Below, one piece after another: positions 1 through 64,000 of a stretch of DNA of 64,000 nucleotides. The position numbers and the translations under genes were made by a program. Below the pieces are notes generated by a model. That model ran no database searches. It was not told where the DNA came from and saw only the letters and a list, made by a program, of their open reading frames with translations. The DNA is from Myroides odoratus DSM 2801 (lineage in GTDB: Bacteria > Bacteroidota > Bacteroidia > Flavobacteriales > Flavobacteriaceae): NCBI RefSeq assembly GCF_000243275.1, contig NZ_CM001437.1, positions 1,753,165-1,817,164 on the forward strand, given 5' to 3'. How positions within the stretch are numbered: the stretch's first letter is position 1; each line of letters opens with the position of its first letter.

Positions 1-134
1 TTTGACGCATCCCCAAAAATCAACTGAAGATTCCCTATCAAGTGACCAACTAAAAACAAGCATAAAAATAACCCAGTAAGAGACATCCAATATTTCTTTG
101 CAATGGATGACTTTAAAAGTGCAGATTTTGCCAT
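1..134 (-). CDS. sdhC: Succinate dehydrogenase cytochrome b subunit, N-terminal part only
   Basis: The reverse strand from the ATG at 134 reads MAKSALLKSSIAKKYWMS and then a hydrophobic stretch LTGLFLCLFLVGHLIGNL, after which the gene leaves the window. This N-terminus, with the AKKYWM motif directly before the first membrane helix and a GHLIGN segment, is typical of the Bacteroidota b558-type membrane anchor that binds haem and passes electrons from the SdhA/SdhB subunits to menaquinone. About 44 codons are visible. The family usually has about 220 residues and five helices, so most of the protein, and presumably sdhA and sdhB, lie to the left. The assignment rests on recognition of the N-terminal pattern. 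Confidence 0.75.
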   Translation of the reverse strand, partial: MAKSALLKSSIAKKYWMSLTGLFLCLFLVGHLIGNLQLIFGDAS

Positions 135-316
135 AATGTAATTTTAATTGTTTTTCTTGAAAAAATCTCTCAAAAATACACCTAATTAACGTTATCCACA
201 ATGCGTGAGCGTTTATTTATATTGAATATAAACAAAGTTTTTTACCTTATTTTACTTAAAAATAAATTAGAATGAAACTAGATTTAAGACCAAATAGTAT
301 ATTTTCCTAAAAGATT

Positions 317-1171
317 CTAAAACGACTTTAAAATATTCGCATCTACAACAAGAATAAAGTCGGCTAAACCTAGATTGAGTTTTTCGAAATTCCCTACTTG
401 ATCGGCTTCAACCATAGTAATTGTAGCGACTTTCAGCTGTGGGGCATAATTTTTTAAATACCAAAAAATGCCTTCATAGTTGTTGCTATGGTATGATCCA
501 TTATAGTGTACAAATAACTTATTTGGCGCTATATTAGACTGAATAAAGTGTGCCATTGTTGCGTCTTTAATTGCCTGTGCTTTAGGTAAATTTTCATTCA
601 CATGATCCGCATCAAACATAGTCAACATCTCTTTATATCCAGGTAATTCAGGATCATAAGGGAAAGGAAGTGGTGCAATCCATGCTTTTTCTTCTACTTT
701 TAAGGTATCTAAAGCTCCCATTCCTCCTTTAAACAACAAACTAGCATAACGACGCGGTACATTGGTCGCGATAAAAGGAGCCTGATGTTGCTTCGCATAT
801 TCAACCAACGGTCGATAATCGCCTTTATAGTTATTCCATAAACGCACCTCTTTCGCGAAATCCTCTTCAGAGATTTTTCCTTCCACATAGTTGGACAAGC
901 CTTCTTGATTGTCTGCTTCAAACATTTCAGCCCCTAACACAAGTTCTTGTTTTGCACCTAAACTTTCTGTTACCTTCAATTGTAACCAGTGCCCCAAAGA
1001 ATTATTGTGATATTCTCCAAATAACACCACATCCGATTTCCCCAATGTTTTGATCATTTGTTTATAGGTCACTTTCTTTCCTTTCGCATTGTAAATTTGG
1101 TACGGTTGCCCTTCGCTTGCAAAAACGGTTCCAACTAATAGAGCGAATAATACGCTATAGATATATTTCAT
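317..1171 (-). CDS. ChaN-like (haem-binding uptake, Tiki superfamily) protein
   Basis: A 284-residue exported protein. Residues 1-18 form a signal peptide ending near VFAS; there is no lipobox cysteine, unlike classical ChaN lipoproteins. The mature part shows the hallmarks of the ChaN/DUF399 fold: a GEYHNN motif near residue 52, a GAEMF motif near 80, and a late HYNGSYHSNN motif. In Campylobacter the family binds haem and has been linked to iron uptake; more distantly it resembles the Tiki/TraB peptidase superfamily, whose conserved Glu-His motif is kept here. It stands alone, divergent from the frameshifted hydrolase gene, with a clear TATCTTTG promoter box at 1194-1201. The substrate is unknown. 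Confidence 0.8.
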   Translation of the reverse strand: MKYIYSVLFALLVGTVFASEGQPYQIYNAKGKKVTYKQMIKTLGKSDVVLFGEYHNNSLGHWLQLKVTESLGAKQELVLGAEMFEADNQEGLSNYVEGKISEEDFAKEVRLWNNYKGDYRPLVEYAKQHQAPFIATNVPRRYASLLFKGGMGALDTLKVEEKAWIAPLPFPYDPELPGYKEMLTMFDADHVNENLPKAQAIKDATMAHFIQSNIAPNKLFVHYNGSYHSNNYEGIFWYLKNYAPQLKVATITMVEADQVGNFEKLNLGLADFILVVDANILKSF

Positions 1172-1193
1172 GTTTACGCTGTTTTATAAGTCC

Positions 1194-1201
1194 CAAAGAT
1201 A
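1194..1201 (-). promoter_or_regulatory. -7 promoter box of the ChaN-like gene
   Basis: On the minus strand this reads TATCTTTG, a perfect match to the Bacteroidota TAnnTTTG -7 element, 22 bases upstream of the ATG at 1171. Confidence 0.6.
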
Positions 1202-1297
1202 ATTCTATTTGAATAATTTAGAATAAATAAAAATAAAAATACGTGTTAACAGAAAGCAATTCTAGGGTAGAAAGTTTTTTTTTCGTTTTGCAACCTT

Positions 1298-1305
1298 TAC
1301 TTTTG
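1298..1305 (+). promoter_or_regulatory. -7 promoter box of the alpha/beta hydrolase gene
   Basis: TACTTTTG matches TAnnTTTG. It lies 22 bases upstream of the ATG at 1328 and overlaps the alternative TTG start region at 1307, which argues that ATG 1328 is the true start. Confidence 0.6.
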
Positions 1306-1327
1306 CTTGCTCAACAAAACACATCTA

Positions 1328-2109
1328 ATGATTCCAAAATCGTTACTATATAAGAATATCCAGATCAATTACTACGATAGTGGTAAAGGCAATGCGTTAA
1401 TTTTCCTCCATGGTTTTTTAGAAAATGCCAAAATGTGGAAGGATTATATGGCGTATTTCTCAACCAAGCACCGCGTGATTAGCATTGACTTATTGGGTCA
1501 TGGTGATACGGGTTGCTTAGGTTATATCCACAGCGTGGAAGATATGGCCGATGCGGTTCACGCGGTAGTTACCCATTTAAAATTAAAGAGAGTCACTTTA
1601 ATTGGGCACTCTATGGGCGGTTATGTTTCTTTGGCATTTGCAGAACTCTATCCTGATTATGTCAAAAACATCGTCTTAATTAATTCTACAGCACGTGCGG
1701 ATAGTCCTGAACGCGTACAAAACAGGGATCGCGCAATTGAACTCATCAAGAAAAATGCTCCCATGTTTATTACGATGGCAATCAACAACTTATTTACTGA
1801 TGCCGTTAGACCACTACATGAAGCAGAAATCAACTATACCCGAGAAGAAGCACTAAAAACATCTACCCAAGGCGTTATTGCCGCTTTAGAAGGAATGAAA
1901 ACGCGAATTGACAAGAAGTACTGCTGCACTTTGCTCCTTACCCCATTGCCTTTATTCTAGGGAAAGACGATCCTGTTATGCCTTATCAAGAGACTTTCGA
2001 TCAAACCTTGGGAACCAAAGCTACTGTGACAACACTTGAAGGGGGACATATGCTTCCTATTGAACAAAAAGAAGCGCTCAAACAACAACTCAATGAGCTA
2101 GTAAAATAG
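1328..2109 (+). pseudogene. Alpha/beta-fold hydrolase, disrupted by a single-base frameshift
   Basis: The first part, from ATG 1328, encodes LHGF (oxyanion region) and the nucleophile elbow GHSMGG, then runs into a stop at 1960 after a nonsensical tail. The rest of the fold continues in the next frame from about 1918 to the TAG at 2107-2109: it reads VLLHFAPYPIAFILGKDDP (with the acid-loop aspartate) and then LEGGHMLPIE (with the catalytic histidine). Restoring one base around 1915-1918 would give a complete protein of about 260 residues with Ser, Asp and His in the normal order. Both halves look fully conserved, so the lesion is recent or is a sequencing error. The substrate cannot be deduced; the size fits a small carboxylesterase or MhpC-like hydrolase. 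Confidence 0.85.
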
Positions 2110-2130
2110 TTGATCCACGATACAGCAACA

Positions 2131-2162
2131 AAAAAGCGAGAATAATTATATTCTCGCTTTTT
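2131..2162. terminator. Bidirectional terminator between hydrolase and addB
   Basis: A 14-bp perfect stem (2131-2144 with 2149-2162) around a 4-base loop, with A and T runs on the two sides, between convergent genes. The addB stop codon directly abuts it. Confidence 0.85.
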
Positions 2163-4922
2163 TTATAAGGTCTCCACAAAAGGAGTTTCTCCATCTAATA
2201 TAACCAAAATAAGCTTAATCAATTCTTCTTTGAAAGCCGCTAAAACAACAGGAGTAATATCGTGATCCACGGTTCTTCCTTCGCGAACCCCAAAAAACAA
2301 GAAGCCTTCTCTGCGATTTTTAAAGGAATAAATTCCTGCTTCTAAAGAAGCTAAACCTCCTTTTTCCGCATACATTAACGCATAACACAACAGCTGAATA
2401 ATCTTATCATTCTTCAAGTGTTCGGTCAAGCCTTCCCATTGGGATAGTTTGACTTGGTTCGACTCTACTTTTCCTGTCTTATAATCAATAACGCGAATTT
2501 TTCCATTTCGGTTTTCAATGCGATCCACAAATCCGAATAGCTTAATGGGATAAGGTAAACGAGAGTCTTCTAGTACATGTTCCAAACGCGTTTCTAACGC
2601 CAATAGTTCCACTTCATCGCCTTGTTCTAATCCCTTCAGTTCTTCTCGCAAGAAATGATACACATTTCGCTTAGCGACTTCAAAAGCCAATAGGTTTTTT
2701 CCCATTTTCTCCTTATCGCTATTGTAAATTTCCTCAAACTGCCTCTGAACCTCCTCATCTGCTTTGAGCTGTATCTCTTTAATCATCGAAACGGTTAATA
2801 CCTTCCCAACATAGGGCTGATAGAGGTTTTCTAACGCATTGTGAATAATAGTCCCCAAGGTATTCAAGGCTACACTCTCTTCAACCTCATCCACTTCTCG
2901 AATACGCAATACTTGCTGAATATAAAACTGTAAAGGATTGCGCAAATAAGCCGTTAAAGCAGAAGGTGAAAACCCTTTAATTGTCGCGATATCTTTGAGC
3001 TTTGCCATCAATTCCGCTGACTTTTCAATGGCAACAGGAGCATAGGCTTTATCAGGCAAATAGGCTGAATAGGTCACATTGGCCAAGTGATGTTTCGGCT
3101 GTGTTTCCATCTCCAATTGCGCTAAAAATCGACTCTTCTCACCTGCATCCATGCCCTCCGCTTGGGAGTTATAAATCAAATACACCTGTTTGGCACGCAA
3201 CAGCAAATGGTAAAAGTGAAAGCTATAAATTGCATCCTTTTCTTTATATGTAGGTAAGCCTAATTCTCTTTTTACATCATACGGAATAAAGGAATTCTGG
3301 CTTTTCCCCGATGGAAACTTCCCTTCATTCACTGAAGTAAGAATCACCGTTTCGAAATCCAACACCCTACTTTCTAAGATTCCCATGATTTGGAGTCCTT
3401 CCAACGGATCTCCTTCAAAAGACACCTCACTCATATCCATGATTTGCTTATACAACACCTGAAGTAATTCAATGGAGTGAATAAACGGGTATTTTTCGCA
3501 ATAGGACAACAGGCGGTTCAACAAATTATAGGTTGTAAACAAAAAGGTCTTCATCAGGCGATTTTGTTGACTATCCGTCGCTAGTTTATTTTTAACCTGA
3601 ATAATCAAGGCAATTAAACGCTTTAATATAGCCGCTGGCGTTTGGTCCTTCCAAGGAGCAAAAACAAGTCGTTTCGTTTCTTCATCTGAAGCTGTAATCC
3701 ACGATTCAAACCGATCAAAGGAGAAGAACGTCAAGTTTTTCTTCTGTATTTCCGACACTACAGCCCCCACTTCAAACAACCCTTCCATCACAGGACTAGT
3801 CAATACTTCCAAAACATCGCGGTAATAGAATACATATTGTTTTCCACCACGGCGAACTGCTGCCAAATGCATTTTGAATATCTTATTCAAAAACAACTGT
3901 ACGGGGCTACTATTTCCGCTGTACCCCATCGTAATATTTAAACTACCCACGGTACTAGGCAACCCATACAAGACAGGTTGTAGTAAATTTTCATCTCCTA
4001 AAACAACAGCAATTTCATCCAGCGATGTACCTTTTGCCAACTCTTTGTCAATAATAGAACCGACAATCTTTGCCTGCCCTACACTTTTAGGTGTTTGGAT
4101 GATTTCGATATTTTTCTCTTCACTAAAAGAGGTCGTAATCCATTCAAAGGGATGATTTTGATAGTAAGGCCATTTCTGTTTGATTCTTCTCAAGAATAAT
4201 CCCGCATCGTGATAGGCATCATGAAGGAATACCTCATCAATATCCCAAAAAACACGAGCTCTCCCTTCAATCAAAAAATGCTGAATAATCACCTCTTCTG
4301 CCGCATTTAATGCGTTAAATCCTGCAAAATAATATTGTTTATCATTCGCCTTTACAAAATCTTTATGTACGGCAACCGCTTCGCGATAGATCATTCCTTG
4401 GTAGCCGATTTTCTTTGCTTGAAGGTGCTTATATAAAGCGGCATAATACCCCGGAATTTGCTCCCAAAACTGAAGGTAATTTTTTACGATATCCGTCTGT
4501 TGATTGACATCCACAGCCCAGTGATTGATATCTTCGATATCTTTTAAATAACTAAAAACATGTTGAGGATTCAACAAATAACGATCAACTTCATTAAAAT
4601 CCTGAAGCAACATTCGCGCCCAGTTGACAAAATAGTCGAAATCTTCAGCTTTATCTTGTAACAGTTGTTTATAAACCAGATAAAATTCAAACAAGAGCTC
4701 AATCGAGTCAATTCCCCTTAATTGAGCAATATCCTGTACCAATTCTTCAACACTGATAATGGTTGGAGCAAAAACACTGCTATCGTAAAATGATTTCAGC
4801 TGTTCCAACAAGAAGACTTTCGCTCGCTTATTGGGTAATACGACCACTAAGTCGTCCATAGACGAAGGAAAATCCTTCTTTATTTCAGCGCAGAATTGAT
4901 TTAAAAAACGTTGTTGACTCAT
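2163..4922 (-). CDS. AddB-like PD-(D/E)XK nuclease/helicase subunit
   Basis: A 919-residue protein with the layout of the AddB (RexB) subunit of the AddAB recombination nuclease that processes double-strand breaks with AddA. The N-terminal half resembles a degenerate UvrD helicase, without an obvious Walker A motif. The C-terminal third carries the RecB-type nuclease core: a Q/H-containing helix (LGTIIHNALENLY), GFVDRIE, and IDYKTGKVES, followed by a helix with QLLCYALMY. The clustered C-terminal cysteines that hold a 4Fe-4S cluster in Bacillus AddB are not visible; the protein ends LDGETPFVETL. The likely partner is the UvrD-type protein at 7719-10871, two genes upstream on the same strand. 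Assignment to the AddB group is firm; the exact in vivo role is inferred. Confidence 0.85.
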   Translation of the reverse strand: MSQQRFLNQFCAEIKKDFPSSMDDLVVVLPNKRAKVFLLEQLKSFYDSSVFAPTIISVEELVQDIAQLRGIDSIELLFEFYLVYKQLLQDKAEDFDYFVNWARMLLQDFNEVDRYLLNPQHVFSYLKDIEDINHWAVDVNQQTDIVKNYLQFWEQIPGYYAALYKHLQAKKIGYQGMIYREAVAVHKDFVKANDKQYYFAGFNALNAAEEVIIQHFLIEGRARVFWDIDEVFLHDAYHDAGLFLRRIKQKWPYYQNHPFEWITTSFSEEKNIEIIQTPKSVGQAKIVGSIIDKELAKGTSLDEIAVVLGDENLLQPVLYGLPSTVGSLNITMGYSGNSSPVQLFLNKIFKMHLAAVRRGGKQYVFYYRDVLEVLTSPVMEGLFEVGAVVSEIQKKNLTFFSFDRFESWITASDEETKRLVFAPWKDQTPAAILKRLIALIIQVKNKLATDSQQNRLMKTFLFTTYNLLNRLLSYCEKYPFIHSIELLQVLYKQIMDMSEVSFEGDPLEGLQIMGILESRVLDFETVILTSVNEGKFPSGKSQNSFIPYDVKRELGLPTYKEKDAIYSFHFYHLLLRAKQVYLIYNSQAEGMDAGEKSRFLAQLEMETQPKHHLANVTYSAYLPDKAYAPVAIEKSAELMAKLKDIATIKGFSPSALTAYLRNPLQFYIQQVLRIREVDEVEESVALNTLGTIIHNALENLYQPYVGKVLTVSMIKEIQLKADEEVQRQFEEIYNSDKEKMGKNLLAFEVAKRNVYHFLREELKGLEQGDEVELLALETRLEHVLEDSRLPYPIKLFGFVDRIENRNGKIRVIDYKTGKVESNQVKLSQWEGLTEHLKNDKIIQLLCYALMYAEKGGLASLEAGIYSFKNRREGFLFFGVREGRTVDHDITPVVLAAFKEELIKLILVILDGETPFVETL

Positions 4923-4940
4923 GTGAATAAAGGTAATAAA

Positions 4941-4970
4941 AAAAGGGCTTCGAATACTCGAAGCCCTTTT
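4941..4970 (-). terminator. Terminator of the ompA-like gene
   Basis: A 13-bp stem (arms around GGGCTTCGA and its complement) with a 4-base loop, just downstream of the stop at 4992 and upstream of the addB start. Confidence 0.8.
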
Positions 4971-4991
4971 CTATCTTAGGATAGATCCTAA

Positions 4992-6383
4992 TTATTTTTG
5001 TAATTGAATTTCAACACGTCTGTTCAACTCACGTCCTTTAACAGTTTTGTTAGAAGCGATTGGTTCAGCAGATCCGTAACCTTTAGAAGTTAAACGGCTA
5101 GCATCAACACCTTTCTCTACTAAGTAAACTTTTACAGCGTTAGCTCTGTTATCAGATAACGGAACGTTGATTTTGTCAGATCCAGTACTATCAGTATATC
5201 CAGCGATGTGGAATTTAGCAGTAGGGTATTCTTTCATGATTTTCACGATGTTATCTAAAACAGCGTAAGAAGCATCTTGGAATGTAAACTTACCTGTATG
5301 GAATAAGATTGTTTTTCCATAGTCGTTAAGTTGTTTTACTTGCTCTTCTTTGATTTCTGGACATCCTCTGTTTGAAGCAGGACCAGGAACATCTGGACAC
5401 TCATCTAAATGATCAGGCACTCCGTCTCCGTCTCTATCTGGCCAAGGACAACCTTTGTTTTCTTTTGGACCAGGTACTTCAGGACACTCATCTTTATGAT
5501 CTGGCACACCGTCACCGTCTGTATCAGGACATCCGTTGAATTCTGCTAAACCAGGAACGTCTGGACACTCATCTAAATGATCTGGAATACCATCACCGTC
5601 TGTATCAGGACATCCGTTGAATTCTGGTAAACCTGGAACATCTGGACACTCATCTAAATGATCTGGAATACCATCACCGTCTGTATCAGGACATCCGTTG
5701 AATTCTGCTAAACCAGGAACTTCTGGACACTCGTCATATTTGTCTAAGATTCCATCTCCATCTGTATCTTTTCCTCCAAATTGGAAACGAATCCCCATGA
5801 AGTGTTGCATGTGTGATGCCACATCTACATTTGGATCTCTTGTATCGTCAAATGAGTGTTTGTAAGTAGATTGAACTGTTAAAGCGATGTTTTGAGTAAA
5901 CCAAAAGTTTAACCCTAAACCTCCATTCACAGTACCAGTACTTGCATCACCCATAAAAGTATAACCTCCACCTACTAATAAGAATGGGTCAACTACTTTA
6001 GTGTTTAATAATTCTTTGAAGCTATATTTAACTTCTGCGTCAATACCATAGTATGACAAATCACCAGGGTTGTACTTTAAGTATCCTTCAGATTCTTTAG
6101 AAATAAATTTTTCAATTTTATTCACAGATCCTACTACTCCTAATGAAAATCCATCACCTAGATATCTAGATACGTTCAAATAAGAGATTGATGGCAAAAT
6201 ATTCCAATCCGAAGTTTGGAAATAACCTCCCATTCTGTGTGAAAACCCTTTAGCCGAACTAACTTTAGTGTTTACAGCATTCGCACCAATAGTTACAGCC
6301 CACGGATGGTCGGCATCCTGTGCTTGAGTCGAAAGCCCCGCACATAGTATTGCCGCTGCAATTAATTTGTTGAGATGTTTCAT
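4992..6383 (-). CDS. OmpA-family outer-membrane protein with thrombospondin type-3 repeats
   Basis: A 463-residue protein. Residues 1-21 form a signal peptide (cleavage after STQA). Residues about 25-205 form an eight-stranded-type beta-barrel region. Residues about 207-345 hold five calcium-binding thrombospondin type-3 repeats of the form DTDGDGxxDxxDECPxVPG. Residues about 350-463 are an OmpA/MotB peptidoglycan-binding domain with the signatures [18 protein letters not shown] and NRRVEIQL. It should link the outer membrane to the cell wall and be abundant, in line with its AT-balanced, highly regular codon choice. The near-identical repeats at DNA level (about 5480-5740) invite repeat-number variation. 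It has its own terminator and lies between kbl and addB. Confidence 0.92.
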
Positions 6384-6492
6384 AACTTTATTTTTCTATT
6401 TATTGTAATGTTAAAACAAAAATACAATTATATGTGTAGTTAACAAATTTTATTCTTAACAATTATTATGATTTACTAAAAAAACTTAATAT

Positions 6493-7686
6493 TTAGATTA
6501 CATTTAGTTCTTTTCCTACTTCAATAAAGGCTTGAATGGCTTTATCAAGGTGTTCTTGTGTATGTGCTGCGGATAATTGAACTCTAATTCTCGCTTTTCC
6601 TTGTGGCACAACTGGATAGAAGAATCCAATCACATAAACTCCTTTTGTCAATAGACGATCTGCCATCTCTTGCGATAATTTTGCATCGTATAACATCACT
6701 GGAACAATAGCAGAATCTCCATCGATAAAATCAAACCCTGCTTTTTTCATTCCCGCTTTGAAGTAATTGGTATTCCACTCTAATTGGTCGCGTAGTTTGG
6801 TGTCTTTTTTCAATAGTTCAAATACCTTCAAGGATGCTCCTACAATCATTGGCGCCAATGAATTTGAGAATAAATAAGGACGAGAACGTTGTCTCAACAA
6901 CTCGATAATTTCTTTTTTACCTGTTGTATAACCTCCCATTGCACCACCTAATGCTTTTCCTAAAGTACCCGTAATGATGTCTACACGTCCCATTACGTTT
7001 TTCGCTTCCATTGTCCCTTTTCCTGTTGCTCCGATAAATCCAGCAGCATGGCACTCATCCACCATAACTAAAGCATCGTATTTATCTGCTAAGTCACAGA
7101 TCTTATCTAATGGCGCTACTAATCCATCCATAGAGAATACACCATCCGTTACGATAATCTTGAAACGGTGTCCCGCTTCATTTGCTTTAATCAACTGTTG
7201 CTCTAAATCAGCCATATCGTTATTTTCATAACGGTAACGCGCTGCTTTACACAAGCGAACTCCATCAATAATAGACGCGTGGTTTAAACTATCTGAGATA
7301 ATTGCATCTTCTGCTCCTAATAAAGGTTCGAAAACTCCACCATTTGCATCAAAAGCTGCTGCATATAAAATCGTGTCTTCTGTTCCGTAGAAATCAGCAA
7401 TTGTTGCTTCTAATTGTTTGTGAATATCCTGTGTTCCACAGATGAAACGCACAGATGACATCCCAAAACCATGGGTATCCAAAGCATCTTTCGCTGCTTG
7501 TACAACCTCTGGATGTGAGGATAATCCTAAATAGTTATTCGCACAAAAATTCAATACTTTTTCTCCTGTAGAAACTGTAATCTCTGCTCCTTGTGGCGAA
7601 GTAATAATTCTTTCTCTTTTAAATAAACCATTGTCTTCAATCGACTTCAACTCTTGTTGTAAATGGTCTTTAATTTTTCCGTACAT
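6493..7686 (-). CDS. kbl: Glycine C-acetyltransferase (2-amino-3-ketobutyrate CoA ligase)
   Basis: A 397-residue PLP enzyme of the alpha-oxoamine synthase family, of normal length. It cleaves 2-amino-3-ketobutyrate with CoA to glycine and acetyl-CoA in threonine breakdown. Visible motifs: [16 protein letters not shown] near residue 46, the [11 protein letters not shown] segment, [11 protein letters not shown] with the cofactor-binding aspartate, and [13 protein letters not shown] with the PLP-binding lysine. The alternatives in this family (BioF, HemA, Spt) are less likely because the N-terminus and the [10 protein letters not shown] segment match Kbl. No threonine dehydrogenase gene is adjacent. 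Confidence 0.92.
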
Positions 7687-7718
7687 ACTTACTCTTTTTA
7701 AGCGTTAACTATACTCTT

Positions 7719-10700
7719 TTACAAATGTATTATATTTAAATCATCCACTCCCATATATAAAATAACTTTTTTAGCCACTTCATACCCCATCTCTTGGAGT
7801 GATTCCTCGTATTTAGCCAATTGTTTGATATACTTTTCCTCCGGTTTTCCGGTTTTATAATCCAACAAATACGCTTTATTCTCTCGAATCAATACGCGGT
7901 CGGGAATTAGATTATTCTTTTGTTTCCCAATAATCATGCGCTCATTGTACACCATTCCTTCCGAGAAGAACACCTGTAAATCAGGATGCGCAATAATTTG
8001 CTGAATGGCCTGCGTAAAACTCGATCGATCACTTGTTACGATTAAGCCTTCTTCCAGTGCACGTTCAATCGCAGGTTCAATATCCTGCTCCGTCTGAATA
8101 AACGACATGATTTTATGGGTAATATTTCCGTAGGCAATCGCTTCTCCAACTTGAGTGTCCCACATCAATGCCTCGCGTTCAGCAATTTTGATGTCATTAA
8201 AATTGAACAGCGACTCCACGCTTTGAATTAATTTGTTTTGATCTAAAGCTGTTTCACTTGCCTTCGACAACCGTTGAGGATCTCCAAAGGCATACTCATT
8301 CACATCCTCTTGATACAGTCCTTGCTGACGTAAATAGTGAATAAAGAAACGCGACATATTGTTCTTGTATTCTCCATCCGTCTTCATATCGCGTGTAGTA
8401 ATAATGTGCAGTTGTTCTTCTGCTCTAGTCAGCGCCACATACAACACATTAATATTATCTAACAATTCTTCTTGTTCTTTCTCTGCATAGAGCTTTTCAG
8501 CATAAGCGCCGTACTCCTTCACCTCTTTTTTTGCATCCACTAAGGCTTTTGGCAATTCAATTCCTTCATCTAGCTCATCAAACTCCACCCAAAGCTTATC
8601 TCGATTGGATCGATCATAATCCTCTTCCGCAAACGGAAAAATAACAATCGGAAATTCCAATCCCTTCGATTTGTGGATGGTCATCAGTTGCACAGCATCC
8701 TTCCCCTCTGGCGTAGGAATACTAAATTTATGGTTGTTATCCTCCCAATACAAAATGAAATCTCCAATTCCGTATTGATTCTTGATGGTGCGCTCTAATA
8801 CGATATCTAAGAAATACAACACATACGAACTCGTTGCTTTGGTTGGAAAAAAAGCACGTACAATAATCTCTACCGCTTCATAGAGCGATTTCTTTCTACA
8901 TTGATCAAAGGAAATCACCACCTCTTTGCTTAACAACCACGCTTCAAACTCCGCATCAGCAGTAAAGGCCAATCCTTCTTCAATAAAATCGTGAACCGCT
9001 TCTTGCTGTCTTTTATTAGCGATATAATACAACATCATGGTTTTAGACTCCTTGTCTTCTTTATTGCGGATATAACGCAACACATCCATAATCAATCGCA
9101 CTTCTGTTGCATGACTAATCAATAGGGAATCTGAAGATAAAATCGGTATCTCTTGTTCAGTCAAATAATTCGCTAATGCAATACCATGGGCGCGTTTTCG
9201 CGTCAAGACCACCATATCACTATATTGAAATCCTTGTTCCTTACAACGGTGAATAGTTGCTAAAGTCGCTTGTAAATACAGCTGTTCTTTGTCAATTTCA
9301 TTTTCTTTATCCACTAAGCGCTCATCGAGAAATTGCAAGTTGACATAACCTCCAACCTTGCTGTTGATCTCTTGATAACTTTGATGTTCATAAATATGTT
9401 TGTAATCCTCTTGCGTAAAAAAGGAAGAAACTCCATTAAAAAAGGTATTATTAAACTGAATGACTTCCGAATAACTGCGGTAATTCTTTCCTAAAACCAC
9501 TACTTCCTTATCGGGATTCGAAAAGGGATTATCCTCTTTACTCAATGCAATAAACTGTTCTGCTTTTCCTCCACGCCAACGGTAAATCGATTGTTTGGGG
9601 TCCCCTACTAACATTAAGGTTCCCTTTACGCCAAAATCTTCCCCTGCGAGGGCATTGTCGATCAAAGGAACAAGGTTGTCCCATTGCATCACGGAAGTAT
9701 CTTGAAACTCATCAATAAAGAAATGGCGGTAGCGCTCTCCTAGTCTTTCATAAATAAAAGGAGCCGGTTGGTGCTGAATCTCATTGTGAATAATCGCATT
9801 AAACTGGCTGATAGACAGCATATTTTTTTCGTCCTGAATATGTTGCATTTCTATACCTAAAATATTCAAGAGCGATAGCGGCGTAATATTTTTCAAAAAC
9901 GCTTGGTAAAATAAACGCTTGGCAAATAATTGATAAATCACAGCCAGCTGTCGAAGTACCTCTGGCAAAAGCGCCTCAATCGTATCCCGATCTTTAGCAG
10001 CCTTTAATAGCGTCACCTCTTCAAATTCTACATATTTGCGCTGGGTACTTTTGTCTGTATCGTTGATAATGGCCAACAGGTGATTGGGAAACGTTCCTCT
10101 AGAAAAGGATTTCATATCTACCCCTTTGTCGATCAACAAATCCCAAATTGCTTGTCCTTTTTGCTTCGTTTCATTGGTGATCTCCTCGATTTTTTTACGC
10201 AAATAGTCGCGGGTTACAACGAAATCTTTCAGGGTTTTCTCATCGAATAACGCAATTTCCTCTCGGTTGTTCTCATTCAACAACAGCGCACCCATTTCTT
10301 TCAATTCGCGGGTAATATCCCAACTCTTATCATTGTCTGCTTTGTCAATGGAGAAATCAATCAATACTTTCGTCAGCTCTTCATCTGTTCCTGCTTTGGC
10401 AATTACTGAATCCACCGCTTCTTGTAGCAATTCATCCGAATCCAAGGACACTTCAAAACTCATCGGCAGATTTAAATCAAAGGCAAAGGAGCGAATAACC
10501 TTATGGGTGAATTTATCAATCGTCGAAATATCAAAAGAAGCATAGTTGTGAATGATATGCTTCATAATGCGTTCTGACTTTTTCTTGATTTCCTCTTCTT
10601 TCAGTCCGGTTTCTACTACAAGTTGATCGAGCATCGACTGAAATTTGTTTCCCGTTTCCTTTTGTGAGAAAGCATATAGGCAGGATAGAATTCGATTTTT

Positions 10701-10871
10701 CATCTCTGCTACTGCTTTATTGGTAAAGGTAATGGCCAGAATTTTTCGATACGCATCATCTAATCGATCGACCAAGACAATTTTTAAATATTCTTTTACT
10801 AACGTATGTGTTTTTCCTGAACCTGCAGAGGCATTATATACTGAAAATGAGGCTTTTTCCGCTCTAACCAT
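7719..10871 (-). CDS. AddA-like UvrD-type helicase with PD-(D/E)XK nuclease domain
   Basis: A 1,050-residue superfamily 1A helicase-nuclease. Walker A (NASAGSGKTHTL) lies at residues 13-24, Walker B (FFIDEFQDTS) near 385, GDPKQSIYRWRGG near 430, MTIHKSKGLEFPIVIFP near 735, and motif VI (LYVALTRAEEQLHI) near 815. The last 120 residues form a RecB-family nuclease with DRVLI and LLDYKTGKPEEKY. This is the AddA architecture: a 3'-5' helicase that unwinds broken DNA ends, cuts one strand, and feeds RecA loading. Its partner is the AddB-like protein at 2163-4922. The two genes are normally adjacent; here kbl and an OmpA gene separate them. Confidence 0.9.
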   Translation of the reverse strand: MVRAEKASFSVYNASAGSGKTHTLVKEYLKIVLVDRLDDAYRKILAITFTNKAVAEMKNRILSCLYAFSQKETGNKFQSMLDQLVVETGLKEEEIKKKSERIMKHIIHNYASFDISTIDKFTHKVIRSFAFDLNLPMSFEVSLDSDELLQEAVDSVIAKAGTDEELTKVLIDFSIDKADNDKSWDITRELKEMGALLLNENNREEIALFDEKTLKDFVVTRDYLRKKIEEITNETKQKGQAIWDLLIDKGVDMKSFSRGTFPNHLLAIINDTDKSTQRKYVEFEEVTLLKAAKDRDTIEALLPEVLRQLAVIYQLFAKRLFYQAFLKNITPLSLLNILGIEMQHIQDEKNMLSISQFNAIIHNEIQHQPAPFIYERLGERYRHFFIDEFQDTSVMQWDNLVPLIDNALAGEDFGVKGTLMLVGDPKQSIYRWRGGKAEQFIALSKEDNPFSNPDKEVVVLGKNYRSYSEVIQFNNTFFNGVSSFFTQEDYKHIYEHQSYQEINSKVGGYVNLQFLDERLVDKENEIDKEQLYLQATLATIHRCKEQGFQYSDMVVLTRKRAHGIALANYLTEQEIPILSSDSLLISHATEVRLIMDVLRYIRNKEDKESKTMMLYYIANKRQQEAVHDFIEEGLAFTADAEFEAWLLSKEVVISFDQCRKKSLYEAVEIIVRAFFPTKATSSYVLYFLDIVLERTIKNQYGIGDFILYWEDNNHKFSIPTPEGKDAVQLMTIHKSKGLEFPIVIFPFAEEDYDRSNRDKLWVEFDELDEGIELPKALVDAKKEVKEYGAYAEKLYAEKEQEELLDNINVLYVALTRAEEQLHIITTRDMKTDGEYKNNMSRFFIHYLRQQGLYQEDVNEYAFGDPQRLSKASETALDQNKLIQSVESLFNFNDIKIAEREALMWDTQVGEAIAYGNITHKIMSFIQTEQDIEPAIERALEEGLIVTSDRSSFTQAIQQIIAHPDLQVFFSEGMVYNERMIIGKQKNNLIPDRVLIRENKAYLLDYKTGKPEEKYIKQLAKYEESLQEMGYEVAKKVILYMGVDDLNIIHL

Positions 10872-10930
10872 TGAATTATCCCTTAACTTTTATTAACCCT
10901 TAAGATTTTTTATATTCCATAGAAAATCCC

Positions 10931-10938
10931 TAAATTTG
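10931..10938 (+). promoter_or_regulatory. -7 promoter box of the superoxide dismutase gene
   Basis: TAAATTTG, a perfect TAnnTTTG element, 36 bases upstream of the ATG at 10975. Confidence 0.65.
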
Positions 10939-10974
10939 AATAAAAATAACACTAATCTTTAAATAATACGAATT

Positions 10975-11580
10975 ATGGCTTTCGAATTACCACAATTACC
11001 TTATGCGTATGACGCATTAGAACCACATATTGACGCACGTACAATGGAAATCCACCATACGAAACACCACAATGCTTATACTACTAATTTAAATGCTGCT
11101 ATTGCTGGTACTGAATTAGAAGGAAAAACAATCGAGGAGATTTTAGAGAACCTTGATATGGCTAATGGTGCAGTTCGCAACAACGGTGGAGGTTTCTACA
11201 ACCACAACTTATTCTGGACAGTAATGAGCCCGAATGGTGGTGGAGAGCCAACAGGAGAATTAGCAGATGCAATTGCTAAGGATTTCGGTTCATTTGCAAA
11301 CTTCAAAGAAGCTTTCGCAAAAGCAGGTGCTACTCAATTTGGTTCAGGTTGGGCATGGTTATGCGTTAAAAATGGTAAATTAGAAGTATGTGGTACACCA
11401 AACCAAGACAACCCGCTTATGCCAGGTGTTGCTTGTGGTGGAACTCCAATCTTAGGAATGGATGTTTGGGAACATGCGTACTACTTAAACTACCAAAATA
11501 GACGCCCTGACTATATTTCTGCTTTCTTCAGCGTAATCAACTGGGCTGAAGTTGCTAAGAGATATGCAGCAGCAAAATAA
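10975..11580 (+). CDS. Superoxide dismutase, Fe/Mn family
   Basis: A 201-residue cytoplasmic enzyme of standard length that converts superoxide to hydrogen peroxide and oxygen. The four metal ligands are visible: the first histidine in IHHTKHH (about residue 27), the second in YNHNLFW (about 76), and the Asp and His of DVWEHAYY (about 163-167). The GGGFYNHN and FGSGWAWL segments are typical. Sequence features here cannot decide between iron, manganese or cambialistic use. It is a single gene with its own promoter box and a strong terminator. Confidence 0.95.
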
Positions 11581-11608
11581 GACATAAAGAGATTACTCTT
11601 TAGATAGC

Positions 11609-11643
11609 AAAAGGGAAGTATCGGTGATACTTCCCTTTTTTTT
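11609..11643 (+). terminator. Terminator of superoxide dismutase
   Basis: A 14-bp stem (AAAAGGGAAGTATC and complement) with a 3-base loop and a run of T. Confidence 0.9.
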
Positions 11644-11756
11644 ATTTGAAAAACGTAGGTATTCACTCGTTTTCCTTCTAATCTTCTACGTTTTTTTCCC
11701 ACTACGCTACGCTAATTTTTTGTACTTTTCCTATCTATCACTTTTACCTCAAGCAC

Positions 11757-13157
11757 ATGCAATTAGATTACGAACCAGAAAGCACCAGACACAAATCCAA
11801 ACGAAACTACCTCATTATTGGTTTCAACATCTTACTGCTATTTGCATTAATTTATTTTTTACCCTATGAGCCTCAAGTAAATAAAGGACTCGCCTTGCTT
11901 GCCTTTGTTGCTGTACTATGGCTGACCGAGGCATTGCACGTGACAACGACGGCTGTTTTTGTTCCGGTTCTCGCCATTGGATTAGGACTAACTGATGTTC
12001 AACCGGCACTCGTGTCTTTTGCAGATCCCAATATCTTCCTTTTCCTAGGTGGATTCGTATTAGCTGGAGCTTTACACGTACAAAAACTAGACTTGATTAT
12101 CGCCAGTAAGATCATGTACTTGGCCAAAGGGCGATTATCGCACGCCATCTTCTACTTGTTTCTTACCACTGCCATACTCTCGATGTGGATTAGCAATACC
12201 GCTACGGTAGCCATGATGCTTCCACTTGTTATGGGAATATTGAGCCAATTGGATAGAACTCAACACCACAATACTTACGTGTTTGTTCTCTTAGGCATTG
12301 CCTATAGTGCGAGTATTGGAGGCATGGGTACTATTGTTGGAAGTCCGCCCAATGCGATTGTTGCTTCTCAATTGAATCTCTCTTTTGCTGCTTGGTTAAA
12401 AATGGGACTTCCCATGGTTATTATCTTACTGCCTTTGATGATTGCCATCATCTATTTAGTCTTCAAGCCAAAACTGAACTTGCAATTCGAGCATCAGATG
12501 GATGTAATTCCGATGAATACAGACCGCTGGATTACACTAGGGATTTTCTTACTAACAGCCATCTGTTGGATCTTTAGTACCCAAATCAATCCGTTATTTG
12601 CCGCTTTGGTTGGATTTGAAGGTTCTTTCAAGAACTTTGATACCTTCATTGCTTTGGGCGCGTTTATTTTAATCTGCGTCAGTCAAGTATCCCGTTGGAA
12701 GGAATTGCAACACAATGTGGATTGGGGGGTTCTATTATTGTTTGGTGGGGGGTTAACCTTAAGTATGGTTCTCAAAGAATCAGGAGCAAGCAAAGTCATG
12801 GCTGATTTATTGGTCTCCATGATTCACGATAGCTCTTTCTTTGTGATTAGCTTAATCGTTGCTTTCTTTATTGTATTCTTAACGGAATTTACGTCAAATA
12901 CGGCTAGTGCGGCACTCTTAGTTCCAATCTTCTTTTCGATCTCACAAGAATTGGGCATGCATCCCCTTGGTCTTTCCATGATTATCGGACTCGGTGCATC
13001 TTGTGCATTCATGCTCCCGGTAGCCACACCACCCAATGCGATTGTATTTGGTACGGGTAATATTCAACAAAAGGAAATGATGAAAGCAGGGTTTATCTTG
13101 AATATTTTCTGCGCCATTATTATTGCTACGGTTGCTTACTTTTTTTGGTTGGGGTAA
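11757..13157 (+). CDS. SLC13/DASS family divalent anion:Na+ symporter
   Basis: A 466-residue inner-membrane protein with about 11-12 hydrophobic segments. It shows the two SNT signatures of the divalent anion:sodium symporter family, WISNTATVAMMLP near residue 145 and FTSNTASAALLVP near 377, each followed by a helix-entry loop (GMGTIVGSPPNAI and VATPPNAIVFG). These form the sodium- and carboxylate-binding sites, so the likely cargo is a C4/C5 dicarboxylate, citrate or sulfate. The cytoplasmic N-terminus is short. A bidirectional terminator follows, shared with the convergent island gene. Family is firm, substrate is not. Confidence 0.9.
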   Translation: MQLDYEPESTRHKSKRNYLIIGFNILLLFALIYFLPYEPQVNKGLALLAFVAVLWLTEALHVTTTAVFVPVLAIGLGLTDVQPALVSFADPNIFLFLGGFVLAGALHVQKLDLIIASKIMYLAKGRLSHAIFYLFLTTAILSMWISNTATVAMMLPLVMGILSQLDRTQHHNTYVFVLLGIAYSASIGGMGTIVGSPPNAIVASQLNLSFAAWLKMGLPMVIILLPLMIAIIYLVFKPKLNLQFEHQMDVIPMNTDRWITLGIFLLTAICWIFSTQINPLFAALVGFEGSFKNFDTFIALGAFILICVSQVSRWKELQHNVDWGVLLLFGGGLTLSMVLKESGASKVMADLLVSMIHDSSFFVISLIVAFFIVFLTEFTSNTASAALLVPIFFSISQELGMHPLGLSMIIGLGASCAFMLPVATPPNAIVFGTGNIQQKEMMKAGFILNIFCAIIIATVAYFFWLG

Positions 13158-13190
13158 AATATGATATAATCCTCAAATTATTAGATATAA

Positions 13191-13219
13191 AAAAGGGAAG
13201 TGTTGATTACTTCCCTTTT
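13191..13219. terminator. Bidirectional terminator
   Basis: An 11-bp stem (AAAAGGGAAGT and complement, 7-base loop) between the convergent DASS gene and the island gene at 13247. It resembles the terminator at 11609-11643. Confidence 0.8.
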
Positions 13220-13246
13220 GAAAGTATAATTTACTTCTAATAACCA

Positions 13247-14206
13247 TTATTCTTCATTAATTGTCTTACGTATATCTGTATACCTAAAATAGATAAATGA
13301 ATTCATTACGTTAAATTCTAATGGATTATCTTCAGTAGGACCTATCCCCAAGAAGAAAACATATGCTTCATATTCACTATCTTTTGTATCAAGTCTTAAA
13401 CGTTCCAAAGTACTATTAAACACATTATTATAATTATTTCTTATCCTAGTCACCATTGCTTTACTTAATCCTTTTTTCTGTAAGATCACTTTATACCCCT
13501 CATTTCCATTAGTTCTATAACGATATAATTGAAATTCCATTTTATCCTCATCTTCATATAATGCTCCACTTTTAATCAACTTTATAGGAGCATAAAAAAT
13601 TTTATTATCAATATAAGGCTTATGATTTTTACCTGACGTTATATGTCTAAATAAATATTTATATTCAATCTTATTACCTAATACTTCTATTTCTACATCT
13701 CTATTTCGTTCAAAACCGAGATAGAAATCAACTATTCTTTTAATTGAACTTACTTTACTATTCCGTTTCCCATCTTCTGGATCAAAAGACACCTCATCAT
13801 TATATCCAACTCTTCCCGCGCTAGTCGTAGTCCCTTCATCCTCGTTATGTTTCTTTACTTCTACTACACTTTCTTCAATATCATCAGAAACTTCGGGCAT
13901 TACTAATAAAGAAGGATACCCAACAACTTTTAATTCCTTAACTGTTAACTTATGGTTTTTAGCTTTACCTATAAGTCCATTTAACAGCGCTTCTTCACAG
14001 GCTTCAGCATGTTCTTGTCTAGGACTTATACTAAAGTAGGGTATTCTTTTGTTTGTCAATTTATAACTATTAGCTACAACTGCCACTCTACAATTTTCAG
14101 AAGGGCATTGAAACAATACATCATCTTTTGACTTATCTTTCATAATTGTAGGCAGATCTACCGCCCAAATGACTTCTTGAGTATCTACTCGGAATGCTCT
14201 ATCCAT
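13247..14206 (-). CDS. Unknown island protein with an N-terminal Cys/His cluster
   Basis: A 319-residue protein of unknown function. Residues 34-70 contain a C-x4-C-x26-H-x3-C pattern (C34, C39, H66, C70) with the intervening text PYFSISPRQEHAEAC, which looks like a small zinc-binding module similar in spacing to the N-terminal finger of CoiA-like proteins. This is a resemblance only. Residues about 115-155 are acidic, low-complexity and probably a flexible linker. The C-terminal half (about 160-310) is a mixed alpha/beta region with no motif I recognise. No signal peptide or membrane helix is visible, so it should be cytoplasmic. It lies 167 bases downstream of the unknown gene at 14374 on the same strand and may share its transcript. 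Unusually AT-rich codons suggest recent acquisition. Confidence 0.7.
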   Translation of the reverse strand: MDRAFRVDTQEVIWAVDLPTIMKDKSKDDVLFQCPSENCRVAVVANSYKLTNKRIPYFSISPRQEHAEACEEALLNGLIGKAKNHKLTVKELKVVGYPSLLVMPEVSDDIEESVVEVKKHNEDEGTTTSAGRVGYNDEVSFDPEDGKRNSKVSSIKRIVDFYLGFERNRDVEIEVLGNKIEYKYLFRHITSGKNHKPYIDNKIFYAPIKLIKSGALYEDEDKMEFQLYRYRTNGNEGYKVILQKKGLSKAMVTRIRNNYNNVFNSTLERLRLDTKDSEYEAYVFFLGIGPTEDNPLEFNVMNSFIYFRYTDIRKTINEE

Positions 14207-14373
14207 TATGTTTTGATCAAGTTAAGTTAATTATTTTGTTTTTCAACAAGCATGCCTATTTTAATAAAACTTACATTTTATTACATCCAGATAACTCGCA
14301 AAAAAAAACCTACTTATATACAAGACATTATATATAAAGTATATCAGTTGATTCTTTTTTCATTTTTTATTTT

Positions 14374-15831
14374 TTATTCACTCACATATAATATTTCCTC
14401 TTCAAACCAATCACTACCATTTTTAATGCTCTGTATTTCATAAATTCCATCCAACCTAAAATGTCTAATTTTACCTTTTCTTAACAGACAATTTGTTTCT
14501 AACAAAATACTGACACTACTATGGTGTAAAATTGTATTTGAAGTAGTCACCTTTATCTGTTCTGAATCAATAGATATACCAACCATATTATTATCTAAAT
14601 TTAATTTTATAGAGAACATATTATATTCACTAGATAAAATATCCTTTAATTTTTTTTCGTTATTATTCATCGTTTTTCTATTTAAACCAATATCTTCTAT
14701 CAATTTATTTTTATCTGACACAAATAAACTAACCTCCCGAACTTTAATTACACGTTTTGAAAAACGATTAAATTTATCTGCATACGAAATATAATAGTAT
14801 TCCCCCGCTTTAAATTCAAAACTAAATATACTAGTACTTCTTCTATTTAAATAATCAGGAAACCTAGTCCCCCAGAGTTCATTATCAGGTATCTTATTTA
14901 TTTGGCTAACTAAAATAGAATCTTTTTTATTTTTTAATAAATCATCCACTAACGCCATGTAGAAGTAATGCTTAAATGTAATATCCTCAATTTGAACTAA
15001 AGTGTTTCTAATTTCTGTTTTCCCAACATCCAAGCCAATCTCTTCTAATTCAAAAGGTTCCTTTAATTTAATCTGATGATAATAATTACTATCTATATAA
15101 CTTGAATAATCCTCTAGCAAATTTCTTTTATCTGAATTTTCTCCTACCTCTAAACCTAAATCAATTTTATAAAGTGTATCAACCTTTAGATACTCTTCAG
15201 AGTACGTTTTTAATTGAGAATTAAACCATTTACATTTAAACTCCAATAAGGGCTTACCTTCAATCTGACAAAATTTATTTTTTTCATCATAAAATCTATA
15301 ACCAATCACCGTCATTACTGGAGGTAAAAAATCTAAATGATTCGTAACTATCAATTCTCCATTATCTTTTTCTCTATTAATTTTCTCTTTATGTAATTCT
15401 ATATCTACAGATTTAAGAACCACCTTTACATTAAAATAATTACTTTTAATATGAGTCTCAATCTCTTTTACAGTTATCTCTTTATCTTGAGATTCTAATG
15501 TTTTCTTCTTATTTATTTCAAAATTAATATCTATATCATGAAGTAATTTTTTTCGCTCTTCTGCTAAAACTTTATCTTCACACTTTACTAGATCGAGACT
15601 ACTTATTCTTTTACTTTCATATTTACCAGTTTTTGAATTATAATAAACACATTCTAATATTTCACCTATTTTCTCTCTCGTTATGGAGTCAAAATATTTA
15701 TTTTCTGTTCGCTTATTCACAACCATCAAAGGAGAAGTATAATCTGCATATCCCCCAATTTTAATATTTTGATTTCTAGAAGTATAAGGATGCGTTTTAA
15801 AAACAACAACATCACCAAAGTTAAAATACAT
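14374..15831 (-). CDS. Unknown island protein with two YodC-like (DUF2158-type) modules
   Basis: A 485-residue soluble protein, very rich in Lys, Asn, Ile and Glu. Two segments share the pattern of small YodC/DUF2158-like beta domains. Residues 5-84 have GDVVVFK, then PLMVV, then LECVYYN, then SSLDLVKC. Residues about 165-222 have PPVMTV, then FKCKWFN, then EEYLKVDTL. The remainder (about 230-485) is unrecognised; a late RKGKIRHFRLDGI segment weakly recalls the end of WYL domains. Start ATG 15831 lies 39 bases from the -7 box of the divergent ncRNA/RT unit, so the two transcription units share a short control region. The function is unknown; a role in an anti-phage module is inferred only from the RT next door. 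Confidence 0.7.
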   Translation of the reverse strand: MYFNFGDVVVFKTHPYTSRNQNIKIGGYADYTSPLMVVNKRTENKYFDSITREKIGEILECVYYNSKTGKYESKRISSLDLVKCEDKVLAEERKKLLHDIDINFEINKKKTLESQDKEITVKEIETHIKSNYFNVKVVLKSVDIELHKEKINREKDNGELIVTNHLDFLPPVMTVIGYRFYDEKNKFCQIEGKPLLEFKCKWFNSQLKTYSEEYLKVDTLYKIDLGLEVGENSDKRNLLEDYSSYIDSNYYHQIKLKEPFELEEIGLDVGKTEIRNTLVQIEDITFKHYFYMALVDDLLKNKKDSILVSQINKIPDNELWGTRFPDYLNRRSTSIFSFEFKAGEYYYISYADKFNRFSKRVIKVREVSLFVSDKNKLIEDIGLNRKTMNNNEKKLKDILSSEYNMFSIKLNLDNNMVGISIDSEQIKVTTSNTILHHSSVSILLETNCLLRKGKIRHFRLDGIYEIQSIKNGSDWFEEEILYVSE

Positions 15832-15869
15832 AATTATTTAATTTTCGTTAGTAATCACCAAATATAATT

Positions 15870-15877
15870 TATATTTG
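15870..15877 (+). promoter_or_regulatory. -7 promoter box of the ncRNA-RT unit
   Basis: TATATTTG, a perfect TAnnTTTG element. It ends five bases before the left 13-bp repeat at 15882, so transcription should begin at or just inside that repeat. No convincing -33 TTTG element is seen. Confidence 0.65.
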
Positions 15878-15881
15878 TACA

Positions 15882-15894
15882 AACTGCGAATAAA
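15882..15894. repeat. Left arm of the 13-bp inverted repeat
   Basis: AACTGCGAATAAA, exact reverse complement of 16289-16301. No extension of the match beyond 13 bp on either side. Confidence 0.85.
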
Positions 15895-16288
15895 AGCGAT
15901 ATTTACGTTTGTGTGGATTAAAGACATTTTACATGTCTACTTTTTTGCATAGAGGCAATAAAGGCAACAAAATCATAATTTCTTTACAAGTCAAGTCTTT
16001 CTTGATATTTATTTCTTTACCTCTATAGTGGCATACATACCACCAGGAGAAGGAAGAACAAATCATAGATAAGATTTCTAGTAAAGTAACTATTGTGTCT
16101 ATAGAAAGGTCTTTCCCTAAATAAAGCTTTAGGAAGATTGATATTATTGTTATTATTAGCTCCATAATTTGGGGGATATATTTATAATTAGTTATTTTAG
16201 ATACAAAGATAATCGTCAGTCCAATGACCCAGTTACTGGGTACTGATCCAACCACTACAAGGTGTATGTAGTATCATTAGCGTTATTG

Positions 16289-16301
16289 TTTATTCGCAGT
16301 T
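16289..16301. repeat. Right arm of the 13-bp inverted repeat
   Basis: TTTATTCGCAGTT, exact reverse complement of 15882-15894, ending 13 bases before the RT start codon. Confidence 0.85.
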
Positions 16302-16314
16302 GATTTTTAAGATT

Positions 16315-17943
16315 ATGGAAAAACCAATTTGGCTCAAAGAAAAAGGCTATCTTCATCTATCACCTTCATTACAAATCGGCGAGGATTATGAAGAAATTGC
16401 CCAAATAATTCAAAATGAAAAATTTGTAAACAAGTATGCTTTCTATCCCCTAATTCATACCAACATAAAAGATCGAAAATATAAAAAAGGAAACTCTAAA
16501 AAGCATACTTTTGATGACAGAAGTCACACACATTACGATATCCAAACAAAAAAACCAATCAGAAATGCTAAAATTCGTCCTTTACACTATGCAAGTCATT
16601 TTGATGCATTAGTATATAGCTACTATGCTCACATCCTAAATGAAAAGTACATTAAAAAACTAGAGCAAGAACCTTTGTTAAATGAGGCTATTACTGCCTA
16701 TCGAAAAATATTAGTTAATAAAAATTCTACTAGTGGCAAAAGTAATATCCACTTTGCAAAAGAATGTTTTGACGAAATAACATTTAGAGCAGATAACTCA
16801 GAGAATGTACTCGTTTTGGCTTTTGACTTAAAGAGTTTCTTCTCATCTTTAGACCATAAATATTTAAAAGAAAGATGGGCCTGGTTAATTGAAGAGGAAA
16901 AATTACCTAAAGATCATTATAATGTTTTTAAATCTTGTACAAACTTTAGCTATGTTCTACTTGATGATCTTCGTCTAAAAAAAACAAAACAAGGGGGCAA
17001 AAAATTGGGTTTTGATGAGTCTAAACTCGCTGATATAAGAAAAAGAAGAGGGTACAGATCGTTCTTCTATGATAATTCAGATTTCCGAAATCAAATCAAA
17101 GAAGGGAATTTACCAATATATAAAAATCATTTTTACAGAACCTTACCTAATGGCAAAAAAATTAAAATGGGAATTCCTCAAGGGCTTCCTATAAGTGCCA
17201 CATTAGCAAATTTATACCTTTATGAATTTGATCTAACCATTATAAATACTATTGTAAAGCAACAAGGAGGGTTTTATAGACGTTATTCGGATGATATTTT
17301 AATAATTTGTAAACCAGAAGAAGAAATTCAAATAGAAGAATTTGTACTCAACCTAATCAAAAAATACCATATCAAGATTAGTGAAGAAAAGACAGAAAAA
17401 TTCTTATTTAAAAAAAACACTTATAACAAAGCTCAAGACATACGTTTAGAATGCTTTAAGATTCTTAATTCTTCTAAACACATTTCTTCTCATCTAACCT
17501 ACTTAGGTTTTGAGTTTAGAGGGTACAACGTTTGTATAAAGTCCCAAAATCTATCTAAATACTATAGAAAAATAATTTCCACTATAAAAAGAAGAAGTAA
17601 GAGAACAATAAAGCTTATAGATAGTAATCCTGAAACTAAGATTGCTTTATACATGACCCAACTAAAAAAAGTATATAACCTCCCTATAAAAAAACCAAAC
17701 ACTGACATACAAGAACTACGCACATTAAAACGCAAACGTTATAAACTAGTCAAACACTCTGAAGGCTTTTTTCATTTTGAACATTTCCCCATAAAAGATA
17801 AAAAACAAGCTAACTATTATAGCTATGTACTCCGTTGCTGCTCAACTTTTGAAACCAATAGTTTTAAAAAACAGGTAAGAAAAAGAAAACATATCGCTTA
17901 TACTGCCATTAATAAACATTTTACTATTAACACAAAAAAGTAA
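16315..17943 (+). CDS. Defence-type (UG/DRT class) reverse transcriptase
   Basis: A 542-residue RNA-directed DNA polymerase. ATG 16315 is preferred to the TTG at 16300, which lies inside the inverted repeat. The N-terminus KGYLHLS and the segment IRPLHYASHFDALVYSYYA (residues 87-105) are typical of single-gene 'unknown group' RTs that include DRT defence systems. Motif A is FDLKSFFSSLD with D171; GIPQGLPIS lies at 286-294; the active-site box is RRYSDDI with D326 and D327; motif E is YLGFEFRG at 396-403. The last 140 residues are basic and probably form the thumb and RNA-binding part. There is no maturase HNH, protease, nitrilase or integrase domain, and the retron-type VTG segment is not seen. 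The upstream paired-end ncRNA supports a DRT- or retron-like mechanism. Subtype (for instance UG2- or UG28-like) is unresolved. Confidence 0.88.
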   Translation: MEKPIWLKEKGYLHLSPSLQIGEDYEEIAQIIQNEKFVNKYAFYPLIHTNIKDRKYKKGNSKKHTFDDRSHTHYDIQTKKPIRNAKIRPLHYASHFDALVYSYYAHILNEKYIKKLEQEPLLNEAITAYRKILVNKNSTSGKSNIHFAKECFDEITFRADNSENVLVLAFDLKSFFSSLDHKYLKERWAWLIEEEKLPKDHYNVFKSCTNFSYVLLDDLRLKKTKQGGKKLGFDESKLADIRKRRGYRSFFYDNSDFRNQIKEGNLPIYKNHFYRTLPNGKKIKMGIPQGLPISATLANLYLYEFDLTIINTIVKQQGGFYRRYSDDILIICKPEEEIQIEEFVLNLIKKYHIKISEEKTEKFLFKKNTYNKAQDIRLECFKILNSSKHISSHLTYLGFEFRGYNVCIKSQNLSKYYRKIISTIKRRSKRTIKLIDSNPETKIALYMTQLKKVYNLPIKKPNTDIQELRTLKRKRYKLVKHSEGFFHFEHFPIKDKKQANYYSYVLRCCSTFETNSFKKQVRKRKHIAYTAINKHFTINTKK

Positions 17944-18023
17944 CGATACCACCTTTTTCACCTATGGACAAGTCTTTTATAATTAAAATTCACTTAAACA
18001 AAAAAACCAATTTTACATATTAA

Positions 18024-18050
18024 AAAAGCATCAATCTCTCGGTGCTTTTA
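18024..18050. terminator. Terminator in the duplicated purF-tail block
   Basis: A stem AAAAGCA/TGCTTTT with an ATCTCTC-containing loop. It resembles the true purF terminator at 18935-18966 and lies between the convergent RT and TonB_C-like genes. Confidence 0.65.
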
Positions 18051-18068
18051 TATGAAAATTATTTTCTA

Positions 18069-18131
18069 TTAATACGGTTTTTCATCTCTACCTTCGCAGT
18101 TGATGAAGGCGCGGTTGACTACGCGGTTTCC
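18069..18131 (-). pseudogene. Orphan copy of the last 20 codons of purF
   Basis: Read on the minus strand this gives GNRVVNRAFINCEGRDEKPY and a stop, against GNRVVNRAFINYYEGRDEKPY at the end of intact purF (stop at 18987). The copy lacks one codon and has several silent changes but keeps the frame. Homology stops upstream of 18131. It has no start and is not a gene; it marks a recombination or insertion boundary. Confidence 0.85.
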
Positions 18132-18153
18132 TAAATTAGTGAAGATAACTCAA

Positions 18154-18903
18154 TCACAAAAACAATTGCTTTTCATAATAACTACGCACCGCCGTACTAT
18201 TTACCTTAGCGGGTCTCCATTTACCAAGTCCTTTTACGATGCGTTCTACTACATTTCTCACCTCTTCATTCGATGTATTACGCACTTTTACCTGACTCAC
18301 AGAACCATCCACTTCCACAATAAATTGGACATCAATATTTTTCATTTCAGCCAAAACTAATGGGTCTTTCATTCTTTCATAAGCTTGTATAAACTGTTTT
18401 TCAAAAACCAATACACCCGCTTCATAATAAGCTTGAGCATAAAAAGCTTTTACTCCTTTATAGGCAAGAGTATCAACAAGAAAATCAGCACTTTCAAACT
18501 TTTTTAACGTCAAAGGCAAAGTAAATGTACTTTCTATTTTTTTATCATTTTCAATTGCGGGTTTCCATTTTGACATCCTTCCTAAGACACGTACTGCTTC
18601 AGTTCCAATCCCAAAACCAGGATCTCTTAATATTTTAATATCTGTTACTCTCCCTTGATCTTCAACAGTAAACTGTAAAATCAATTGAAAAACGTTTTCT
18701 TCAAGTGCCTCCTCTGAGAAAATGAATCTCGATTTGAATTCCTGAATAAAATTGGCCATCCCACCTGGATATTCAGCTGGCACGGCAAAAATACTACAAG
18801 CTATTTCAGATTCAAGCTTCTCTCCTCTATTCTTCTGAGCAAACCCTTGTTGAACACCTAGCAACAGTAAACTAGTTACAATCAAAACAATACTTATTTT
18901 CAT
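18154..18903 (-). CDS. Secreted protein with two TonB C-terminal-like domains
   Basis: A 249-residue protein with a signal peptide (residues 1-22, ending GFAQ) and no further membrane helix. Residues about 40-135 match the TonB_C fold of Bacteroidota 'energy transducer' proteins: AEYPGGMANF, LILQFTVEDQGRVTDIKILRDPGFG and SKWKPAIEN. Residues about 185-249 repeat the second half of that pattern (VQFIVEVDGSVSQVKV, LGKWRPAKVN). Without an inner-membrane anchor or proline-rich linker it cannot act as a normal TonB; a periplasmic binding or scaffolding role is more likely. It lies between an orphan purF tail and the true purF terminator, which suggests it was inserted here. Confidence 0.75.
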   Translation of the reverse strand: MKISIVLIVTSLLLLGVQQGFAQKNRGEKLESEIACSIFAVPAEYPGGMANFIQEFKSRFIFSEEALEENVFQLILQFTVEDQGRVTDIKILRDPGFGIGTEAVRVLGRMSKWKPAIENDKKIESTFTLPLTLKKFESADFLVDTLAYKGVKAFYAQAYYEAGVLVFEKQFIQAYERMKDPLVLAEMKNIDVQFIVEVDGSVSQVKVRNTSNEEVRNVVERIVKGLGKWRPAKVNSTAVRSYYEKQLFL

Positions 18904-18934
18904 CTGCTCTACTTTTACTGAAATTTAAACAAAA

Positions 18935-18966
18935 AAAAAGCACCGATCTCTCAATCAGTGCTTTTT
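18935..18966 (-). terminator. Terminator of purF
   Basis: A stem AAAAAGCAC/GTGCTTTTT (imperfect centre) 20 bases past the purF stop, upstream of the TonB_C-like gene start at 18903. Confidence 0.75.
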
Positions 18967-18986
18967 ATTATCATGTATCTGTTCTA

Positions 18987-20885
18987 TTAATACGGTTTCT
19001 CGTCTCTACCTTCGTAATAGTTGATGAAAGCGCGGTTTACTACGCGATTTCCTCCTTTTGTAGGATAGTCTCCGGTGAAATACCAATCCCCTAAGTTTTT
19101 CGGACACGCTTTGTGTAGGTTCTCAATCGATTGGAATACGATTTTGATTTCTGATTTAGTACCTTCTTCTGTTACCATCTCTGCAATCTTAGCTGAAACT
19201 TCCTCATCTGTAAATGGCGCGTAAATCTCTTTTACGTAGTTGATCACCTCGTCATCTTTTAAGCCTACTTGTGCTTTTGATTTTTGGTATACTTCTTCTA
19301 CGATGTGATACATATTGCGTTCTTTTAGCATTTCAATTACTGCTTGGAACGCGATTAACCCTTCTAATTTCGCCATATCAATTCCGTAGCAATCTGGGTA
19401 ACGCACTTGTGGTGCTGCAGAAACAACTACAATACGCTTCGGATTCAAACGATCCAACATGCGGATGATACTTTTCTTCAACGTCGTACCACGTACAATA
19501 CTATCGTCGATAATCACCAAGTTATCCGTTGGTTTAATCACCCCATAGGTTACGTCGTATACGTGTGCTACTAAATCATCACGACTGCTATCATCTGTAA
19601 TAAACGTACGCAATTTTGCATCTTTAATTGCAATCTTCTCTGTGCGCAACTTAACAGATAAAATCTCTTGTAGTTTCGCTTCAGATAACGCCTCTTTGTT
19701 CTTTAAGATATCCGAAATCTTGCGTTGATTCAAGAAATCTTGTGCACCTTCAATCATTCCGAAGAACGATGTTTCTGATGTATTTGGAATATAAGAGAAT
19801 ACTGAATTATCGGTATCGTTTTCAATAATATCTAGTACTTGAGGGAAGATAAACTTTCCTAAGTCTTTGCGCTCTTGGTAAATATCCGCATCATTTCCTC
19901 TTGAAAAATACACGCGTTCGAATGAACACGCTTTCAATGGAAGTGGCTCTAAGATTTGCTCAAAGTGTACACTTGCATCTTTCTTCACGATAATTGCCTG
20001 ACCTGGTGTTAATTCTTTGATGTCTTCAAAAGGCACATTCAACGCCGTTTGAATAACAGGACGCTCACTTGCTACGACAACGATTTCATCATTTTCATAG
20101 TAGAATGCAGGGCGAATACCCGCTGGATCTCTGAATACAAAAGCATCTCCATGACCTAACATTCCAGCCATTGTAAATCCACCGTCCCAGTTTTTAGAAG
20201 CTCTTCTCAAGATACGAGCAATATCCAAACGCTCACCAATAATCGGCGAAGCTGTTTTTTTCGAGAATCCTTCTTGTTTTATTTTGTAGTATAAATCATC
20301 AATTTCATCATCTAAGAAATGGCCGATTTTCTCCATTACAGTAATGGTATCTGACATTTCTTTTGGATGTTGACCCAAGCGCACTAAATCGTCAAACAAC
20401 TCTCTAACATTGGTTAGATTGAAGTTTCCGGCAACGATTAAGTTTCTGTGCATCCAATTATTTTGACGTAAAAAAGGATGAACGCTTTCGATGCTATTTT
20501 TTCCAAAAGTTCCATAACGCACGTGACCTAAGAACACTTCTCCTAAATAAGGGATGTGTTTTTTTTGCAATTCAGCGCTATCCGCATATTCTGGGTGTTC
20601 TTCCATTTCTGCATTAATGCGTCCATTGATTTGGGCAAAAATATCTTGAATCGGCTGTGCTTTATTTGAACGCACACGACTAATATAGCGTTCTCCTGGT
20701 TCCATATCGAGTTTAATACTCGCTAAACCAGCTCCATCTTGTCCTCTATTATGTTGTTTTTCTAATAACAAGTACATTTTTTGAATCGGATAAAATGCAC
20801 TCCCATATTTTTCTTTATAATAGGATAGAGGCTTTTTTAATCGTAAAAAAGCAATTCCACATTCGTGTTGTAGTGCGTCGCTCAT
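18987..20885 (-). CDS. purF: Amidophosphoribosyltransferase
   Basis: A 632-residue enzyme for the first committed step of purine synthesis (PRPP plus glutamine to phosphoribosylamine). The N-terminal glutaminase domain begins MSDALQHECGIAF, with the nucleophile Cys exposed after removal of eight residues; NRGQDGAG and GHVRYGTFG follow. The C-terminal phosphoribosyltransferase domain has the PRPP loop VIIDDSIVRGTTLKKS near residue 460 and PQVRYPDCYGIDM. The protein is longer than the usual 470-500 residues, with an insertion and a C-terminal extension found in the Bacteroidota form. It is followed downstream by a partial second copy of its own 3' end (18069-18131). Confidence 0.93.
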   Translation of the reverse strand: MSDALQHECGIAFLRLKKPLSYYKEKYGSAFYPIQKMYLLLEKQHNRGQDGAGLASIKLDMEPGERYISRVRSNKAQPIQDIFAQINGRINAEMEEHPEYADSAELQKKHIPYLGEVFLGHVRYGTFGKNSIESVHPFLRQNNWMHRNLIVAGNFNLTNVRELFDDLVRLGQHPKEMSDTITVMEKIGHFLDDEIDDLYYKIKQEGFSKKTASPIIGERLDIARILRRASKNWDGGFTMAGMLGHGDAFVFRDPAGIRPAFYYENDEIVVVASERPVIQTALNVPFEDIKELTPGQAIIVKKDASVHFEQILEPLPLKACSFERVYFSRGNDADIYQERKDLGKFIFPQVLDIIENDTDNSVFSYIPNTSETSFFGMIEGAQDFLNQRKISDILKNKEALSEAKLQEILSVKLRTEKIAIKDAKLRTFITDDSSRDDLVAHVYDVTYGVIKPTDNLVIIDDSIVRGTTLKKSIIRMLDRLNPKRIVVVSAAPQVRYPDCYGIDMAKLEGLIAFQAVIEMLKERNMYHIVEEVYQKSKAQVGLKDDEVINYVKEIYAPFTDEEVSAKIAEMVTEEGTKSEIKIVFQSIENLHKACPKNLGDWYFTGDYPTKGGNRVVNRAFINYYEGRDEKPY

Positions 20886-20910
20886 AGTTAGTTGTGTTGT
20901 GTGTTATCAT

Positions 20911-20937
20911 TAAAAAAAGCCCCACGACGAGGCTTAG
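20911..20937 (-). terminator. Terminator of the PfkB kinase gene
   Basis: On the minus strand an AAGCC/GGCTT stem followed by seven T, between the kinase stop (20950) and the purF start (20885). Confidence 0.6.
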
Positions 20938-20949
20938 TATGTTGCATGT

Positions 20950-21876
20950 TTATTTGAGTTCAATGTCGAACTGTGTTAACATTTTAAATTGCATTAATCT
21001 TTTTTTCATTTCGGCTTCTTCTAACTGCTCCATACGTTGTGTTCCGAATTCTTCTACACAGAAGGAGGCTAAATTAGATCCAAAAATAATTGCGTTCTTC
21101 ATACATTGAAAGGATATACTTCCTCTTTCTGTTAAGTACCCGGCAAATCCACCTGCGAAAGTATCTCCTGCTCCGGTTGGATCGAATACTTCTTTTAGCG
21201 GTAATGCTGGAGCAAAGAAAACATCTTTCCCTGAAAACAACAAGGCGCCATGTTCTCCTTTTTTAATTACGACATATTGAGGTCCCATTTCATGAATCAC
21301 TTCAGCCGCCTTTACCAAAGAATATTCTCCAGAAAGTTGACGTGCCTCTTCATCGTTAATTGTGATTACGTCGACGTGTTTCAAAACGGATTTGAGTTCG
21401 TCTAACGCACAATTCATCCAAAAATTCATGGTATCTAACACCACTAGTTTCGGTTTTTGTTCCAATTGATCCAATACAGATTGCTGAATAGCGGGATGTA
21501 AATTCCCCAACATCACAACATCGGCATTTTTAAAATCAGCGGGAACGACAGGATTGAAATTCTCCAACACATTAAGCTGTGTGTCTAATGTATCCCTTGC
21601 GTTCAAATCGTTGTGGTATCTACCACTCCAAAAGAAGGTTTTACCGCCTGGAACTACTTCAATACCTGTTGTATTGATATTCTTACTTTCTAGTAATGCT
21701 ATGTATTCTTTAGGAAAGTCATCCCCTACAACAGAAACGATAGCTGTTTCAACATCAAAATGCGAAGCAGATAGTCCTATATATGTAGCTGCACCTCCTA
21801 ATACTTTGTCCGTTTTCCCGAATGGTGTTTCTATACTGTCAAACGCCACCGTTCCGACGATCAATAACTTGTTCAT
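20950..21876 (-). CDS. PfkB-family sugar/nucleoside kinase
   Basis: A 308-residue ribokinase-fold kinase. The N-terminus MNKLLIVGTVAFDSIETP and the GGAATYIGLSASHF segment form the substrate-binding lid region, and the second PfkB signature DPTGAGDTFAGGF (about residues 243-255) holds the catalytic aspartate and anion hole. The ATP is used to phosphorylate a sugar or nucleoside; in related flavobacterial genes the position next to purF suggests a purine-related or ribose substrate, but this is inference. A TATATTTG box lies at 21900-21907, directly upstream. Confidence 0.88.
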   Translation of the reverse strand: MNKLLIVGTVAFDSIETPFGKTDKVLGGAATYIGLSASHFDVETAIVSVVGDDFPKEYIALLESKNINTTGIEVVPGGKTFFWSGRYHNDLNARDTLDTQLNVLENFNPVVPADFKNADVVMLGNLHPAIQQSVLDQLEQKPKLVVLDTMNFWMNCALDELKSVLKHVDVITINDEEARQLSGEYSLVKAAEVIHEMGPQYVVIKKGEHGALLFSGKDVFFAPALPLKEVFDPTGAGDTFAGGFAGYLTERGSISFQCMKNAIIFGSNLASFCVEEFGTQRMEQLEEAEMKKRLMQFKMLTQFDIELK

Positions 21877-21899
21877 ATTTTTGGAAAAGAAATAAGATG

Positions 21900-21907
21900 C
21901 AAATATA
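21900..21907 (-). promoter_or_regulatory. -7 promoter box of the PfkB kinase gene
   Basis: Minus-strand TATATTTG, 23 bases upstream of the ATG at 21876. Confidence 0.6.
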
Positions 21908-22466
21908 TATCTTTCCTGATTTTAGACCAAAAATTAATCCCCTTTATTCTAAAATTAACTTATAGTCAATGCATTACAATTCACTCCTAGCTTATTTCAC
22001 TCCCATACCAGAAGCAGAAACCGCCTTATTTTTCTAATAGTGAAGCACATATCCTTTCTTTCTAGGTGAGGATAAGCAATCGACCTAACAACAGATCGCC
22101 GCCAATTACCTCAAGTATTTCAACCCTTTTAAACCGCTTTTTCACACTATTTTCACCCCATCTTCAACCCAACCTATTCCTAACCTATTCCTAGTATACC
22201 CTAACATACGCCTAAGTATAGTATAAGAATACTGGGAGCTACCTTTGACCTTCCTTCGAGTTTCCTTCGACATTCCTTCGACAAAAACCCCTTTTTACGA
22301 GGCAAACTCGAAGGAAACTTGGAGGAATGTCGAAGAAAACAGAACGCAAACTATACCAAAAAGGGACTACTATTCCATTCAGAACACCTGTTTCGCTTAC
22401 CTCTAACTACGAATAACATCCTTACTAAAGTTCGTTTCAAGGAAAAAACTCAGCCCCTATCTCCAT
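21908..22466. other. Gene-free stretch with a short repeat cluster
   Basis: About 560 bases with no supported gene or RNA. Its right half is less AT-rich than other spacers. It contains a duplicated CCTATTCCTA motif (about 22170-22195) and the TTCCTTCGA direct/inverted repeat cluster listed separately. Confidence 0.6.
22251..22336. repeat. TTCCTTCGA direct and inverted repeat cluster
   Basis: Three TTCCTTCGA units lie in direct orientation at about 22251-22281, and related units lie inverted at 22305-22336. AGTTTCCTTCGA (22259-22270) is the exact complement of 22308-22319, and CTTCGACATTCC (22265-22276) is the exact complement of 22324-22335, so two alternative 12-bp stems are possible. Confidence 0.75.
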
Positions 22467-22501
22467 AAAAAAAAGGTTCAGCTGTTCTGCTAAACCTTTT
22501 T
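22467..22501 (-). terminator. Terminator downstream of rnhA
   Basis: AAAAGGTT-AGC/GCT-AACCTTTT stem with one internal mismatch and a 6-base loop, 20 bases past the rnhA stop. Confidence 0.75.
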
Positions 22502-22521
22502 CTATCTTCATATCGTATGTT

Positions 22522-22998
22522 CTACTCTCTATTTTGCTCATAATATTCATCGACGAGCAAATCTTTTTGTTTTCCTGCTTGCACGGCTAAGAAATCACAA
22601 CGCTCATTCATGGGATGGTTATTGTGTCCTTTGACCCATTGAAAAGAAACTTGATGACGTCTATAAATGCGCAAGAAACGCATCCATAGGTCTGGGTTCT
22701 TCTTGTCTTTGAAATTTTTCTTCTCCCAACCAAATACCCATCCTTTGGTAACGGCATCCACTACATATTTAGAATCGGAAACCACCAACACGCGTGTTTG
22801 TGGGTTTTTCAGCTTTTCTAATCCTACAATTACCGCGAGTAATTCCATGCGGTTATTTGTGGTGAGTCGATACCCTTGTGCAAATTCCTTAAATATTTGA
22901 CGTCCGGCCCATTCCAACACCAAACCATATCCACCTGGTCCGGGATTTCCTTGTGCAGATCCATCGGTATATAAAATAACTTGAAAAGACTGACTCAT
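22522..22998 (-). CDS. rnhA: Ribonuclease HI
   Basis: A 158-residue enzyme of standard length that degrades the RNA strand of RNA-DNA hybrids. The carboxylate active site is visible: Asp in LYTDGSAQGNPGPGG (residue 11), Glu in NNRMELLAVIVGL (about 52), Asp in VVSDSKYVVDAV (about 75) and Asp in ERCDFLAVQAG (about 138). The flexible-loop histidine is in WVKGHNNHPMNE. The gene is separated from purN upstream by only three bases, so the two are probably translated from one transcript. Confidence 0.95.
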   Translation of the reverse strand: MSQSFQVILYTDGSAQGNPGPGGYGLVLEWAGRQIFKEFAQGYRLTTNNRMELLAVIVGLEKLKNPQTRVLVVSDSKYVVDAVTKGWVFGWEKKNFKDKKNPDLWMRFLRIYRRHQVSFQWVKGHNNHPMNERCDFLAVQAGKQKDLLVDEYYEQNRE

Positions 22999-23001
22999 TT
23001 A

Positions 23002-23568
23002 TTATTTTTTAGCTAACAACTGTTCAATGACAATTGGAAAGTGTTTGTATTCTAAGGCTTGTACTGCTTTTGCAATATCTTCTGCTGTATAATGTGCTTC
23101 TACAGGAGTTGTTTCTTGTAAAATGATTGCTCCTTCGTCGTAATTTTCATTGACAAAGTGAATCGTAATTCCCGTTTCTGGTTCTTTATTTGCCAAAACA
23201 GCTTCGTGAACAAAGTGTCCATACATCCCTTTGCCGCCATATTTAGGTAATAAGGCTGGATGAATGTTAATCACTTGATTGTGATATTTTTTTACTAAAT
23301 CCTCAGGGAACTTCCACAAGAAGCCCGCCAAAACGATTAAATCTGGCTCGAAAGTTGCCAGTTTTTCTTCTAACTCGCCGTTATTCAGCTTATTTTTATC
23401 AAAAATATAAACCGGAACATTTCTTTTTTCAGCTTTTTCTATTACTTTAGCATGAGGGTTATTGACCAAAACGAGGTATTGGTTGACAATTGAATTATTC
23501 TCAAAGTAATTGATAATATTCTCCACGTTAGTCCCTGAACCAGAAGCGAATAGCGCTATTTTTTTCAT
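23002..23568 (-). CDS. purN: Phosphoribosylglycinamide formyltransferase
   Basis: A 188-residue enzyme of purine synthesis that transfers a formyl group from 10-formyl-tetrahydrofolate to GAR. Motifs: the phosphate-binding ASGSGTNVENII at residues 8-19, the catalytic INIHPALLPKYGGKGMYG with Asn-His near residue 105, and HFVNENYDEGAII with the catalytic Asp near 144. It is divergent from acpP and leads a two-gene unit with rnhA. Another purine gene, purF, lies about 2 kb away. Confidence 0.95.
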   Translation of the reverse strand: MKKIALFASGSGTNVENIINYFENNSIVNQYLVLVNNPHAKVIEKAEKRNVPVYIFDKNKLNNGELEEKLATFEPDLIVLAGFLWKFPEDLVKKYHNQVINIHPALLPKYGGKGMYGHFVHEAVLANKEPETGITIHFVNENYDEGAIILQETTPVEAHYTAEDIAKAVQALEYKHFPIVIEQLLAKK

Positions 23569-23726
23569 GTTATAAGCAGTATTTAAGTTTTTAAAACACT
23601 TTATTTAAGTACAAAAAAAAGAATAATTACTGACAATAAACAGAAAAATAGTATTAAGTATTAATTATTTTTATAATTTCGCACTGACAATTAACATGTA
23701 TAATCAGGATATAAAATAAAGTTTTT

Positions 23727-23734
23727 TATTTTTG
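23727..23734 (+). promoter_or_regulatory. -7 promoter box of acpP
   Basis: TATTTTTG matches TAnnTTTG and lies 32 bases upstream of the ATG at 23767. Confidence 0.6.
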
Positions 23735-23766
23735 CCCTAGGAAATTAAATTTTAAAATTAAAGATT

Positions 23767-24003
23767 ATGTCAGACATTGCATCAAGAGTAAAAGCGATTA
23801 TCGTTGACAAATTAGGAGTTGACGAGAACGAAGTTGTAGCAGAAGCAAGCTTCACTAATGATTTAGGAGCTGATTCACTAGACACTGTTGAGCTTATCAT
23901 GGAGTTCGAAAAAGAATTCGATATTCAAATTCCAGATGATCAAGCTGAAAACATCGCTACAGTTGGTCAAGCTATCTCTTACATCGAAGAAGCTAAGAAG
24001 TAA
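23767..24003 (+). CDS. acpP: Acyl carrier protein
   Basis: A 78-residue acidic four-helix protein. The 4'-phosphopantetheine attachment serine is S37 in [12 protein letters not shown]. It carries growing acyl chains during type II fatty acid synthesis and hands them to FabF, encoded next. Two strong hairpins between acpP and fabF should make most transcripts stop after acpP, which fits the excess of acyl carrier protein that cells need. Confidence 0.97.
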
Positions 24004-24013
24004 TAACTAATAA

Positions 24014-24039
24014 CCCACGTGTTGTTAACAACACGTGGG
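24014..24039 (+). promoter_or_regulatory. Perfect 26-bp palindrome downstream of acpP
   Basis: Arms CCCACGTGTTGTT and its exact complement without a spacer; flanking TAATAA/TTATTA can extend the stem. It starts ten bases after the acpP stop. No T run follows, so it is an mRNA-end stabiliser or a protein-binding site rather than a simple terminator. Confidence 0.75.
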
Positions 24040-24128
24040 CGTTATTATTTTCGGACATACCTGCTTATTTTAGAATAGAAAAAAGGACAGATTTACTAGT
24101 AAGTAATCTGATAAACAAATATAAAGCT

Positions 24129-24171
24129 ACCCAATGTTTCCTTTTACAAAAGTGAAAAATTGGGTTTTTTT
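24129..24171 (+). terminator. Terminator or attenuator ahead of fabF
   Basis: ACCCAAT (24129-24135) pairs with ATTGGGT (24159-24165), the inner TTTCCTTTT and AAAAGTGAAA segments also nearly pair, and a run of seven T follows. It ends 28 bases before the fabF ATG at 24199. No new TAnnTTTG box is seen between it and fabF, so partial read-through from acpP is likely. Confidence 0.75.
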
Positions 24172-24198
24172 AACTTATTAAACCATAATATTTACTTT

Positions 24199-25452
24199 AT
24201 GAAATTAAGGCGAGTTGTTGTAACAGGTTTAGGTGCTCTTACCCCAATCGGGAATAATATCCAAGAGTATTGGAACAGTCTTATTAATGGCGTAAGTGGA
24301 GCCGCTCCGATTACACATTTTGATGCTACCAATTTCAAAACCCAATTTGCGTGCGAAGTAAAGAATTTCAATGTAGAAGATTTTATTGATCGTAAAGAGG
24401 CACGTAAAATGGATCGATACGCTCAATTAGCCATGGTTAGTGCTGATGAAGCAGTTGTAGATTCTAAATTAGACTTAGAGAATATAGATAAAGATAGAGC
24501 TGGAGTTATTTGGGGTTCTGGAATCGGTGGATTAGAAACCTTCCAAAACGAGGTGACTGACTTCGTAAACGGAAATGGAACACCGAGATTCAATCCTTTC
24601 TTTATTCCAAAAATGATTGCAGATATTGCAGGAGGACATATTTCAATTAAATATGGCTTACGCGGACCAAACTTTACTACGGTATCGGCTTGTGCTTCGT
24701 CTACCAATGCAATTATTGATGCATTCAACTACATTCGTTTAGGTATGGCAGACATCATGGTAACAGGAGGTTCTGAAGCAGCTGTAACGATTGCAGGAGT
24801 GGGTGGATTCAACGCAATGCACGCTTTATCTACAAGAAATGACAGTCCAGAAACAGCTTCTAGACCGATGGACAAAGACCGTGATGGTTTTGTATTGGGA
24901 GAAGGTGCTGGAGCATTAGTATTAGAAGAATACGAACACGCGATTGCGCGTGGAGCGAAAATATACTGTGAAATCGGCGGTGGCGGAATGTCAGCAGATG
25001 CACATCACTTAACTGCACCACATCCAGAAGGATTAGGAGCAACAAACGTGATGAAAAACTGTTTGAGAGACGCAGGCCTTGAGCCAAAAGATGTTGATGT
25101 AGTAAACTTACACGGAACGTCTACTCCATTAGGAGATATCGCTGAATCAAAAGCTATTTTAAACGTTTTTGGTGATCACGCTTATTCAATGAACCTAAAC
25201 TCTACCAAATCTATGACAGGTCACCTTTTGGGAGCTGCAGGAGTGATAGAGGCAATCTCAGTAATCTTATCCATCGAGCATGGAATTGTACCTCCAACAA
25301 TCAATCACTTTACAGATGATGATCAAGTGGATGCTAAATTAAACTTTACCTTCAACAAAGCGCAGAAAAGAGACGTGAAAGTAGGTATGAGTAATACATT
25401 TGGTTTCGGAGGACACAACGCTTGTGTACTAGTAAAAAAATTAGATATTTAA
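24199..25452 (+). CDS. fabF: Beta-ketoacyl-ACP synthase II
   Basis: A 417-residue condensing enzyme that elongates acyl-ACP with malonyl-ACP. ATG 24199 (MKLRRVVVTGLGALTPIG) matches the family start; the upstream TTG at 24160 lies inside a terminator hairpin. The Cys-His-His triad is visible in VSACASSTNA, NLHGTSTPLGD and KSMTGHLLGAAG, and the C-terminal GFGGHNAC loop is present. Gene order acpP-fabF-rnc is common in bacteria. It is followed after 13 bases by rnc. Confidence 0.96.
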   Translation: MKLRRVVVTGLGALTPIGNNIQEYWNSLINGVSGAAPITHFDATNFKTQFACEVKNFNVEDFIDRKEARKMDRYAQLAMVSADEAVVDSKLDLENIDKDRAGVIWGSGIGGLETFQNEVTDFVNGNGTPRFNPFFIPKMIADIAGGHISIKYGLRGPNFTTVSACASSTNAIIDAFNYIRLGMADIMVTGGSEAAVTIAGVGGFNAMHALSTRNDSPETASRPMDKDRDGFVLGEGAGALVLEEYEHAIARGAKIYCEIGGGGMSADAHHLTAPHPEGLGATNVMKNCLRDAGLEPKDVDVVNLHGTSTPLGDIAESKAILNVFGDHAYSMNLNSTKSMTGHLLGAAGVIEAISVILSIEHGIVPPTINHFTDDDQVDAKLNFTFNKAQKRDVKVGMSNTFGFGGHNACVLVKKLDI

Positions 25453-25465
25453 GCACGACAACGTA

Positions 25466-26212
25466 ATGTTGAGTAACGTACTAAATAAGATATTTAAAAA
25501 TTCCCGTTCAAGTCAAAAGGACGGGAATTTTTGTCGTAAGATATCTCAAATCACAATGACCAAGCCTTTGGATGTCGCTTACTATAAATTAGCGTTCACC
25601 CATCGTTCAATGAACATCGTTGATACTCAGGGAAATCCAATTAATTACGAACGATTAGAGTTTTTGGGTGATGCCATGCTCAACGCTGTAATTGCCTCGC
25701 ATTTATATTTAGAGGTTCCCAGTGGAGATGAGGGGTATTTAACGAAAATGCGCTCTAAAATTGTAAGTAGAGAAAACTTAAACACGATTGGCAAGAGCTT
25801 GGGATTAATTGATATTGTTGAAAGCAAAATGGGCAATCAACAGTTCGGAGAAAACATCCATGGTAATATTTTAGAGGCCTTAATTGGGGCGATATACTTG
25901 GATCAAGGTTATCCTGCATGTGAGAAATTTATTCATCAGCGCTTAATTTCTACCATCACAGATATCCATGTTCTAGAAACAAAGATTACCAGCTATAAAA
26001 GTTTACTCATCGAATGGTGTCAAAAGACGAAACATACGTTCAAATTTGACGCTTATGAGGAAACAACGAATGAAGACGTCAAGTATTTTGGAGTTAAATT
26101 ATTCATTGACAATAAGTTAATATCAAAAGGACGAGCTACATCAAAGAAGAAAGCAGAAGAAAAAGCTTCGCAACGTGCGTATTTTGCGTTGCAAGAAAAA
26201 ATAAACCATTAA
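25466..26212 (+). CDS. rnc: Ribonuclease III
   Basis: A 248-residue double-strand-specific endoribonuclease. The N-terminal catalytic domain has NYERLEFLGDAMLNAVIA (signature with the key Glu and Asp, about residues 53-70) and GNILEALIGAIYLDQGY. The C-terminal double-stranded RNA-binding domain covers about residues 170-245, ending GRATSKKKAEEKASQRA. ATG 25466 is preferred to 25556 because the first 30 residues (NKIFKNSRSSQKDGNF) match the usual flavobacterial N-terminus. A perfect 12-bp hairpin (25496-25532) lies inside the first codons and may be a self-cleavage site. Confidence 0.93.
   Translation: MLSNVLNKIFKNSRSSQKDGNFCRKISQITMTKPLDVAYYKLAFTHRSMNIVDTQGNPINYERLEFLGDAMLNAVIASHLYLEVPSGDEGYLTKMRSKIVSRENLNTIGKSLGLIDIVESKMGNQQFGENIHGNILEALIGAIYLDQGYPACEKFIHQRLISTITDIHVLETKITSYKSLLIEWCQKTKHTFKFDAYEETTNEDVKYFGVKLFIDNKLISKGRATSKKKAEEKASQRAYFALQEKINH
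25496..25532 (+). promoter_or_regulatory. Hairpin within the 5' coding region of rnc
   Basis: AAAAATTCCCGT (25496-25507) and its exact complement (25521-25532) around a 13-base loop. AGATAT at about 25488 and ATATCT at about 25540 can extend it. RNase III often cleaves a stem in its own mRNA, so autoregulation is the natural hypothesis. Confidence 0.6.
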
Positions 26213-26263
26213 ATTGGGTAATCAATTAACATTTACTTAATCTTTCTTCTAAATATCTACATA

Positions 26264-26292
26264 TTGTTTGCATTATAAAAGTTGTATCTTTG
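26264..26292 (+). promoter_or_regulatory. Promoter of the IPExxxVDY-pyk unit
   Basis: TTG at 26264-26266, an 18-base spacer and TATCTTTG at 26285-26292: both elements of the Bacteroidota promoter are present, 18 bases upstream of the ATG at 26311. Confidence 0.7.
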
Positions 26293-26310
26293 TAACTAAC
26301 GAATAAACAA

Positions 26311-26799
26311 ATGGGACCAGTAGTTCTAAGATTAGAAGATTTTGAAGCTGAAAACTATAGTCTGATAGCGATTCACTCTTCGCGCAAAGAAGATTTTAAA
26401 GTTACCTATCTTATTAACACTATTCTAGGCCTTTATTTAGAACGTACATCGTATGATGTTGAAGTTGAAACGGATCAAGGCTTAGCTTCCTTCTCTTTAT
26501 TTGAATACGACGATCCAGATTACCATGTATTGTGGAAATTGGTATCAAATAAAGCTTTTATACTTCCAGAGTCACAGATGGCTTCTCCCCTCTTTCAATA
26601 TGTTGTTTCAACCATTAGCAAGCAAGGTTATCTCTTACCGGAACACAAAACGGTGGATTACTTTCTAAAAGTTGAAAATACAGATGAGCAATTTGAGATT
26701 GGCACAGTCATTGAAAAATTAAAATCAATAAAAGTAATTTCTACAGCATACGAAATCCGAGTAGAAGCGATCAAATCGAAAAACAACCTAATTTTTTAA
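26311..26799 (+). CDS. IPExxxVDY family protein
   Basis: A 162-residue cytoplasmic protein of the Bacteroidota family named after its IPExxxVDY motif; here the motif reads LLPEHKTVDYFLKV near residue 108. The function is unknown. Characteristic features include an acidic middle part (FSLFEYDDPDYH) and a short C-terminus. It ends four bases before pyk and shares its promoter, an arrangement often seen in flavobacteria and suggesting coordinated expression with glycolysis, though no mechanism is known. Confidence 0.88.
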   Translation: MGPVVLRLEDFEAENYSLIAIHSSRKEDFKVTYLINTILGLYLERTSYDVEVETDQGLASFSLFEYDDPDYHVLWKLVSNKAFILPESQMASPLFQYVVSTISKQGYLLPEHKTVDYFLKVENTDEQFEIGTVIEKLKSIKVISTAYEIRVEAIKSKNNLIF

Positions 26800-26803
26800 A
26801 AAT

Positions 26804-28234
26804 ATGGTAGCAAAAAAAAGAACAAAAATTGTAGCAACGTTAGGTCCTGCATCAGGAACAAAAGAAGTGTTGCACAACATGATTAAAGCAGGTGTAAATG
26901 TATTTAGAATTAATTTCTCCCATGCAGATTACGCCGATGTACAAGAGAAAATCGACATCATTCGAGAATTAAATAAAGAATACGGTTACACAACGTCAAT
27001 TTTAGGAGACTTACAAGGTCCTAAATTGCGTGTGGGAATTATGGCAGAAGATGTAGTGGTTCACCCTGGTGATATGATTACATTTTCAACAAAAGAAGAG
27101 TTCAAAGGGGACGCAAAACGCGTTTACATGAACTACAAACAATTTCCTAATGATGTAAACAAAGGAGAGACTATTTTATTAGACGATGGTAAATTGATCT
27201 TTGAAGTAGTATCAACAAATAATACAGATGAAGTTGTTGCGAAAGTAATCCAAGGAGGTCCTTTGAAATCGAAAAAAGGAGTAAACCTTCCGATGACTAA
27301 GGTTTCATTACCTGCCTTGACGGAAAAAGACATCAATGACGCTATTTTTGCAATTAAAGCACAAGTGGATTGGTTGGCGTTATCTTTCGTTAGAACACCA
27401 GAGGATTTATTGGATTTACAAGAAATTGTAAAACAACATTCAGAGCACAAAATTCCAATCGTTGCGAAAATTGAAAAACCGGAAGCGGTTAAAAATATCA
27501 ATAAATTAGTTGCTTACTGTGATGGATTGATGGTAGCTCGTGGAGATTTAGGAGTTGAAATTCCAGCTCAAGAGGTTCCACTTATCCAAAAGCAATTAGT
27601 ACAAATCGCTAAAAATGCTAGAATTCCAGTAATCATCGCAACACAGATGATGGAAACGATGATTTCTAGTTTAACACCGACAAGAGCAGAGGTAAACGAC
27701 GTTGCAAACTCGGTAATGGATGGTGCAGATGCTGTAATGTTATCAGGAGAAACATCTGTAGGTAGTTACCCGGTTCAAGTAATTGAGAAAATGACACAAA
27801 TTATTCAAAGTGTTGAAAATTCTCCATTAATCAATGTACCGCAAAGTCCACCGACAATTAAGACAAATCGTTATATCACGAAAAACATTTGTTATCACGC
27901 TGCCTTAATGGCAAATGACATTGAAGCAAAAGCCATTTGTACGTTGACAAACAGTGGATACACTGCATTCCAGATTTCTGCTTGGAGACCAAACAGTGAC
28001 ATCCTTGTTTTTACATCAAATAAGCGCATTTTAACGCAGTTAAACCTATTATGGGGAGTACAGGCTTACTACTACGATAAATACGTAAGTACAGACGAAA
28101 CCATTGAAGATATCAACAATATGGTGGTGGAAAAGAAACACGCTGTAAAAGGAGATATGGTGATTAACTTAGCGGCAATGCCAATCATCGATAAAGGGAT
28201 GGTAAATACGTTGAGAATATCTGAGATTAAGTAG
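26804..28234 (+). CDS. pyk: Pyruvate kinase
   Basis: A 476-residue glycolytic enzyme converting phosphoenolpyruvate and ADP to pyruvate and ATP. Motifs: TKIVATLGPASG at residues 7-18, RINFSHADY with the substrate-binding Arg near 35, VAKIEKPEAVKNI with the active-site Lys and metal-binding Glu near 225, GLMVARGDLGVEIP near 245 and the MMETMISSLTPTRAEVNDVANSV segment. The C-terminal allosteric domain is present at normal length. The downstream terminator separates it from a convergent cluster. Confidence 0.96.
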   Translation: MVAKKRTKIVATLGPASGTKEVLHNMIKAGVNVFRINFSHADYADVQEKIDIIRELNKEYGYTTSILGDLQGPKLRVGIMAEDVVVHPGDMITFSTKEEFKGDAKRVYMNYKQFPNDVNKGETILLDDGKLIFEVVSTNNTDEVVAKVIQGGPLKSKKGVNLPMTKVSLPALTEKDINDAIFAIKAQVDWLALSFVRTPEDLLDLQEIVKQHSEHKIPIVAKIEKPEAVKNINKLVAYCDGLMVARGDLGVEIPAQEVPLIQKQLVQIAKNARIPVIIATQMMETMISSLTPTRAEVNDVANSVMDGADAVMLSGETSVGSYPVQVIEKMTQIIQSVENSPLINVPQSPPTIKTNRYITKNICYHAALMANDIEAKAICTLTNSGYTAFQISAWRPNSDILVFTSNKRILTQLNLLWGVQAYYYDKYVSTDETIEDINNMVVEKKHAVKGDMVINLAAMPIIDKGMVNTLRISEIK

Positions 28235-28575
28235 TGATGGGTGAAGGGGTTATGAGTTGTGAGTGAAGGGTTATGGGTTATGAGGTTATGGGTGAAATCG
28301 AAACGCATTGTTTTTCTAAATAGTCTAGATGTTCCTTTCATCACTAAATCGTACAACTTCACAAACAAACTGAAGACGAATTGCACTTTTCTCTTATAAA
28401 AAGAATAAATCGAAAGGCATATAATGCTGATTAGCTATAAAAAAGCGGAATCCAAAAGGATTCCGCTTTTTTATTTATTTTTTATAAGCTGGGGCTTAGT
28501 TACTAGTTAACAGTATTCAGTTAACAGTGTTCAGTTAGCCGTAAACTACAAACCTTCCACCGTAAACCATCTGCA
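28235..28575. other. Spacer with short direct repeats and the pyk terminator
   Basis: Starts with four to five degenerate GGGTTATGAG/GTGAAGG units (28236-28295), a low-complexity pattern, then AT-rich sequence, the terminator at 28441-28475, and two CAGTTAACAGT-TCAG-like units at about 28505-28540. No gene is supported. Confidence 0.6.
28441..28475 (+). terminator. Terminator of pyruvate kinase
   Basis: AAAAAGCGGAATCC and its exact complement with an AAAA loop and a T run: one of the strongest in the window and symmetrical enough to serve both strands. Confidence 0.92.
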
Positions 28576-29226
28576 CTACTTTTCCCCTTGCCACTCTGCA
28601 TAAAAACGCGCTAAGAAGTCTTCCATATAACGGTGTCTATCTTCGGCCATTTTCTTTCCTGCATCGGTGTGCATTAGATCTTTCAACAACAGCAATTTCT
28701 CATAGAAATGATTAATTGACGTTCCTTTATGTGCCTTATATTCTTCTTTGGTCATACCAAATCGAGGCGCTTGCTCTGGGTCGTGAATGGGATTATTTTG
28801 GAATCCTCCGTAATTAAAAACTCGCGTTATTCCAATCGCACCAATGGCATCTAATCGATCCGCATCTTGTACGATTTGCAATTCCTTCGAAGTGAACTTT
28901 TGGTCGAAATTCCCGCCTTTAAACGAGATATTTTCAATTCCCTTGACTACATGATCAACCACTTCGGGTTCATAGTCTAAAGATTCCAGCCATTCTTTCG
29001 CTTTACGAGGTCCTATTGTTTCATCTCCCTTGTGGAACTTACTATCCGCAATATCGTGAAGCAAAGCAATTAACTGCACTACTTCAACCTGAGCTTCTGG
29101 TTCGAATTTTAAAATATTGATCGCATTATTGTATACGCGTTCGATATGGAACCAATCATGTCCACCTTCGGCATGCTTCAACTCCTCTTTAACATAGGCA
29201 ATAGTTGCTTCAATCTTCTTACTCAT
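28576..29226 (-). CDS. HD-domain phosphohydrolase (YedJ-like)
   Basis: A 216-residue soluble HD-superfamily metal hydrolase. Metal ligands are visible in GGHDWFHIERV (His, about residue 23), ALLHDIADSKFHKGD (His-Asp, about 55-56) and the late VQDADRLDAIGAIG (Asp). The pattern matches the YedJ/PF01966 group, whose members act on nucleotides or other phosphorylated metabolites; the substrate is not known. The stop lies about 100 bases past the pyk terminator. Its start is five bases from the stop of the desaturase gene, so the two are probably co-transcribed. Confidence 0.88.
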   Translation of the reverse strand: MSKKIEATIAYVKEELKHAEGGHDWFHIERVYNNAINILKFEPEAQVEVVQLIALLHDIADSKFHKGDETIGPRKAKEWLESLDYEPEVVDHVVKGIENISFKGGNFDQKFTSKELQIVQDADRLDAIGAIGITRVFNYGGFQNNPIHDPEQAPRFGMTKEEYKAHKGTSINHFYEKLLLLKDLMHTDAGKKMAEDRHRYMEDFLARFYAEWQGEK

Positions 29227-29231
29227 TCGAT

Positions 29232-30230
29232 TTATTTAATTATAGCGGGTTGTACCCATTTAAAGATATGTGGATCTTTTCCAATACTCATTCGTTCTGC
29301 CACACGTAACATACGAGCAGGTAACTTCATCAAGTATTCTCTTGATTTTTCTGCTTCATCCGTTAACCCTGTTAAGTTTGCAATTTGCCAACGGTCAATT
29401 AATTTCTGCATGATATCCACATAATCCACAGCTGTATATACTCCTATACGTTGTGCTGAATCCGAGAATAATTCAAATGCATCTCCCATTTTTCCTCCTG
29501 ATTCTCTAATTAGGTTTGCAGGCATGGTGATTTTTCGTTTCATCATGTCTACGAAAGCCAATAGCATTTCACTTGGATCTACTTTAAAGATTCGATCTAC
29601 GAATTCAGAATAAGCATGGTGGTGACGCATCTCATCTCCCGCAATTAAACGACAGATTTTAGATAACTTATGATCTCCGTATTGCTTCGCTAATTTCGCC
29701 ACACGATTGTGTGAAATGTATGTAGCTAACTCTTGGAAACTTGTAAATACGAAGTTTTTATATGGGTCTCTATCTGTCCCTGGGTCAAACCCATCATTTA
29801 ATAAATATTGTGTTGTGATTTCAACTTCACGCATATTTACACGTCCCGATAGATAAAGGTATTTATTTAATAAATCTCCATGTCTATTCTCTTCTCCAGT
29901 CCAGTGGCGAATCCATTTTGCCCATCCATTTCCACTTTCACCTTCTTTTTGGTTTACTCCTTCTACATCCATTAACCAAGATTCATACGTAGGTAAGGCT
30001 TCTTCTGTAATGGTATCACCAACTAAAACTACCCAGAAATCATATGGTAATTCTTTGGCGTATTCTCTCAATTCTTTGACATCTTCTAAAAATGTTTCAC
30101 TTTCCGAATTCGGCAGTAAATCAGAAGGTTGCCAAATTTTCTCCACAGGTATTAGATAATCATCAACGAAGCTATCTATATTTTTTTCCAAGAAGTGCAT
30201 TACTTCTAAACGAACATTGTGTGTTGACAT
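29232..30230 (-). CDS. Acyl-ACP desaturase
   Basis: A 332-residue soluble ferritin-like di-iron enzyme of the plant-type stearoyl-ACP delta-9 desaturase (FA_desaturase_2) family, which places a double bond into acyl-ACP using oxygen. The two iron-binding motifs are present: EENRHGDLLNKYLY (about residue 130) and DEMRHHHAYSEF (about 213). It is clustered with plsC, so both may tune the membrane: unsaturated acyl chains made here can be transferred to glycerol phosphate by the next gene product. It has no membrane helices, unlike DesA-type desaturases. Confidence 0.9.
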   Translation of the reverse strand: MSTHNVRLEVMHFLEKNIDSFVDDYLIPVEKIWQPSDLLPNSESETFLEDVKELREYAKELPYDFWVVLVGDTITEEALPTYESWLMDVEGVNQKEGESGNGWAKWIRHWTGEENRHGDLLNKYLYLSGRVNMREVEITTQYLLNDGFDPGTDRDPYKNFVFTSFQELATYISHNRVAKLAKQYGDHKLSKICRLIAGDEMRHHHAYSEFVDRIFKVDPSEMLLAFVDMMKRKITMPANLIRESGGKMGDAFELFSDSAQRIGVYTAVDYVDIMQKLIDRWQIANLTGLTDEAEKSREYLMKLPARMLRVAERMSIGKDPHIFKWVQPAIIK

Positions 30231-30307
30231 TTCAATTAGTTTTTACTTCGCAACTAGCTCTTCGGTTTGGTTTAGTTTGTTTGGGAGTAACTGCGAGAAT
30301 TAGTATT

Positions 30308-31039
30308 TTATTCTATTTTAGACTTTACGGCTGCCTCCGTTTTAGCGAAGAGTTCTTCAAAAGAATAATCGCTAATTTTCATTGGTTTATGTGCATAAAG
30401 ACTAATTTTGGCTCCTAATCCTAAAGGAAATTTTCCAAATCGAAACAATTTCCATGAATTATTAATAGTCAAGGGGACAAGATAAGCATCTGGTGAAAAC
30501 TTACATAACATTTTAACCCCATTTTCTGAAAAACGTTTGGGGTGTCCGTCACGGCTTCTTGTTCCTTCAGGAAAGATCACAGCAGCCCTATTGTATTTTG
30601 AGATATATTGACCCAATCCGCGAATAACGGTTAAGGCTTGTTTTGCATCTTTACGATCAATTAATACAGATCCACCGTGTTTTAAGTTATATGATACACT
30701 CGGGATTCCTTTTCCCAATTCTTTTTTACTGACGAATTTGGGGTGATTTTTTTTAAAAAACCAGATAATCATCGGTATATCAAACATACTCTGATGATTA
30801 GAAACGAAGACAATTGGTTTATCCGTAGGGAGTTCCTCTTCTTTTGAAACGCGATACGTAGTACCTAAGATACCTGTACACAGCATAATCCACCATACCA
30901 TAGCATCTACCACTTTCTTGTGGGCATTATAACCAAAAAGATTAAGTGCTAACCATTGTAGTCCATGAAAAAAAAGGAGTACAAGTAGTAAACAGATAAC
31001 GAATAGTACAGATAACGGATATGAAATTATTTTTTGCAT
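30308..31039 (-). CDS. plsC: 1-acyl-sn-glycerol-3-phosphate acyltransferase
   Basis: About 243 residues from ATG 31039 (MQKIISYPLSV); the upstream TTG at 31063 lies inside the -7 box. An N-terminal hydrophobic segment anchors it in the inner membrane. The catalytic HX4D motif is NHQSMFDIP, and the phosphate-binding motif is FPEGTRSRDGHPKRF. The enzyme acylates lysophosphatidic acid to phosphatidic acid. It precedes the desaturase gene by about 80 bases on the same strand. Confidence 0.92.
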   Translation of the reverse strand: MQKIISYPLSVLFVICLLLVLLFFHGLQWLALNLFGYNAHKKVVDAMVWWIMLCTGILGTTYRVSKEEELPTDKPIVFVSNHQSMFDIPMIIWFFKKNHPKFVSKKELGKGIPSVSYNLKHGGSVLIDRKDAKQALTVIRGLGQYISKYNRAAVIFPEGTRSRDGHPKRFSENGVKMLCKFSPDAYLVPLTINNSWKLFRFGKFPLGLGAKISLYAHKPMKISDYSFEELFAKTEAAVKSKIE

Positions 31040-31060
31040 TAGCTCAATGTATATCTTGAG

Positions 31061-31068
31061 CAAATATA
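31061..31068 (-). promoter_or_regulatory. -7 promoter box of plsC
   Basis: Minus-strand TATATTTG, 21 bases upstream of ATG 31039. It decides against the TTG start at 31063. Confidence 0.65.
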
Positions 31069-31072
31069 CACT

Positions 31073-31103
31073 TTAAAAAAAAACCACCTTATAGAAGGTG
31101 GTG
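31073..31103 (-). terminator. Terminator of the bacilliredoxin gene
   Basis: CCACCTT/AAGGTGG stem with an ATAG loop, followed on the minus strand by a long T run. Confidence 0.85.
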
Positions 31104-31108
31104 TCTTT

Positions 31109-31519
31109 TTAGCAATATTCTTTGTATGCGTCGATCAAATTTTCAGCAATCAACTCTGCAGGATTACCTTCAATATGATGTCTCTCTAACATGTGAACTA
31201 ATTCTCCGTCTTTAAACAAAGCCATAGAAGGTGAAGATGGAGGGAAAGGGAACATGTGTTGACGTGCTGCATCAACAGCATCTTTATCAACTCCAGCAAA
31301 TACAGTTACGATTTGCGCTGGTTTCTTTTCTCCATTTAAGCTCATGATTGCTCCTGGACGTGCATTACGTGCCGCACAACCACAAACTGAGTTTACTACT
31401 ACTAATGTAGTTCCTTCTTTACTTAAAGCAGCTTCTACTTCGTCTGCTGTATATAATGCTGAAAATCCTGCATCAACTAACTCTTGACGCATTGGTTTTA
31501 CTATTTCTTCTGGATACAT
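31109..31519 (-). CDS. BrxA/BrxB-family bacilliredoxin
   Basis: A 136-residue thioredoxin-fold protein. ATG 31519 gives the family N-terminus [19 protein letters not shown]; an upstream in-frame start would add eleven unrelated residues. The active site is the unusual [16 protein letters not shown] with a CGC motif. In Firmicutes, such proteins remove bacillithiol from proteins; in Bacteroidota the thiol partner may also be bacillithiol, but this is known only for some species. It is a single-gene unit. Confidence 0.92.
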
Positions 31520-31610
31520 ACTATTACCTTTAATTAAAAATTGTAATAACAAAGTTACACTTTTTCTCTTATTTTGTCCAATTTCAATGCTAAAGTATTC
31601 CCAACATGCA

Positions 31611-32762
31611 CTAGGCTGCTTTTTTGGGTTTCTTTTTCATTTTATTCAACCAAATAAAAATTCCTGTAATCGGCAATGAAGTTGCTATTAAACAGGTTAT
31701 GAAGTAGATGACCTTAGAGAACAATCCATAGATATCACCAAAGTGTAGTGCTCGAATAGAGCCAGCTAATTTCTCTCCAATTGTTTTATCTGCAAAGATT
31801 TCTTTTTTGATTACCGCTCCAGAATACTGATCGATAAACACGCGGTCATTCACCGTTTCATTCCATCTGGCCAATTCATTTTTATTTACCTCATAGGCGC
31901 CAACTTCATCTTTCGGCAAGCTTATCGCAAGGGTACGGTAGTCATACTCCATTTCTTTATTTGCAATAGCTAATGCCTCTTCTAAACTAATCGTTTGCTT
32001 GTCTTGTACTACCGATTCTGGTTTTACTTCATCGCGTCCACCAAAAACCTTTGTTCCCAATACAGCACTCAATCCGTCTCTATACCATTCAAACGACCAA
32101 CACAAGCCCGTTAACGACATAATCAAAACGAGTAATAACGTATAAAATCCAAGGGTGTTATGTAAATCGTGGTTGATACGCTTCCAATTGGCGTTGAATT
32201 TAATTTTGAATCCCGGTTTAATGCTTTTCCATCCTTTAATTTTCTTTGGGAACCACAAGATTAAGCCTGAGATTGAAAGAAAACAAAAGATAATGGTTGC
32301 GATTCCAACGATAGGTCTTCCAATTGACGAATCAAGGAGTAACCAACGGTGCAATTTGAAAACAGTCATAAAAAACTCATCCCCAGGTCCTTTCCCTTTC
32401 CCCAAGACTTCGCCTGTATAGGGATTTACATGAACTGCATCTGGGCGTTTTGCCTCTTCTCCGCTGCTTACAGAAAACACATACGGTTTGCTTTCATTGC
32501 TCACCATAGTTACGCGTTGTACTTTCCCTTGGGTAGCAGCTTCCACTAGCTGCACTAATTCTGCCACGGGTTTACTTTGTCCGGTTCCTTTATCTGTAAC
32601 TTGATAACGTGCAGGCTCCATCCAATCCTGGATTTCAGTCTTGAACGTATAGATCGTTCCGGTTAAACAAACCACAAACAATACAAGCGAACTTGCGATA
32701 CCCAACCACAAGTGTAGGTCATTCATCAATTTGCGAAAAGGAGAGGTCTTCTTTGTTTTCAT
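31611..32762 (-). CDS. PepSY-domain membrane protein, probable siderophore-iron reductase
   Basis: About 383 residues from ATG 32762 ([21 protein letters not shown]). It has four membrane segments (about residues 20-42, 145-170, 205-225 and 350-370) with the PepSY_TM pattern: the LHLWLG and FKLHRWLLL histidine helices, [10 protein letters not shown], and [10 protein letters not shown]. Periplasmic PepSY parts lie between helices. Relatives such as FpvG and PiuB reduce or release iron from siderophores in the periplasm. It follows a siderophore receptor gene on the same strand, 98 bases apart, with a large intercistronic hairpin. Confidence 0.87.
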
Positions 32763-32780
32763 ATGGACATTCAAAAACGA

Positions 32781-32815
32781 ACAAACACGATTTTATATTA
32801 TAAAACCGTGTTTGT
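32781..32815. repeat. Intercistronic hairpin between receptor and PepSY genes
   Basis: ACAAACACG (32781-32789) is the exact complement of 32807-32815; the inner TTTTATA/TATAAAA also pairs. There is no T run on the minus strand, so mRNA processing or partial termination is more likely than a full stop. Confidence 0.7.
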
Positions 32816-32860
32816 ACTTATTATTATTTCAATTATAATGACACTAATTAAAGGGATATT

Positions 32861-35299
32861 CTAGAATCTATACGTCAATTGTGCTGCAAAATTTCGAGGT
32901 GAAATTTCGTTGATGTATCCTCCTCTGAAATAAGATGTGTATCCTCTTTCGTTGAAAAGGTTGTTCATAAACACACTTAACGTCGCGTTTTTGTAAGTAT
33001 AAGCTGCTTGTGCATTCACTGTTGTGTAGCTAGGCATATCAAATGGTCTTACGTTTACGTTTGTATTATGGCTATTATCTAATGTTCTGCTGTATTCATT
33101 AACTGGACGTTTTCCAACAAAGTAAACCCCAGCACTCAATGATAATCCGTTTAATGTACCTTGATCAAATTTATAGCTTACCCATCCGTTTGCTGTATGC
33201 TCTGGTGCGTTCATTGGCGCAGAACCATCAACATATTGTGGGCTATCTTGGTATCTTGCATATAAGTTAGCATATCCTAACATTACCTCTAAGTTGTTGG
33301 TAATTTTACCGTTGATTTCCAACTCAAATCCATTGCGTTTTAAATCTCCAGCTAAGATGCTTTCTGTTTTAGATTGCTCATTTGTTACTGGATCAATATA
33401 AGGCGCAACTAAATTACTTTGGTTGATGAAGAAGTACGTAAAGTTCACTCCTAAATGGTCATTATACCAGTTTGATTTGAAACCAAACTCAAATTGTTTG
33501 ATATCTGATGCTCCTGCATATCCACCACCGTGTAATAATTTATTTGATTGTCTCAAACTACTTGTTGTTGTATAAGAAGCAAATGTGCTAATATTTTCTT
33601 GTGGTTTGAAGATTAATCCCAACATTGGATTCCAACGATCTACGGTAGCATTTTCAGTTGTATTACCATTCAAACGGCTGTAACGCAATCCTAACATTGC
33701 GCTTAATTTATCACCAATAGCGATATAATCTTGTGCCATGAATCCGATTGTTGGTGACATTGTTCTTGTTGTAGCAATGTCTCCGTAGATGATGTTATCT
33801 GGTAATGTATTGTCAATTGGGCCTAATACATTGATATCACTTCTGAAATCAACTAAAGCGTCGTTTCCTTGTTTGTCTTTCCCCCAAACTTTACCTGTCG
33901 CAGAACCCGCGATTGTTTTCGTTTGTCTGTAGTCAAATCCAATTTGGAATGTATGTTTTAAAATACCAGTAAAGATATCTTTTCCGATTAAATCTGCTTG
34001 GAATACTGAGTTATAATCGTCAGATTGTCCTTGAGAAACTGTGCGTTTAATATCGCCATATTTGCTCCAATCGTCTCCAATTTCTTTTTTCGGTAAAACA
34101 GTTGTTACGTTTGTTGAACGACCATTTTCATTGTAAATAGAAGCCGTATAAGATGTTCTGAAGCTCAATTTCTCTGTTAATTGTCTTTCGAAACGAGCAA
34201 CATAGTTTTGCATTGTAATTTTCTTAGAGTCTCCTTTGAAACCTAAGAATTTATTATGTGGCATTTTATATAACTCATTCGCATAATCTGGACCTAAGTT
34301 TACAGTTCCTTTGTCTGTAACATAATCTCCATTTAAGTAATCCATTTCAACCGTTAACTTGGTTTTGCTATCGATTTTCCATGTTAGGGATGGGTTGATG
34401 TAAAAGTGTTCGTTATTTACAAACGTTCTCCATCCGTCATTTCTTTCGTATGCTCCGTTGAAGCGGAAAGAAACTGTTTCTTTTTTATCTAATACTTGTT
34501 CAAAGTCAACTGTTGGTCTCACTTGTCCGTAGCTTCCAACTCTGAAACCTACTTCTCTGTGATTCTTGAAGTTTGGTGTTTTAGTCACCATATTAATCAC
34601 TCCACCTGCAGCACCTAAACCGTTTCCGATTCCTTGTAATACAGCAGCCGAACCTTTAATTACCTCAACACTTTCAATTCCTTGCATATCTGCAATCGCT
34701 GAAGCTGTTCTAAAGTCAGAATCCATTCCAACACCATTTCTCAATACTGGTGTTCCTCTGAATCCGCGGATTGACATACTCTCTGCAGGTCCACCATACG
34801 TAGAAAACTGAGTTACCCCTGCTACGTTACGTGCTGCATCTGTAATTGTCAAGGCTCCTTGCTCTTTAATTACGTGCTCAGAAACAATACTGATTGATTG
34901 TACTTGATCTTGTAATCCAAGTGGCAAACGCGTGATATACTGAAGATTTTTTACGTTTTTGTTGCTTCTACCGTACACTGTGATATTCTCTAATTGGCTA
35001 TCAGCCACTAAAAGGAAATTCACAATTTCTTCGTTTTTAGCTAGGGTAATTTCTCGTTGAGAAGTTGAATATCCCACAAAAGAAGCTTTCATTGTGTGCT
35101 TTCCTTTTTGAATATTATTCAATTTGAACTCCCCGTTCTCATTGGTTTGAACAGCTGTTTGCCCTTCTCCCAATACAACTGTTGCGAAAGGTAATGGTTT
35201 ATTAACCTCATCTACAACTCTTCCTTTGATTGTGATGTTTTGAGCGAAACTTACCATTACTCCACAAATGGTAACTAACAATGTAGTATACGTCTTCAT
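32861..35299 (-). CDS. TonB-dependent siderophore receptor
   Basis: An 812-residue outer-membrane protein. Residues 1-19 form the signal peptide (ending VSFAQ). Residues about 22-105 are a carboxypeptidase-D-like regulatory domain (ITIKGRVVDEVNKPLPFA). The plug domain follows (LPLGLQDQVQSISIVSEHVI, then SMSIRGFRG and VEVIKGSAAVLQGIG, then GGVINMVTKTP), then a 22-strand barrel ending in the terminal phenylalanine (AQLTYRF). The RGF and barrel signatures match FhuE/FoxA/FpvA-type ferric-siderophore receptors. The neighbouring PepSY protein and repeated TTATTTAGA operators around its promoter point to iron control. The actual siderophore is unknown. Confidence 0.93.
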   Translation of the reverse strand: MKTYTTLLVTICGVMVSFAQNITIKGRVVDEVNKPLPFATVVLGEGQTAVQTNENGEFKLNNIQKGKHTMKASFVGYSTSQREITLAKNEEIVNFLLVADSQLENITVYGRSNKNVKNLQYITRLPLGLQDQVQSISIVSEHVIKEQGALTITDAARNVAGVTQFSTYGGPAESMSIRGFRGTPVLRNGVGMDSDFRTASAIADMQGIESVEVIKGSAAVLQGIGNGLGAAGGVINMVTKTPNFKNHREVGFRVGSYGQVRPTVDFEQVLDKKETVSFRFNGAYERNDGWRTFVNNEHFYINPSLTWKIDSKTKLTVEMDYLNGDYVTDKGTVNLGPDYANELYKMPHNKFLGFKGDSKKITMQNYVARFERQLTEKLSFRTSYTASIYNENGRSTNVTTVLPKKEIGDDWSKYGDIKRTVSQGQSDDYNSVFQADLIGKDIFTGILKHTFQIGFDYRQTKTIAGSATGKVWGKDKQGNDALVDFRSDINVLGPIDNTLPDNIIYGDIATTRTMSPTIGFMAQDYIAIGDKLSAMLGLRYSRLNGNTTENATVDRWNPMLGLIFKPQENISTFASYTTTSSLRQSNKLLHGGGYAGASDIKQFEFGFKSNWYNDHLGVNFTYFFINQSNLVAPYIDPVTNEQSKTESILAGDLKRNGFELEINGKITNNLEVMLGYANLYARYQDSPQYVDGSAPMNAPEHTANGWVSYKFDQGTLNGLSLSAGVYFVGKRPVNEYSRTLDNSHNTNVNVRPFDMPSYTTVNAQAAYTYKNATLSVFMNNLFNERGYTSYFRGGYINEISPRNFAAQLTYRF

Positions 35300-35311
35300 T
35301 CTGAATCTGTG

Positions 35312-35379
35312 TTATTTAGACTTATTAAAAACGCCACAAATGTAAAGTGATTCTAAATAATCCGCAAATTTTATTTAGA
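35312..35379 (-). promoter_or_regulatory. Receptor promoter with three TTATTTAGA operator half-sites
   Basis: The minus-strand -7 box TACATTTG is at 35337-35344. Around it lie TTATTTAGA at 35312-35320, its exact complement TCTAAATAA at 35352-35360, and TTATTTAGA again at 35371-35379. The last two form a 9-bp inverted repeat with a 10-base spacer. The position over a siderophore-receptor promoter suggests Fur-type repression; the regulator is inferred. Confidence 0.55.
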
Positions 35380-35474
35380 CTTTTTTTACATAAGAATTTT
35401 AAGGAAAATTCACCAAATAGGCTTCCCTTTTCAAAAATCGATAAAATATCAAATAAAATCTGGTCTTTTTCTAC

Positions 35475-35834
35475 TCAAAACCAATAAAAAGCTTGCTCAA
35501 TATGCTCTATTTCAGGAATAGACTTTTTTATACTGATAGCTACTATATCGAAGCGAACCTCTTCTTTTCGCTTAAATTGTGTGGTAAAAGCGTCAGCTGC
35601 AGTAATTAATCGTCTGATTTGTGGGTTCTTTAAAAACTCTTGAGGGAGCCCAAAATCGGTTGAGCTTCTGGTTTTAACTTCGACAAAAACCAAAAAAGAA
35701 TCTACCTCCGCAATGATATCTACTTCTGCTTTTCTATACTTCCAATTTCTAGCAATGATTTGATACCCTTTATCTTGTAAAAAATCAACCGCTAAATCCT
35801 CTCCTAACCTACCTAATTCATTTGTTTTGCTCAT
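35475..35834 (-). CDS. YraN family (UPF0102) endonuclease-like protein
   Basis: A 119-residue protein of the YraN family with the Holliday-junction-resolvase-like PD-(D/E)XK core: GRLGEDLAVDFLQDKGY at the N-terminus with the conserved Glu, then KAEVDIIAEVDSFLVFVEVKTR with the metal-binding Asp and the EVK motif, and the RRLITAADAF helix. The biological role is not established. It begins nine bases after the end of the ldcA gene upstream, so the block dinB-ldcA-yraN is probably one transcript. Confidence 0.93.
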   Translation of the reverse strand: MSKTNELGRLGEDLAVDFLQDKGYQIIARNWKYRKAEVDIIAEVDSFLVFVEVKTRSSTDFGLPQEFLKNPQIRRLITAADAFTTQFKRKEEVRFDIVAISIKKSIPEIEHIEQAFYWF

Positions 35835-35843
35835 ATTTTGTGT

Positions 35844-36746
35844 TTAACTAAAAGCGACAGTCACCTGATTGTCTTGTGCTTCTAGTTCAACAATAGTGCC
35901 TAATTTTAACGCCCAATTAGAAGCGCCATGTCCAGCTGGAAAATTAAATACGACCGGATAGTTGTAGTCTTGCACTGCATCCAGAATGATTTCTTGTGCA
36001 TTATAACCAAACGGAATTGAATTATCGTGCATATCAGTCATTCCCCCTACAACAAGACCTGCCAACTCTTGTAGCATTCCATTTCGCTTGAGGTTATGCA
36101 TCATGCGATCTACATGATATAAGTACTCATCCAAATCTTCTATAAATAAAATTTTCCCCTTGGTTTCAAGACTAGAAACAGAGCCCAATAAACTATAGAG
36201 AATAGAAAGATTCCCGCCTACAATTTCCGCCTTAGCTTTTCCGTTTCTATTACCTGGAGCCGCAGAAATGGCATAAGATAAAGGCAAACCAAATAACGCC
36301 TTATACAAGGAAGTTTTAGATTCTTCTTTGGCTAAGGGAACACTGAATGCCATAATCCCGTGAATGGTAGCTATCCCCAAGTTATGCACATGACTGTGTA
36401 GGGTCGTTACATCGCTGAACCCAATCATCCACTTTGGCTGTTGCGCCAACGATGAAAAATCAATCGCATCGATGATGCGCACCGTTCCATAGCCTCCTCT
36501 AGCACACCAAATCGCTTTGATTTCGGGATCTTTTAGTTGCGCATTAAAATCTGCAATTCGCTCAGCATCTGTACCTCCTAACTGAAAATTATCTAAACCA
36601 ATCGTTTGCCCTAAAACTACTTGCAATCCCCAAGACTCTAAAAGAGCCACGGCAGGTTTCGCTTCTTCGATTGAAAATTTTCTAGCGGTACAAACGATTG
36701 CTACTTTATCGCCTTTTTGTAAATAGGGAGGGATTGTATAACTCAT
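35844..36746 (-). CDS. ldcA: LD-carboxypeptidase (muramoyltetrapeptide carboxypeptidase, S66 family)
   Basis: A 300-residue cytoplasmic serine peptidase that removes the terminal D-alanine from recycled murein tetrapeptides. The nucleophile is S111 in WMIGFSDVTTLH; the catalytic Glu lies in LFIEDLDEYLYHVDRM (near 205) and the His in FPAGHGASNWALKLG (near 275). The oxyanion-region CARGGYGTVR precedes the serine. The length is normal. It follows dinB by 17 bases. Confidence 0.92.
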   Translation of the reverse strand: MSYTIPPYLQKGDKVAIVCTARKFSIEEAKPAVALLESWGLQVVLGQTIGLDNFQLGGTDAERIADFNAQLKDPEIKAIWCARGGYGTVRIIDAIDFSSLAQQPKWMIGFSDVTTLHSHVHNLGIATIHGIMAFSVPLAKEESKTSLYKALFGLPLSYAISAAPGNRNGKAKAEIVGGNLSILYSLLGSVSSLETKGKILFIEDLDEYLYHVDRMMHNLKRNGMLQELAGLVVGGMTDMHDNSIPFGYNAQEIILDAVQDYNYPVVFNFPAGHGASNWALKLGTIVELEAQDNQVTVAFS

Positions 36747-36763
36747 GGTGACTATATTCAGAT

Positions 36764-37837
36764 TTAAAAATCAAAGCGCAGCTGTACAGCTACGGGTTTC
36801 TTCGCTACTTTAATATTGTTTAAATTACTCAAAGATACGCCAATCAGACGCACTGAGTTTTGCAATTTTTCTTGGTAGAGCAATTCTTTTGCACAATCTA
36901 GGATAATTCCTGCATCGGCAATAAAATAGGGAAACGTTGTACTTCGCGTTTGCTGTACAAAGTCGGCATACTTTATTTTCAAAGTAACTGTTTTACCTGC
37001 TAGCCCTTGTTTTCGCAAACGCAAACTCAATTCTTCTACAATATGCGCCAGTTTATTTTCCAAATACACTTCAGAACTCAAATTTTCATCAAAGGTACGT
37101 TCGGTTCCCACAGATTTGGTCAATCGATCTGGGCTAACGGGAGAATTGTGAATCCCGCGAACAATGTAATAGTACGCCTTTCCTGCTTTACCAAAATGCT
37201 CTTCTAGAAAATCGATGGATTTCGCCTTCAAATCACGTCCTGTAAAAATACCGAAATGATACATGCGATCTGCAGTCTTCTTACCAATCCCAAAAAACTT
37301 TTTTATTTCTAGGGCCTCTAAAAATGCTTCTACTTCTTCGGGGTTAATGGTCTTTTGTCCATTCGGCTTATTGTAATCGCTGGCCACTTTCGCTAAGAAC
37401 TTATTGATTGAAATTCCTGCTGAGGCTGTTAATTGGGTGCGTTCAAAAATCTTTTGTCTGATTTCCTGTGCAATTAAGGTAGCACTAGGGCAACCTATTT
37501 TATTTTCTGTTACATCTAAAAAAGCTTCATCCAATGCGAGAGGCTCAACCAGATCCGTATATTCATGAAACACCTGGCGAATTTGTCTTGAAATCTCCTT
37601 ATAGCGATCAAAACGAGGAGGTACAAAGATCAGGTGAGGGCATTTCTTTTTCGCCAATATTCCACTCATTGCACTTCTTACACCATACTGACGCGCTTCA
37701 TAACTCGCTGCAGCAACTACTCCTCTTTCGCTACTTCCACCCACGACAATAGCCTTCCCTCTTAATTCGGGATTATCTAATTGTTCTACCGAGGCGTAAA
37801 ACGCATCCATATCAATATGTATGATCTTTCGATTCAT
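36764..37837 (-). CDS. dinB: DNA polymerase IV
   Basis: A 357-residue Y-family translesion polymerase. Catalytic acidic residues are visible in HIDMDAFYASVEQLDNPELRG (Asp8) and LALDEAFLDVT (Asp-Glu, about 103-104). SAGISINKFLAKVASDYNKPNGQ and the FFGIGKKTADRM helix-hairpin-helix follow, and the little-finger domain covers about 235-345. A beta-clamp-binding end is plausible in the C-terminal LRFDF. Divergent from the CPA2 antiporter gene; no SOS-box assignment could be made. Confidence 0.94.
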   Translation of the reverse strand: MNRKIIHIDMDAFYASVEQLDNPELRGKAIVVGGSSERGVVAAASYEARQYGVRSAMSGILAKKKCPHLIFVPPRFDRYKEISRQIRQVFHEYTDLVEPLALDEAFLDVTENKIGCPSATLIAQEIRQKIFERTQLTASAGISINKFLAKVASDYNKPNGQKTINPEEVEAFLEALEIKKFFGIGKKTADRMYHFGIFTGRDLKAKSIDFLEEHFGKAGKAYYYIVRGIHNSPVSPDRLTKSVGTERTFDENLSSEVYLENKLAHIVEELSLRLRKQGLAGKTVTLKIKYADFVQQTRSTTFPYFIADAGIILDCAKELLYQEKLQNSVRLIGVSLSNLNNIKVAKKPVAVQLRFDF

Positions 37838-37942
37838 CTCAAGGCTAATTGGGTCAAAATTAATTGAAAAAATTCAGTTTATATTCCTAAAAAAAATATC
37901 GTTTTTTTTTAACTTTTCTATGCAAATCAAAGCTGTATTACG

Positions 37943-37950
37943 TAAATTTG
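37943..37950 (+). promoter_or_regulatory. -7 promoter box of the CPA2 antiporter gene
   Basis: TAAATTTG, perfect TAnnTTTG, about 100 bases upstream of ATG 38051, implying an untranslated leader of about 95 bases. Confidence 0.5.
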
Positions 37951-38050
37951 TATGTATTTCAAATACTTTTTGAGTAAGTATGCGTTATTTCTAACAAACA
38001 AACGTTATAGTTATCATACTGTTATTTAATTCAAAAAATACAATCATAAA

Positions 38051-39916
38051 ATGAATGATTTTTTAGCACAGGCCTTTATTTTTTTATTTGCCGCAGTAAT
38101 TTGTGTTCTCATTTCTAAGAAACTAGGAATGGGATCTGTCTTAGGCTATTTATTTGCCGGAGTTTTAATTGGGCCTTTTGTTTTAGGGTTTGTTGGAAAA
38201 GATGGAGCTGATATTATGCATGCAACCGAGTTTGGAGTTGTCATGATGTTGTTTCTTGTTGGGCTTGAACTCGATCCCAAGGAGTTTTGGAAAATCCGGA
38301 AAGAAATTATTGGACTAGGAACCGCCCAGGCATTAGGTACCACCCTTATCACCACAGCGGTTTGTTACTTTGCTCTCAATCTCGGAATAGGGACTTCTAT
38401 TACTATTGGATTTGTGGTAACCATGTCCTCTACGGCTATTATTTTACAGACCATTTCTGAAAAAGGGCTTAATAAATCGAATGTAGGGAAATCGAGTTTT
38501 GCGGTATTGCTCTTCCAAGATATTATGGTGATTCCTGTTATGGCACTGATTCCGCTATTGGCTGTTTCTAAAAAAATACCGATTTCAACCACACATAGCA
38601 GCATGCTTGATGGGCAACCCGTGCTCATGAAAACCATGGCTATTTTAGGGGCTATCACTGTTATTTTCTTGGTTGGAAACTATATTGTTAATCCGCTTTT
38701 TAAATCTGTAGGGCGTTTACAAATACGCGAAATTTATACTGCTTCTGCTTTACTACTCGTCATTGGTGTATCGCTATTGATGCAACAAGTAGGACTGAGT
38801 CCTGCATTAGGAGCGTTTATTGCGGGTGTAGTTTTAGCGAACAACCCTTATAAACATCAATTAGAAAGCGATATTGAACCGTTCAAGGCTCTCTTGCTCG
38901 GTATCTTCTTTATTGCAGTAGGATCTACCATTAACTTTGGTATCATCGCTGCGGAGCCACTTATCATTCTTTCGTTGTTAGTAGGTTCTATGGCAATCAA
39001 AGCGATTGTTTTATTTGCTATCGGTAAGTGGAAAAAATTCCCGAAAGATCAATCGTTCCTCTTCGCTATTTTACTTTCTCAAATTGGAGAATTTGCCTTT
39101 GTAATTTTAGCCTTAGGAAAAACCATTAATATCATTGACCAAACGTGGTATGACTACCTCTTGGCAACAACCGCCTTATCTATGGTAGTAACGCCTATTT
39201 TAATGTTGTTAAACGAAAAGTGGATTAGCCCTTATTTAGGATTAACTCCTTCGGCTAAGAATGATCAGCCGTATGATGATTTATCTCACATCAGTGCGGA
39301 TAAAAAGATCATCATCGCTGGATTTGGAGACTTTGGAAATACAATTGGGCGTTTATTACAAGCGAATGACATTCCTACTTTAGTATTGGACAACGATGCG
39401 GAGCGTGTTGATCACTTGCGCAAATTAGGCTTTAATGTGTACTATGGGGATGCTACATCCATCAATATTTTAAAATCTATTGGTGTAGAAAAGGCCGATT
39501 ATGTTATTGCGGCTATGGATCCGCCAGATGTGAACCAACACTTAGTTGAAATACTACACAAAAACTTCCCTGATGTTGAAGTCATCATTCGCGCTAAAAA
39601 CAGAAAGAATGCGTACGAGTATTTACAAGATGGCTTTACGGAAGTCTATCGTGAAAACTTCTTTACGGCTGTTTACGTTGGATCAGTGATGCTAGAGAAA
39701 TTGGGATTAAGCCATGAAGATGCGAGAACACAAAGTGAGCTATTCATCCGAAGTGACCGTGCTTCCTTGAGAAAATTGGCCAAAAACATTCACAATTTAG
39801 AAGATTACATCACAGTATCTCGACTGGAGTTTGAGCAGCAATCTAACTTATTAAAAGAAAGTTTGCGTCAGAAAAGAGAAACAAAAGACACAGACACTAC
39901 AGATACTACCGAATAA
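38051..39916 (+). CDS. Monovalent cation:proton antiporter-2 (KefB/KefC-like)
   Basis: A 621-residue inner-membrane protein. Residues about 5-385 form a 12-13-helix CPA2 exchanger domain with GYLFAGVLIGP, MMLFLVGLELDP and LSPALGAFIAGVVLAN. Residues about 415-535 are a cytoplasmic TrkA-N (RCK) domain with the nucleotide-binding GFGDFGNTIG and VLDNDAERVDHLRKLGFNVYYGDAT segments. The end is a charged helix. Such proteins exchange K+ (or Na+) for H+ and are gated through the RCK domain, in E. coli by glutathione adducts. No ancillary KefF/KefG gene is next to it. Confidence 0.93.
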   Translation: MNDFLAQAFIFLFAAVICVLISKKLGMGSVLGYLFAGVLIGPFVLGFVGKDGADIMHATEFGVVMMLFLVGLELDPKEFWKIRKEIIGLGTAQALGTTLITTAVCYFALNLGIGTSITIGFVVTMSSTAIILQTISEKGLNKSNVGKSSFAVLLFQDIMVIPVMALIPLLAVSKKIPISTTHSSMLDGQPVLMKTMAILGAITVIFLVGNYIVNPLFKSVGRLQIREIYTASALLLVIGVSLLMQQVGLSPALGAFIAGVVLANNPYKHQLESDIEPFKALLLGIFFIAVGSTINFGIIAAEPLIILSLLVGSMAIKAIVLFAIGKWKKFPKDQSFLFAILLSQIGEFAFVILALGKTINIIDQTWYDYLLATTALSMVVTPILMLLNEKWISPYLGLTPSAKNDQPYDDLSHISADKKIIIAGFGDFGNTIGRLLQANDIPTLVLDNDAERVDHLRKLGFNVYYGDATSINILKSIGVEKADYVIAAMDPPDVNQHLVEILHKNFPDVEVIIRAKNRKNAYEYLQDGFTEVYRENFFTAVYVGSVMLEKLGLSHEDARTQSELFIRSDRASLRKLAKNIHNLEDYITVSRLEFEQQSNLLKESLRQKRETKDTDTTDTTE

Positions 39917-39920
39917 ATAC

Positions 39921-39953
39921 AAAAAGGGAGAGGCCAATGACCTCTCCCTTTTT
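39921..39953. terminator. Terminator between the convergent antiporter and SpecificRecomb genes
   Basis: AAAAAGGGAGAGG and its exact complement with a 7-base loop and T run. Confidence 0.9.
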
Positions 39954-39969
39954 TATTTCACAGATGTGA

Positions 39970-42042
39970 TTACTTTTTATCTGGTGTTTTTTCCGTTGCT
40001 ACCTCAACCGTATTTCCTGTTGGAATAAAGAATTCCATTGGAAAGCTTTTGAAGTATTTCAATACAGCCACAGCCAGTTCTCTCGTCTCCTTAAATGGAA
40101 TATTTCGAGAGCGGAAAGCCAATAGAATAGATAGACCGAAACTCACAATAAAGTTCATAAATCCAATCAACCACATTCCGATAAATGCCCATACTAGAAG
40201 TGACGTTGGTGCTTCAAATCCTGATCCATAGAATCCGATGGCGATATTTCCACTGACAAATGTAATGTGTCGAATGTCTATATCTAAACCGATGAAGGTT
40301 CCAATAGCCCCACAAGTACCCATAAATAGACCGAAACAAATATTCGAAGCAATACCTGGCCATTTGGTATCTACCCAGTTGGCGATTTTTGTTGAACGTT
40401 GAATTCCAAAATTATATTTCAACCAAGGGTGTTCTTGAATGCGGTAAAAAACGCGGTTGTGTTTATTTCTGTTGGATACATTTCCAGAGATAATACCTGA
40501 AAGGAATAAGAAAATACCAGCAATACCAGCGTGAAACAATGCTTTTGATTCGATTGGATCAGCGTCAACAAGCATACCTCTCCATTCTTTTTGAGCGAGG
40601 TTTACATCAAAGACAGAATCAAATCCCCACATCAGTAATAATGCAATTGGAAAAGCTAAAATTACGTTTCCAATGAAGGCGATAAACTGAGAGCGCACTA
40701 ATCGCGCAAATAATTTAGCAAAGCCAATGTGTTTATTTGCACTATCTACATGTTGTTTTTGTCCGTCTTCAATTGCTTTAATGATCGCAGCAGCTGTCAT
40801 TGCAGGTTGCTTCGTTGCTAATGTAAAGCCTAATAGATAGATTAAACAGAATCCTAAAGCATAATTCAAACTATACAACATAGCATGACCAAAAATACTG
40901 GCATCTAGCTTATGTGCTAATAGCTTAAGGATACACATAAAACCAACCACAATACCAGCCCCCATGGATCCTCTAAACATATGCCAGTACTCCCCTGCGG
41001 TTTTGGTTATGTAGTGTTCTCCTGTTTTGGCTGTGTGCTGTGTAATTTCATAAGAGATCAATTGCGTACTTTCCTTAATTAATCCCGATACGTTGTATTT
41101 ATAACAGTTGTATCCGATTAATTTACGCGCCAATTGAATTGTATTTTGTTTCTGTTCTAAGGCGGTATCTTCTCCTTCAATAATGATGAGTGAAAGCAAA
41201 ACGTCAACGCGCTGCAATTGCTGTCTTAAACGCAATAAACTTTGGTTGACCTTAATCGAAATTCCATATTTGGAACTGTTCTTGAAGGCCTGGTTGACAA
41301 AATCTAAACACTGTTTATGAAAGATTTTAATTTGCTTGCAGTTGATATCACTAGGCGTCAAATAGCTGATATTTCCTTTTAGGATGCTGGAAGCCACTTC
41401 CATAAACTCTTTCTCTAAAGCTAAAAATGGGCTTTCAAAATGAGAATATTCTGGCACCATGCTAATAATCGAACTCTCCATCGCTCTACCACTCATGCGT
41501 TGTGTGATTAGACCAATAGAGTTCAACAACTCGCCCATGACAGACTCGTCAGAAATATTAGTAAAGATGTCCATGAAGTTCAACTGATCGAATAGTTCTA
41601 ACAGTTGTTCTTCTGGTATCAAATCAACCCATGCGGCATCTGTATGCTTGTGAAACACTTGGTTTAACACATACTCATAGGTATCTTTTTCGGGTTGATA
41701 CGGTAAAACTTTAGCCCATAAACGCTTTTTAACTTCGTAGAAGAAGTCAGAATCTTGTAAAATTCCCGCATCTGAAATCATACGGCTGAAACGTCTATTT
41801 GAAAGGATTTCTTTCAAATATTCAATCAAGGCTAATCGTTCGACTTCGTGGGTTTTTAAATAAGATGTAAAAGAATCTATGGAAACTCGATTTGTTTTTT
41901 TTATATTTCGCGGTCGAAAAATATGTACAAGATCGACTAAAAATGAAATATCTTCACTTGTATATATTTTACCATCAACTACATATTTATTAAAAAGCTC
42001 CTCAATTCCTTGAGGTGATTGCAATATGTATCTTAATTTCAT
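39970..42042 (-). CDS. SpecificRecomb (PF10136)-family membrane protein
   Basis: A 690-residue protein. Its first 340 residues are soluble and helical; the remainder has about seven to eight hydrophobic helices between residues about 355 and 655 (for example GAGIVVGFMCILKLLAHKL and HAGIAGIFLFLSGIISGNVSNRN). This layout and the GIISGNVSNRNKHNRVFYRI and GFYGSGFEAPTS segments match the family named 'site-specific recombinase' after a gonococcal protein. The multi-helix membrane topology makes DNA recombination doubtful and the true function is unknown. Divergent from the CYTH gene. Confidence 0.78.
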   Translation of the reverse strand: MKLRYILQSPQGIEELFNKYVVDGKIYTSEDISFLVDLVHIFRPRNIKKTNRVSIDSFTSYLKTHEVERLALIEYLKEILSNRRFSRMISDAGILQDSDFFYEVKKRLWAKVLPYQPEKDTYEYVLNQVFHKHTDAAWVDLIPEEQLLELFDQLNFMDIFTNISDESVMGELLNSIGLITQRMSGRAMESSIISMVPEYSHFESPFLALEKEFMEVASSILKGNISYLTPSDINCKQIKIFHKQCLDFVNQAFKNSSKYGISIKVNQSLLRLRQQLQRVDVLLSLIIIEGEDTALEQKQNTIQLARKLIGYNCYKYNVSGLIKESTQLISYEITQHTAKTGEHYITKTAGEYWHMFRGSMGAGIVVGFMCILKLLAHKLDASIFGHAMLYSLNYALGFCLIYLLGFTLATKQPAMTAAAIIKAIEDGQKQHVDSANKHIGFAKLFARLVRSQFIAFIGNVILAFPIALLLMWGFDSVFDVNLAQKEWRGMLVDADPIESKALFHAGIAGIFLFLSGIISGNVSNRNKHNRVFYRIQEHPWLKYNFGIQRSTKIANWVDTKWPGIASNICFGLFMGTCGAIGTFIGLDIDIRHITFVSGNIAIGFYGSGFEAPTSLLVWAFIGMWLIGFMNFIVSFGLSILLAFRSRNIPFKETRELAVAVLKYFKSFPMEFFIPTGNTVEVATEKTPDKK

Positions 42043-42122
42043 TTAAAAATATATTTTTTTCTTAACAGTTGAATAGAAATGACTAAAACTTGGCATAAAT
42101 TTACGCCTTTATTTTATATCCT

Positions 42123-42593
42123 ATGATTGAAATCGAAAGAAAATTTCTTACCAAACGTACAAATTTTGAAACTTTGGCGCATTCGAAAAACACGATTGCA
42201 CAAGGATACCTCAATAGTGATGCGGAACGCACAGTTCGCATTCGCTTAAAGAATGACAAGGGTTATATTACCATCAAGGGAAAAAGTAACGCTGCAGGAA
42301 CCTCTCGTTTTGAATGGGAAAAAGAAATCGACTTCAAAGAAGCAGAAGCTTTATTAGCCTTATGTGAAGACCATGTTATTTCGAAAACGCGCTACCTTAT
42401 TCCTGTCGGGCGTCACACCTTTGAGGTGGATGTCTTTCACGGTAAAAATGAAGGACTTATTGTAGCTGAAGTGGAGCTTCAGGATGAAAATGAAAGTTTT
42501 GAAAAACCAGATTGGTTAGGCGAAGAGGTTACAGGGCAATTGGAATATTACAATTCCTATTTATCCAATCATCCTTTTACTACTTGGAAATAA
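42123..42593 (+). CDS. CYTH-domain protein (probable inorganic triphosphatase)
   Basis: A 156-residue beta-barrel tunnel enzyme. The ExExK signature is MIEIERKF at the very start; other tunnel residues are in TVRIRLKNDKGYITIKGK, RFEWEKEI, KTRYLIPVGRHTFEVDVF and LIVAEVELQDENE. Small CYTH proteins of this size usually hydrolyse tripolyphosphate or related triphosphates, with class IV adenylate cyclase as a less likely alternative. It is a single-gene unit ended by a terminator. Confidence 0.92.
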   Translation: MIEIERKFLTKRTNFETLAHSKNTIAQGYLNSDAERTVRIRLKNDKGYITIKGKSNAAGTSRFEWEKEIDFKEAEALLALCEDHVISKTRYLIPVGRHTFEVDVFHGKNEGLIVAEVELQDENESFEKPDWLGEEVTGQLEYYNSYLSNHPFTTWK

Positions 42594-42627
42594 AAGACGA
42601 GGTATTTTCGTCTTGCCTATAAAAAGT

Positions 42628-42660
42628 AAGCCCCTATTGATGCTCAATCAATAGGGGCTT
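42628..42660. terminator. Terminator between the convergent CYTH and adhesin genes
   Basis: AAGCCCCTATTGAT (42628-42641) and its exact complement (42647-42660) with a 5-base loop. Confidence 0.9.
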
Positions 42661-42710
42661 CTTCACTAAGAAATCAACAATTTAAAAGAAACAACACGAA
42701 GTCATCTAGT

Positions 42711-45700
42711 TTATCTATTTATTTGAATCCATCCTGTACGCATTTTAGCATTGGTTACTACCACATAGTAATACGTACCTGAAGGCAAATTATTTCCTCT
42801 TTTGTCTTTACCTGAAAACTCATCGGTATAATATCCATTGAAGTTAAATACTTCAATTCCGTTTCTATTGTAAATTTTCAGATTCGTTACTCCATAGTTT
42901 GATAGATCTAAACGATCATTAATCCCATCCCCATTTGGTGAAAATCCTTTCGGCAATGGACATTCTTCATACGTGACACGGAAACTAGATTGGTCTGTAC
43001 AATCTACCTTACCTTTACTCGATTTCGAATAGATATAGATCACCTGATCTACTAAAATCTGTTCTCCAGGTTGTAATTCACGTCCCTGTCCGTCTGGTTC
43101 TGTAAAGTACTTGTTTCCTCTTGGCAATAGCGGCAAGCTATAAAGTTCACAGTACATCACTTGATCTTCAATCTCAAAGGCAGGAATAAATTCCAGAATT
43201 TCGATCGTCAATTTACTTTGATACGCACATCCTTCTTTCACCCCATAAACATACAATTGATGCTTTCCTACGTTCTCAAATATATCGCCACCTTCCCAAC
43301 GCTCTCCTTTTCCATAAGGCTCTGTATAGTATGCTTCTCCTTCTGCTAATTCAGGCAGTACGTAGCTTTGACAAGCGAGAATAGGCTCAACAGTTGTTGC
43401 AGTCAATATTGTATTGACAACTAAAGAAAAACTACTGTAGGTGAAACAATGTGTGTATTTGTCCTCTAGTTTCACATATATTTCCGTTGGTTCTACCGCC
43501 GTTGTTGTATACGTTGTAGGCAGACTATTGATATTAGCTAATAAATCTTCCTCCGAAGCAAAATAGGTAACCAGTAAATCTTTCGCTTGTAAAGATCCTA
43601 TGACCTGTTTATCATTTTGAGCTAGATCATACGTATAGGCAAATCCAGGTTCTCTATGACAAGCATCTAAATTCATTGGTTTTGTTATCTGAGGTTTCTC
43701 TTTAATAAAGCGGAATTCTTTATCAATAATTTGCTCATTCCCATTACAATGTAGATACGTAATACGCCCTGTATAGGTTACTGATTGATCAATATTTACA
43801 TTAATATCTTGCTGTTCCGTCAAGAATTCTCCATCTTTTAACCAGCTAAATGTAGCGATTGATTCTCCACTTGGTACAAAACGCCAAGCCTCATTCGCTG
43901 CTGTCCATGTTCCCACATTTCGATTTGGAGGAACGACAGCTGCAGTTCCCGTTGCATTTTGAATTCCAACTACACCTAATCCGCCGTTGAAATTTGAACA
44001 ACTCGGTCTATTTTTAATATACACCTCAATAATATTTGTGCCTTCGTAAAGTACAATTTGAGATGTTTGCGTAGTTCCGTCCACATCATTAGCATCATAT
44101 GGACATCGAGCTGCATCAAATAATCCTAAATGATAAATATTAAAGACCAAAGCACGACAAGGGAAAGTTCCTAACACTTGGTAATTAATAGAATAATCAG
44201 CTGGTGAATTACGTGGGTACAAATCTTGCATCACACCAAAAATCGTATTGACATAAGGTATAGTACTTGCATTTGAACTATTCGTCGGCAATTGTACCGT
44301 TGGATTCATCGAATATCCCGAAGAAGAATTCGGGCTATATAGTCCATTTTCGGTATGTCCTTTTACACTAAATGTAATCATCCCATTAGTTCCAATCAAC
44401 ACTTTGTCATAAGACTTGCCATAAAAACAAAAATCAAAACCTAAATCAATCACATGAGACCAATAATCATCTTCCGTTAATGGAATTAAATCTCCTCCAA
44501 CAAATGGGAAAGGAGGTTTGTATTCAATGGCTTCTACAGTATAATCAGAAGTATCTTTGATATCAAAGTAGCTTGCCTTTAAATCAAGGTTTACGCTTTC
44601 ATCGTCACAAATAACATAACTTCCGTCTTCTGTTTGTGGCAAATCAATCGGCTCTACTTCAATATTAGCACATCCCGGTGGGTTAAAAATATTAAATAAT
44701 ACAGCAGGACTCCAAGTTCCTTGTTCACTATCCGAACAAATCGCGCGTACATAAACATGGTAGAAAGCGCCTTCAACGGCATCCCTGAATACATATCTCG
44801 GTGTATTCTCTACTCTAATTCCTGCATTTAATGGCGTTGGATCAGGCTGATTTGATTCTACAATATAAACCTCCCATTGCTGTTCTTGACCAAGAGGTGT
44901 CCACGTAATTTCAATATTGGATGAATTTGAAATTCTGACCGCTTGGACGTCAATCACATCTTTACAAGTAAAAGGTTTAATCCATAAATTATCAATCGCT
45001 GCAGGTGGTTGTTCTCCACTGCGATTATCTTGTTTCCATTCGAAGACAATGCGAACATCTTGTCCTGCGAAAGCACTAATATTCATTCGGGTTTGGAATC
45101 GCTGAAATTCTCGACTATTAAAGAAGCCTCGTTCATCGATAGCCACTGCCTGATTTGAGCTAGCAACACTTACCCCCGCTTCTGGGATATATGATAATGG
45201 AACAATCCAAGCCTTTACAAAATCTACTCCCACATTTTCTCTTGCTCTACTATCATATTGCTGTTCTCCTTGAGAACGCCAATCAAAACTAATTTCCAAT
45301 TGCTCTAGGTTGGCAGGAATATGAATGTTTTTATACGCATGTACAATTTGATTTTTATTGAAGGTGTATTTGTTACTCACCCCATTGTCATTTGAAATAT
45401 ACAAGGCTTTATTTCCGCCATTATTCACTGCATTTCCTATCACCCATTGATTCGGTAATGCATGTGTAACACCAATTTCCAATGTGTCTTCAAAATCTTC
45501 ATAATACGGTAAAGGATTCACCGAAACCAAAGGCGTTGTAGCAATAAAAGGTCCCGTCCATAAACTTGATTCCCCTTGGCTACACGCCGATCGTATCCAA
45601 ACATAATACATCGTACCTTCCTCTAAATTCGCAAACGTATAATTCGTTTCGGTCGTTGTATGAGTTGGAACTGTTGTTTCGTTCGCTCTTATATTCTGAT

Positions 45701-48700
45701 CCGTGGTCAAGAATAAATCATACCCGTTTTGTCCACTTTGTCCCGTCCAACTCACATCAAATCCTTGGTCTCTTATTCCTCCAATCGTCACTGCTGTTGG
45801 CGGTAAACAACTCTTGATAAAGAATTCAATATTGTCAATCGCAGCAGCTGGATTTTCACCCGTACTTGTGTCTTGCGTCCATTCAAAAATAATACGCATG
45901 GTACGGCCTAAGTATTCTTGAGCCGGAATTGTAATATGTTCGGTGGCAAAGGTTCTACTTCCAGCGTAGTATTCTTGACCTAATCGCACAGCACGACGGT
46001 TATCACTTTGTACAAGAACACCCGCACGTGGAGTATAATCCGCAGGAACAAACCAAACGCGGAAATTATCATAGCTTCCTTCTCCTAGATTACGCCAATC
46101 AAAATTCAATAACAATTCGATTCCCGTAGCTGGGATAGCAAAATCCTTGTATACATGAGAGGTTTGCCCTCTTCCTGGCACTGTTTGTAAGTAATTATTA
46201 CTTAATCCGTTATCATTCGAAATATACAAAGCCTTTGTTCCTCCATTATTGACTGCATTTCCAATAATCCACTTATTATGGGTGTCATTTTGGTATGCAA
46301 AACTTGGATTTTGTTCAAAATCTTCTGTATAAGGCAACGCCGCAGGAGTTAATGTTGTTTGTACAACAAGAGGACCTACCCAAAAACTTTTATCGCGTCC
46401 ACAAACGGCGCGAACCCAAAGGGTATAATAAGTTCCTTCCGCTAAATCTGGAAACACAAAGTTGGTATTCATCGAACGATAGTTTCCTGGTGTATCCGCT
46501 GTTGGAATTTCATTCGTTGTAGTTAAATATAAATCGTAAGAACGCGCTCCATCTCCTTCCCATGTTGTAGCAATTGTACGGCTTGTTATCGCACCTGCAG
46601 CAAAATTTCTTGGCGGACTACAAGTCACGACTTCTATATTCAGATTATCAATAGCTGCAGCAGGTTGATATCCGCCACTATTATCTTGTTGCCATTGAAA
46701 AACAAGACGATACACTTGTCCTTGAATGCCGCCTACCTCAACGACAAAGTTTTCTCTCTTAAATGCTGTTTGTTGCCCAAACATTTCATGTCCTACAGGT
46801 ATAGCTCCAGCTACACTTGTTGAAATCAATGTACCTCCAACTGGTGTATAAGAGGCTGGTACCAACCAAACGCGGAAGAAATCATAGTCTATTTCTCCTA
46901 AACAACGCCAATCAAATCCAATAGACAATTCGGCAGCATCTGTAGGAATTCTAAAATCTTTATAGGCATGTACCACTTGATCATACGCGGTATAATACGT
47001 ATTATTTGCACCTTGATCTTCACTGATGTATAATCCTTTTGTTCCTGATGCCTGCGCAGCAGTACCAATATACCAACGATTATTTCTATTTGTCGTAAAG
47101 TCAAAAGTAGGATTCGATTCAAAATCTTCTACATAAGGTAAATCAACCGGTGTATTGGCTAAGGTTACCTCTTGTGGTCCAACCCAATCGCTTTGATCCG
47201 TATTAGAGCAAGCAGATCTCACCCATACCCAATAGGATTGCCCTGCTGTTAATCCTGCAAAAGTATAAGAAGCAGTTGGTGTACGGTGTGTAGGTGCCGT
47301 TTCGCTTGTTGGTATAGGGGTAGCCGTTTGACTTAAAAACAGCTCATATTCTTGTACCCCTGTTACGGCTTCCCATTGCGTCTGGAATCCCTGATCCGAT
47401 ACGTTTTGTACCGTAATTGCAGTAGGAGCTCCGCAGAATGTCGTCGATAATGCTAAATTATCAATAGCGGCTGGTGGATTGTTTCCACTATATAAATCTT
47501 GTGTCCACTCAAAAACCAAACGCATGGTTTGTCCTGCATAGGTTTGTGCATCGATGTTTATCGTTTCTGTAGCAAAAGCAGTTGCATTACTATAGGTCGT
47601 TCTACCTAGGCTTATTCCTCCACTAGCATTTGCTGTTATTGGCACGCCTGCTTGTGGAGTAAATGTCACAGGTATCCACCATACTTTAAGCACATCATAT
47701 CGGTCTTCCCCTTTGCACATCCAATCAAACTGTAGACTTAAGTCAACTGCTCCTGTTGGAATGGCAAAATCCTTAAACACATGAGACGTTACAGGATGCG
47801 GAACATTTCCTGTATAAGCATGGGTATGTCCCCCATCATTAGAAACATACAAAGCCTTTGTTCCACCGTGATTCACGGCTTGTCCAATAAACCATTGATT
47901 GATGGTATCATTGATTATTCCGTACTCTTGTGCTGCTTCAAAATCATCTGAAAACGGCAAGTTTGCAGGAACTAAAGTCGTTTGTACCGTTAGAGGTCCA
48001 ATCCATCTTGAAGTCTCTGTTCCACAAGTTGAACGAACCCAAATGTAATAATTGGTCGCTTGATTTAAATTTTCAAATGTAAAAGTGGATGTATTTGAGG
48101 TAAAAGAAGCAACAGTTGATGCAGTAGGCGCTTCATTCGCTGTAGCCAAATACAATTCATACGCTTGTACATTGGTTCTCGATTGCCAAGAAGTAGTAAT
48201 TGTATGTGCTGTAAAAGCATCCACTTGTAACCCCGTAGGCTCGCTACAGTGAACAGGACTAATGACTACATTATCAATAGCTGCAGGATTTTGACGTCCA
48301 TCTCGCTCATCTTGTTGCCATTCAAAAACAACACGTACTGTTTGTCCTTGAAACTGACTCACATCGACATTCTTCGCAAAGGAAGTAAAGGTATTGGTTA
48401 AATATAGTTCTTCCGCATTGATTGCCAACGCCTGTGTCTGGTTTCTAATGGCTTCCCCTGCCTGTGGTAAATATGTATTGGGTACTAGCCAAACACTTAA
48501 ATAATCCGTAGGCTTATAATTGCCAATATTCCAATCATATCCTTTTTCACCTTGGGCACGCCAATCGAAACTTAGCGCTAACATATCTACGTCTTGTGGG
48601 ATCTCAATATTTTTATATGCGTGAATGATTTGACTTCCCTCGTAATTATACGTATTGCTCACACCGCCATCCTTCGTAATATAGAGCGATTTTTCTCCTC

Positions 48701-50891
48701 CGTGATTCACTGCATTTCCAACAAACCATTGATTGGGTTGAGCATGTGTAAATCCCCAATTTGGATTCGCCTCGAAATCTTCTGTATAAGGCAAGCTAAT
48801 ACTAGAAATTAAAGGAGTTTCCATGAAGTAAGGCCCCACCCAAGTGCTATTTTCCCCAGGTTGACAACTCGAACGAATCCACGCATGGTATTTCGTCGCT
48901 TCATTTAAATTCGAAAAGGAATAAGTAGTCTCACTTGTAGAAGCCAACGGAGTTGTTGTATCTGTTGGAATTAAGTTTAAATCTGTTGTAATAAAAACGT
49001 CATACGCTGTGGTGTTATTTGAAGCTGCCCAAGTAAGATCAAAGGCACCCGCTCTTAAATTGCTTGTACGCACCCCTGTTGGTGCTACACAATTGATCGC
49101 CGTAACGTTTAAATTGTCAATTGCTGCTGCAGGATTATTTCCTTGACTTTCATCCTGAGACCATTCGATTAGCAAACGCATCGTTTGCCCTGCAAAAGAA
49201 GCTGCGTCTAAAAGTACTTGTTCTCGTTGAAAATTTGCAGCGTTAGAATAGGCATTTTGCCCCACGCGAATCATAGCGCGATCTCTATCATTTATCTGCG
49301 TGCCTGCCTGAGGTACGAAGGTGATCGGTACCAACCAAACTTTAAAATTGTCATAAGAACCTTCACCCACACATCGCCAATCAAAAGCTATGGCTAATTT
49401 TAAAGCATCCGAAGGAACTATAAAGTCTTGGTATAGGTGAGAAAATTCTCTCCTACCTGTATTAGGATTATATTCATTCGATTGTCCTCCATCTTTGGAA
49501 ATATACAACGATTTACTTCCTCCATGATTTACAGCAGTTCCTACCACCCATTTGTTAACCGTACCATTGACGAAAACAAAGGAAGGCGCTCCTTCAAAAT
49601 CTTCACTATAGGGAAGGGTCTTCGCAATTAGTTGCGTTTCTACTTCTAGAGGACCAATCCAAATACTGGTTTCATCCTCACAGATAGAACGTGCCCAAAT
49701 AAAATAAGTTGTTGCTGGTTGTAATTGATCAATGATCAAATTATTCGTTGTCGCAGTATAGGTTCTCGCATTAGTACTAGAAAGAGAAGCCTCTGTACTC
49801 AGGCGAACTTCATATCGTTGATTGCTACTAGCAATCCATTCTAATTTCATTGATTCAGCTCCAATCGTGTTTAGCTTAAAATCCATGGGAGGAGCACAAG
49901 ACACTTGTTCCAATTTCAAATTGTCAATAGCTGCGGCTGGTTGAGCACCGCCACCACTTTCTTGTTTCCATTGAAAAACGAGGCGATATACTTGTCCACC
50001 CTGTCCTTGTACAGGAACGATAATAGTTTCATTCTTAAACACCGCATTTTCATGATAATATCGCAGACCAATTGGTCTAACCCCTGCTCTATTTGGGTCA
50101 ATTGGCGTACGAGCTACTGGTATATAGTCTTGAGGAACCAACCAAACACTCAAATAATCCTCTTCATGTTCCCCAACTGAACGCCAATCGAAAGAAATGG
50201 CAATATTTTCAGCATCTTGTGGAAATATAAAATCTTTATAAACATGGGAAACTTGATTTGAATACAACGCATATTCATTGGTTCTACCCTCATCTTTGCT
50301 GATGTATAACGCGTGATCTGCATTACTTTTTGCTCCACTTCCAATATACCATTGATTGGTTATATCATTGCTATATCCAACTAAGGGAGCCTGTTGAAAG
50401 TCTTCAAAATAAGGTAAAGAAACGGGAGTCATAGGCAAGTGAATAGCGAATGGTCCTGCCCAATTGCTTTGCTCATTAAAGCTATTTTCACAAGTAACTC
50501 TTATCCAAACATACACGTTGACCTGATTGGTAGGTAAATCCAGCGTTAGCGTAGCCTCTGTGGTGGTATGCGTTGGATTCATAAGTCCTGCTCCAGGTAC
50601 ACTCGTTGAACTCACAAAGAGGTCATAGGAAATAGCATTTGACATCGCTTCCCATCCTAAAGTATAGGAATCTGCAGAAACATTCAGCAGTTGAATACGC
50701 TCTGGTGAATAACAAAAAGCAAATGTCGGAGCTTCTGTGTGTTCCTTTGGTTTGGATAGTACTTCGACATCCGCTGTCTGAAGCGTTACTTTATCCTTAC
50801 TTACTTCTATATTGGCCCGTAGGACATAGCCCCACAAAACAAAAAAAAGTAACGTGACTAAAAAGGTATTTCTTACCTTTACCTTGTTCAT
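42711..50891 (-). CDS. Giant secreted adhesin-like protein, type IX secretion type B
   Basis: A 2,726-residue exported protein with an N-terminal hydrophobic signal. The body alternates eight fibronectin type III domains (each starting with a Cys-Pro-like boundary such as CAPPMDF, CVAPTGV or CGAPTAI) and seven choice-of-anchor-J/MAM-like domains, each opening LPYxEDFE and containing an ISFDWR-like and a PAAAIDNL segment. One FN3-plus-J unit is about 285 residues. After about residue 2190 come other beta-sandwich regions (ICDDESVNLDLKA onward). The last 90 residues (GFSPNGDGINDRLDL, then LKIYNRNGIEVF, then GTYYYVV) are a gliding-motility-associated type B sorting domain. The protein is therefore exported by the type IX system and probably acts in surface adhesion or substrate binding. 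It is transcribed alone from the TATATTTG box at 50915. Confidence 0.92.
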   Translation of the reverse strand: MNKVKVRNTFLVTLLFFVLWGYVLRANIEVSKDKVTLQTADVEVLSKPKEHTEAPTFAFCYSPERIQLLNVSADSYTLGWEAMSNAISYDLFVSSTSVPGAGLMNPTHTTTEATLTLDLPTNQVNVYVWIRVTCENSFNEQSNWAGPFAIHLPMTPVSLPYFEDFQQAPLVGYSNDITNQWYIGSGAKSNADHALYISKDEGRTNEYALYSNQVSHVYKDFIFPQDAENIAISFDWRSVGEHEEDYLSVWLVPQDYIPVARTPIDPNRAGVRPIGLRYYHENAVFKNETIIVPVQGQGGQVYRLVFQWKQESGGGAQPAAAIDNLKLEQVSCAPPMDFKLNTIGAESMKLEWIASSNQRYEVRLSTEASLSSTNARTYTATTNNLIIDQLQPATTYFIWARSICEDETSIWIGPLEVETQLIAKTLPYSEDFEGAPSFVFVNGTVNKWVVGTAVNHGGSKSLYISKDGGQSNEYNPNTGRREFSHLYQDFIVPSDALKLAIAFDWRCVGEGSYDNFKVWLVPITFVPQAGTQINDRDRAMIRVGQNAYSNAANFQREQVLLDAASFAGQTMRLLIEWSQDESQGNNPAAAIDNLNVTAINCVAPTGVRTSNLRAGAFDLTWAASNNTTAYDVFITTDLNLIPTDTTTPLASTSETTYSFSNLNEATKYHAWIRSSCQPGENSTWVGPYFMETPLISSISLPYTEDFEANPNWGFTHAQPNQWFVGNAVNHGGEKSLYITKDGGVSNTYNYEGSQIIHAYKNIEIPQDVDMLALSFDWRAQGEKGYDWNIGNYKPTDYLSVWLVPNTYLPQAGEAIRNQTQALAINAEELYLTNTFTSFAKNVDVSQFQGQTVRVVFEWQQDERDGRQNPAAIDNVVISPVHCSEPTGLQVDAFTAHTITTSWQSRTNVQAYELYLATANEAPTASTVASFTSNTSTFTFENLNQATNYYIWVRSTCGTETSRWIGPLTVQTTLVPANLPFSDDFEAAQEYGIINDTINQWFIGQAVNHGGTKALYVSNDGGHTHAYTGNVPHPVTSHVFKDFAIPTGAVDLSLQFDWMCKGEDRYDVLKVWWIPVTFTPQAGVPITANASGGISLGRTTYSNATAFATETINIDAQTYAGQTMRLVFEWTQDLYSGNNPPAAIDNLALSTTFCGAPTAITVQNVSDQGFQTQWEAVTGVQEYELFLSQTATPIPTSETAPTHRTPTASYTFAGLTAGQSYWVWVRSACSNTDQSDWVGPQEVTLANTPVDLPYVEDFESNPTFDFTTNRNNRWYIGTAAQASGTKGLYISEDQGANNTYYTAYDQVVHAYKDFRIPTDAAELSIGFDWRCLGEIDYDFFRVWLVPASYTPVGGTLISTSVAGAIPVGHEMFGQQTAFKRENFVVEVGGIQGQVYRLVFQWQQDNSGGYQPAAAIDNLNIEVVTCSPPRNFAAGAITSRTIATTWEGDGARSYDLYLTTTNEIPTADTPGNYRSMNTNFVFPDLAEGTYYTLWVRAVCGRDKSFWVGPLVVQTTLTPAALPYTEDFEQNPSFAYQNDTHNKWIIGNAVNNGGTKALYISNDNGLSNNYLQTVPGRGQTSHVYKDFAIPATGIELLLNFDWRNLGEGSYDNFRVWFVPADYTPRAGVLVQSDNRRAVRLGQEYYAGSRTFATEHITIPAQEYLGRTMRIIFEWTQDTSTGENPAAAIDNIEFFIKSCLPPTAVTIGGIRDQGFDVSWTGQSGQNGYDLFLTTDQNIRANETTVPTHTTTETNYTFANLEEGTMYYVWIRSACSQGESSLWTGPFIATTPLVSVNPLPYYEDFEDTLEIGVTHALPNQWVIGNAVNNGGNKALYISNDNGVSNKYTFNKNQIVHAYKNIHIPANLEQLEISFDWRSQGEQQYDSRARENVGVDFVKAWIVPLSYIPEAGVSVASSNQAVAIDERGFFNSREFQRFQTRMNISAFAGQDVRIVFEWKQDNRSGEQPPAAIDNLWIKPFTCKDVIDVQAVRISNSSNIEITWTPLGQEQQWEVYIVESNQPDPTPLNAGIRVENTPRYVFRDAVEGAFYHVYVRAICSDSEQGTWSPAVLFNIFNPPGCANIEVEPIDLPQTEDGSYVICDDESVNLDLKASYFDIKDTSDYTVEAIEYKPPFPFVGGDLIPLTEDDYWSHVIDLGFDFCFYGKSYDKVLIGTNGMITFSVKGHTENGLYSPNSSSGYSMNPTVQLPTNSSNASTIPYVNTIFGVMQDLYPRNSPADYSINYQVLGTFPCRALVFNIYHLGLFDAARCPYDANDVDGTTQTSQIVLYEGTNIIEVYIKNRPSCSNFNGGLGVVGIQNATGTAAVVPPNRNVGTWTAANEAWRFVPSGESIATFSWLKDGEFLTEQQDINVNIDQSVTYTGRITYLHCNGNEQIIDKEFRFIKEKPQITKPMNLDACHREPGFAYTYDLAQNDKQVIGSLQAKDLLVTYFASEEDLLANINSLPTTYTTTAVEPTEIYVKLEDKYTHCFTYSSFSLVVNTILTATTVEPILACQSYVLPELAEGEAYYTEPYGKGERWEGGDIFENVGKHQLYVYGVKEGCAYQSKLTIEILEFIPAFEIEDQVMYCELYSLPLLPRGNKYFTEPDGQGRELQPGEQILVDQVIYIYSKSSKGKVDCTDQSSFRVTYEECPLPKGFSPNGDGINDRLDLSNYGVTNLKIYNRNGIEVFNFNGYYTDEFSGKDKRGNNLPSGTYYYVVVTNAKMRTGWIQINR

Positions 50892-50914
50892 ACTTTCAGT
50901 GTTTTAATTTAGAC

Positions 50915-50922
50915 CAAATATA
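50915..50922 (-). promoter_or_regulatory. -7 promoter box of the giant adhesin gene
   Basis: Minus-strand TATATTTG, 23 bases upstream of ATG 50891. Confidence 0.65.
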
Positions 50923-51397
50923 AATAGCAATTAAAACATTACAAATTGAGAAGTAGCGATCTCTTTTAGCAGAGTAGTGTAAGATTTAAACTAAAAAAAT
51001 TAAAAGCACAAAAAAACGGAGTATTTTCCCTTTACTTTTTAACTTAAAACACCATTTATAAGCATAAAAAGCAAAGTTGTTAACGTTTTACTTTTATCTA
51101 TAAAGCAAGTAAACTCAATAGATTACTCGTAAAAAAACAGTTTTTATCTTAAAACAACCTTCAAATAAGCAAAAAATAAAATCTCCCACTACAAGGTTAT
51201 ACGCCTTTATCGTGATAAACTCGCGTTGATTCACGCTTAGAAATAGCCTTAAGCCAGCCATTAATGCAACAAACGCACCAATTTGCGACACTTTATGAGC
51301 AGGTTATTTATAATCCCTTTTGCCCGTATTTCTCTTTTTTTTTAAACAGTAGTTATATTTTTTAAAAAAAAATCTTCCCTAAGATTTGGAATTGGCA

Positions 51398-51424
51398 CAA
51401 AAAAAAAGATGTGCGGTGCACATC
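51398..51424 (-). terminator. Distal terminator of rlpA
   Basis: On the minus strand GATGTGC-ACC-GCACATC followed by a run of about nine T. It lies about 175 bases past the rlpA stop, leaving a long 3' untranslated region or a small RNA between them. Confidence 0.8.
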
Positions 51425-51599
51425 CTCGACTTGTGGAATTTTTCCACATTTTCATTACCCACTTTTTAGTTATTGAATCACAATACCTTAGCTTGTATTC
51501 GATGTAAAAAGTGAATCGGTATATTAATTTTCTCTTTTTATTCCTTCCAATACTGGAGCGAAATAGAGATACTAAATTCCTTTTTAGGTATGGAAATGT

Positions 51600-52109
51600 T
51601 TACTGAATATCTTCAATCATACGTTCTACCTTAACGTCTAAAACTCCACGTCCCAGGTTATCTGTTAAATCCATAAACGCACGTTTTGAAATATCAACCG
51701 ATCTTCCTTTTGTAAAAGGTCCACGATCAGTTACCGTCAATACAACTGAACGTTTATTTCTCAAGTTAGTCACTTTGATTTTCGTTCCAAAAGGCAGTGT
51801 TTTATGGGCTGCCGTGTATTTTGAGTTGTCAAAAACTTCACCGCTTGCTGTTTTTTTACCAGAGAATTTATCGTGGTAATACGAAGCTTTTGTTTCATCG
51901 CTAACCACTTCAAAAGAGTCTTCCTCTACTTCTGCCATCACGATAGAATCTTCTTCTATCATTGGTAAATCTAACGTTGCGACAGTATCTAACACCTGCT
52001 CCATGCTAACAGCAGCAGGCTTGATTTTTTCTTTTAATTTGCCCGCCTCTTCAAAACTTGATAAAGTGAAGATTATTAGAGCAAAAATTATATATTGAAC
52101 ATATTTCAT
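51600..52109 (-). CDS. RlpA-family septal-ring lytic transglycosylase-like protein
   Basis: A 169-residue exported protein. Residues 1-18 are a signal peptide without an obvious lipobox. An acidic linker covers about 20-75, and residues about 78-165 form the double-psi beta-barrel of RlpA: KASYYHDKFSGKKTASGEVFD, AAHKTLPFGTKIKVTN and VTDRGPFTKGRSVDIS. RlpA of Pseudomonas cuts peptidoglycan glycan chains at the septum and has an additional SPOR domain; here no SPOR domain is present, as is common in Bacteroidota. The catalytic Asp of DRGP is present. Confidence 0.9.
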   Translation of the reverse strand: MKYVQYIIFALIIFTLSSFEEAGKLKEKIKPAAVSMEQVLDTVATLDLPMIEEDSIVMAEVEEDSFEVVSDETKASYYHDKFSGKKTASGEVFDNSKYTAAHKTLPFGTKIKVTNLRNKRSVVLTVTDRGPFTKGRSVDISKRAFMDLTDNLGRGVLDVKVERMIEDIQ

Positions 52110-52162
52110 ATTTCTTGTTTCAAAAAATGGATACTATTTCAAAACAAGAAGTGTACCAAAAT

Positions 52163-52191
52163 AAAAAAGAGAGCTTGAAGCTCTCTTTTTT
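52163..52191 (-). terminator. Terminator of the cytochrome-b-like gene
   Basis: AAAAAAGAGAGCTT and its exact complement, short loop, T run on both strands. Confidence 0.85.
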
Positions 52192-52209
52192 TTTATCTTT
52201 TATATGCCA

Positions 52210-52635
52210 TTATGCAAACCAAGCGGTCCAAGGAATTCTAGATAAGATTAAAACTAATCCAATCGTATAGAAAATAGCGAACATTTTAAATTTCTTGTTG
52301 CTATCTGTGGTCTTTTTGTGTTTAGACCATCCAATTGTAATCAACGCAATTGCAATGATGTTAATTAGTGGGTGCTCTAAAGCATACAATCTTAAAGTAG
52401 AGTCTTTCATTGCTACGCCAAAACCTTGTACTAAAGGTGAAACGAAATACAAGATAATCCCTAACAATAATTGAATGTGACAGAAGATTAACCCTATCAA
52501 ACCTAATTTGCGATCTTTCTCTGTAAACTCTTTTTTAGAGCTTAATCCTACAAAAGCATTAATTACTACGATTACCAAAAAAATCAATGCTAAATATGCA
52601 ACGCCTGAATGCGCTGGCTGTAACATTTTATCCAT
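52210..52635 (-). CDS. Small four-helix membrane protein (cytochrome-b-like)
   Basis: A 141-residue protein with four hydrophobic helices (about residues 10-30, 43-66, 86-105 and 118-138). Histidines occur near helix ends: HSGVAYL in helix 1, IFCHIQLLLG in helix 2, LEHPLINI in helix 3 and the HKKTTDS loop after it. Such a pattern could bind haem, and similar small flavobacterial proteins are often labelled cytochrome b; I see this as plausible and not proven. It precedes rlpA on the same strand, separated by a strong terminator, and has its own -7 box at 52658. Confidence 0.65.
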   Translation of the reverse strand: MDKMLQPAHSGVAYLALIFLVIVVINAFVGLSSKKEFTEKDRKLGLIGLIFCHIQLLLGIILYFVSPLVQGFGVAMKDSTLRLYALEHPLINIIAIALITIGWSKHKKTTDSNKKFKMFAIFYTIGLVLILSRIPWTAWFA

Positions 52636-52657
52636 ATTGTTGTTATTAGTTTACTGA

Positions 52658-52665
52658 CAAATATA
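52658..52665 (-). promoter_or_regulatory. -7 promoter box of the small cytochrome-b-like gene
   Basis: Minus-strand TATATTTG, 22 bases upstream of ATG 52635. Confidence 0.65.
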
Positions 52666-52885
52666 AATAAAACAATTGAAACTAAACGCTTTGCTTCTTG
52701 ATTTACATTCTACCATTTCGATTGCTTTATTCCGTACGAATACCTCAATATAATCCGTTAATCTCAAGAAAAATATGCAAAAATAAAGGTTCCCTCGTTT
52801 TGATTCCCCTAATCAAAGTTTTGACCAAATCAAGTCAATATATCCGTAAAAACAAATATCTTAGGTCTTTGTAATTTATTTTCAC

Positions 52886-53149
52886 ATGATCAAAACTCTG
52901 CGTATTCTTTATCCTTACTATCTCCTTTCTTGCGGGATAACGGTACTTCTTGGACTGACGACTGCGCTCTGGTGGTGCATCCCTCCACTTCTTGCTACTT
53001 TACTTTCGATGGTTTATTTTTGGGCTTTTCGCTCCTATGAACTTTATTTTTTCAAGAACAAAGGATGGCAACCCCTTCACCTCGTCTTCACTTTATTTGG
53101 TAGTATGATGATTCTATCCCTTATGCTCTCCAAGTTTAAAACAACCTAA
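52886..53149 (+). CDS. Small unknown membrane protein linked to an ABC ATPase
   Basis: An 87-residue hydrophobic protein with three likely membrane helices (about residues 5-25, 26-46 and 64-82) and a charged loop (RSYELYFFKNKGWQ) between the second and third. I do not recognise a family. It stops two bases before the ATG of an ABC-type ATPase and so is surely co-translated with it. It is too small for a usual ABC permease; it could be a membrane anchor for the ATPase or an unrelated passenger. Confidence 0.7.
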   Translation: MIKTLRILYPYYLLSCGITVLLGLTTALWWCIPPLLATLLSMVYFWAFRSYELYFFKNKGWQPLHLVFTLFGSMMILSLMLSKFKTT

Positions 53150-53151
53150 TT

Positions 53152-53742
53152 ATGTCTACCTTATACTTGGATAGCCTTGTGTATCAAGTGCAGCACAAAA
53201 ACATACTCAACAATATCTATTTTCAACTGCAGACGGGTGAGCTTATCGAACTCATTGGATCAAATGGAGCAGGAAAATCTACCTTTCTTGAGGTGCTATT
53301 TGGCACAAAAAAAGCGCAGCATTTACACCTTCGAGTTGATCAAAAATTAATCCGAAGAACCCGTGAGTTGCAACGCTATTTTGCGTTGAAACCTCAGTTT
53401 TCATTTTTTCCAAAACAACTTCGACTCCAAGAGGTATTACCCAAGAGATATTGGCATTGGTCTGAATTTGAAGAGCAGCTCCATTCCCCTATTTCTAGCT
53501 TTTCAACGGGAATACAGCAATTAATTCAAACCTTGTTTGTACTCGAGCTACCTCAACCCTTTATTCTTTTAGATGAGCCTTTTGCTGGTCTTTCGCCAAT
53601 TCTACAGGAACAACTCCTCGTTATTCTTCAAGAAAAGAAACAAACCAAGGGGATACTCATCGTCAACCATATTCCAGGTTTATTATCGTCCATTCGCACC
53701 AAACAATTGCGACTTCATAACGGTAGCATCCAATCTAATTAA
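53152..53742 (+). CDS. ABC-type ATPase
   Basis: A 196-residue single ATP-binding domain. Walker A is LIGSNGAGKSTFLEVLFG (about residues 34-51); the signature motif is degenerate (SSFSTGIQQLIQ in place of LSGGQ); Walker B is PFILLDEPFAGLSP; the switch histidine is in ILIVNHIPG. The usual 220-240 residues are trimmed, mainly between Walker A and the signature. No normal permease gene is adjacent, only the 87-residue membrane protein upstream. Its last 33 codons, stop codon, terminator and downstream leader are repeated 1.7 kb further on (55342-55613). Confidence 0.88.
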   Translation: MSTLYLDSLVYQVQHKNILNNIYFQLQTGELIELIGSNGAGKSTFLEVLFGTKKAQHLHLRVDQKLIRRTRELQRYFALKPQFSFFPKQLRLQEVLPKRYWHWSEFEEQLHSPISSFSTGIQQLIQTLFVLELPQPFILLDEPFAGLSPILQEQLLVILQEKKQTKGILIVNHIPGLLSSIRTKQLRLHNGSIQSN

Positions 53743-53913
53743 CAAGGCTTTCAACGTATATTGAAAGCCTTTTTTTATATCAAATAAAACCATTCAAAGA
53801 CCTATTAGCGAATGCATTAAACATTCAAATACACCTTATGATTTCTCCTTTTTGGGTTTTATATTCACGCTATAATCAAACAAAAACCGGGAACAGGGAG
53901 AGAATACTGAACA
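53641..53913. repeat. 272-bp direct repeat, left copy
   Basis: Contains the last 33 codons of the ABC ATPase gene, its terminator and about 140 bases of leader up to just before the ATG at 53920. About 95% identical, by eye, to 55342-55613. Confidence 0.92.
53745..53777 (+). terminator. Terminator of the ABC ATPase gene
   Basis: AAGGCTTTCAA/TTGAAAGCCTT stem with a CGTATA loop and seven T; duplicated at 55445-55476. Confidence 0.9.
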
Positions 53914-53919
53914 ACATTT

Positions 53920-54471
53920 ATGATGAAAAAATTATTATTCTTATTGTGTACCACTTTATTTATTTCTTGTTCATCAGATGATATAGAATTAAATAGAACC
54001 GAATTAGATACTAAAGACTTGTATCTACAATCTAATCTTCCAAAAATTCTTGAATTAAACCAGTCAGAAATAAACCATTTCAAAAAATACATGGTACTTA
54101 ATGAAAGAGGAGTTTTGACATCTTGGGACGGAGATTTTTTAGAAAAAGTATATGGAAGCGGAGAAGAATATAAATCAATCATAGTAAAAATATACAATGA
54201 TCTAGATATAAATCCTACTCAAATCATTATTGTTGATACAAATAATAACGAAAGAATAATTAATCTAGTGGAGACTACAGCATCGCGAAGCAAATACTCA
54301 ACATTTAAAAGAGAAGATCCTTATGTACGTGAAATAAGAGGAGCGTCAAATAGACAAAATAATGATGACGGATGCTTTGCACAAGAAAATAGTACATGTA
54401 TCATTGTAGTTAAAGAAAAAAACCTATTGCCAAATTTTCTATTGATGGAGTGCAATAAAACTAATTCCTAA
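53920..54471 (+). CDS. Unknown lipoprotein, paralogue of the next gene
   Basis: A 183-residue lipoprotein: residues 1-16 are a signal with lipobox FISC, lipidated at Cys17 or Cys16 depending on whether the first or second ATG is used. Residues about 35-115 (NLPKILELNQSEINHFKKYM, TSWDGDFLEKVYG, LDINPTQIIIVD) are clearly homologous to residues 28-108 of the next lipoprotein. After residue about 118 the homology stops. The remaining segment has CFAQENSTC, a two-Cys motif, and no thioredoxin domain. No known family is recognised. It is the first gene after the duplicated leader and the C-terminal part may be a remnant of a lost thioredoxin domain. Confidence 0.7.
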   Translation: MMKKLLFLLCTTLFISCSSDDIELNRTELDTKDLYLQSNLPKILELNQSEINHFKKYMVLNERGVLTSWDGDFLEKVYGSGEEYKSIIVKIYNDLDINPTQIIIVDTNNNERIINLVETTASRSKYSTFKREDPYVREIRGASNRQNNDDGCFAQENSTCIIVVKEKNLLPNFLLMECNKTNS

Positions 54472-54517
54472 CTTAACACTAAGTGATTACAAATCAAAAT
54501 TTTACAAACAATCCAGT

Positions 54518-55267
54518 ATGATTAAAAAAATATGTTTATTATTATTTTCTCTTTTACTAATAGCTTGCAAAAAAGAATCATCAGAAGAAATTTATATTAA
54601 AACTTATCTGCCCAAGATTTTAAACTTAATGCCCCCAGACATTGACCGTTTCAAGAAGAGTATGGTTATTAATCAAGAAGGTAATCTAACCTCTTGGGAT
54701 GGAGAAATATTGGAAAAAGCATATCATACAGACGATGATTATATGTTTGCAGTCTTAGGGATCTATAACAAACTAGACCTATATCCTGCGCAAATAACTA
54801 TTGTGAATAAAGATAATAGCGAAAGAATTCTATATCCTGGTTTTTTGGATATCAATAACACCAAAGTACCTTTATCTGAAATTCAAGATTGGGATGCGCT
54901 ATTCTATATCACTTCAACCAATTGCGGAACATGTATGCAAGACTATCAAAGAATGAATCAACTAACCACTAAATACGCGGATAAAAAGATAAAGTTTGTT
55001 GCTCTTTTTGACAAAGTCAAAAACATAGAAAATTATAAAAAGGGTGAAATCTACAAGACTGATGGTTTTCTTAATGAAAATTGGATTATTTTACAAAAAA
55101 ACAACCTCTTACCTTTCTTGACAGAAAAATATCATGATAGTTTAGGCGTGCCCTTTATCTTTTTCAGAAAAGACGATGTAGATTTAAAAAAATATTTCAC
55201 CTCCTCTCGTAACGGTGACATTGAGGAATATATATCCAATAACTTTGAGAGCAAAACTGAAGAATAA
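54518..55267 (+). CDS. Thioredoxin-fold lipoprotein
   Basis: A 249-residue lipoprotein with signal and lipobox LIAC (Cys17). Residues about 28-108 match the preceding gene's unknown N-terminal domain (YLPKILNL, TSWDGEILEKAY, LDLYPAQITIV). Residues about 115-245 look like a thioredoxin-like redox domain: FYITSTNCGTCMQDYQRMN has a CGTC active site, then KIKFVALFDKV, and GVPFIFFRKDD supplies the expected cis-proline before a beta strand. It probably sits in the periplasmic or outer-membrane leaflet as a thiol oxidoreductase. The local target may be the Cys-rich peptide encoded at 55622; this is inference from position. Confidence 0.75.
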   Translation: MIKKICLLLFSLLLIACKKESSEEIYIKTYLPKILNLMPPDIDRFKKSMVINQEGNLTSWDGEILEKAYHTDDDYMFAVLGIYNKLDLYPAQITIVNKDNSERILYPGFLDINNTKVPLSEIQDWDALFYITSTNCGTCMQDYQRMNQLTTKYADKKIKFVALFDKVKNIENYKKGEIYKTDGFLNENWIILQKNNLLPFLTEKYHDSLGVPFIFFRKDDVDLKKYFTSSRNGDIEEYISNNFESKTEE

Positions 55268-55344
55268 TCTCTTTCCTAAAAACACCTAAACTATTGATTC
55301 CTTTGTCTGGAATGGATACCCAATATATTCCATTAATCAAACCA

Positions 55345-55443
55345 ACCAAGGGGATACTCATCATCAACCATATTCCAGGTTTATTATCGTCCATTCACAC
55401 CAAACAATTGCGACTACATATCGGTAGCATCCAATCTACTTAA
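55345..55443 (+). pseudogene. Orphan copy of the ABC ATPase 3' end
   Basis: Encodes TKGILIINHIPGLLSSIHT and on to a stop, matching the last 33 codons of the ATPase at 53152-53742 with a few changes. It has no start or Walker motifs and is a recombination relic. Confidence 0.88.
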
Positions 55444-55444
55444 C

Positions 55445-55476
55445 AAGGCTTTCAACGTATATTGAAAGCCTTTTTT
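55445..55476 (+). terminator. Duplicated terminator
   Basis: Same stem as 53745-53777. It now ends transcription from the two lipoprotein genes. Confidence 0.85.
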
Positions 55477-55621
55477 ATTTTGATTAAAACCATTCAAACA
55501 CCTATTAGCGAATGCATTAAACATTCAAATACACCTTATGATTTCTCCTTTTTGGGTTTTATATTCACGCTATAATCAAACAAAAACCGGGAACAGGGAG
55601 AGAATACTGAACATCTAGAAA

Positions 55622-55798
55622 ATGAAAAAGATAGCATTAACTCTTTCGCTTTTTGCGTTATCTACAGTAAGTTTTGCAGGCTGTTTTACCATTGATTACT
55701 CCTGTGGTGGAGGCACCTATTACTGCTCTCAGGAGAACGATACTATGGATCAAATTCACCAAGATATCCAAGATATTGACAAGTTTATTTGTGGATAA
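55622..55798 (+). CDS. 58-residue secreted Cys-rich peptide
   Basis: ATG 55622 to TAA 55796-55798. Residues 1-19 form a clear signal (MKKIALTLSLFALSTVSFA). The mature peptide has Cys at 21, 28, 35 and 57 and a glycine patch CGGGTYYC, followed by an acidic helix-like tail with repeated DIQDI-type steps. Cleavage is either after FA19 or, if FAGC acts as a lipobox, before Cys21. I do not recognise a family. Spacing (55 bases) and orientation suggest co-transcription with the GLPGLI gene and the outer-membrane protein gene. It could be a bacteriocin-like or signalling peptide or a small substrate of the outer-membrane partner; none of these is proven. Confidence 0.7.
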   Translation: MKKIALTLSLFALSTVSFAGCFTIDYSCGGGTYYCSQENDTMDQIHQDIQDIDKFICG

Positions 55799-55853
55799 AA
55801 AGACACAGCGTGTTTGTATAACACGCTGTTTTCAAATACCTAATAATTTTATT

Positions 55854-56645
55854 ATGAAAAAAATATACTATACATTCCTACTTTTAATGCTAACCTTACC
55901 AATACACGCCCAAGAACAAACAGTTATGCGCTATACTTACTTGGGCAAAATCACATTAGATAAAACACAACCTAATAAAATAGACGAAAGTGTATTTATA
56001 TTAGATATTGATTCTACACAATCCTCGCATTTTCTTGAATTACCACTATTAGAAAGAATGCGAGGTGCAGCTACTGTAAAAAACCAAGAGGAGCTCATGC
56101 AAATTATCTATACTTATCGCCCTAAGACAAATTTTATAGTACTAGCTACAACTACTATGCTGACAACCAAAACTAGTCTGGGTAAAACAACCTATACGTA
56201 TGACCAACCCAAAAACACTTTAGTTTGGCAAATAGAACCTCATCATGAACAATGGCAGAACTATACCGTTCAGAAAGCTAAGACCTTTTTTGAAGGACGC
56301 TATTGGAATGTCCTCTTTACTAGTGCTATTCCCTTAATCGAAGGGCCTTATAAATTTAAAAACCTACCTGGCTTTGTTGTTAAAGCTTGGGACGATGAAC
56401 ATCACTATGAATTTGAATTTTTAAACAGCGAAAAAGTAACAATCAACAATTGGGACTTGAGTAATCCAAAAGATATCATAACTCCTATTACGGTGACACA
56501 ATACGAAAAAGCATTAAAAATTTACTTAAATAAAACATATAAAGACAGTTTTATTGAGATGAATCCAAAAAACGCAGCAAATGTTCCTGATGAATTTGCA
56601 GTAAAAATAGGACTTCGTTCGAATCCGATTTTTAAAGTGGAATAA
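55854..56645 (+). CDS. GLPGLI family protein
   Basis: A 263-residue exported protein from ATG 55854 (MKKIYYTFLLLMLTLPIHAQ, signal cleaved after HAQ); the longer frame to 55674 overlaps the peptide gene and is not used. The family-defining motif is EGPYKFKNLPGFVVKAWD near residue 165, a variant of GPYxFxGLPGLI. GLPGLI proteins are restricted to Bacteroidota, are periplasmic or surface-linked, and commonly sit next to a large TonB-receptor-like protein, as here. The role is unknown. It ends 41 bases before that gene. Confidence 0.87.
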   Translation: MKKIYYTFLLLMLTLPIHAQEQTVMRYTYLGKITLDKTQPNKIDESVFILDIDSTQSSHFLELPLLERMRGAATVKNQEELMQIIYTYRPKTNFIVLATTTMLTTKTSLGKTTYTYDQPKNTLVWQIEPHHEQWQNYTVQKAKTFFEGRYWNVLFTSAIPLIEGPYKFKNLPGFVVKAWDDEHHYEFEFLNSEKVTINNWDLSNPKDIITPITVTQYEKALKIYLNKTYKDSFIEMNPKNAANVPDEFAVKIGLRSNPIFKVE

Positions 56646-56686
56646 CCTTCAAGCACATTATTTCATTCTTTTTATTTTTCTATTGT

Positions 56687-59368
56687 ATGCCAAATCCTTT
56701 TCGAAACACTTTTATCTTTTGCTTGTTTTACTGCATAAGCGGATCCCTTATGGGACAACAACGCATTCAAGGAAGAATTGCAAATACATCCAATACGCCT
56801 ATTGAAGGAGCCATCATCTCCCTCGTAAAAGCAGAAACAGAAGAAGTGATTCAATATACACAATCCAATACAGCAGGTGTTTTTGAAATGACTCTACCTA
56901 CACCTAGTCCAAACCTCAACTTGCACATTCAACATCTTGATTATGCTTTATATCGTCATGCTTTAGTTTTTCCTGTTCCCTATCTCAATCTTACCTTACT
57001 GGAACAGCAAACAGAACTAGAAGAAATTTTCATTAAACCTACGCCCATTACTCAGCGCAACGATACCCTCAGCTATCGCGTAGAATCTTTTGCCACCAAA
57101 ACAGACCGTGTCTTAGAAGATGTGCTTAAACGTTTGCCCGGGATAGAAATTACTACCGCTGGTCAAATCAAGTATCAAGGGGAAAACATCAATCGATTTT
57201 ATGTAGAAGGACTAGATTTAATACAAGGGCGTTATACAGCCATTACGAAAGCTATTTCCCCTGACGACATTAGTCGGGTAGATGTATATGAAGATCATCA
57301 ACCCATCAAAATGTTGGACGGCAAGGTTGCAACAGGTAAACCTGCTTTAAATATTCGTTTAAAAAACAAAGTAAGTCGTGCAGGTACCGCCAAAATAGGT
57401 GGAGGATTTAGTCCTTTTATTTGGGATGTTGCTCTTTCTCCTATGCTCTTTAGTCGCAATTTCCAAACCTTAGGAAGTTATGAAACCAACAACACAGGAT
57501 CTACTTTAGTAACTAAAATGAACAATCTTTACTCTTTTGAAGAATATGATACTTTTTTATATTCCCCTACCAACACACCTTTTCTACAAATTGCCACTAA
57601 TGCTGATCCTTCCATCAAGCAAAACCGCTATTGGTTTAATAAAAGTCATTTAGGGAATCTAAATGTACTGCAAAAATTCAAAAACAACTGGGAACTTACA
57701 GGAACTCTATACTATTTAAATGAAAATAATGATGCCAACGACAGAGTACAAACCACTACGATACACTATCTAAATCCAACACTTGGTACCTCTGAGCCCA
57801 TAACATATGAAAGGACAACCTCTAGTCGTGCCGCAAAAGAAATCTTAAATGCTGAATTTACCTTAACGCAAAATCAAAAACAAAACTATACCAAAAACAA
57901 AACGACAATCCGCGTATCAAAAGATAAAACAAGGGGAGATTTGATGGTCAATACGCCAGAAAATTTGATTCAGCAAAAAGTAAATGCTCCTATTTTTCAG
58001 TTGCAAAATACGTTGAGTACGCTTATTCCTTTAACAGAAAAGCATTGGATTAATTTTCGTTCGCTCCTAGATTTTTCAAACAGCAAAGAAGAGTACGCTG
58101 CTTCTCCAACTGCACTTTTTAATTTAGACAATCCAGATTTAGCCTCTTACCAATCCTTATCCCAACACTATGATAATCAATCATTCTATACAAAAAATGC
58201 TGTAGCCTATGTATGGAGGCAGCATGCTTGGACTTTTTCTGAAGAATATAATTTCACCTTTCAACAAACGCATTTCAATACGGATTTGTATGGAAGTGAA
58301 ACTGGTTTTTGGAGTCCTATCCCTGGAGATTATCACAATCAACTGCGTTATCAAACGAGCAGTAATGCCTTACATTCCAAAATCAGTTTCAAGGCCAAGC
58401 GTTGGTCCTTTAACCTTAATCTTCCCTTAAATTGGACCACAGCTTCACTGATAGACAAAGAAAACAACAAACGTGACAGCAATCGCAAATTATTTCTTTC
58501 TCCCACTTTTTATGCACAATATGTTGCATCTTTATACTGGACATTTAAAGGAAATATAGCCTACAAGAGTGTTTTCACACCACTAAATCAACTGTATTCT
58601 TCTACGGTACTCAATGAATTAAATTTTAGCGCTTACACCAATCGTATTTTATCTAATCATCGGTTTACGAGTAAAATTGAAACCAACTATAAGGATCCTT
58701 TTACTGGGTGGTTTGCGTATTTTAATCTGGAGTATGCTGAACAACAAAATCCTATTTTATTTTCTCAGGAAATTGGCGAAAATGGGCAACAAGTTATTCA
58801 AGCTATTGAACAAAACAATACCCAAACAACACAACGCTTAGAACTAAATATCAACAAGTTGATTGAACCAATTAGCACCACCTTAAAAGGAAATTTCTCA
58901 CATAGTAGGAATAAAAATCCGATGCTAATTAATCAAGCGCACAATACAGTGAGAACCCATCAAAATACGTATCGATTCAGTTTAGCCAATACCTCTTTTA
59001 CTTGGTTGAATATTGATTATTCCTTTAGCTATCAACAAACCAAAAACAAAGATTTTTCTTCTTCCAAAAGCGCTAAAACAACACATGATGCGACCTTAAG
59101 TCTACTTCCGTTTGCACAACATACTTTACTGACTACATTAGCCTATCAACAAGATCACATTCAACAACAATCATTCAGCAATACATTTGTAGATTTAACC
59201 TATCGCTATACCTTTTCCAAACGCAAAATTGATTTGGAACTCGCTTGGACAAATATTTTTAATTATAAAGAATACAATCAGGTCATCATCAATGATATAA
59301 TGACAAATGTAATGCAGGCACCAATACGACCTAGACAATTCATGGCGTCGATTCGTTTTTCGTTTTAA
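56687..59368 (+). CDS. TonB-receptor-like outer-membrane beta-barrel protein
   Basis: An 893-residue outer-membrane protein. A signal peptide (1-23, ending LMGQ) is followed by a carboxypeptidase-like regulatory domain (RIQGRIANTSNTPIEGAII, about 25-110), a plug-like section (LEDVLKRLPGIEITTAGQIKYQGENINRFYVEGLDL, described here as about residues 143-178), and a long barrel ending FMASIRFSF. The usual TonB box is not identified. This type is the standard partner of GLPGLI proteins and may import or export a peptide or another bulky ligand. The adjacent peptide gene is an attractive candidate ligand. Confidence 0.85.
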   Translation: MPNPFRNTFIFCLFYCISGSLMGQQRIQGRIANTSNTPIEGAIISLVKAETEEVIQYTQSNTAGVFEMTLPTPSPNLNLHIQHLDYALYRHALVFPVPYLNLTLLEQQTELEEIFIKPTPITQRNDTLSYRVESFATKTDRVLEDVLKRLPGIEITTAGQIKYQGENINRFYVEGLDLIQGRYTAITKAISPDDISRVDVYEDHQPIKMLDGKVATGKPALNIRLKNKVSRAGTAKIGGGFSPFIWDVALSPMLFSRNFQTLGSYETNNTGSTLVTKMNNLYSFEEYDTFLYSPTNTPFLQIATNADPSIKQNRYWFNKSHLGNLNVLQKFKNNWELTGTLYYLNENNDANDRVQTTTIHYLNPTLGTSEPITYERTTSSRAAKEILNAEFTLTQNQKQNYTKNKTTIRVSKDKTRGDLMVNTPENLIQQKVNAPIFQLQNTLSTLIPLTEKHWINFRSLLDFSNSKEEYAASPTALFNLDNPDLASYQSLSQHYDNQSFYTKNAVAYVWRQHAWTFSEEYNFTFQQTHFNTDLYGSETGFWSPIPGDYHNQLRYQTSSNALHSKISFKAKRWSFNLNLPLNWTTASLIDKENNKRDSNRKLFLSPTFYAQYVASLYWTFKGNIAYKSVFTPLNQLYSSTVLNELNFSAYTNRILSNHRFTSKIETNYKDPFTGWFAYFNLEYAEQQNPILFSQEIGENGQQVIQAIEQNNTQTTQRLELNINKLIEPISTTLKGNFSHSRNKNPMLINQAHNTVRTHQNTYRFSLANTSFTWLNIDYSFSYQQTKNKDFSSSKSAKTTHDATLSLLPFAQHTLLTTLAYQQDHIQQQSFSNTFVDLTYRYTFSKRKIDLELAWTNIFNYKEYNQVIINDIMTNVMQAPIRPRQFMASIRFSF

Positions 59369-59393
59369 ATCATCCAACGTCGTATCATAAACA

Positions 59394-59426
59394 GCAAAGA
59401 CCTTCAACTAAGTTGAAGGTCTTTGC
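59394..59426. terminator. Terminator between convergent barrel and M56 genes
   Basis: A perfect 15-bp stem (GCAAAGACCTTCAAC and complement) with a TAA loop. It lacks a long T run but its stability and position support termination on both strands. Confidence 0.8.
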
Positions 59427-59458
59427 TAACTAACATATCTAATTCAAAAAGTAATAAT

Positions 59459-61447
59459 CTATTTCTTCGTAATAATTTCAATTACTCCACTTTCACCTTC
59501 TTTTCCATATTTTTCTTTTGCCATTTCTCCTTTTAAAACATTCATACTTTCAATATCTTCCGATTTAATCGCACTTATTTCGACAGCCTGTACTGCTTTT
59601 CCATCCAACATATACAAAAAAGGACTGCTCGTATCATCTTGCGTCGAAGTAAAAGAAAATGAACTAGACGTTTGTCCTTTTCCGTTTGTAGTCTTCACTT
59701 GTTTTGTCTCAGAATTAACAATGATAACCCCACTTTTCCCTTTGTCCCCATATTTTTCGATACTCTTCTCTGTACTGTAGATTTTGATATTTCCACCTCC
59801 TAGTCCATTGGGGTTTATTTTTTCTAATTCTTCCAAAGAAACTTCTTTACCGTTGTAAATAATTAATTTGTCCTTTATTTGCTCTAAATCTTGCTTTCTC
59901 GATTTCTCCATTTTTTTTCTCGAGGCTTCCATGTCCTTTCTTGAAGCTTCCATATCCTTTCTAGACTTTTCCATTTCCTTACGGGACGCTTCCATTTTCT
60001 TACTCGCTTCCTCTTTTTCTCTTGCAAGTTGTTCTTTTTTTCTTGCAAGTTGCTCTTTGTTCTTAGTTGAAATTTCCTTCATTCTTTGAGCATTTCTTTC
60101 GGAGGTCTCTTTAGCTATAGTATACGAATAGGCCATTTCATCTTCATTGGTCTCCTTCCCTATTTTCGAAAATTCCTCCATGGTATACTCTTTTCCATTG
60201 ATGATAATACGCGCATTTGAATCAGCAGCTCCAGAGGTATTAAAACTATAAGTTTGGGTTTTGCCCTCTGCCATTCGTTTTACTGTGTGCAAACGATGCT
60301 CCTCTTCCGTCATTTCTTTTCCATTCAGTGTCATCTTCATTTTTCCTGAAGGATCATTGGTTGTAATATAAATCGTTCCATCTTTTCCTTGACTATCGTC
60401 AGCTGTTTCTTTAGCTGATGTTCCCTGTCTTGCCTCTTTTACTGCCGTAGCAACCTCGTCTTTTTCTGCCAGTGTTAGTTCTCCTCCGTTAGTAAGTGAA
60501 GGTGCTACATGCTGTTCTTGTTTTTTTTCTGGTTCCTGCTCTGTAGGGGTTGATTCTTGATCAATAAATCGAACTTCCGCTTGGGTTTTGATTTGAAAAA
60601 GCAAAAAGAATCCCACCGCTAAAGGAAGGCATAAAACAAATTTTGATTTTCTCATATTTTTAGATTTTGGTTGGTTTAACATGATGATTCTCTTTTTTAA
60701 ATCCGAAGATCCAAAAGAGTTAACTAAAGAAAATGAAGGTGTCTTAGCTTGTTCAAACTGCACCAAAGTCATTTGATAATCGTAGCTATTTTGTATGGCT
60801 GTTACCTTTTGATCTACGACATACTCTAAATTAAGGCGAACCACTCGCTCCAAGATTACTAATAGGGGATTGAACCAAAAAATTCGACGTAAAAAATGGA
60901 CTAGTAGCAAATCAACAGTATGTTTCTGTTGCACATGGATATGTTCATGCTGGATGATTGTTTCCAATGCTGCTATATCCTTATAATTGGAGGGTAATAC
61001 AATCCAATTCCAAAACGAATACGCTTCTTGTGTAGTCGTATCCACTTTGATATTCGATTGTGATTTCCACAATTGCAATTGTTTAATATGGCGAATCAAT
61101 CGCAACACTTTACCACAAAAGAAAAGACCTATAATCAGGGTAATTCCTCCAAATAGTACGGGTATCCACGCCTCTACATTCAACTGCTCGAAGAAACTTT
61201 GTTGTTCTTCTATTCTAGGTACCTCATTGGTTTGGTTAAGCAACATAGACCAATCGAAACGCTGTTCAATGTATACCGTTTTTGTAAAGCTCATCAGTGG
61301 TAATAAGAAACTACATGCAATCCCAATAAGAAAATAATAACGAATAGCCGCAAAAAAAGTTTCCTTTCTCAAAAACAAAAAATAAAAACCTAAGACTAGT
61401 AACAACAAGCCGTTTGCTTTGAGTACATACAAGATAAAAGGAGTCAT
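59459..61447 (-). CDS. M56 (BlaR1-like) sensor metallopeptidase with plug-like C-terminal repeats
   Basis: A 662-residue inner-membrane protein. Helices lie at about 5-26, 35-55, 95-115 and 278-294. The zinc site is HEHIH (H167, E168, H171) between helices three and four. The periplasmic part begins at about 295. It contains an acidic stretch, two NGKEM/NGKEYTMEE-like short repeats, a coiled coil (about 455-520) of repeated KDMEASR/KKMEKSR heptads, and two repeats of the TonB-plug-like form (EKYGDKGKSGVIIVN and EKYGKEGESGVIEIITKK). In BlaR1 systems the peptidase cleaves the paired repressor when the sensor binds ligand. The BlaI gene is directly upstream. The ligand here is not a beta-lactam sensor domain. 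Confidence 0.88.
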   Translation of the reverse strand: MTPFILYVLKANGLLLLVLGFYFLFLRKETFFAAIRYYFLIGIACSFLLPLMSFTKTVYIEQRFDWSMLLNQTNEVPRIEEQQSFFEQLNVEAWIPVLFGGITLIIGLFFCGKVLRLIRHIKQLQLWKSQSNIKVDTTTQEAYSFWNWIVLPSNYKDIAALETIIQHEHIHVQQKHTVDLLLVHFLRRIFWFNPLLVILERVVRLNLEYVVDQKVTAIQNSYDYQMTLVQFEQAKTPSFSLVNSFGSSDLKKRIIMLNQPKSKNMRKSKFVLCLPLAVGFFLLFQIKTQAEVRFIDQESTPTEQEPEKKQEQHVAPSLTNGGELTLAEKDEVATAVKEARQGTSAKETADDSQGKDGTIYITTNDPSGKMKMTLNGKEMTEEEHRLHTVKRMAEGKTQTYSFNTSGAADSNARIIINGKEYTMEEFSKIGKETNEDEMAYSYTIAKETSERNAQRMKEISTKNKEQLARKKEQLAREKEEASKKMEASRKEMEKSRKDMEASRKDMEASRKKMEKSRKQDLEQIKDKLIIYNGKEVSLEELEKINPNGLGGGNIKIYSTEKSIEKYGDKGKSGVIIVNSETKQVKTTNGKGQTSSSFSFTSTQDDTSSPFLYMLDGKAVQAVEISAIKSEDIESMNVLKGEMAKEKYGKEGESGVIEIITKK

Positions 61448-61468
61448 ACGCTTTTCTGTTTTACTGGT

Positions 61469-61834
61469 TTACACCTGTTTATTTTTTTCAATGATTGAAA
61501 GAATCTCATTCAATTCTTTTTGTGATACCTGCTTGTCCTTAACAAAAAAGTTAACCAGGTTACTGAACGAATTATCGAAATACTTTTGCATGGTTTCTTC
61601 CATGAACATCGAACGATAAGCCTCCATCGTCACCACAGGATAATATTGATGTGATTTACCAAAAGCATGATAAGCAACCACTCCCTTTTCCTCCAAAATT
61701 CGCACTAAAGTTGATAAGGTATTATAATGTGGTTTCGGTTCTGGCATTTCTGCCAATATATCATTAATGAAACCTTTTTGCAGCTTCCAAAGGATGTGCA
61801 TGATTTCTTCTTCTTTGTTCGTTAATTTTTCCAT
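61469..61834 (-). CDS. BlaI/MecI/CopY-family repressor
   Basis: A 121-residue winged-helix repressor from ATG 61834 (MEKLTNKEEEIMHILWKL); the longer frame to 61885 runs into the operator region. The DNA-binding part covers about residues 5-75 (MPEPKPHYNTLSTLVRILEEKGVVAY); the C-terminal half is a dimerisation helix region. The cleavage site for the M56 partner is probably between the recognition and dimer parts. It leads a two-gene unit with the M56 gene 21 bases downstream and should repress both through the palindromes at 61863-61901. Confidence 0.92.
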   Translation of the reverse strand: MEKLTNKEEEIMHILWKLQKGFINDILAEMPEPKPHYNTLSTLVRILEEKGVVAYHAFGKSHQYYPVVTMEAYRSMFMEETMQKYFDNSFSNLVNFFVKDKQVSQKELNEILSIIEKNKQV

Positions 61835-61862
61835 TTGTGTTTCTTTTAACTCAAACAAACAT

Positions 61863-61901
61863 ATAACTAAAAATTTAGTTATCAAACTAATTTTTTAGTT
61901 T
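61863..61901 (-). promoter_or_regulatory. Paired operator palindromes for the BlaI-type repressor
   Basis: 61863-61882 is a palindrome with 9-bp arms (ATAACTAAA and complement, 2-base spacer). 61884-61901 is a second with 7-bp arms (AAACTAA and complement, 4-base spacer). A third half-site CAACTAAA follows at 61903-61910. They lie 29 bases upstream of the repressor ATG at 61834. Confidence 0.75.
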
Positions 61902-61930
61902 TCAACTAAAATTAATTGAAAAACATAAAA

Positions 61931-61967
61931 AAAAGCACCGTAAATCTTTCTGATTTACAGTGCTTTT
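61931..61967 (-). terminator. Terminator of the thioredoxin gene
   Basis: AAAAGCAC-GTAAATC and its complement with one mismatch; T run on the minus strand. Confidence 0.88.
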
Positions 61968-61990
61968 AAAGAAAAATAACACGTAGTCTC

Positions 61991-62458
61991 CTACAACGCT
62001 TTCAATAATTGAAGCATCTCTTTTGGTCCAACATAGGCATAATGTTGGTATATAATTTCATAGTTTTTATTCAAAATAACCAGAGCGGGATAAGCATTTT
62101 GCGAAGTCAGCGCCTCAGCTAATTCATGTACGCCAGACTGAAGTCCTTTTTTTCTATACTCGAATACGTTCCCTTTAAACTGTATTTTCTCCTTAGATTC
62201 TGCATCAAAAGAAACAAAATATACGTTGTCCTTTAAGGCTTCTTGTACTGCAGTGTTTGAAAACGTTTTCTTCTCCATCAAAGCACAGTAATTACACCAA
62301 TTGGTATGTAGAAAAACAACGATCGGTTTTTCTTGTTCCTGCATCTTTTTCTCCAACGTTGAAAAAGTTACTTCTTGCGCTTGGGCAGTAGACGTCCAGA
62401 TGGTACAAAACAGCACAACCCCTAACATAGCAAAATAGTTTATACTTCCCCCTCTCAT
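61991..62458 (-). CDS. Exported thioredoxin-family protein
   Basis: A 155-residue protein with an N-terminal signal (about 1-28, ending AQAQ) and a DsbD-gamma/thioredoxin-like domain: FLHTNWCNYCALMEKKTFS has a CNYC active site preceded by Trp, and NAYPALVILN supplies the cis-proline. It works in the periplasm as a thiol reductase or oxidase; the C-terminal half of DsbD and the Bacteroidota 'thioredoxin family' proteins are the closest types. Only 12 bases separate it from the end of the receptor gene, so both are in one transcript; a link to metal or cofactor uptake is inferred from this. Confidence 0.87.
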   Translation of the reverse strand: MRGGSINYFAMLGVVLFCTIWTSTAQAQEVTFSTLEKKMQEQEKPIVVFLHTNWCNYCALMEKKTFSNTAVQEALKDNVYFVSFDAESKEKIQFKGNVFEYRKKGLQSGVHELAEALTSQNAYPALVILNKNYEIIYQHYAYVGPKEMLQLLKAL

Positions 62459-62470
62459 ACACGAACTAAT

Positions 62471-64000
62471 TTAAAAAATACTATAACGCACCCCTATAAA
62501 ACCTCGAATTCCCTGTAAAGCAGTATAGCTATAATCATTCGGTTCAAAGATCACATCCGTTCTACCTGGAGGAGGTGTTACCCCATTACCCGGTTCTCCA
62601 TACGGATCCCACCATCTAGCAATGGTATCTTCCTTTGGAAGGGTATTGAATAAATTCTTTACTCCTCCATATACTTGAAAATTATTACCGAATTTCTTCG
62701 TCACTTGAATATTCGCAATTACCGTCCAAGGAGAATACTCTGGTCTATAATCATTTTCTACACGAGGCAATCGCATAGGTCCTTTCCAGTCTCCAGTTAA
62801 ATCAGCCGTAAATCCATGGCCAAAATTATAACTTGCTAAAACATTACCCGACCATTTTGGCGAATGATAAATTTGCTCACGTAATCCATCCTCTTTGCGG
62901 TACACTTCCATATAGGTTGCACCCGCCATTACTTTCAAAGGAAAATCAAACGCCACATCAACATTCAACGAAATACCTTTAGAAATAGCATGCCCATCTA
63001 AGTTTGCATAGATGATTTTTGTTTGATCCGTGTCGGTATCTGCATCAATCTTATTGGTAAAATAAGTATAGAACCCGTTGATATCAAAATTAAATGCTCC
63101 GAAATTCGTCGGTACTTTAACCGTATAATTCAAATTGGCATTGTATGATTTTTCTGGATCTAACGATTCTGCGAATACTACCTCTCTCGCTCCAGTCAAA
63201 GCACGATGGTCTTCCGTAAACACGTTGACAACTCTGAATCCAGTACCGAAACTCGCACGTAAAGCATGATTCGCGTTCGGTGCAAACTTATATCCTACAC
63301 GAGGAGAATGAATTCCTCCATGTGTTTTATCGTAATCAAAACGATAACCTAGCAATAATTTATGCTGTTTATTCAGCGACCATTCATCTTGCACAAAAAG
63401 ACCCGGAATTGGCGTTTCTTGTGGTTGATTTTTAACCAACCCATTTTCATCGTATATCCCCGTTGCTCTTGTATTATCATCGTAGTACGTATACTTAAAC
63501 GATCCTCCAACTAACAAGCTATGATCCCCTACTGTTTTATCCCAATACGCTTGAGCAAAAGCTACTTGTTGTTTCGCATCATACGATTCTGGCCCATACA
63601 TTGAGTTTTGGTTGTGGTAGATATATGAAAACTGGGTATAGATATTTTCAGTTGTAGGTAATTGATACATTCCTATTGCCTCGAAGCGATTGGTAAAAAT
63701 ACTTTCAGCATATACTTCTTCACTTCCTCTATGTTTCTTGCGTTGCCAATTAGTTTCACCTCCCCAACGATCTTCGTACACATAACGCAAAGCCAAACTA
63801 GCGACTCTATTTTCAGGTCGTTTCAAGCTAAATTTATTAAATAAAGAAACGCGTTCTTGTTGCGTTACATCTGTAAATCCATCGCCATTCTTATCTTTTC
63901 GTTCTCCAAATTTGAAGTAATTACCACCAAAAAGTCCGTTTACCTTTTTACCTAATTTATAACCTGCTCCTAAGTCGATATTATTCTCCAACCAAGTCGT
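62471..64000 (-). CDS. TonB-dependent receptor, C-terminal part
   Basis: The last 509 codons of an outer-membrane receptor whose start lies beyond the right edge of the window; the frame stays open through 64000 (reading TTWLENNIDLGAGYK at the edge). Only barrel strands are seen: LFVQDEWSLNKQHKLLLGYRFD, the HALRASFGTGFRV signature, LDPEKSYNANLNY and a final FIGVRYSIF with terminal Phe. These match BtuB/ferric-enterobactin-like receptors; the substrate is unclear. A thioredoxin gene follows after 12 bases. Confidence 0.88.
   Translation of the reverse strand, partial: TTWLENNIDLGAGYKLGKKVNGLFGGNYFKFGERKDKNGDGFTDVTQQERVSLFNKFSLKRPENRVASLALRYVYEDRWGGETNWQRKKHRGSEEVYAESIFTNRFEAIGMYQLPTTENIYTQFSYIYHNQNSMYGPESYDAKQQVAFAQAYWDKTVGDHSLLVGGSFKYTYYDDNTRATGIYDENGLVKNQPQETPIPGLFVQDEWSLNKQHKLLLGYRFDYDKTHGGIHSPRVGYKFAPNANHALRASFGTGFRVVNVFTEDHRALTGAREVVFAESLDPEKSYNANLNYTVKVPTNFGAFNFDINGFYTYFTNKIDADTDTDQTKIIYANLDGHAISKGISLNVDVAFDFPLKVMAGATYMEVYRKEDGLREQIYHSPKWSGNVLASYNFGHGFTADLTGDWKGPMRLPRVENDYRPEYSPWTVIANIQVTKKFGNNFQVYGGVKNLFNTLPKEDTIARWWDPYGEPGNGVTPPPGRTDVIFEPNDYSYTALQGIRGFIGVRYSIF

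Follow-up and report, generated by a model that had tools for sequence, protein, structure and literature searches.

We have analyzed a stretch of 64,000 nucleotides of the Myroides odoratus DSM 2801 genome (the window), which contains a reverse transcriptase (RT) gene preceded by a proposed non-coding RNA (ncRNA) of about 420 nt. Taken as a whole, the locus is best explained as a divergent DRT2 anti-phage system, whose neo gene would be made by concatenation. We give this interpretation a probability of about 0.8. Judging from the sequences, the system appears to be ordinary in kind, a DRT2 with neo, and new in variant: its jump motifs would be different, its repeat about double in length, its regulator-like partner constant and its cassettes exchangeable.

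The system used for comparison is Klebsiella DRT2 (KpnDRT2). According to two reports (PMC11100668, PMC12039810), the template of its RT is bounded by two ACA motifs and is copied repeatedly. The resulting repeats contain a stop-free antisense ORF (neo), and each joint between them forms a promoter. The Tang preprint describes DRT2 without further protein genes; it also calls Neo annotation "more challenging" in divergent DRT2 clades, where the mechanisms may differ. The system in the window resembles KpnDRT2 in several respects: a UG2 RT lies directly behind an ncRNA, a predicted template is found between two short matching motifs, and the predicted antisense unit is divisible by three, lacks stops and gives a Neo protein with a hydrophobic bias. 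Other features differ. The RT has 542 amino acids here and 425 in KpnDRT2, the ncRNA has about 420 nt versus 281 nt, and the predicted repeat has 234 nt (78 codons) versus 120 nt (40 codons). In place of ACA-1 and ACA-2, the window would have ATAAT, and its relatives would use TTTA-like or ATT motifs. A WYL-YodC gene accompanies the system, whereas KpnDRT2 has no further protein genes, and the promoter found across the joint in KpnDRT2 has no detected equivalent at the seam in the window. DRT9 and DRT10 likewise combine an RT with an ncRNA and make homopolymer or tandem-repeat DNA, according to partial accounts of these systems, while the RT described here is Drt2 by profile and its predicted repeat is protein-coding.

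The reverse transcriptase

The RT gene (16315..17943, plus strand) codes for a divergent DRT2 (UG2) enzyme, as judged by profile and by nearest solved structure. Drt2 is the best of 29 PADLOC families (E 1.6e-126, while the best family other than Drt2 gives 1.6e-23), and the nearest solved structures are Drt2 chains (PDB 9c0i, E 1.6e-36). The NCBIfam equivalog for Drt2, NF041746, gives 306.4 bits, under its curated cut-off of 390 bits: the enzyme is therefore a divergent member of the family. An earlier note, made from the sequence alone, had called the system retron-like and of unassigned type. Neither description agrees with these results. The best retron RT model listed by PADLOC has an E value of only 4.4e-9, far weaker than that of Drt2. 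The same note had also placed the RT close to the class 2 UG enzymes, without a clear retron VTG segment, and here the profile search bears it out. A comparison of the window with Rfam gave nothing at gathering thresholds, which says little here on msr-msd. The YSDD (as RRYSDD), GIPQG and FDLKSFFSSLD motifs that had been reported are all found in the RT, and both D326 and D327 are invariant in 18 aligned RTs.

A tree of 51 related RTs places the enzyme in a well-supported Bacteroidota clade, which we call clade W; its closest companions are two Myroides records, with 80-81% identity. This tree is not a test of family, because it is made up only of this RT's own hits. Among viral contigs, 10 stretches matched a pattern and none of the 10 encoded a relative. 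One MAG contig (L008, 3222-4274) has a DRT2 RT with only 350 amino acids before a stop, in spite of a tblastn match covering residues 1-536 of the query; this corresponds to either a sequencing error or decay.

The ncRNA and its end helix

The -7 box of the proposed ncRNA promoter, TATATTTG, is found at 15870..15877 on the plus strand. A box of the form TAnnTTTG is present in 34/34 loci, the window included, at 60-135 nt ahead of the 5' seam motif. After a TACA spacer (15878-15881, plus strand), the ncRNA would start with the 5' arm of its end helix P1, AACTGCGAATAAA (15882..15894, plus strand), and it would end with the 3' arm, TTTATTCGCAGTT (16289..16301, plus strand). The two arms form a perfect 13-bp inverted repeat, and the ATG of the RT, at 16315, is 13 bases past the second arm. 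The elements which had been pointed out before are all present in the sequence. The lack of a convincing plus-strand gene in the approximately 420 nt was also noticed correctly: the coding strand is the minus strand. Its reading corresponds to the predicted neo repeat, which the earlier note missed.

When the 471-nt segment is shuffled 2000 times, 0.6% of the results contain some perfect 13-bp inverted repeat, and the one described here is the only one in the whole window with arms 250-500 apart. Nevertheless, 7/20 block-shuffled windows also contain one such repeat, so the repeat alone is weak evidence. The evidence that decides comes from related loci, which were gathered by contig and genome searches; 34 loci of clade W were used, including the window. 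The mean duplex energy of the end helix in these loci is -20.4 kcal/mol with their own arms and -11.2 with swapped arms, and none of 5000 arm permutations was as low in energy as the own arms. This run used a wrong arm start for the window, and apparently also for L064 and L065, which weakens the result rather than helping it. Since the arms covary across the 34 homologous loci, we take it as settled, at the level of sequence comparison, that the inverted repeat forms an RNA helix. Arm swapping took the place of RNAalifold because the P1 arms are poorly aligned; with a split alignment, RNAalifold recovers a single stem, hairpin H2.

The ends of the ncRNA are conserved in the 34 loci and the middle is variable. 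The conserved 5' and 3' blocks and the covariation of the end helix agree with the structured ncRNA directly upstream of the RT that had been proposed, and the conservation in homologous loci on which this proposal depended was looked for and found. On the 5' side there is a hairpin H1 (AGACAT-TTTAC-ATGTCT, 15922..15938, plus strand), seen by eye in the sequence and in the alignment. It is followed by hairpin HT (CTTT...AGAG, 15940..15954, plus strand), before the predicted template, whose arms vary among relatives while keeping their complementarity, also by eye. The 3' scaffold includes the conserved hairpin H2, TGACCCAGTTACTGGGTA (16225..16242, plus strand). A closing helix might be formed by GGATT (15915..15919, plus strand) and GATCC (16245-16249); the pairs proposed for relatives are GGATC/GATCC, GGAAT/ATTCC and GATAA/TTATC, all assigned by eye.

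The predicted neo repeat

Two ATAAT motifs are found between these hairpins. The seam analysis suggests that the one at 16209..16213 (plus strand) is the 3' jump motif, where reverse transcription would start, an analogue of ACA-2. The other one, at 15975..15979 (plus strand), would be the 5' jump motif and the end of the template, an analogue of ACA-1; in this case the cassette breakpoints in 3/7 pairs of relatives, described below, point to the equivalent motif. When 15975-16208 is joined at the two motifs, the 234-nt unit, repeated head to tail, gives a stop-free ORF in the minus strand, with 78 codons per repeat and an ATG at 16165 in the window's predicted repeat. The part of neo which is visible in the genome is a 78-amino acid ORF with a stop (15929..16165, minus strand), of which 15929-15974 is outside the predicted template.

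An endless ORF at the seam defined by a shared motif is found in 28/34 loci of clade W, including the window. Only 8.0/34 are expected with other seams, and 300,000 simulations reach 19 at most. The motifs are TTTA, ATT or ATAAT. The 5' border follows the hairpin after H1, and the 3' motif is 14-18 nt before H2 in 34/34 loci. The choice of these motifs was made by eye: an earlier candidate, the ACT that follows H1, was abandoned after giving 3/33 endless loci, and the new seam had already been seen as open in three loci, including the window, before the 34 loci were counted. Nine loci fetched later gave 8/9 endless frames, or 9/9 after the motif of L088 was corrected by one base. They are not a blind test, because five of them (L084, L086, L087, L093 and L094) were already known to be endless. 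An automatic k-mer seam finder gave 19.8/32 endless loci versus 7.1 expected, and 4.8/10 versus 2.4 in the later loci: it beats its null, yet it works only partly and is far from perfect.

Minus-strand ORFs starting with ATG in the template region are longer than in shuffled sequences (Fisher p 9e-27), and those of the plus strand are not (p 0.08); this test, with 33 loci, used the first, larger template, and the loci are related and so not independent. L048 was omitted from it and from the count of the first seam; L013, L048 and L065 were omitted from the promoter test at that seam. The antisense ORF has a pN/pS of 0.181/0.303, only moderately lower than one. The mean hydrophobicity of Neo is 0.89, versus 0.16 for other frames, and Neo is the most hydrophobic of the six frames in only 10/28 loci. 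On these sequence grounds, the joint in the window is likely to be at 15975/16208, which is not proof to the base.

Other clades

Clades A, D, E and F have other matching motifs: GTA, ATACC, ATTC and ATTT, respectively. In 25/26 of their loci the ORF is endless and the unit length is a multiple of three. For the five clades together, 53/60 loci are endless. The expected number is 16.4 when both ends are shifted within 20 nt, and the average is 3.3 when the units are shuffled at constant length. In 21/60 loci there is an endless frame in the plus strand as well. As this search for motif pairs finds 53/60 Bacteroidota loci stop-free, the hidden gene is probably a general mechanism, bound neither to ACA nor to sigma70.

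A Kpn-like control from Aliivibrio (L014) shows the published pattern, with an ACA seam and an endless unit of 117 nt; its seam reads TTGACA-N17-TATGCT, by eye. In Pandoraea (L015), one of 15 ACA pairs is endless, with 120 nt. The 60-locus count includes 10/12 loci of clade A; of the other two, L025 is endless as well, and L027 is endless only after its motif is shifted by one base. Rows which correspond to the same place as another locus were dropped (L001, L020, L055-L057, L062, L067, L068, L085, L090, and L016, which is L040), together with L091 (99% identical to L013), L096 (a fragment) and L019 (a weak hit). No seam was assigned to L017, L039, L042, L051, L053 and L054, and L018, with a rough seam, is not endless.

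Seven of the 60 loci are not endless. One of them, L028, belongs to clade A. The others are six Chryseobacterium loci (L009, L010, L066, L069, L070 and L071), whose unit length, 190 or 196 nt, is in both cases a multiple of three plus one. They have no endless joint within 45 nt of the predicted position on the 5' side or within 30 nt on the 3' side. The ORF crosses the joint once and stops some way past the next start codon, giving 68-73 amino acids before the stop. Either Neo became finite in these loci, or their template is organized otherwise.

Promoters at the repeat joint

In clades D and E, the joint brings TTTG to a distance of 20 nt ahead of a -7-like box in 11/12 loci. Joint promoters with 9-10/10 matches are found in 10/12 loci of these clades, versus 6-7 in genome order. 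The seam promoter search gave nothing significant in clade A and one significant case out of 4 in clade F. In the window, a -7 box, TATCTTTG, spans the joint, and no -33 box is found at 19-21 nt. The best promoter score in the seam region is 8/10 (p 0.15), in a position wholly after the seam. Only 5/34 loci of clade W (L002, L011, L013, L064 and L065) have a 9/10 match in the region searched upstream of the start, so that we regard a seam promoter of the Bacteroidota kind as not shown for this clade. Some seams recall a late promoter of the T4 type, a likeness which we also reject as too loose.

Two back-to-back -7 boxes, CAAATATAA/TTATATTTG, form a palindrome at 15859-15877, between the ncRNA and the WYL-YodC gene. 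For this reason the promoters of both may share one control site.

Apparent cassette exchange between relatives

Some closely related loci have different neo cassettes. The RTs of L074 and L075 are 95% identical in their first 330 residues and their WYL-YodC genes are 99% identical in DNA, while the score of their neo units is little above that of shuffled sequences (z 3.1). The cassettes also differ between L086 and L089, whose RTs are 96% identical, and between L002 and L003 (z 0.8), with 89% identity in the RT gene and 95-96% in the flanks. Each cassette type of the L074/L075 and L086/L089 pairs, assigned by eye, recurs in loci with an RT identity of only 68-73%.

There are 3/7 pairs (L074/L075, L086/L089 and L087/L075) in which the homology breaks off at +2 of the 5' motif and sets in again at +0 of the 3' motif. 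The borders are blurred in the other 4/7 pairs, from +7 to +11 on the 5' side and from -12 to -31 on the 3' side. As there are relatives in common among the three sharp pairs, one or two events may account for all of them. As homology breaks at the predicted jump motifs, the neo template seems to be exchanged in some relatives as a cassette bounded by them. Neither cassette exchange nor a Bacteroidota Neo is mentioned in the titles and abstract openings of the literature covered.

The WYL-YodC partner and the possible mobility of the system

A gene coding for a protein of 485 amino acids (14374..15831, minus strand) is divergent from the ncRNA. The protein matches the PADLOC family RTasWYL-YodC (E 1.5e-96, residues 2-471), for which the library states no function. 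Here this class is tied to a single DRT2 clade: according to tblastn, it is found beside the ncRNA, on the opposite strand, in 34/34 loci of clade W, including the window. Clade A has weak hits in 5/12 loci, in either orientation, and there are none in the other loci of the survey, many of which had a flank of only 1.5 kb. Among 13 homologues of the partner, Pfam detects WYL in one (E 2.8e-9) and DUF2158/YodC in three (best E 0.014), and the fold predicted for the partner would agree with a WYL/SH3-like part. The literature search gave no match on UG2 with WYL or YodC, and none on WYL-YodC among the matches listed. We suggest, speculatively, that this protein probably controls or triggers the system.

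The neighbours of the module in the window are presumably superoxide dismutase-, transporter- and PurF-like genes, identified by eye. In a relative, G1375, the module is absent and about 0.4 kb separates the genes which flank it in the window. The flanking transporter is present in 2/31 genomes, G1375 and the window's own, and two Myroides records have the module without these neighbours within about 6 kb. The module looks like a mobile island, since it is absent between the flanks in G1375 and has different neighbours elsewhere: when 13247-17943 of the window and L083 are compared with G1375, the uninterrupted neighbours in this genome look like an empty site. The gene at 18154-18903 of the window has no hit in G1375. 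Another gene, at 13247-14206 (minus strand), has a weak but nearly full-length match to PD-Lambda-4_B of PADLOC (E 1.6e-9). A 66% identical copy is found beside the L003 system and in no other surveyed locus, many of them with short flanks. By far the longest ORF of the window, with 2726 amino acids, is at 42711-50891 (minus strand).

Proposed mechanism and alternatives

We propose that transcription from the promoter at 15870 yields an ncRNA of about 420 nt with paired ends, a pairing which is backed by covariation. We infer every step past this transcription. By analogy with DRT2, the RT encoded behind the ncRNA would bind it, and on infection it would copy from 16208 down to 15975. At the ATAAT in 15975, re-annealing to the ATAAT in 16209 and renewed copying would produce a head-to-tail array of 234-nt DNA repeats. 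In this array, the strand complementary to the ncRNA would be stop-free, with 78 codons per repeat, as obtained in silico for the window joint. If Klebsiella DRT2 is taken as a guide, the resulting Neo, a rather hydrophobic repetitive protein, would stop the growth of the infected cell. The sequences of some relatives suggest that the neo template is an exchangeable cassette between jump motifs. The divergent WYL-YodC protein probably controls or triggers the system, although this is speculative.

An unlikely alternative is that the template ends at the ACT after H1, with a longer repeat (272 nt in the window). Each copy would then be a small gene ended by a stop, with a promoter placed upstream only by concatenation. 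The TTTACT adjacent to H1 does resemble the TTTAnT motif on the 3' side, the ORFs stop before the ACT seam or just past it in 30/33 loci, and there are a few good promoter scores, such as TTTA-N19-TATCTTTG in the window (9/10, p 0.023). However, the scores of 31 loci at this seam are not above those of shuffles (Fisher p 0.20), and 23/33 unit lengths are not divisible by three. Only 3/33 loci are endless at the ACT seam, versus 28/34 at the later one, clade A is endless with an equivalent later seam, and the sharp cassette swaps have their breakpoints at the later seam instead of at ACT. We have dropped the ACT template, because the other clades, the corrected seam and the cassette breakpoints are all against it.

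The minus-strand ORF might also be an ordinary gene, coding for a hydrophobic toxin-like protein, with the ncRNA as its antisense antitoxin and the RT as a separate element. In type I toxin-antitoxin pairs, a toxin gene is accompanied by an antisense RNA antitoxin, a layout which would be shared here, and the genome does contain a complete ORF with an ATG and a stop. Such a gene should not need a frame which remains stop-free through the later seam (28/34 loci), nor a unit divisible by three, and no minus-strand -33/-7 promoter appears in genome order (mean 6.6/10, Fisher p about 1, 31 loci), which makes this explanation quite improbable. There is very little chance that the system is a retron or retron-like, with an ncRNA giving a non-coding msDNA. 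The paired ends of the ncRNA recall the a1/a2 repeats of retrons, and it precedes the RT, but the retron model of 4.4e-9 is far behind Drt2, also the nearest structure, and the coding seam would be left unexplained. The interpretation that we prefer remains a divergent DRT2 with a neo made by concatenation.

A broader proposal, for which we see even odds, is that DRT2 acts as a gene assembler in the Bacteroidota branch described here: one kind of RT, an RNA scaffold and a WYL-YodC regulator would be combined with unrelated Neo cassettes, which would come and go by recombination at the jump motifs of the RT. Among its lineages, at least that of the six Chryseobacterium loci would have a finite Neo of 68-73 amino acids which still needs the joint.

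The reading by motif pairs yields joints, repeat lengths and proteins which are concrete enough to be tested. Through its constant WYL-YodC partner, the system also gives access to the question of how DRT2 is triggered by phage infection. If cassettes are exchanged at the jump motifs, this would be natural evidence for the borders of the template, and the effector would evolve like an immunity allele, apart from the enzyme.
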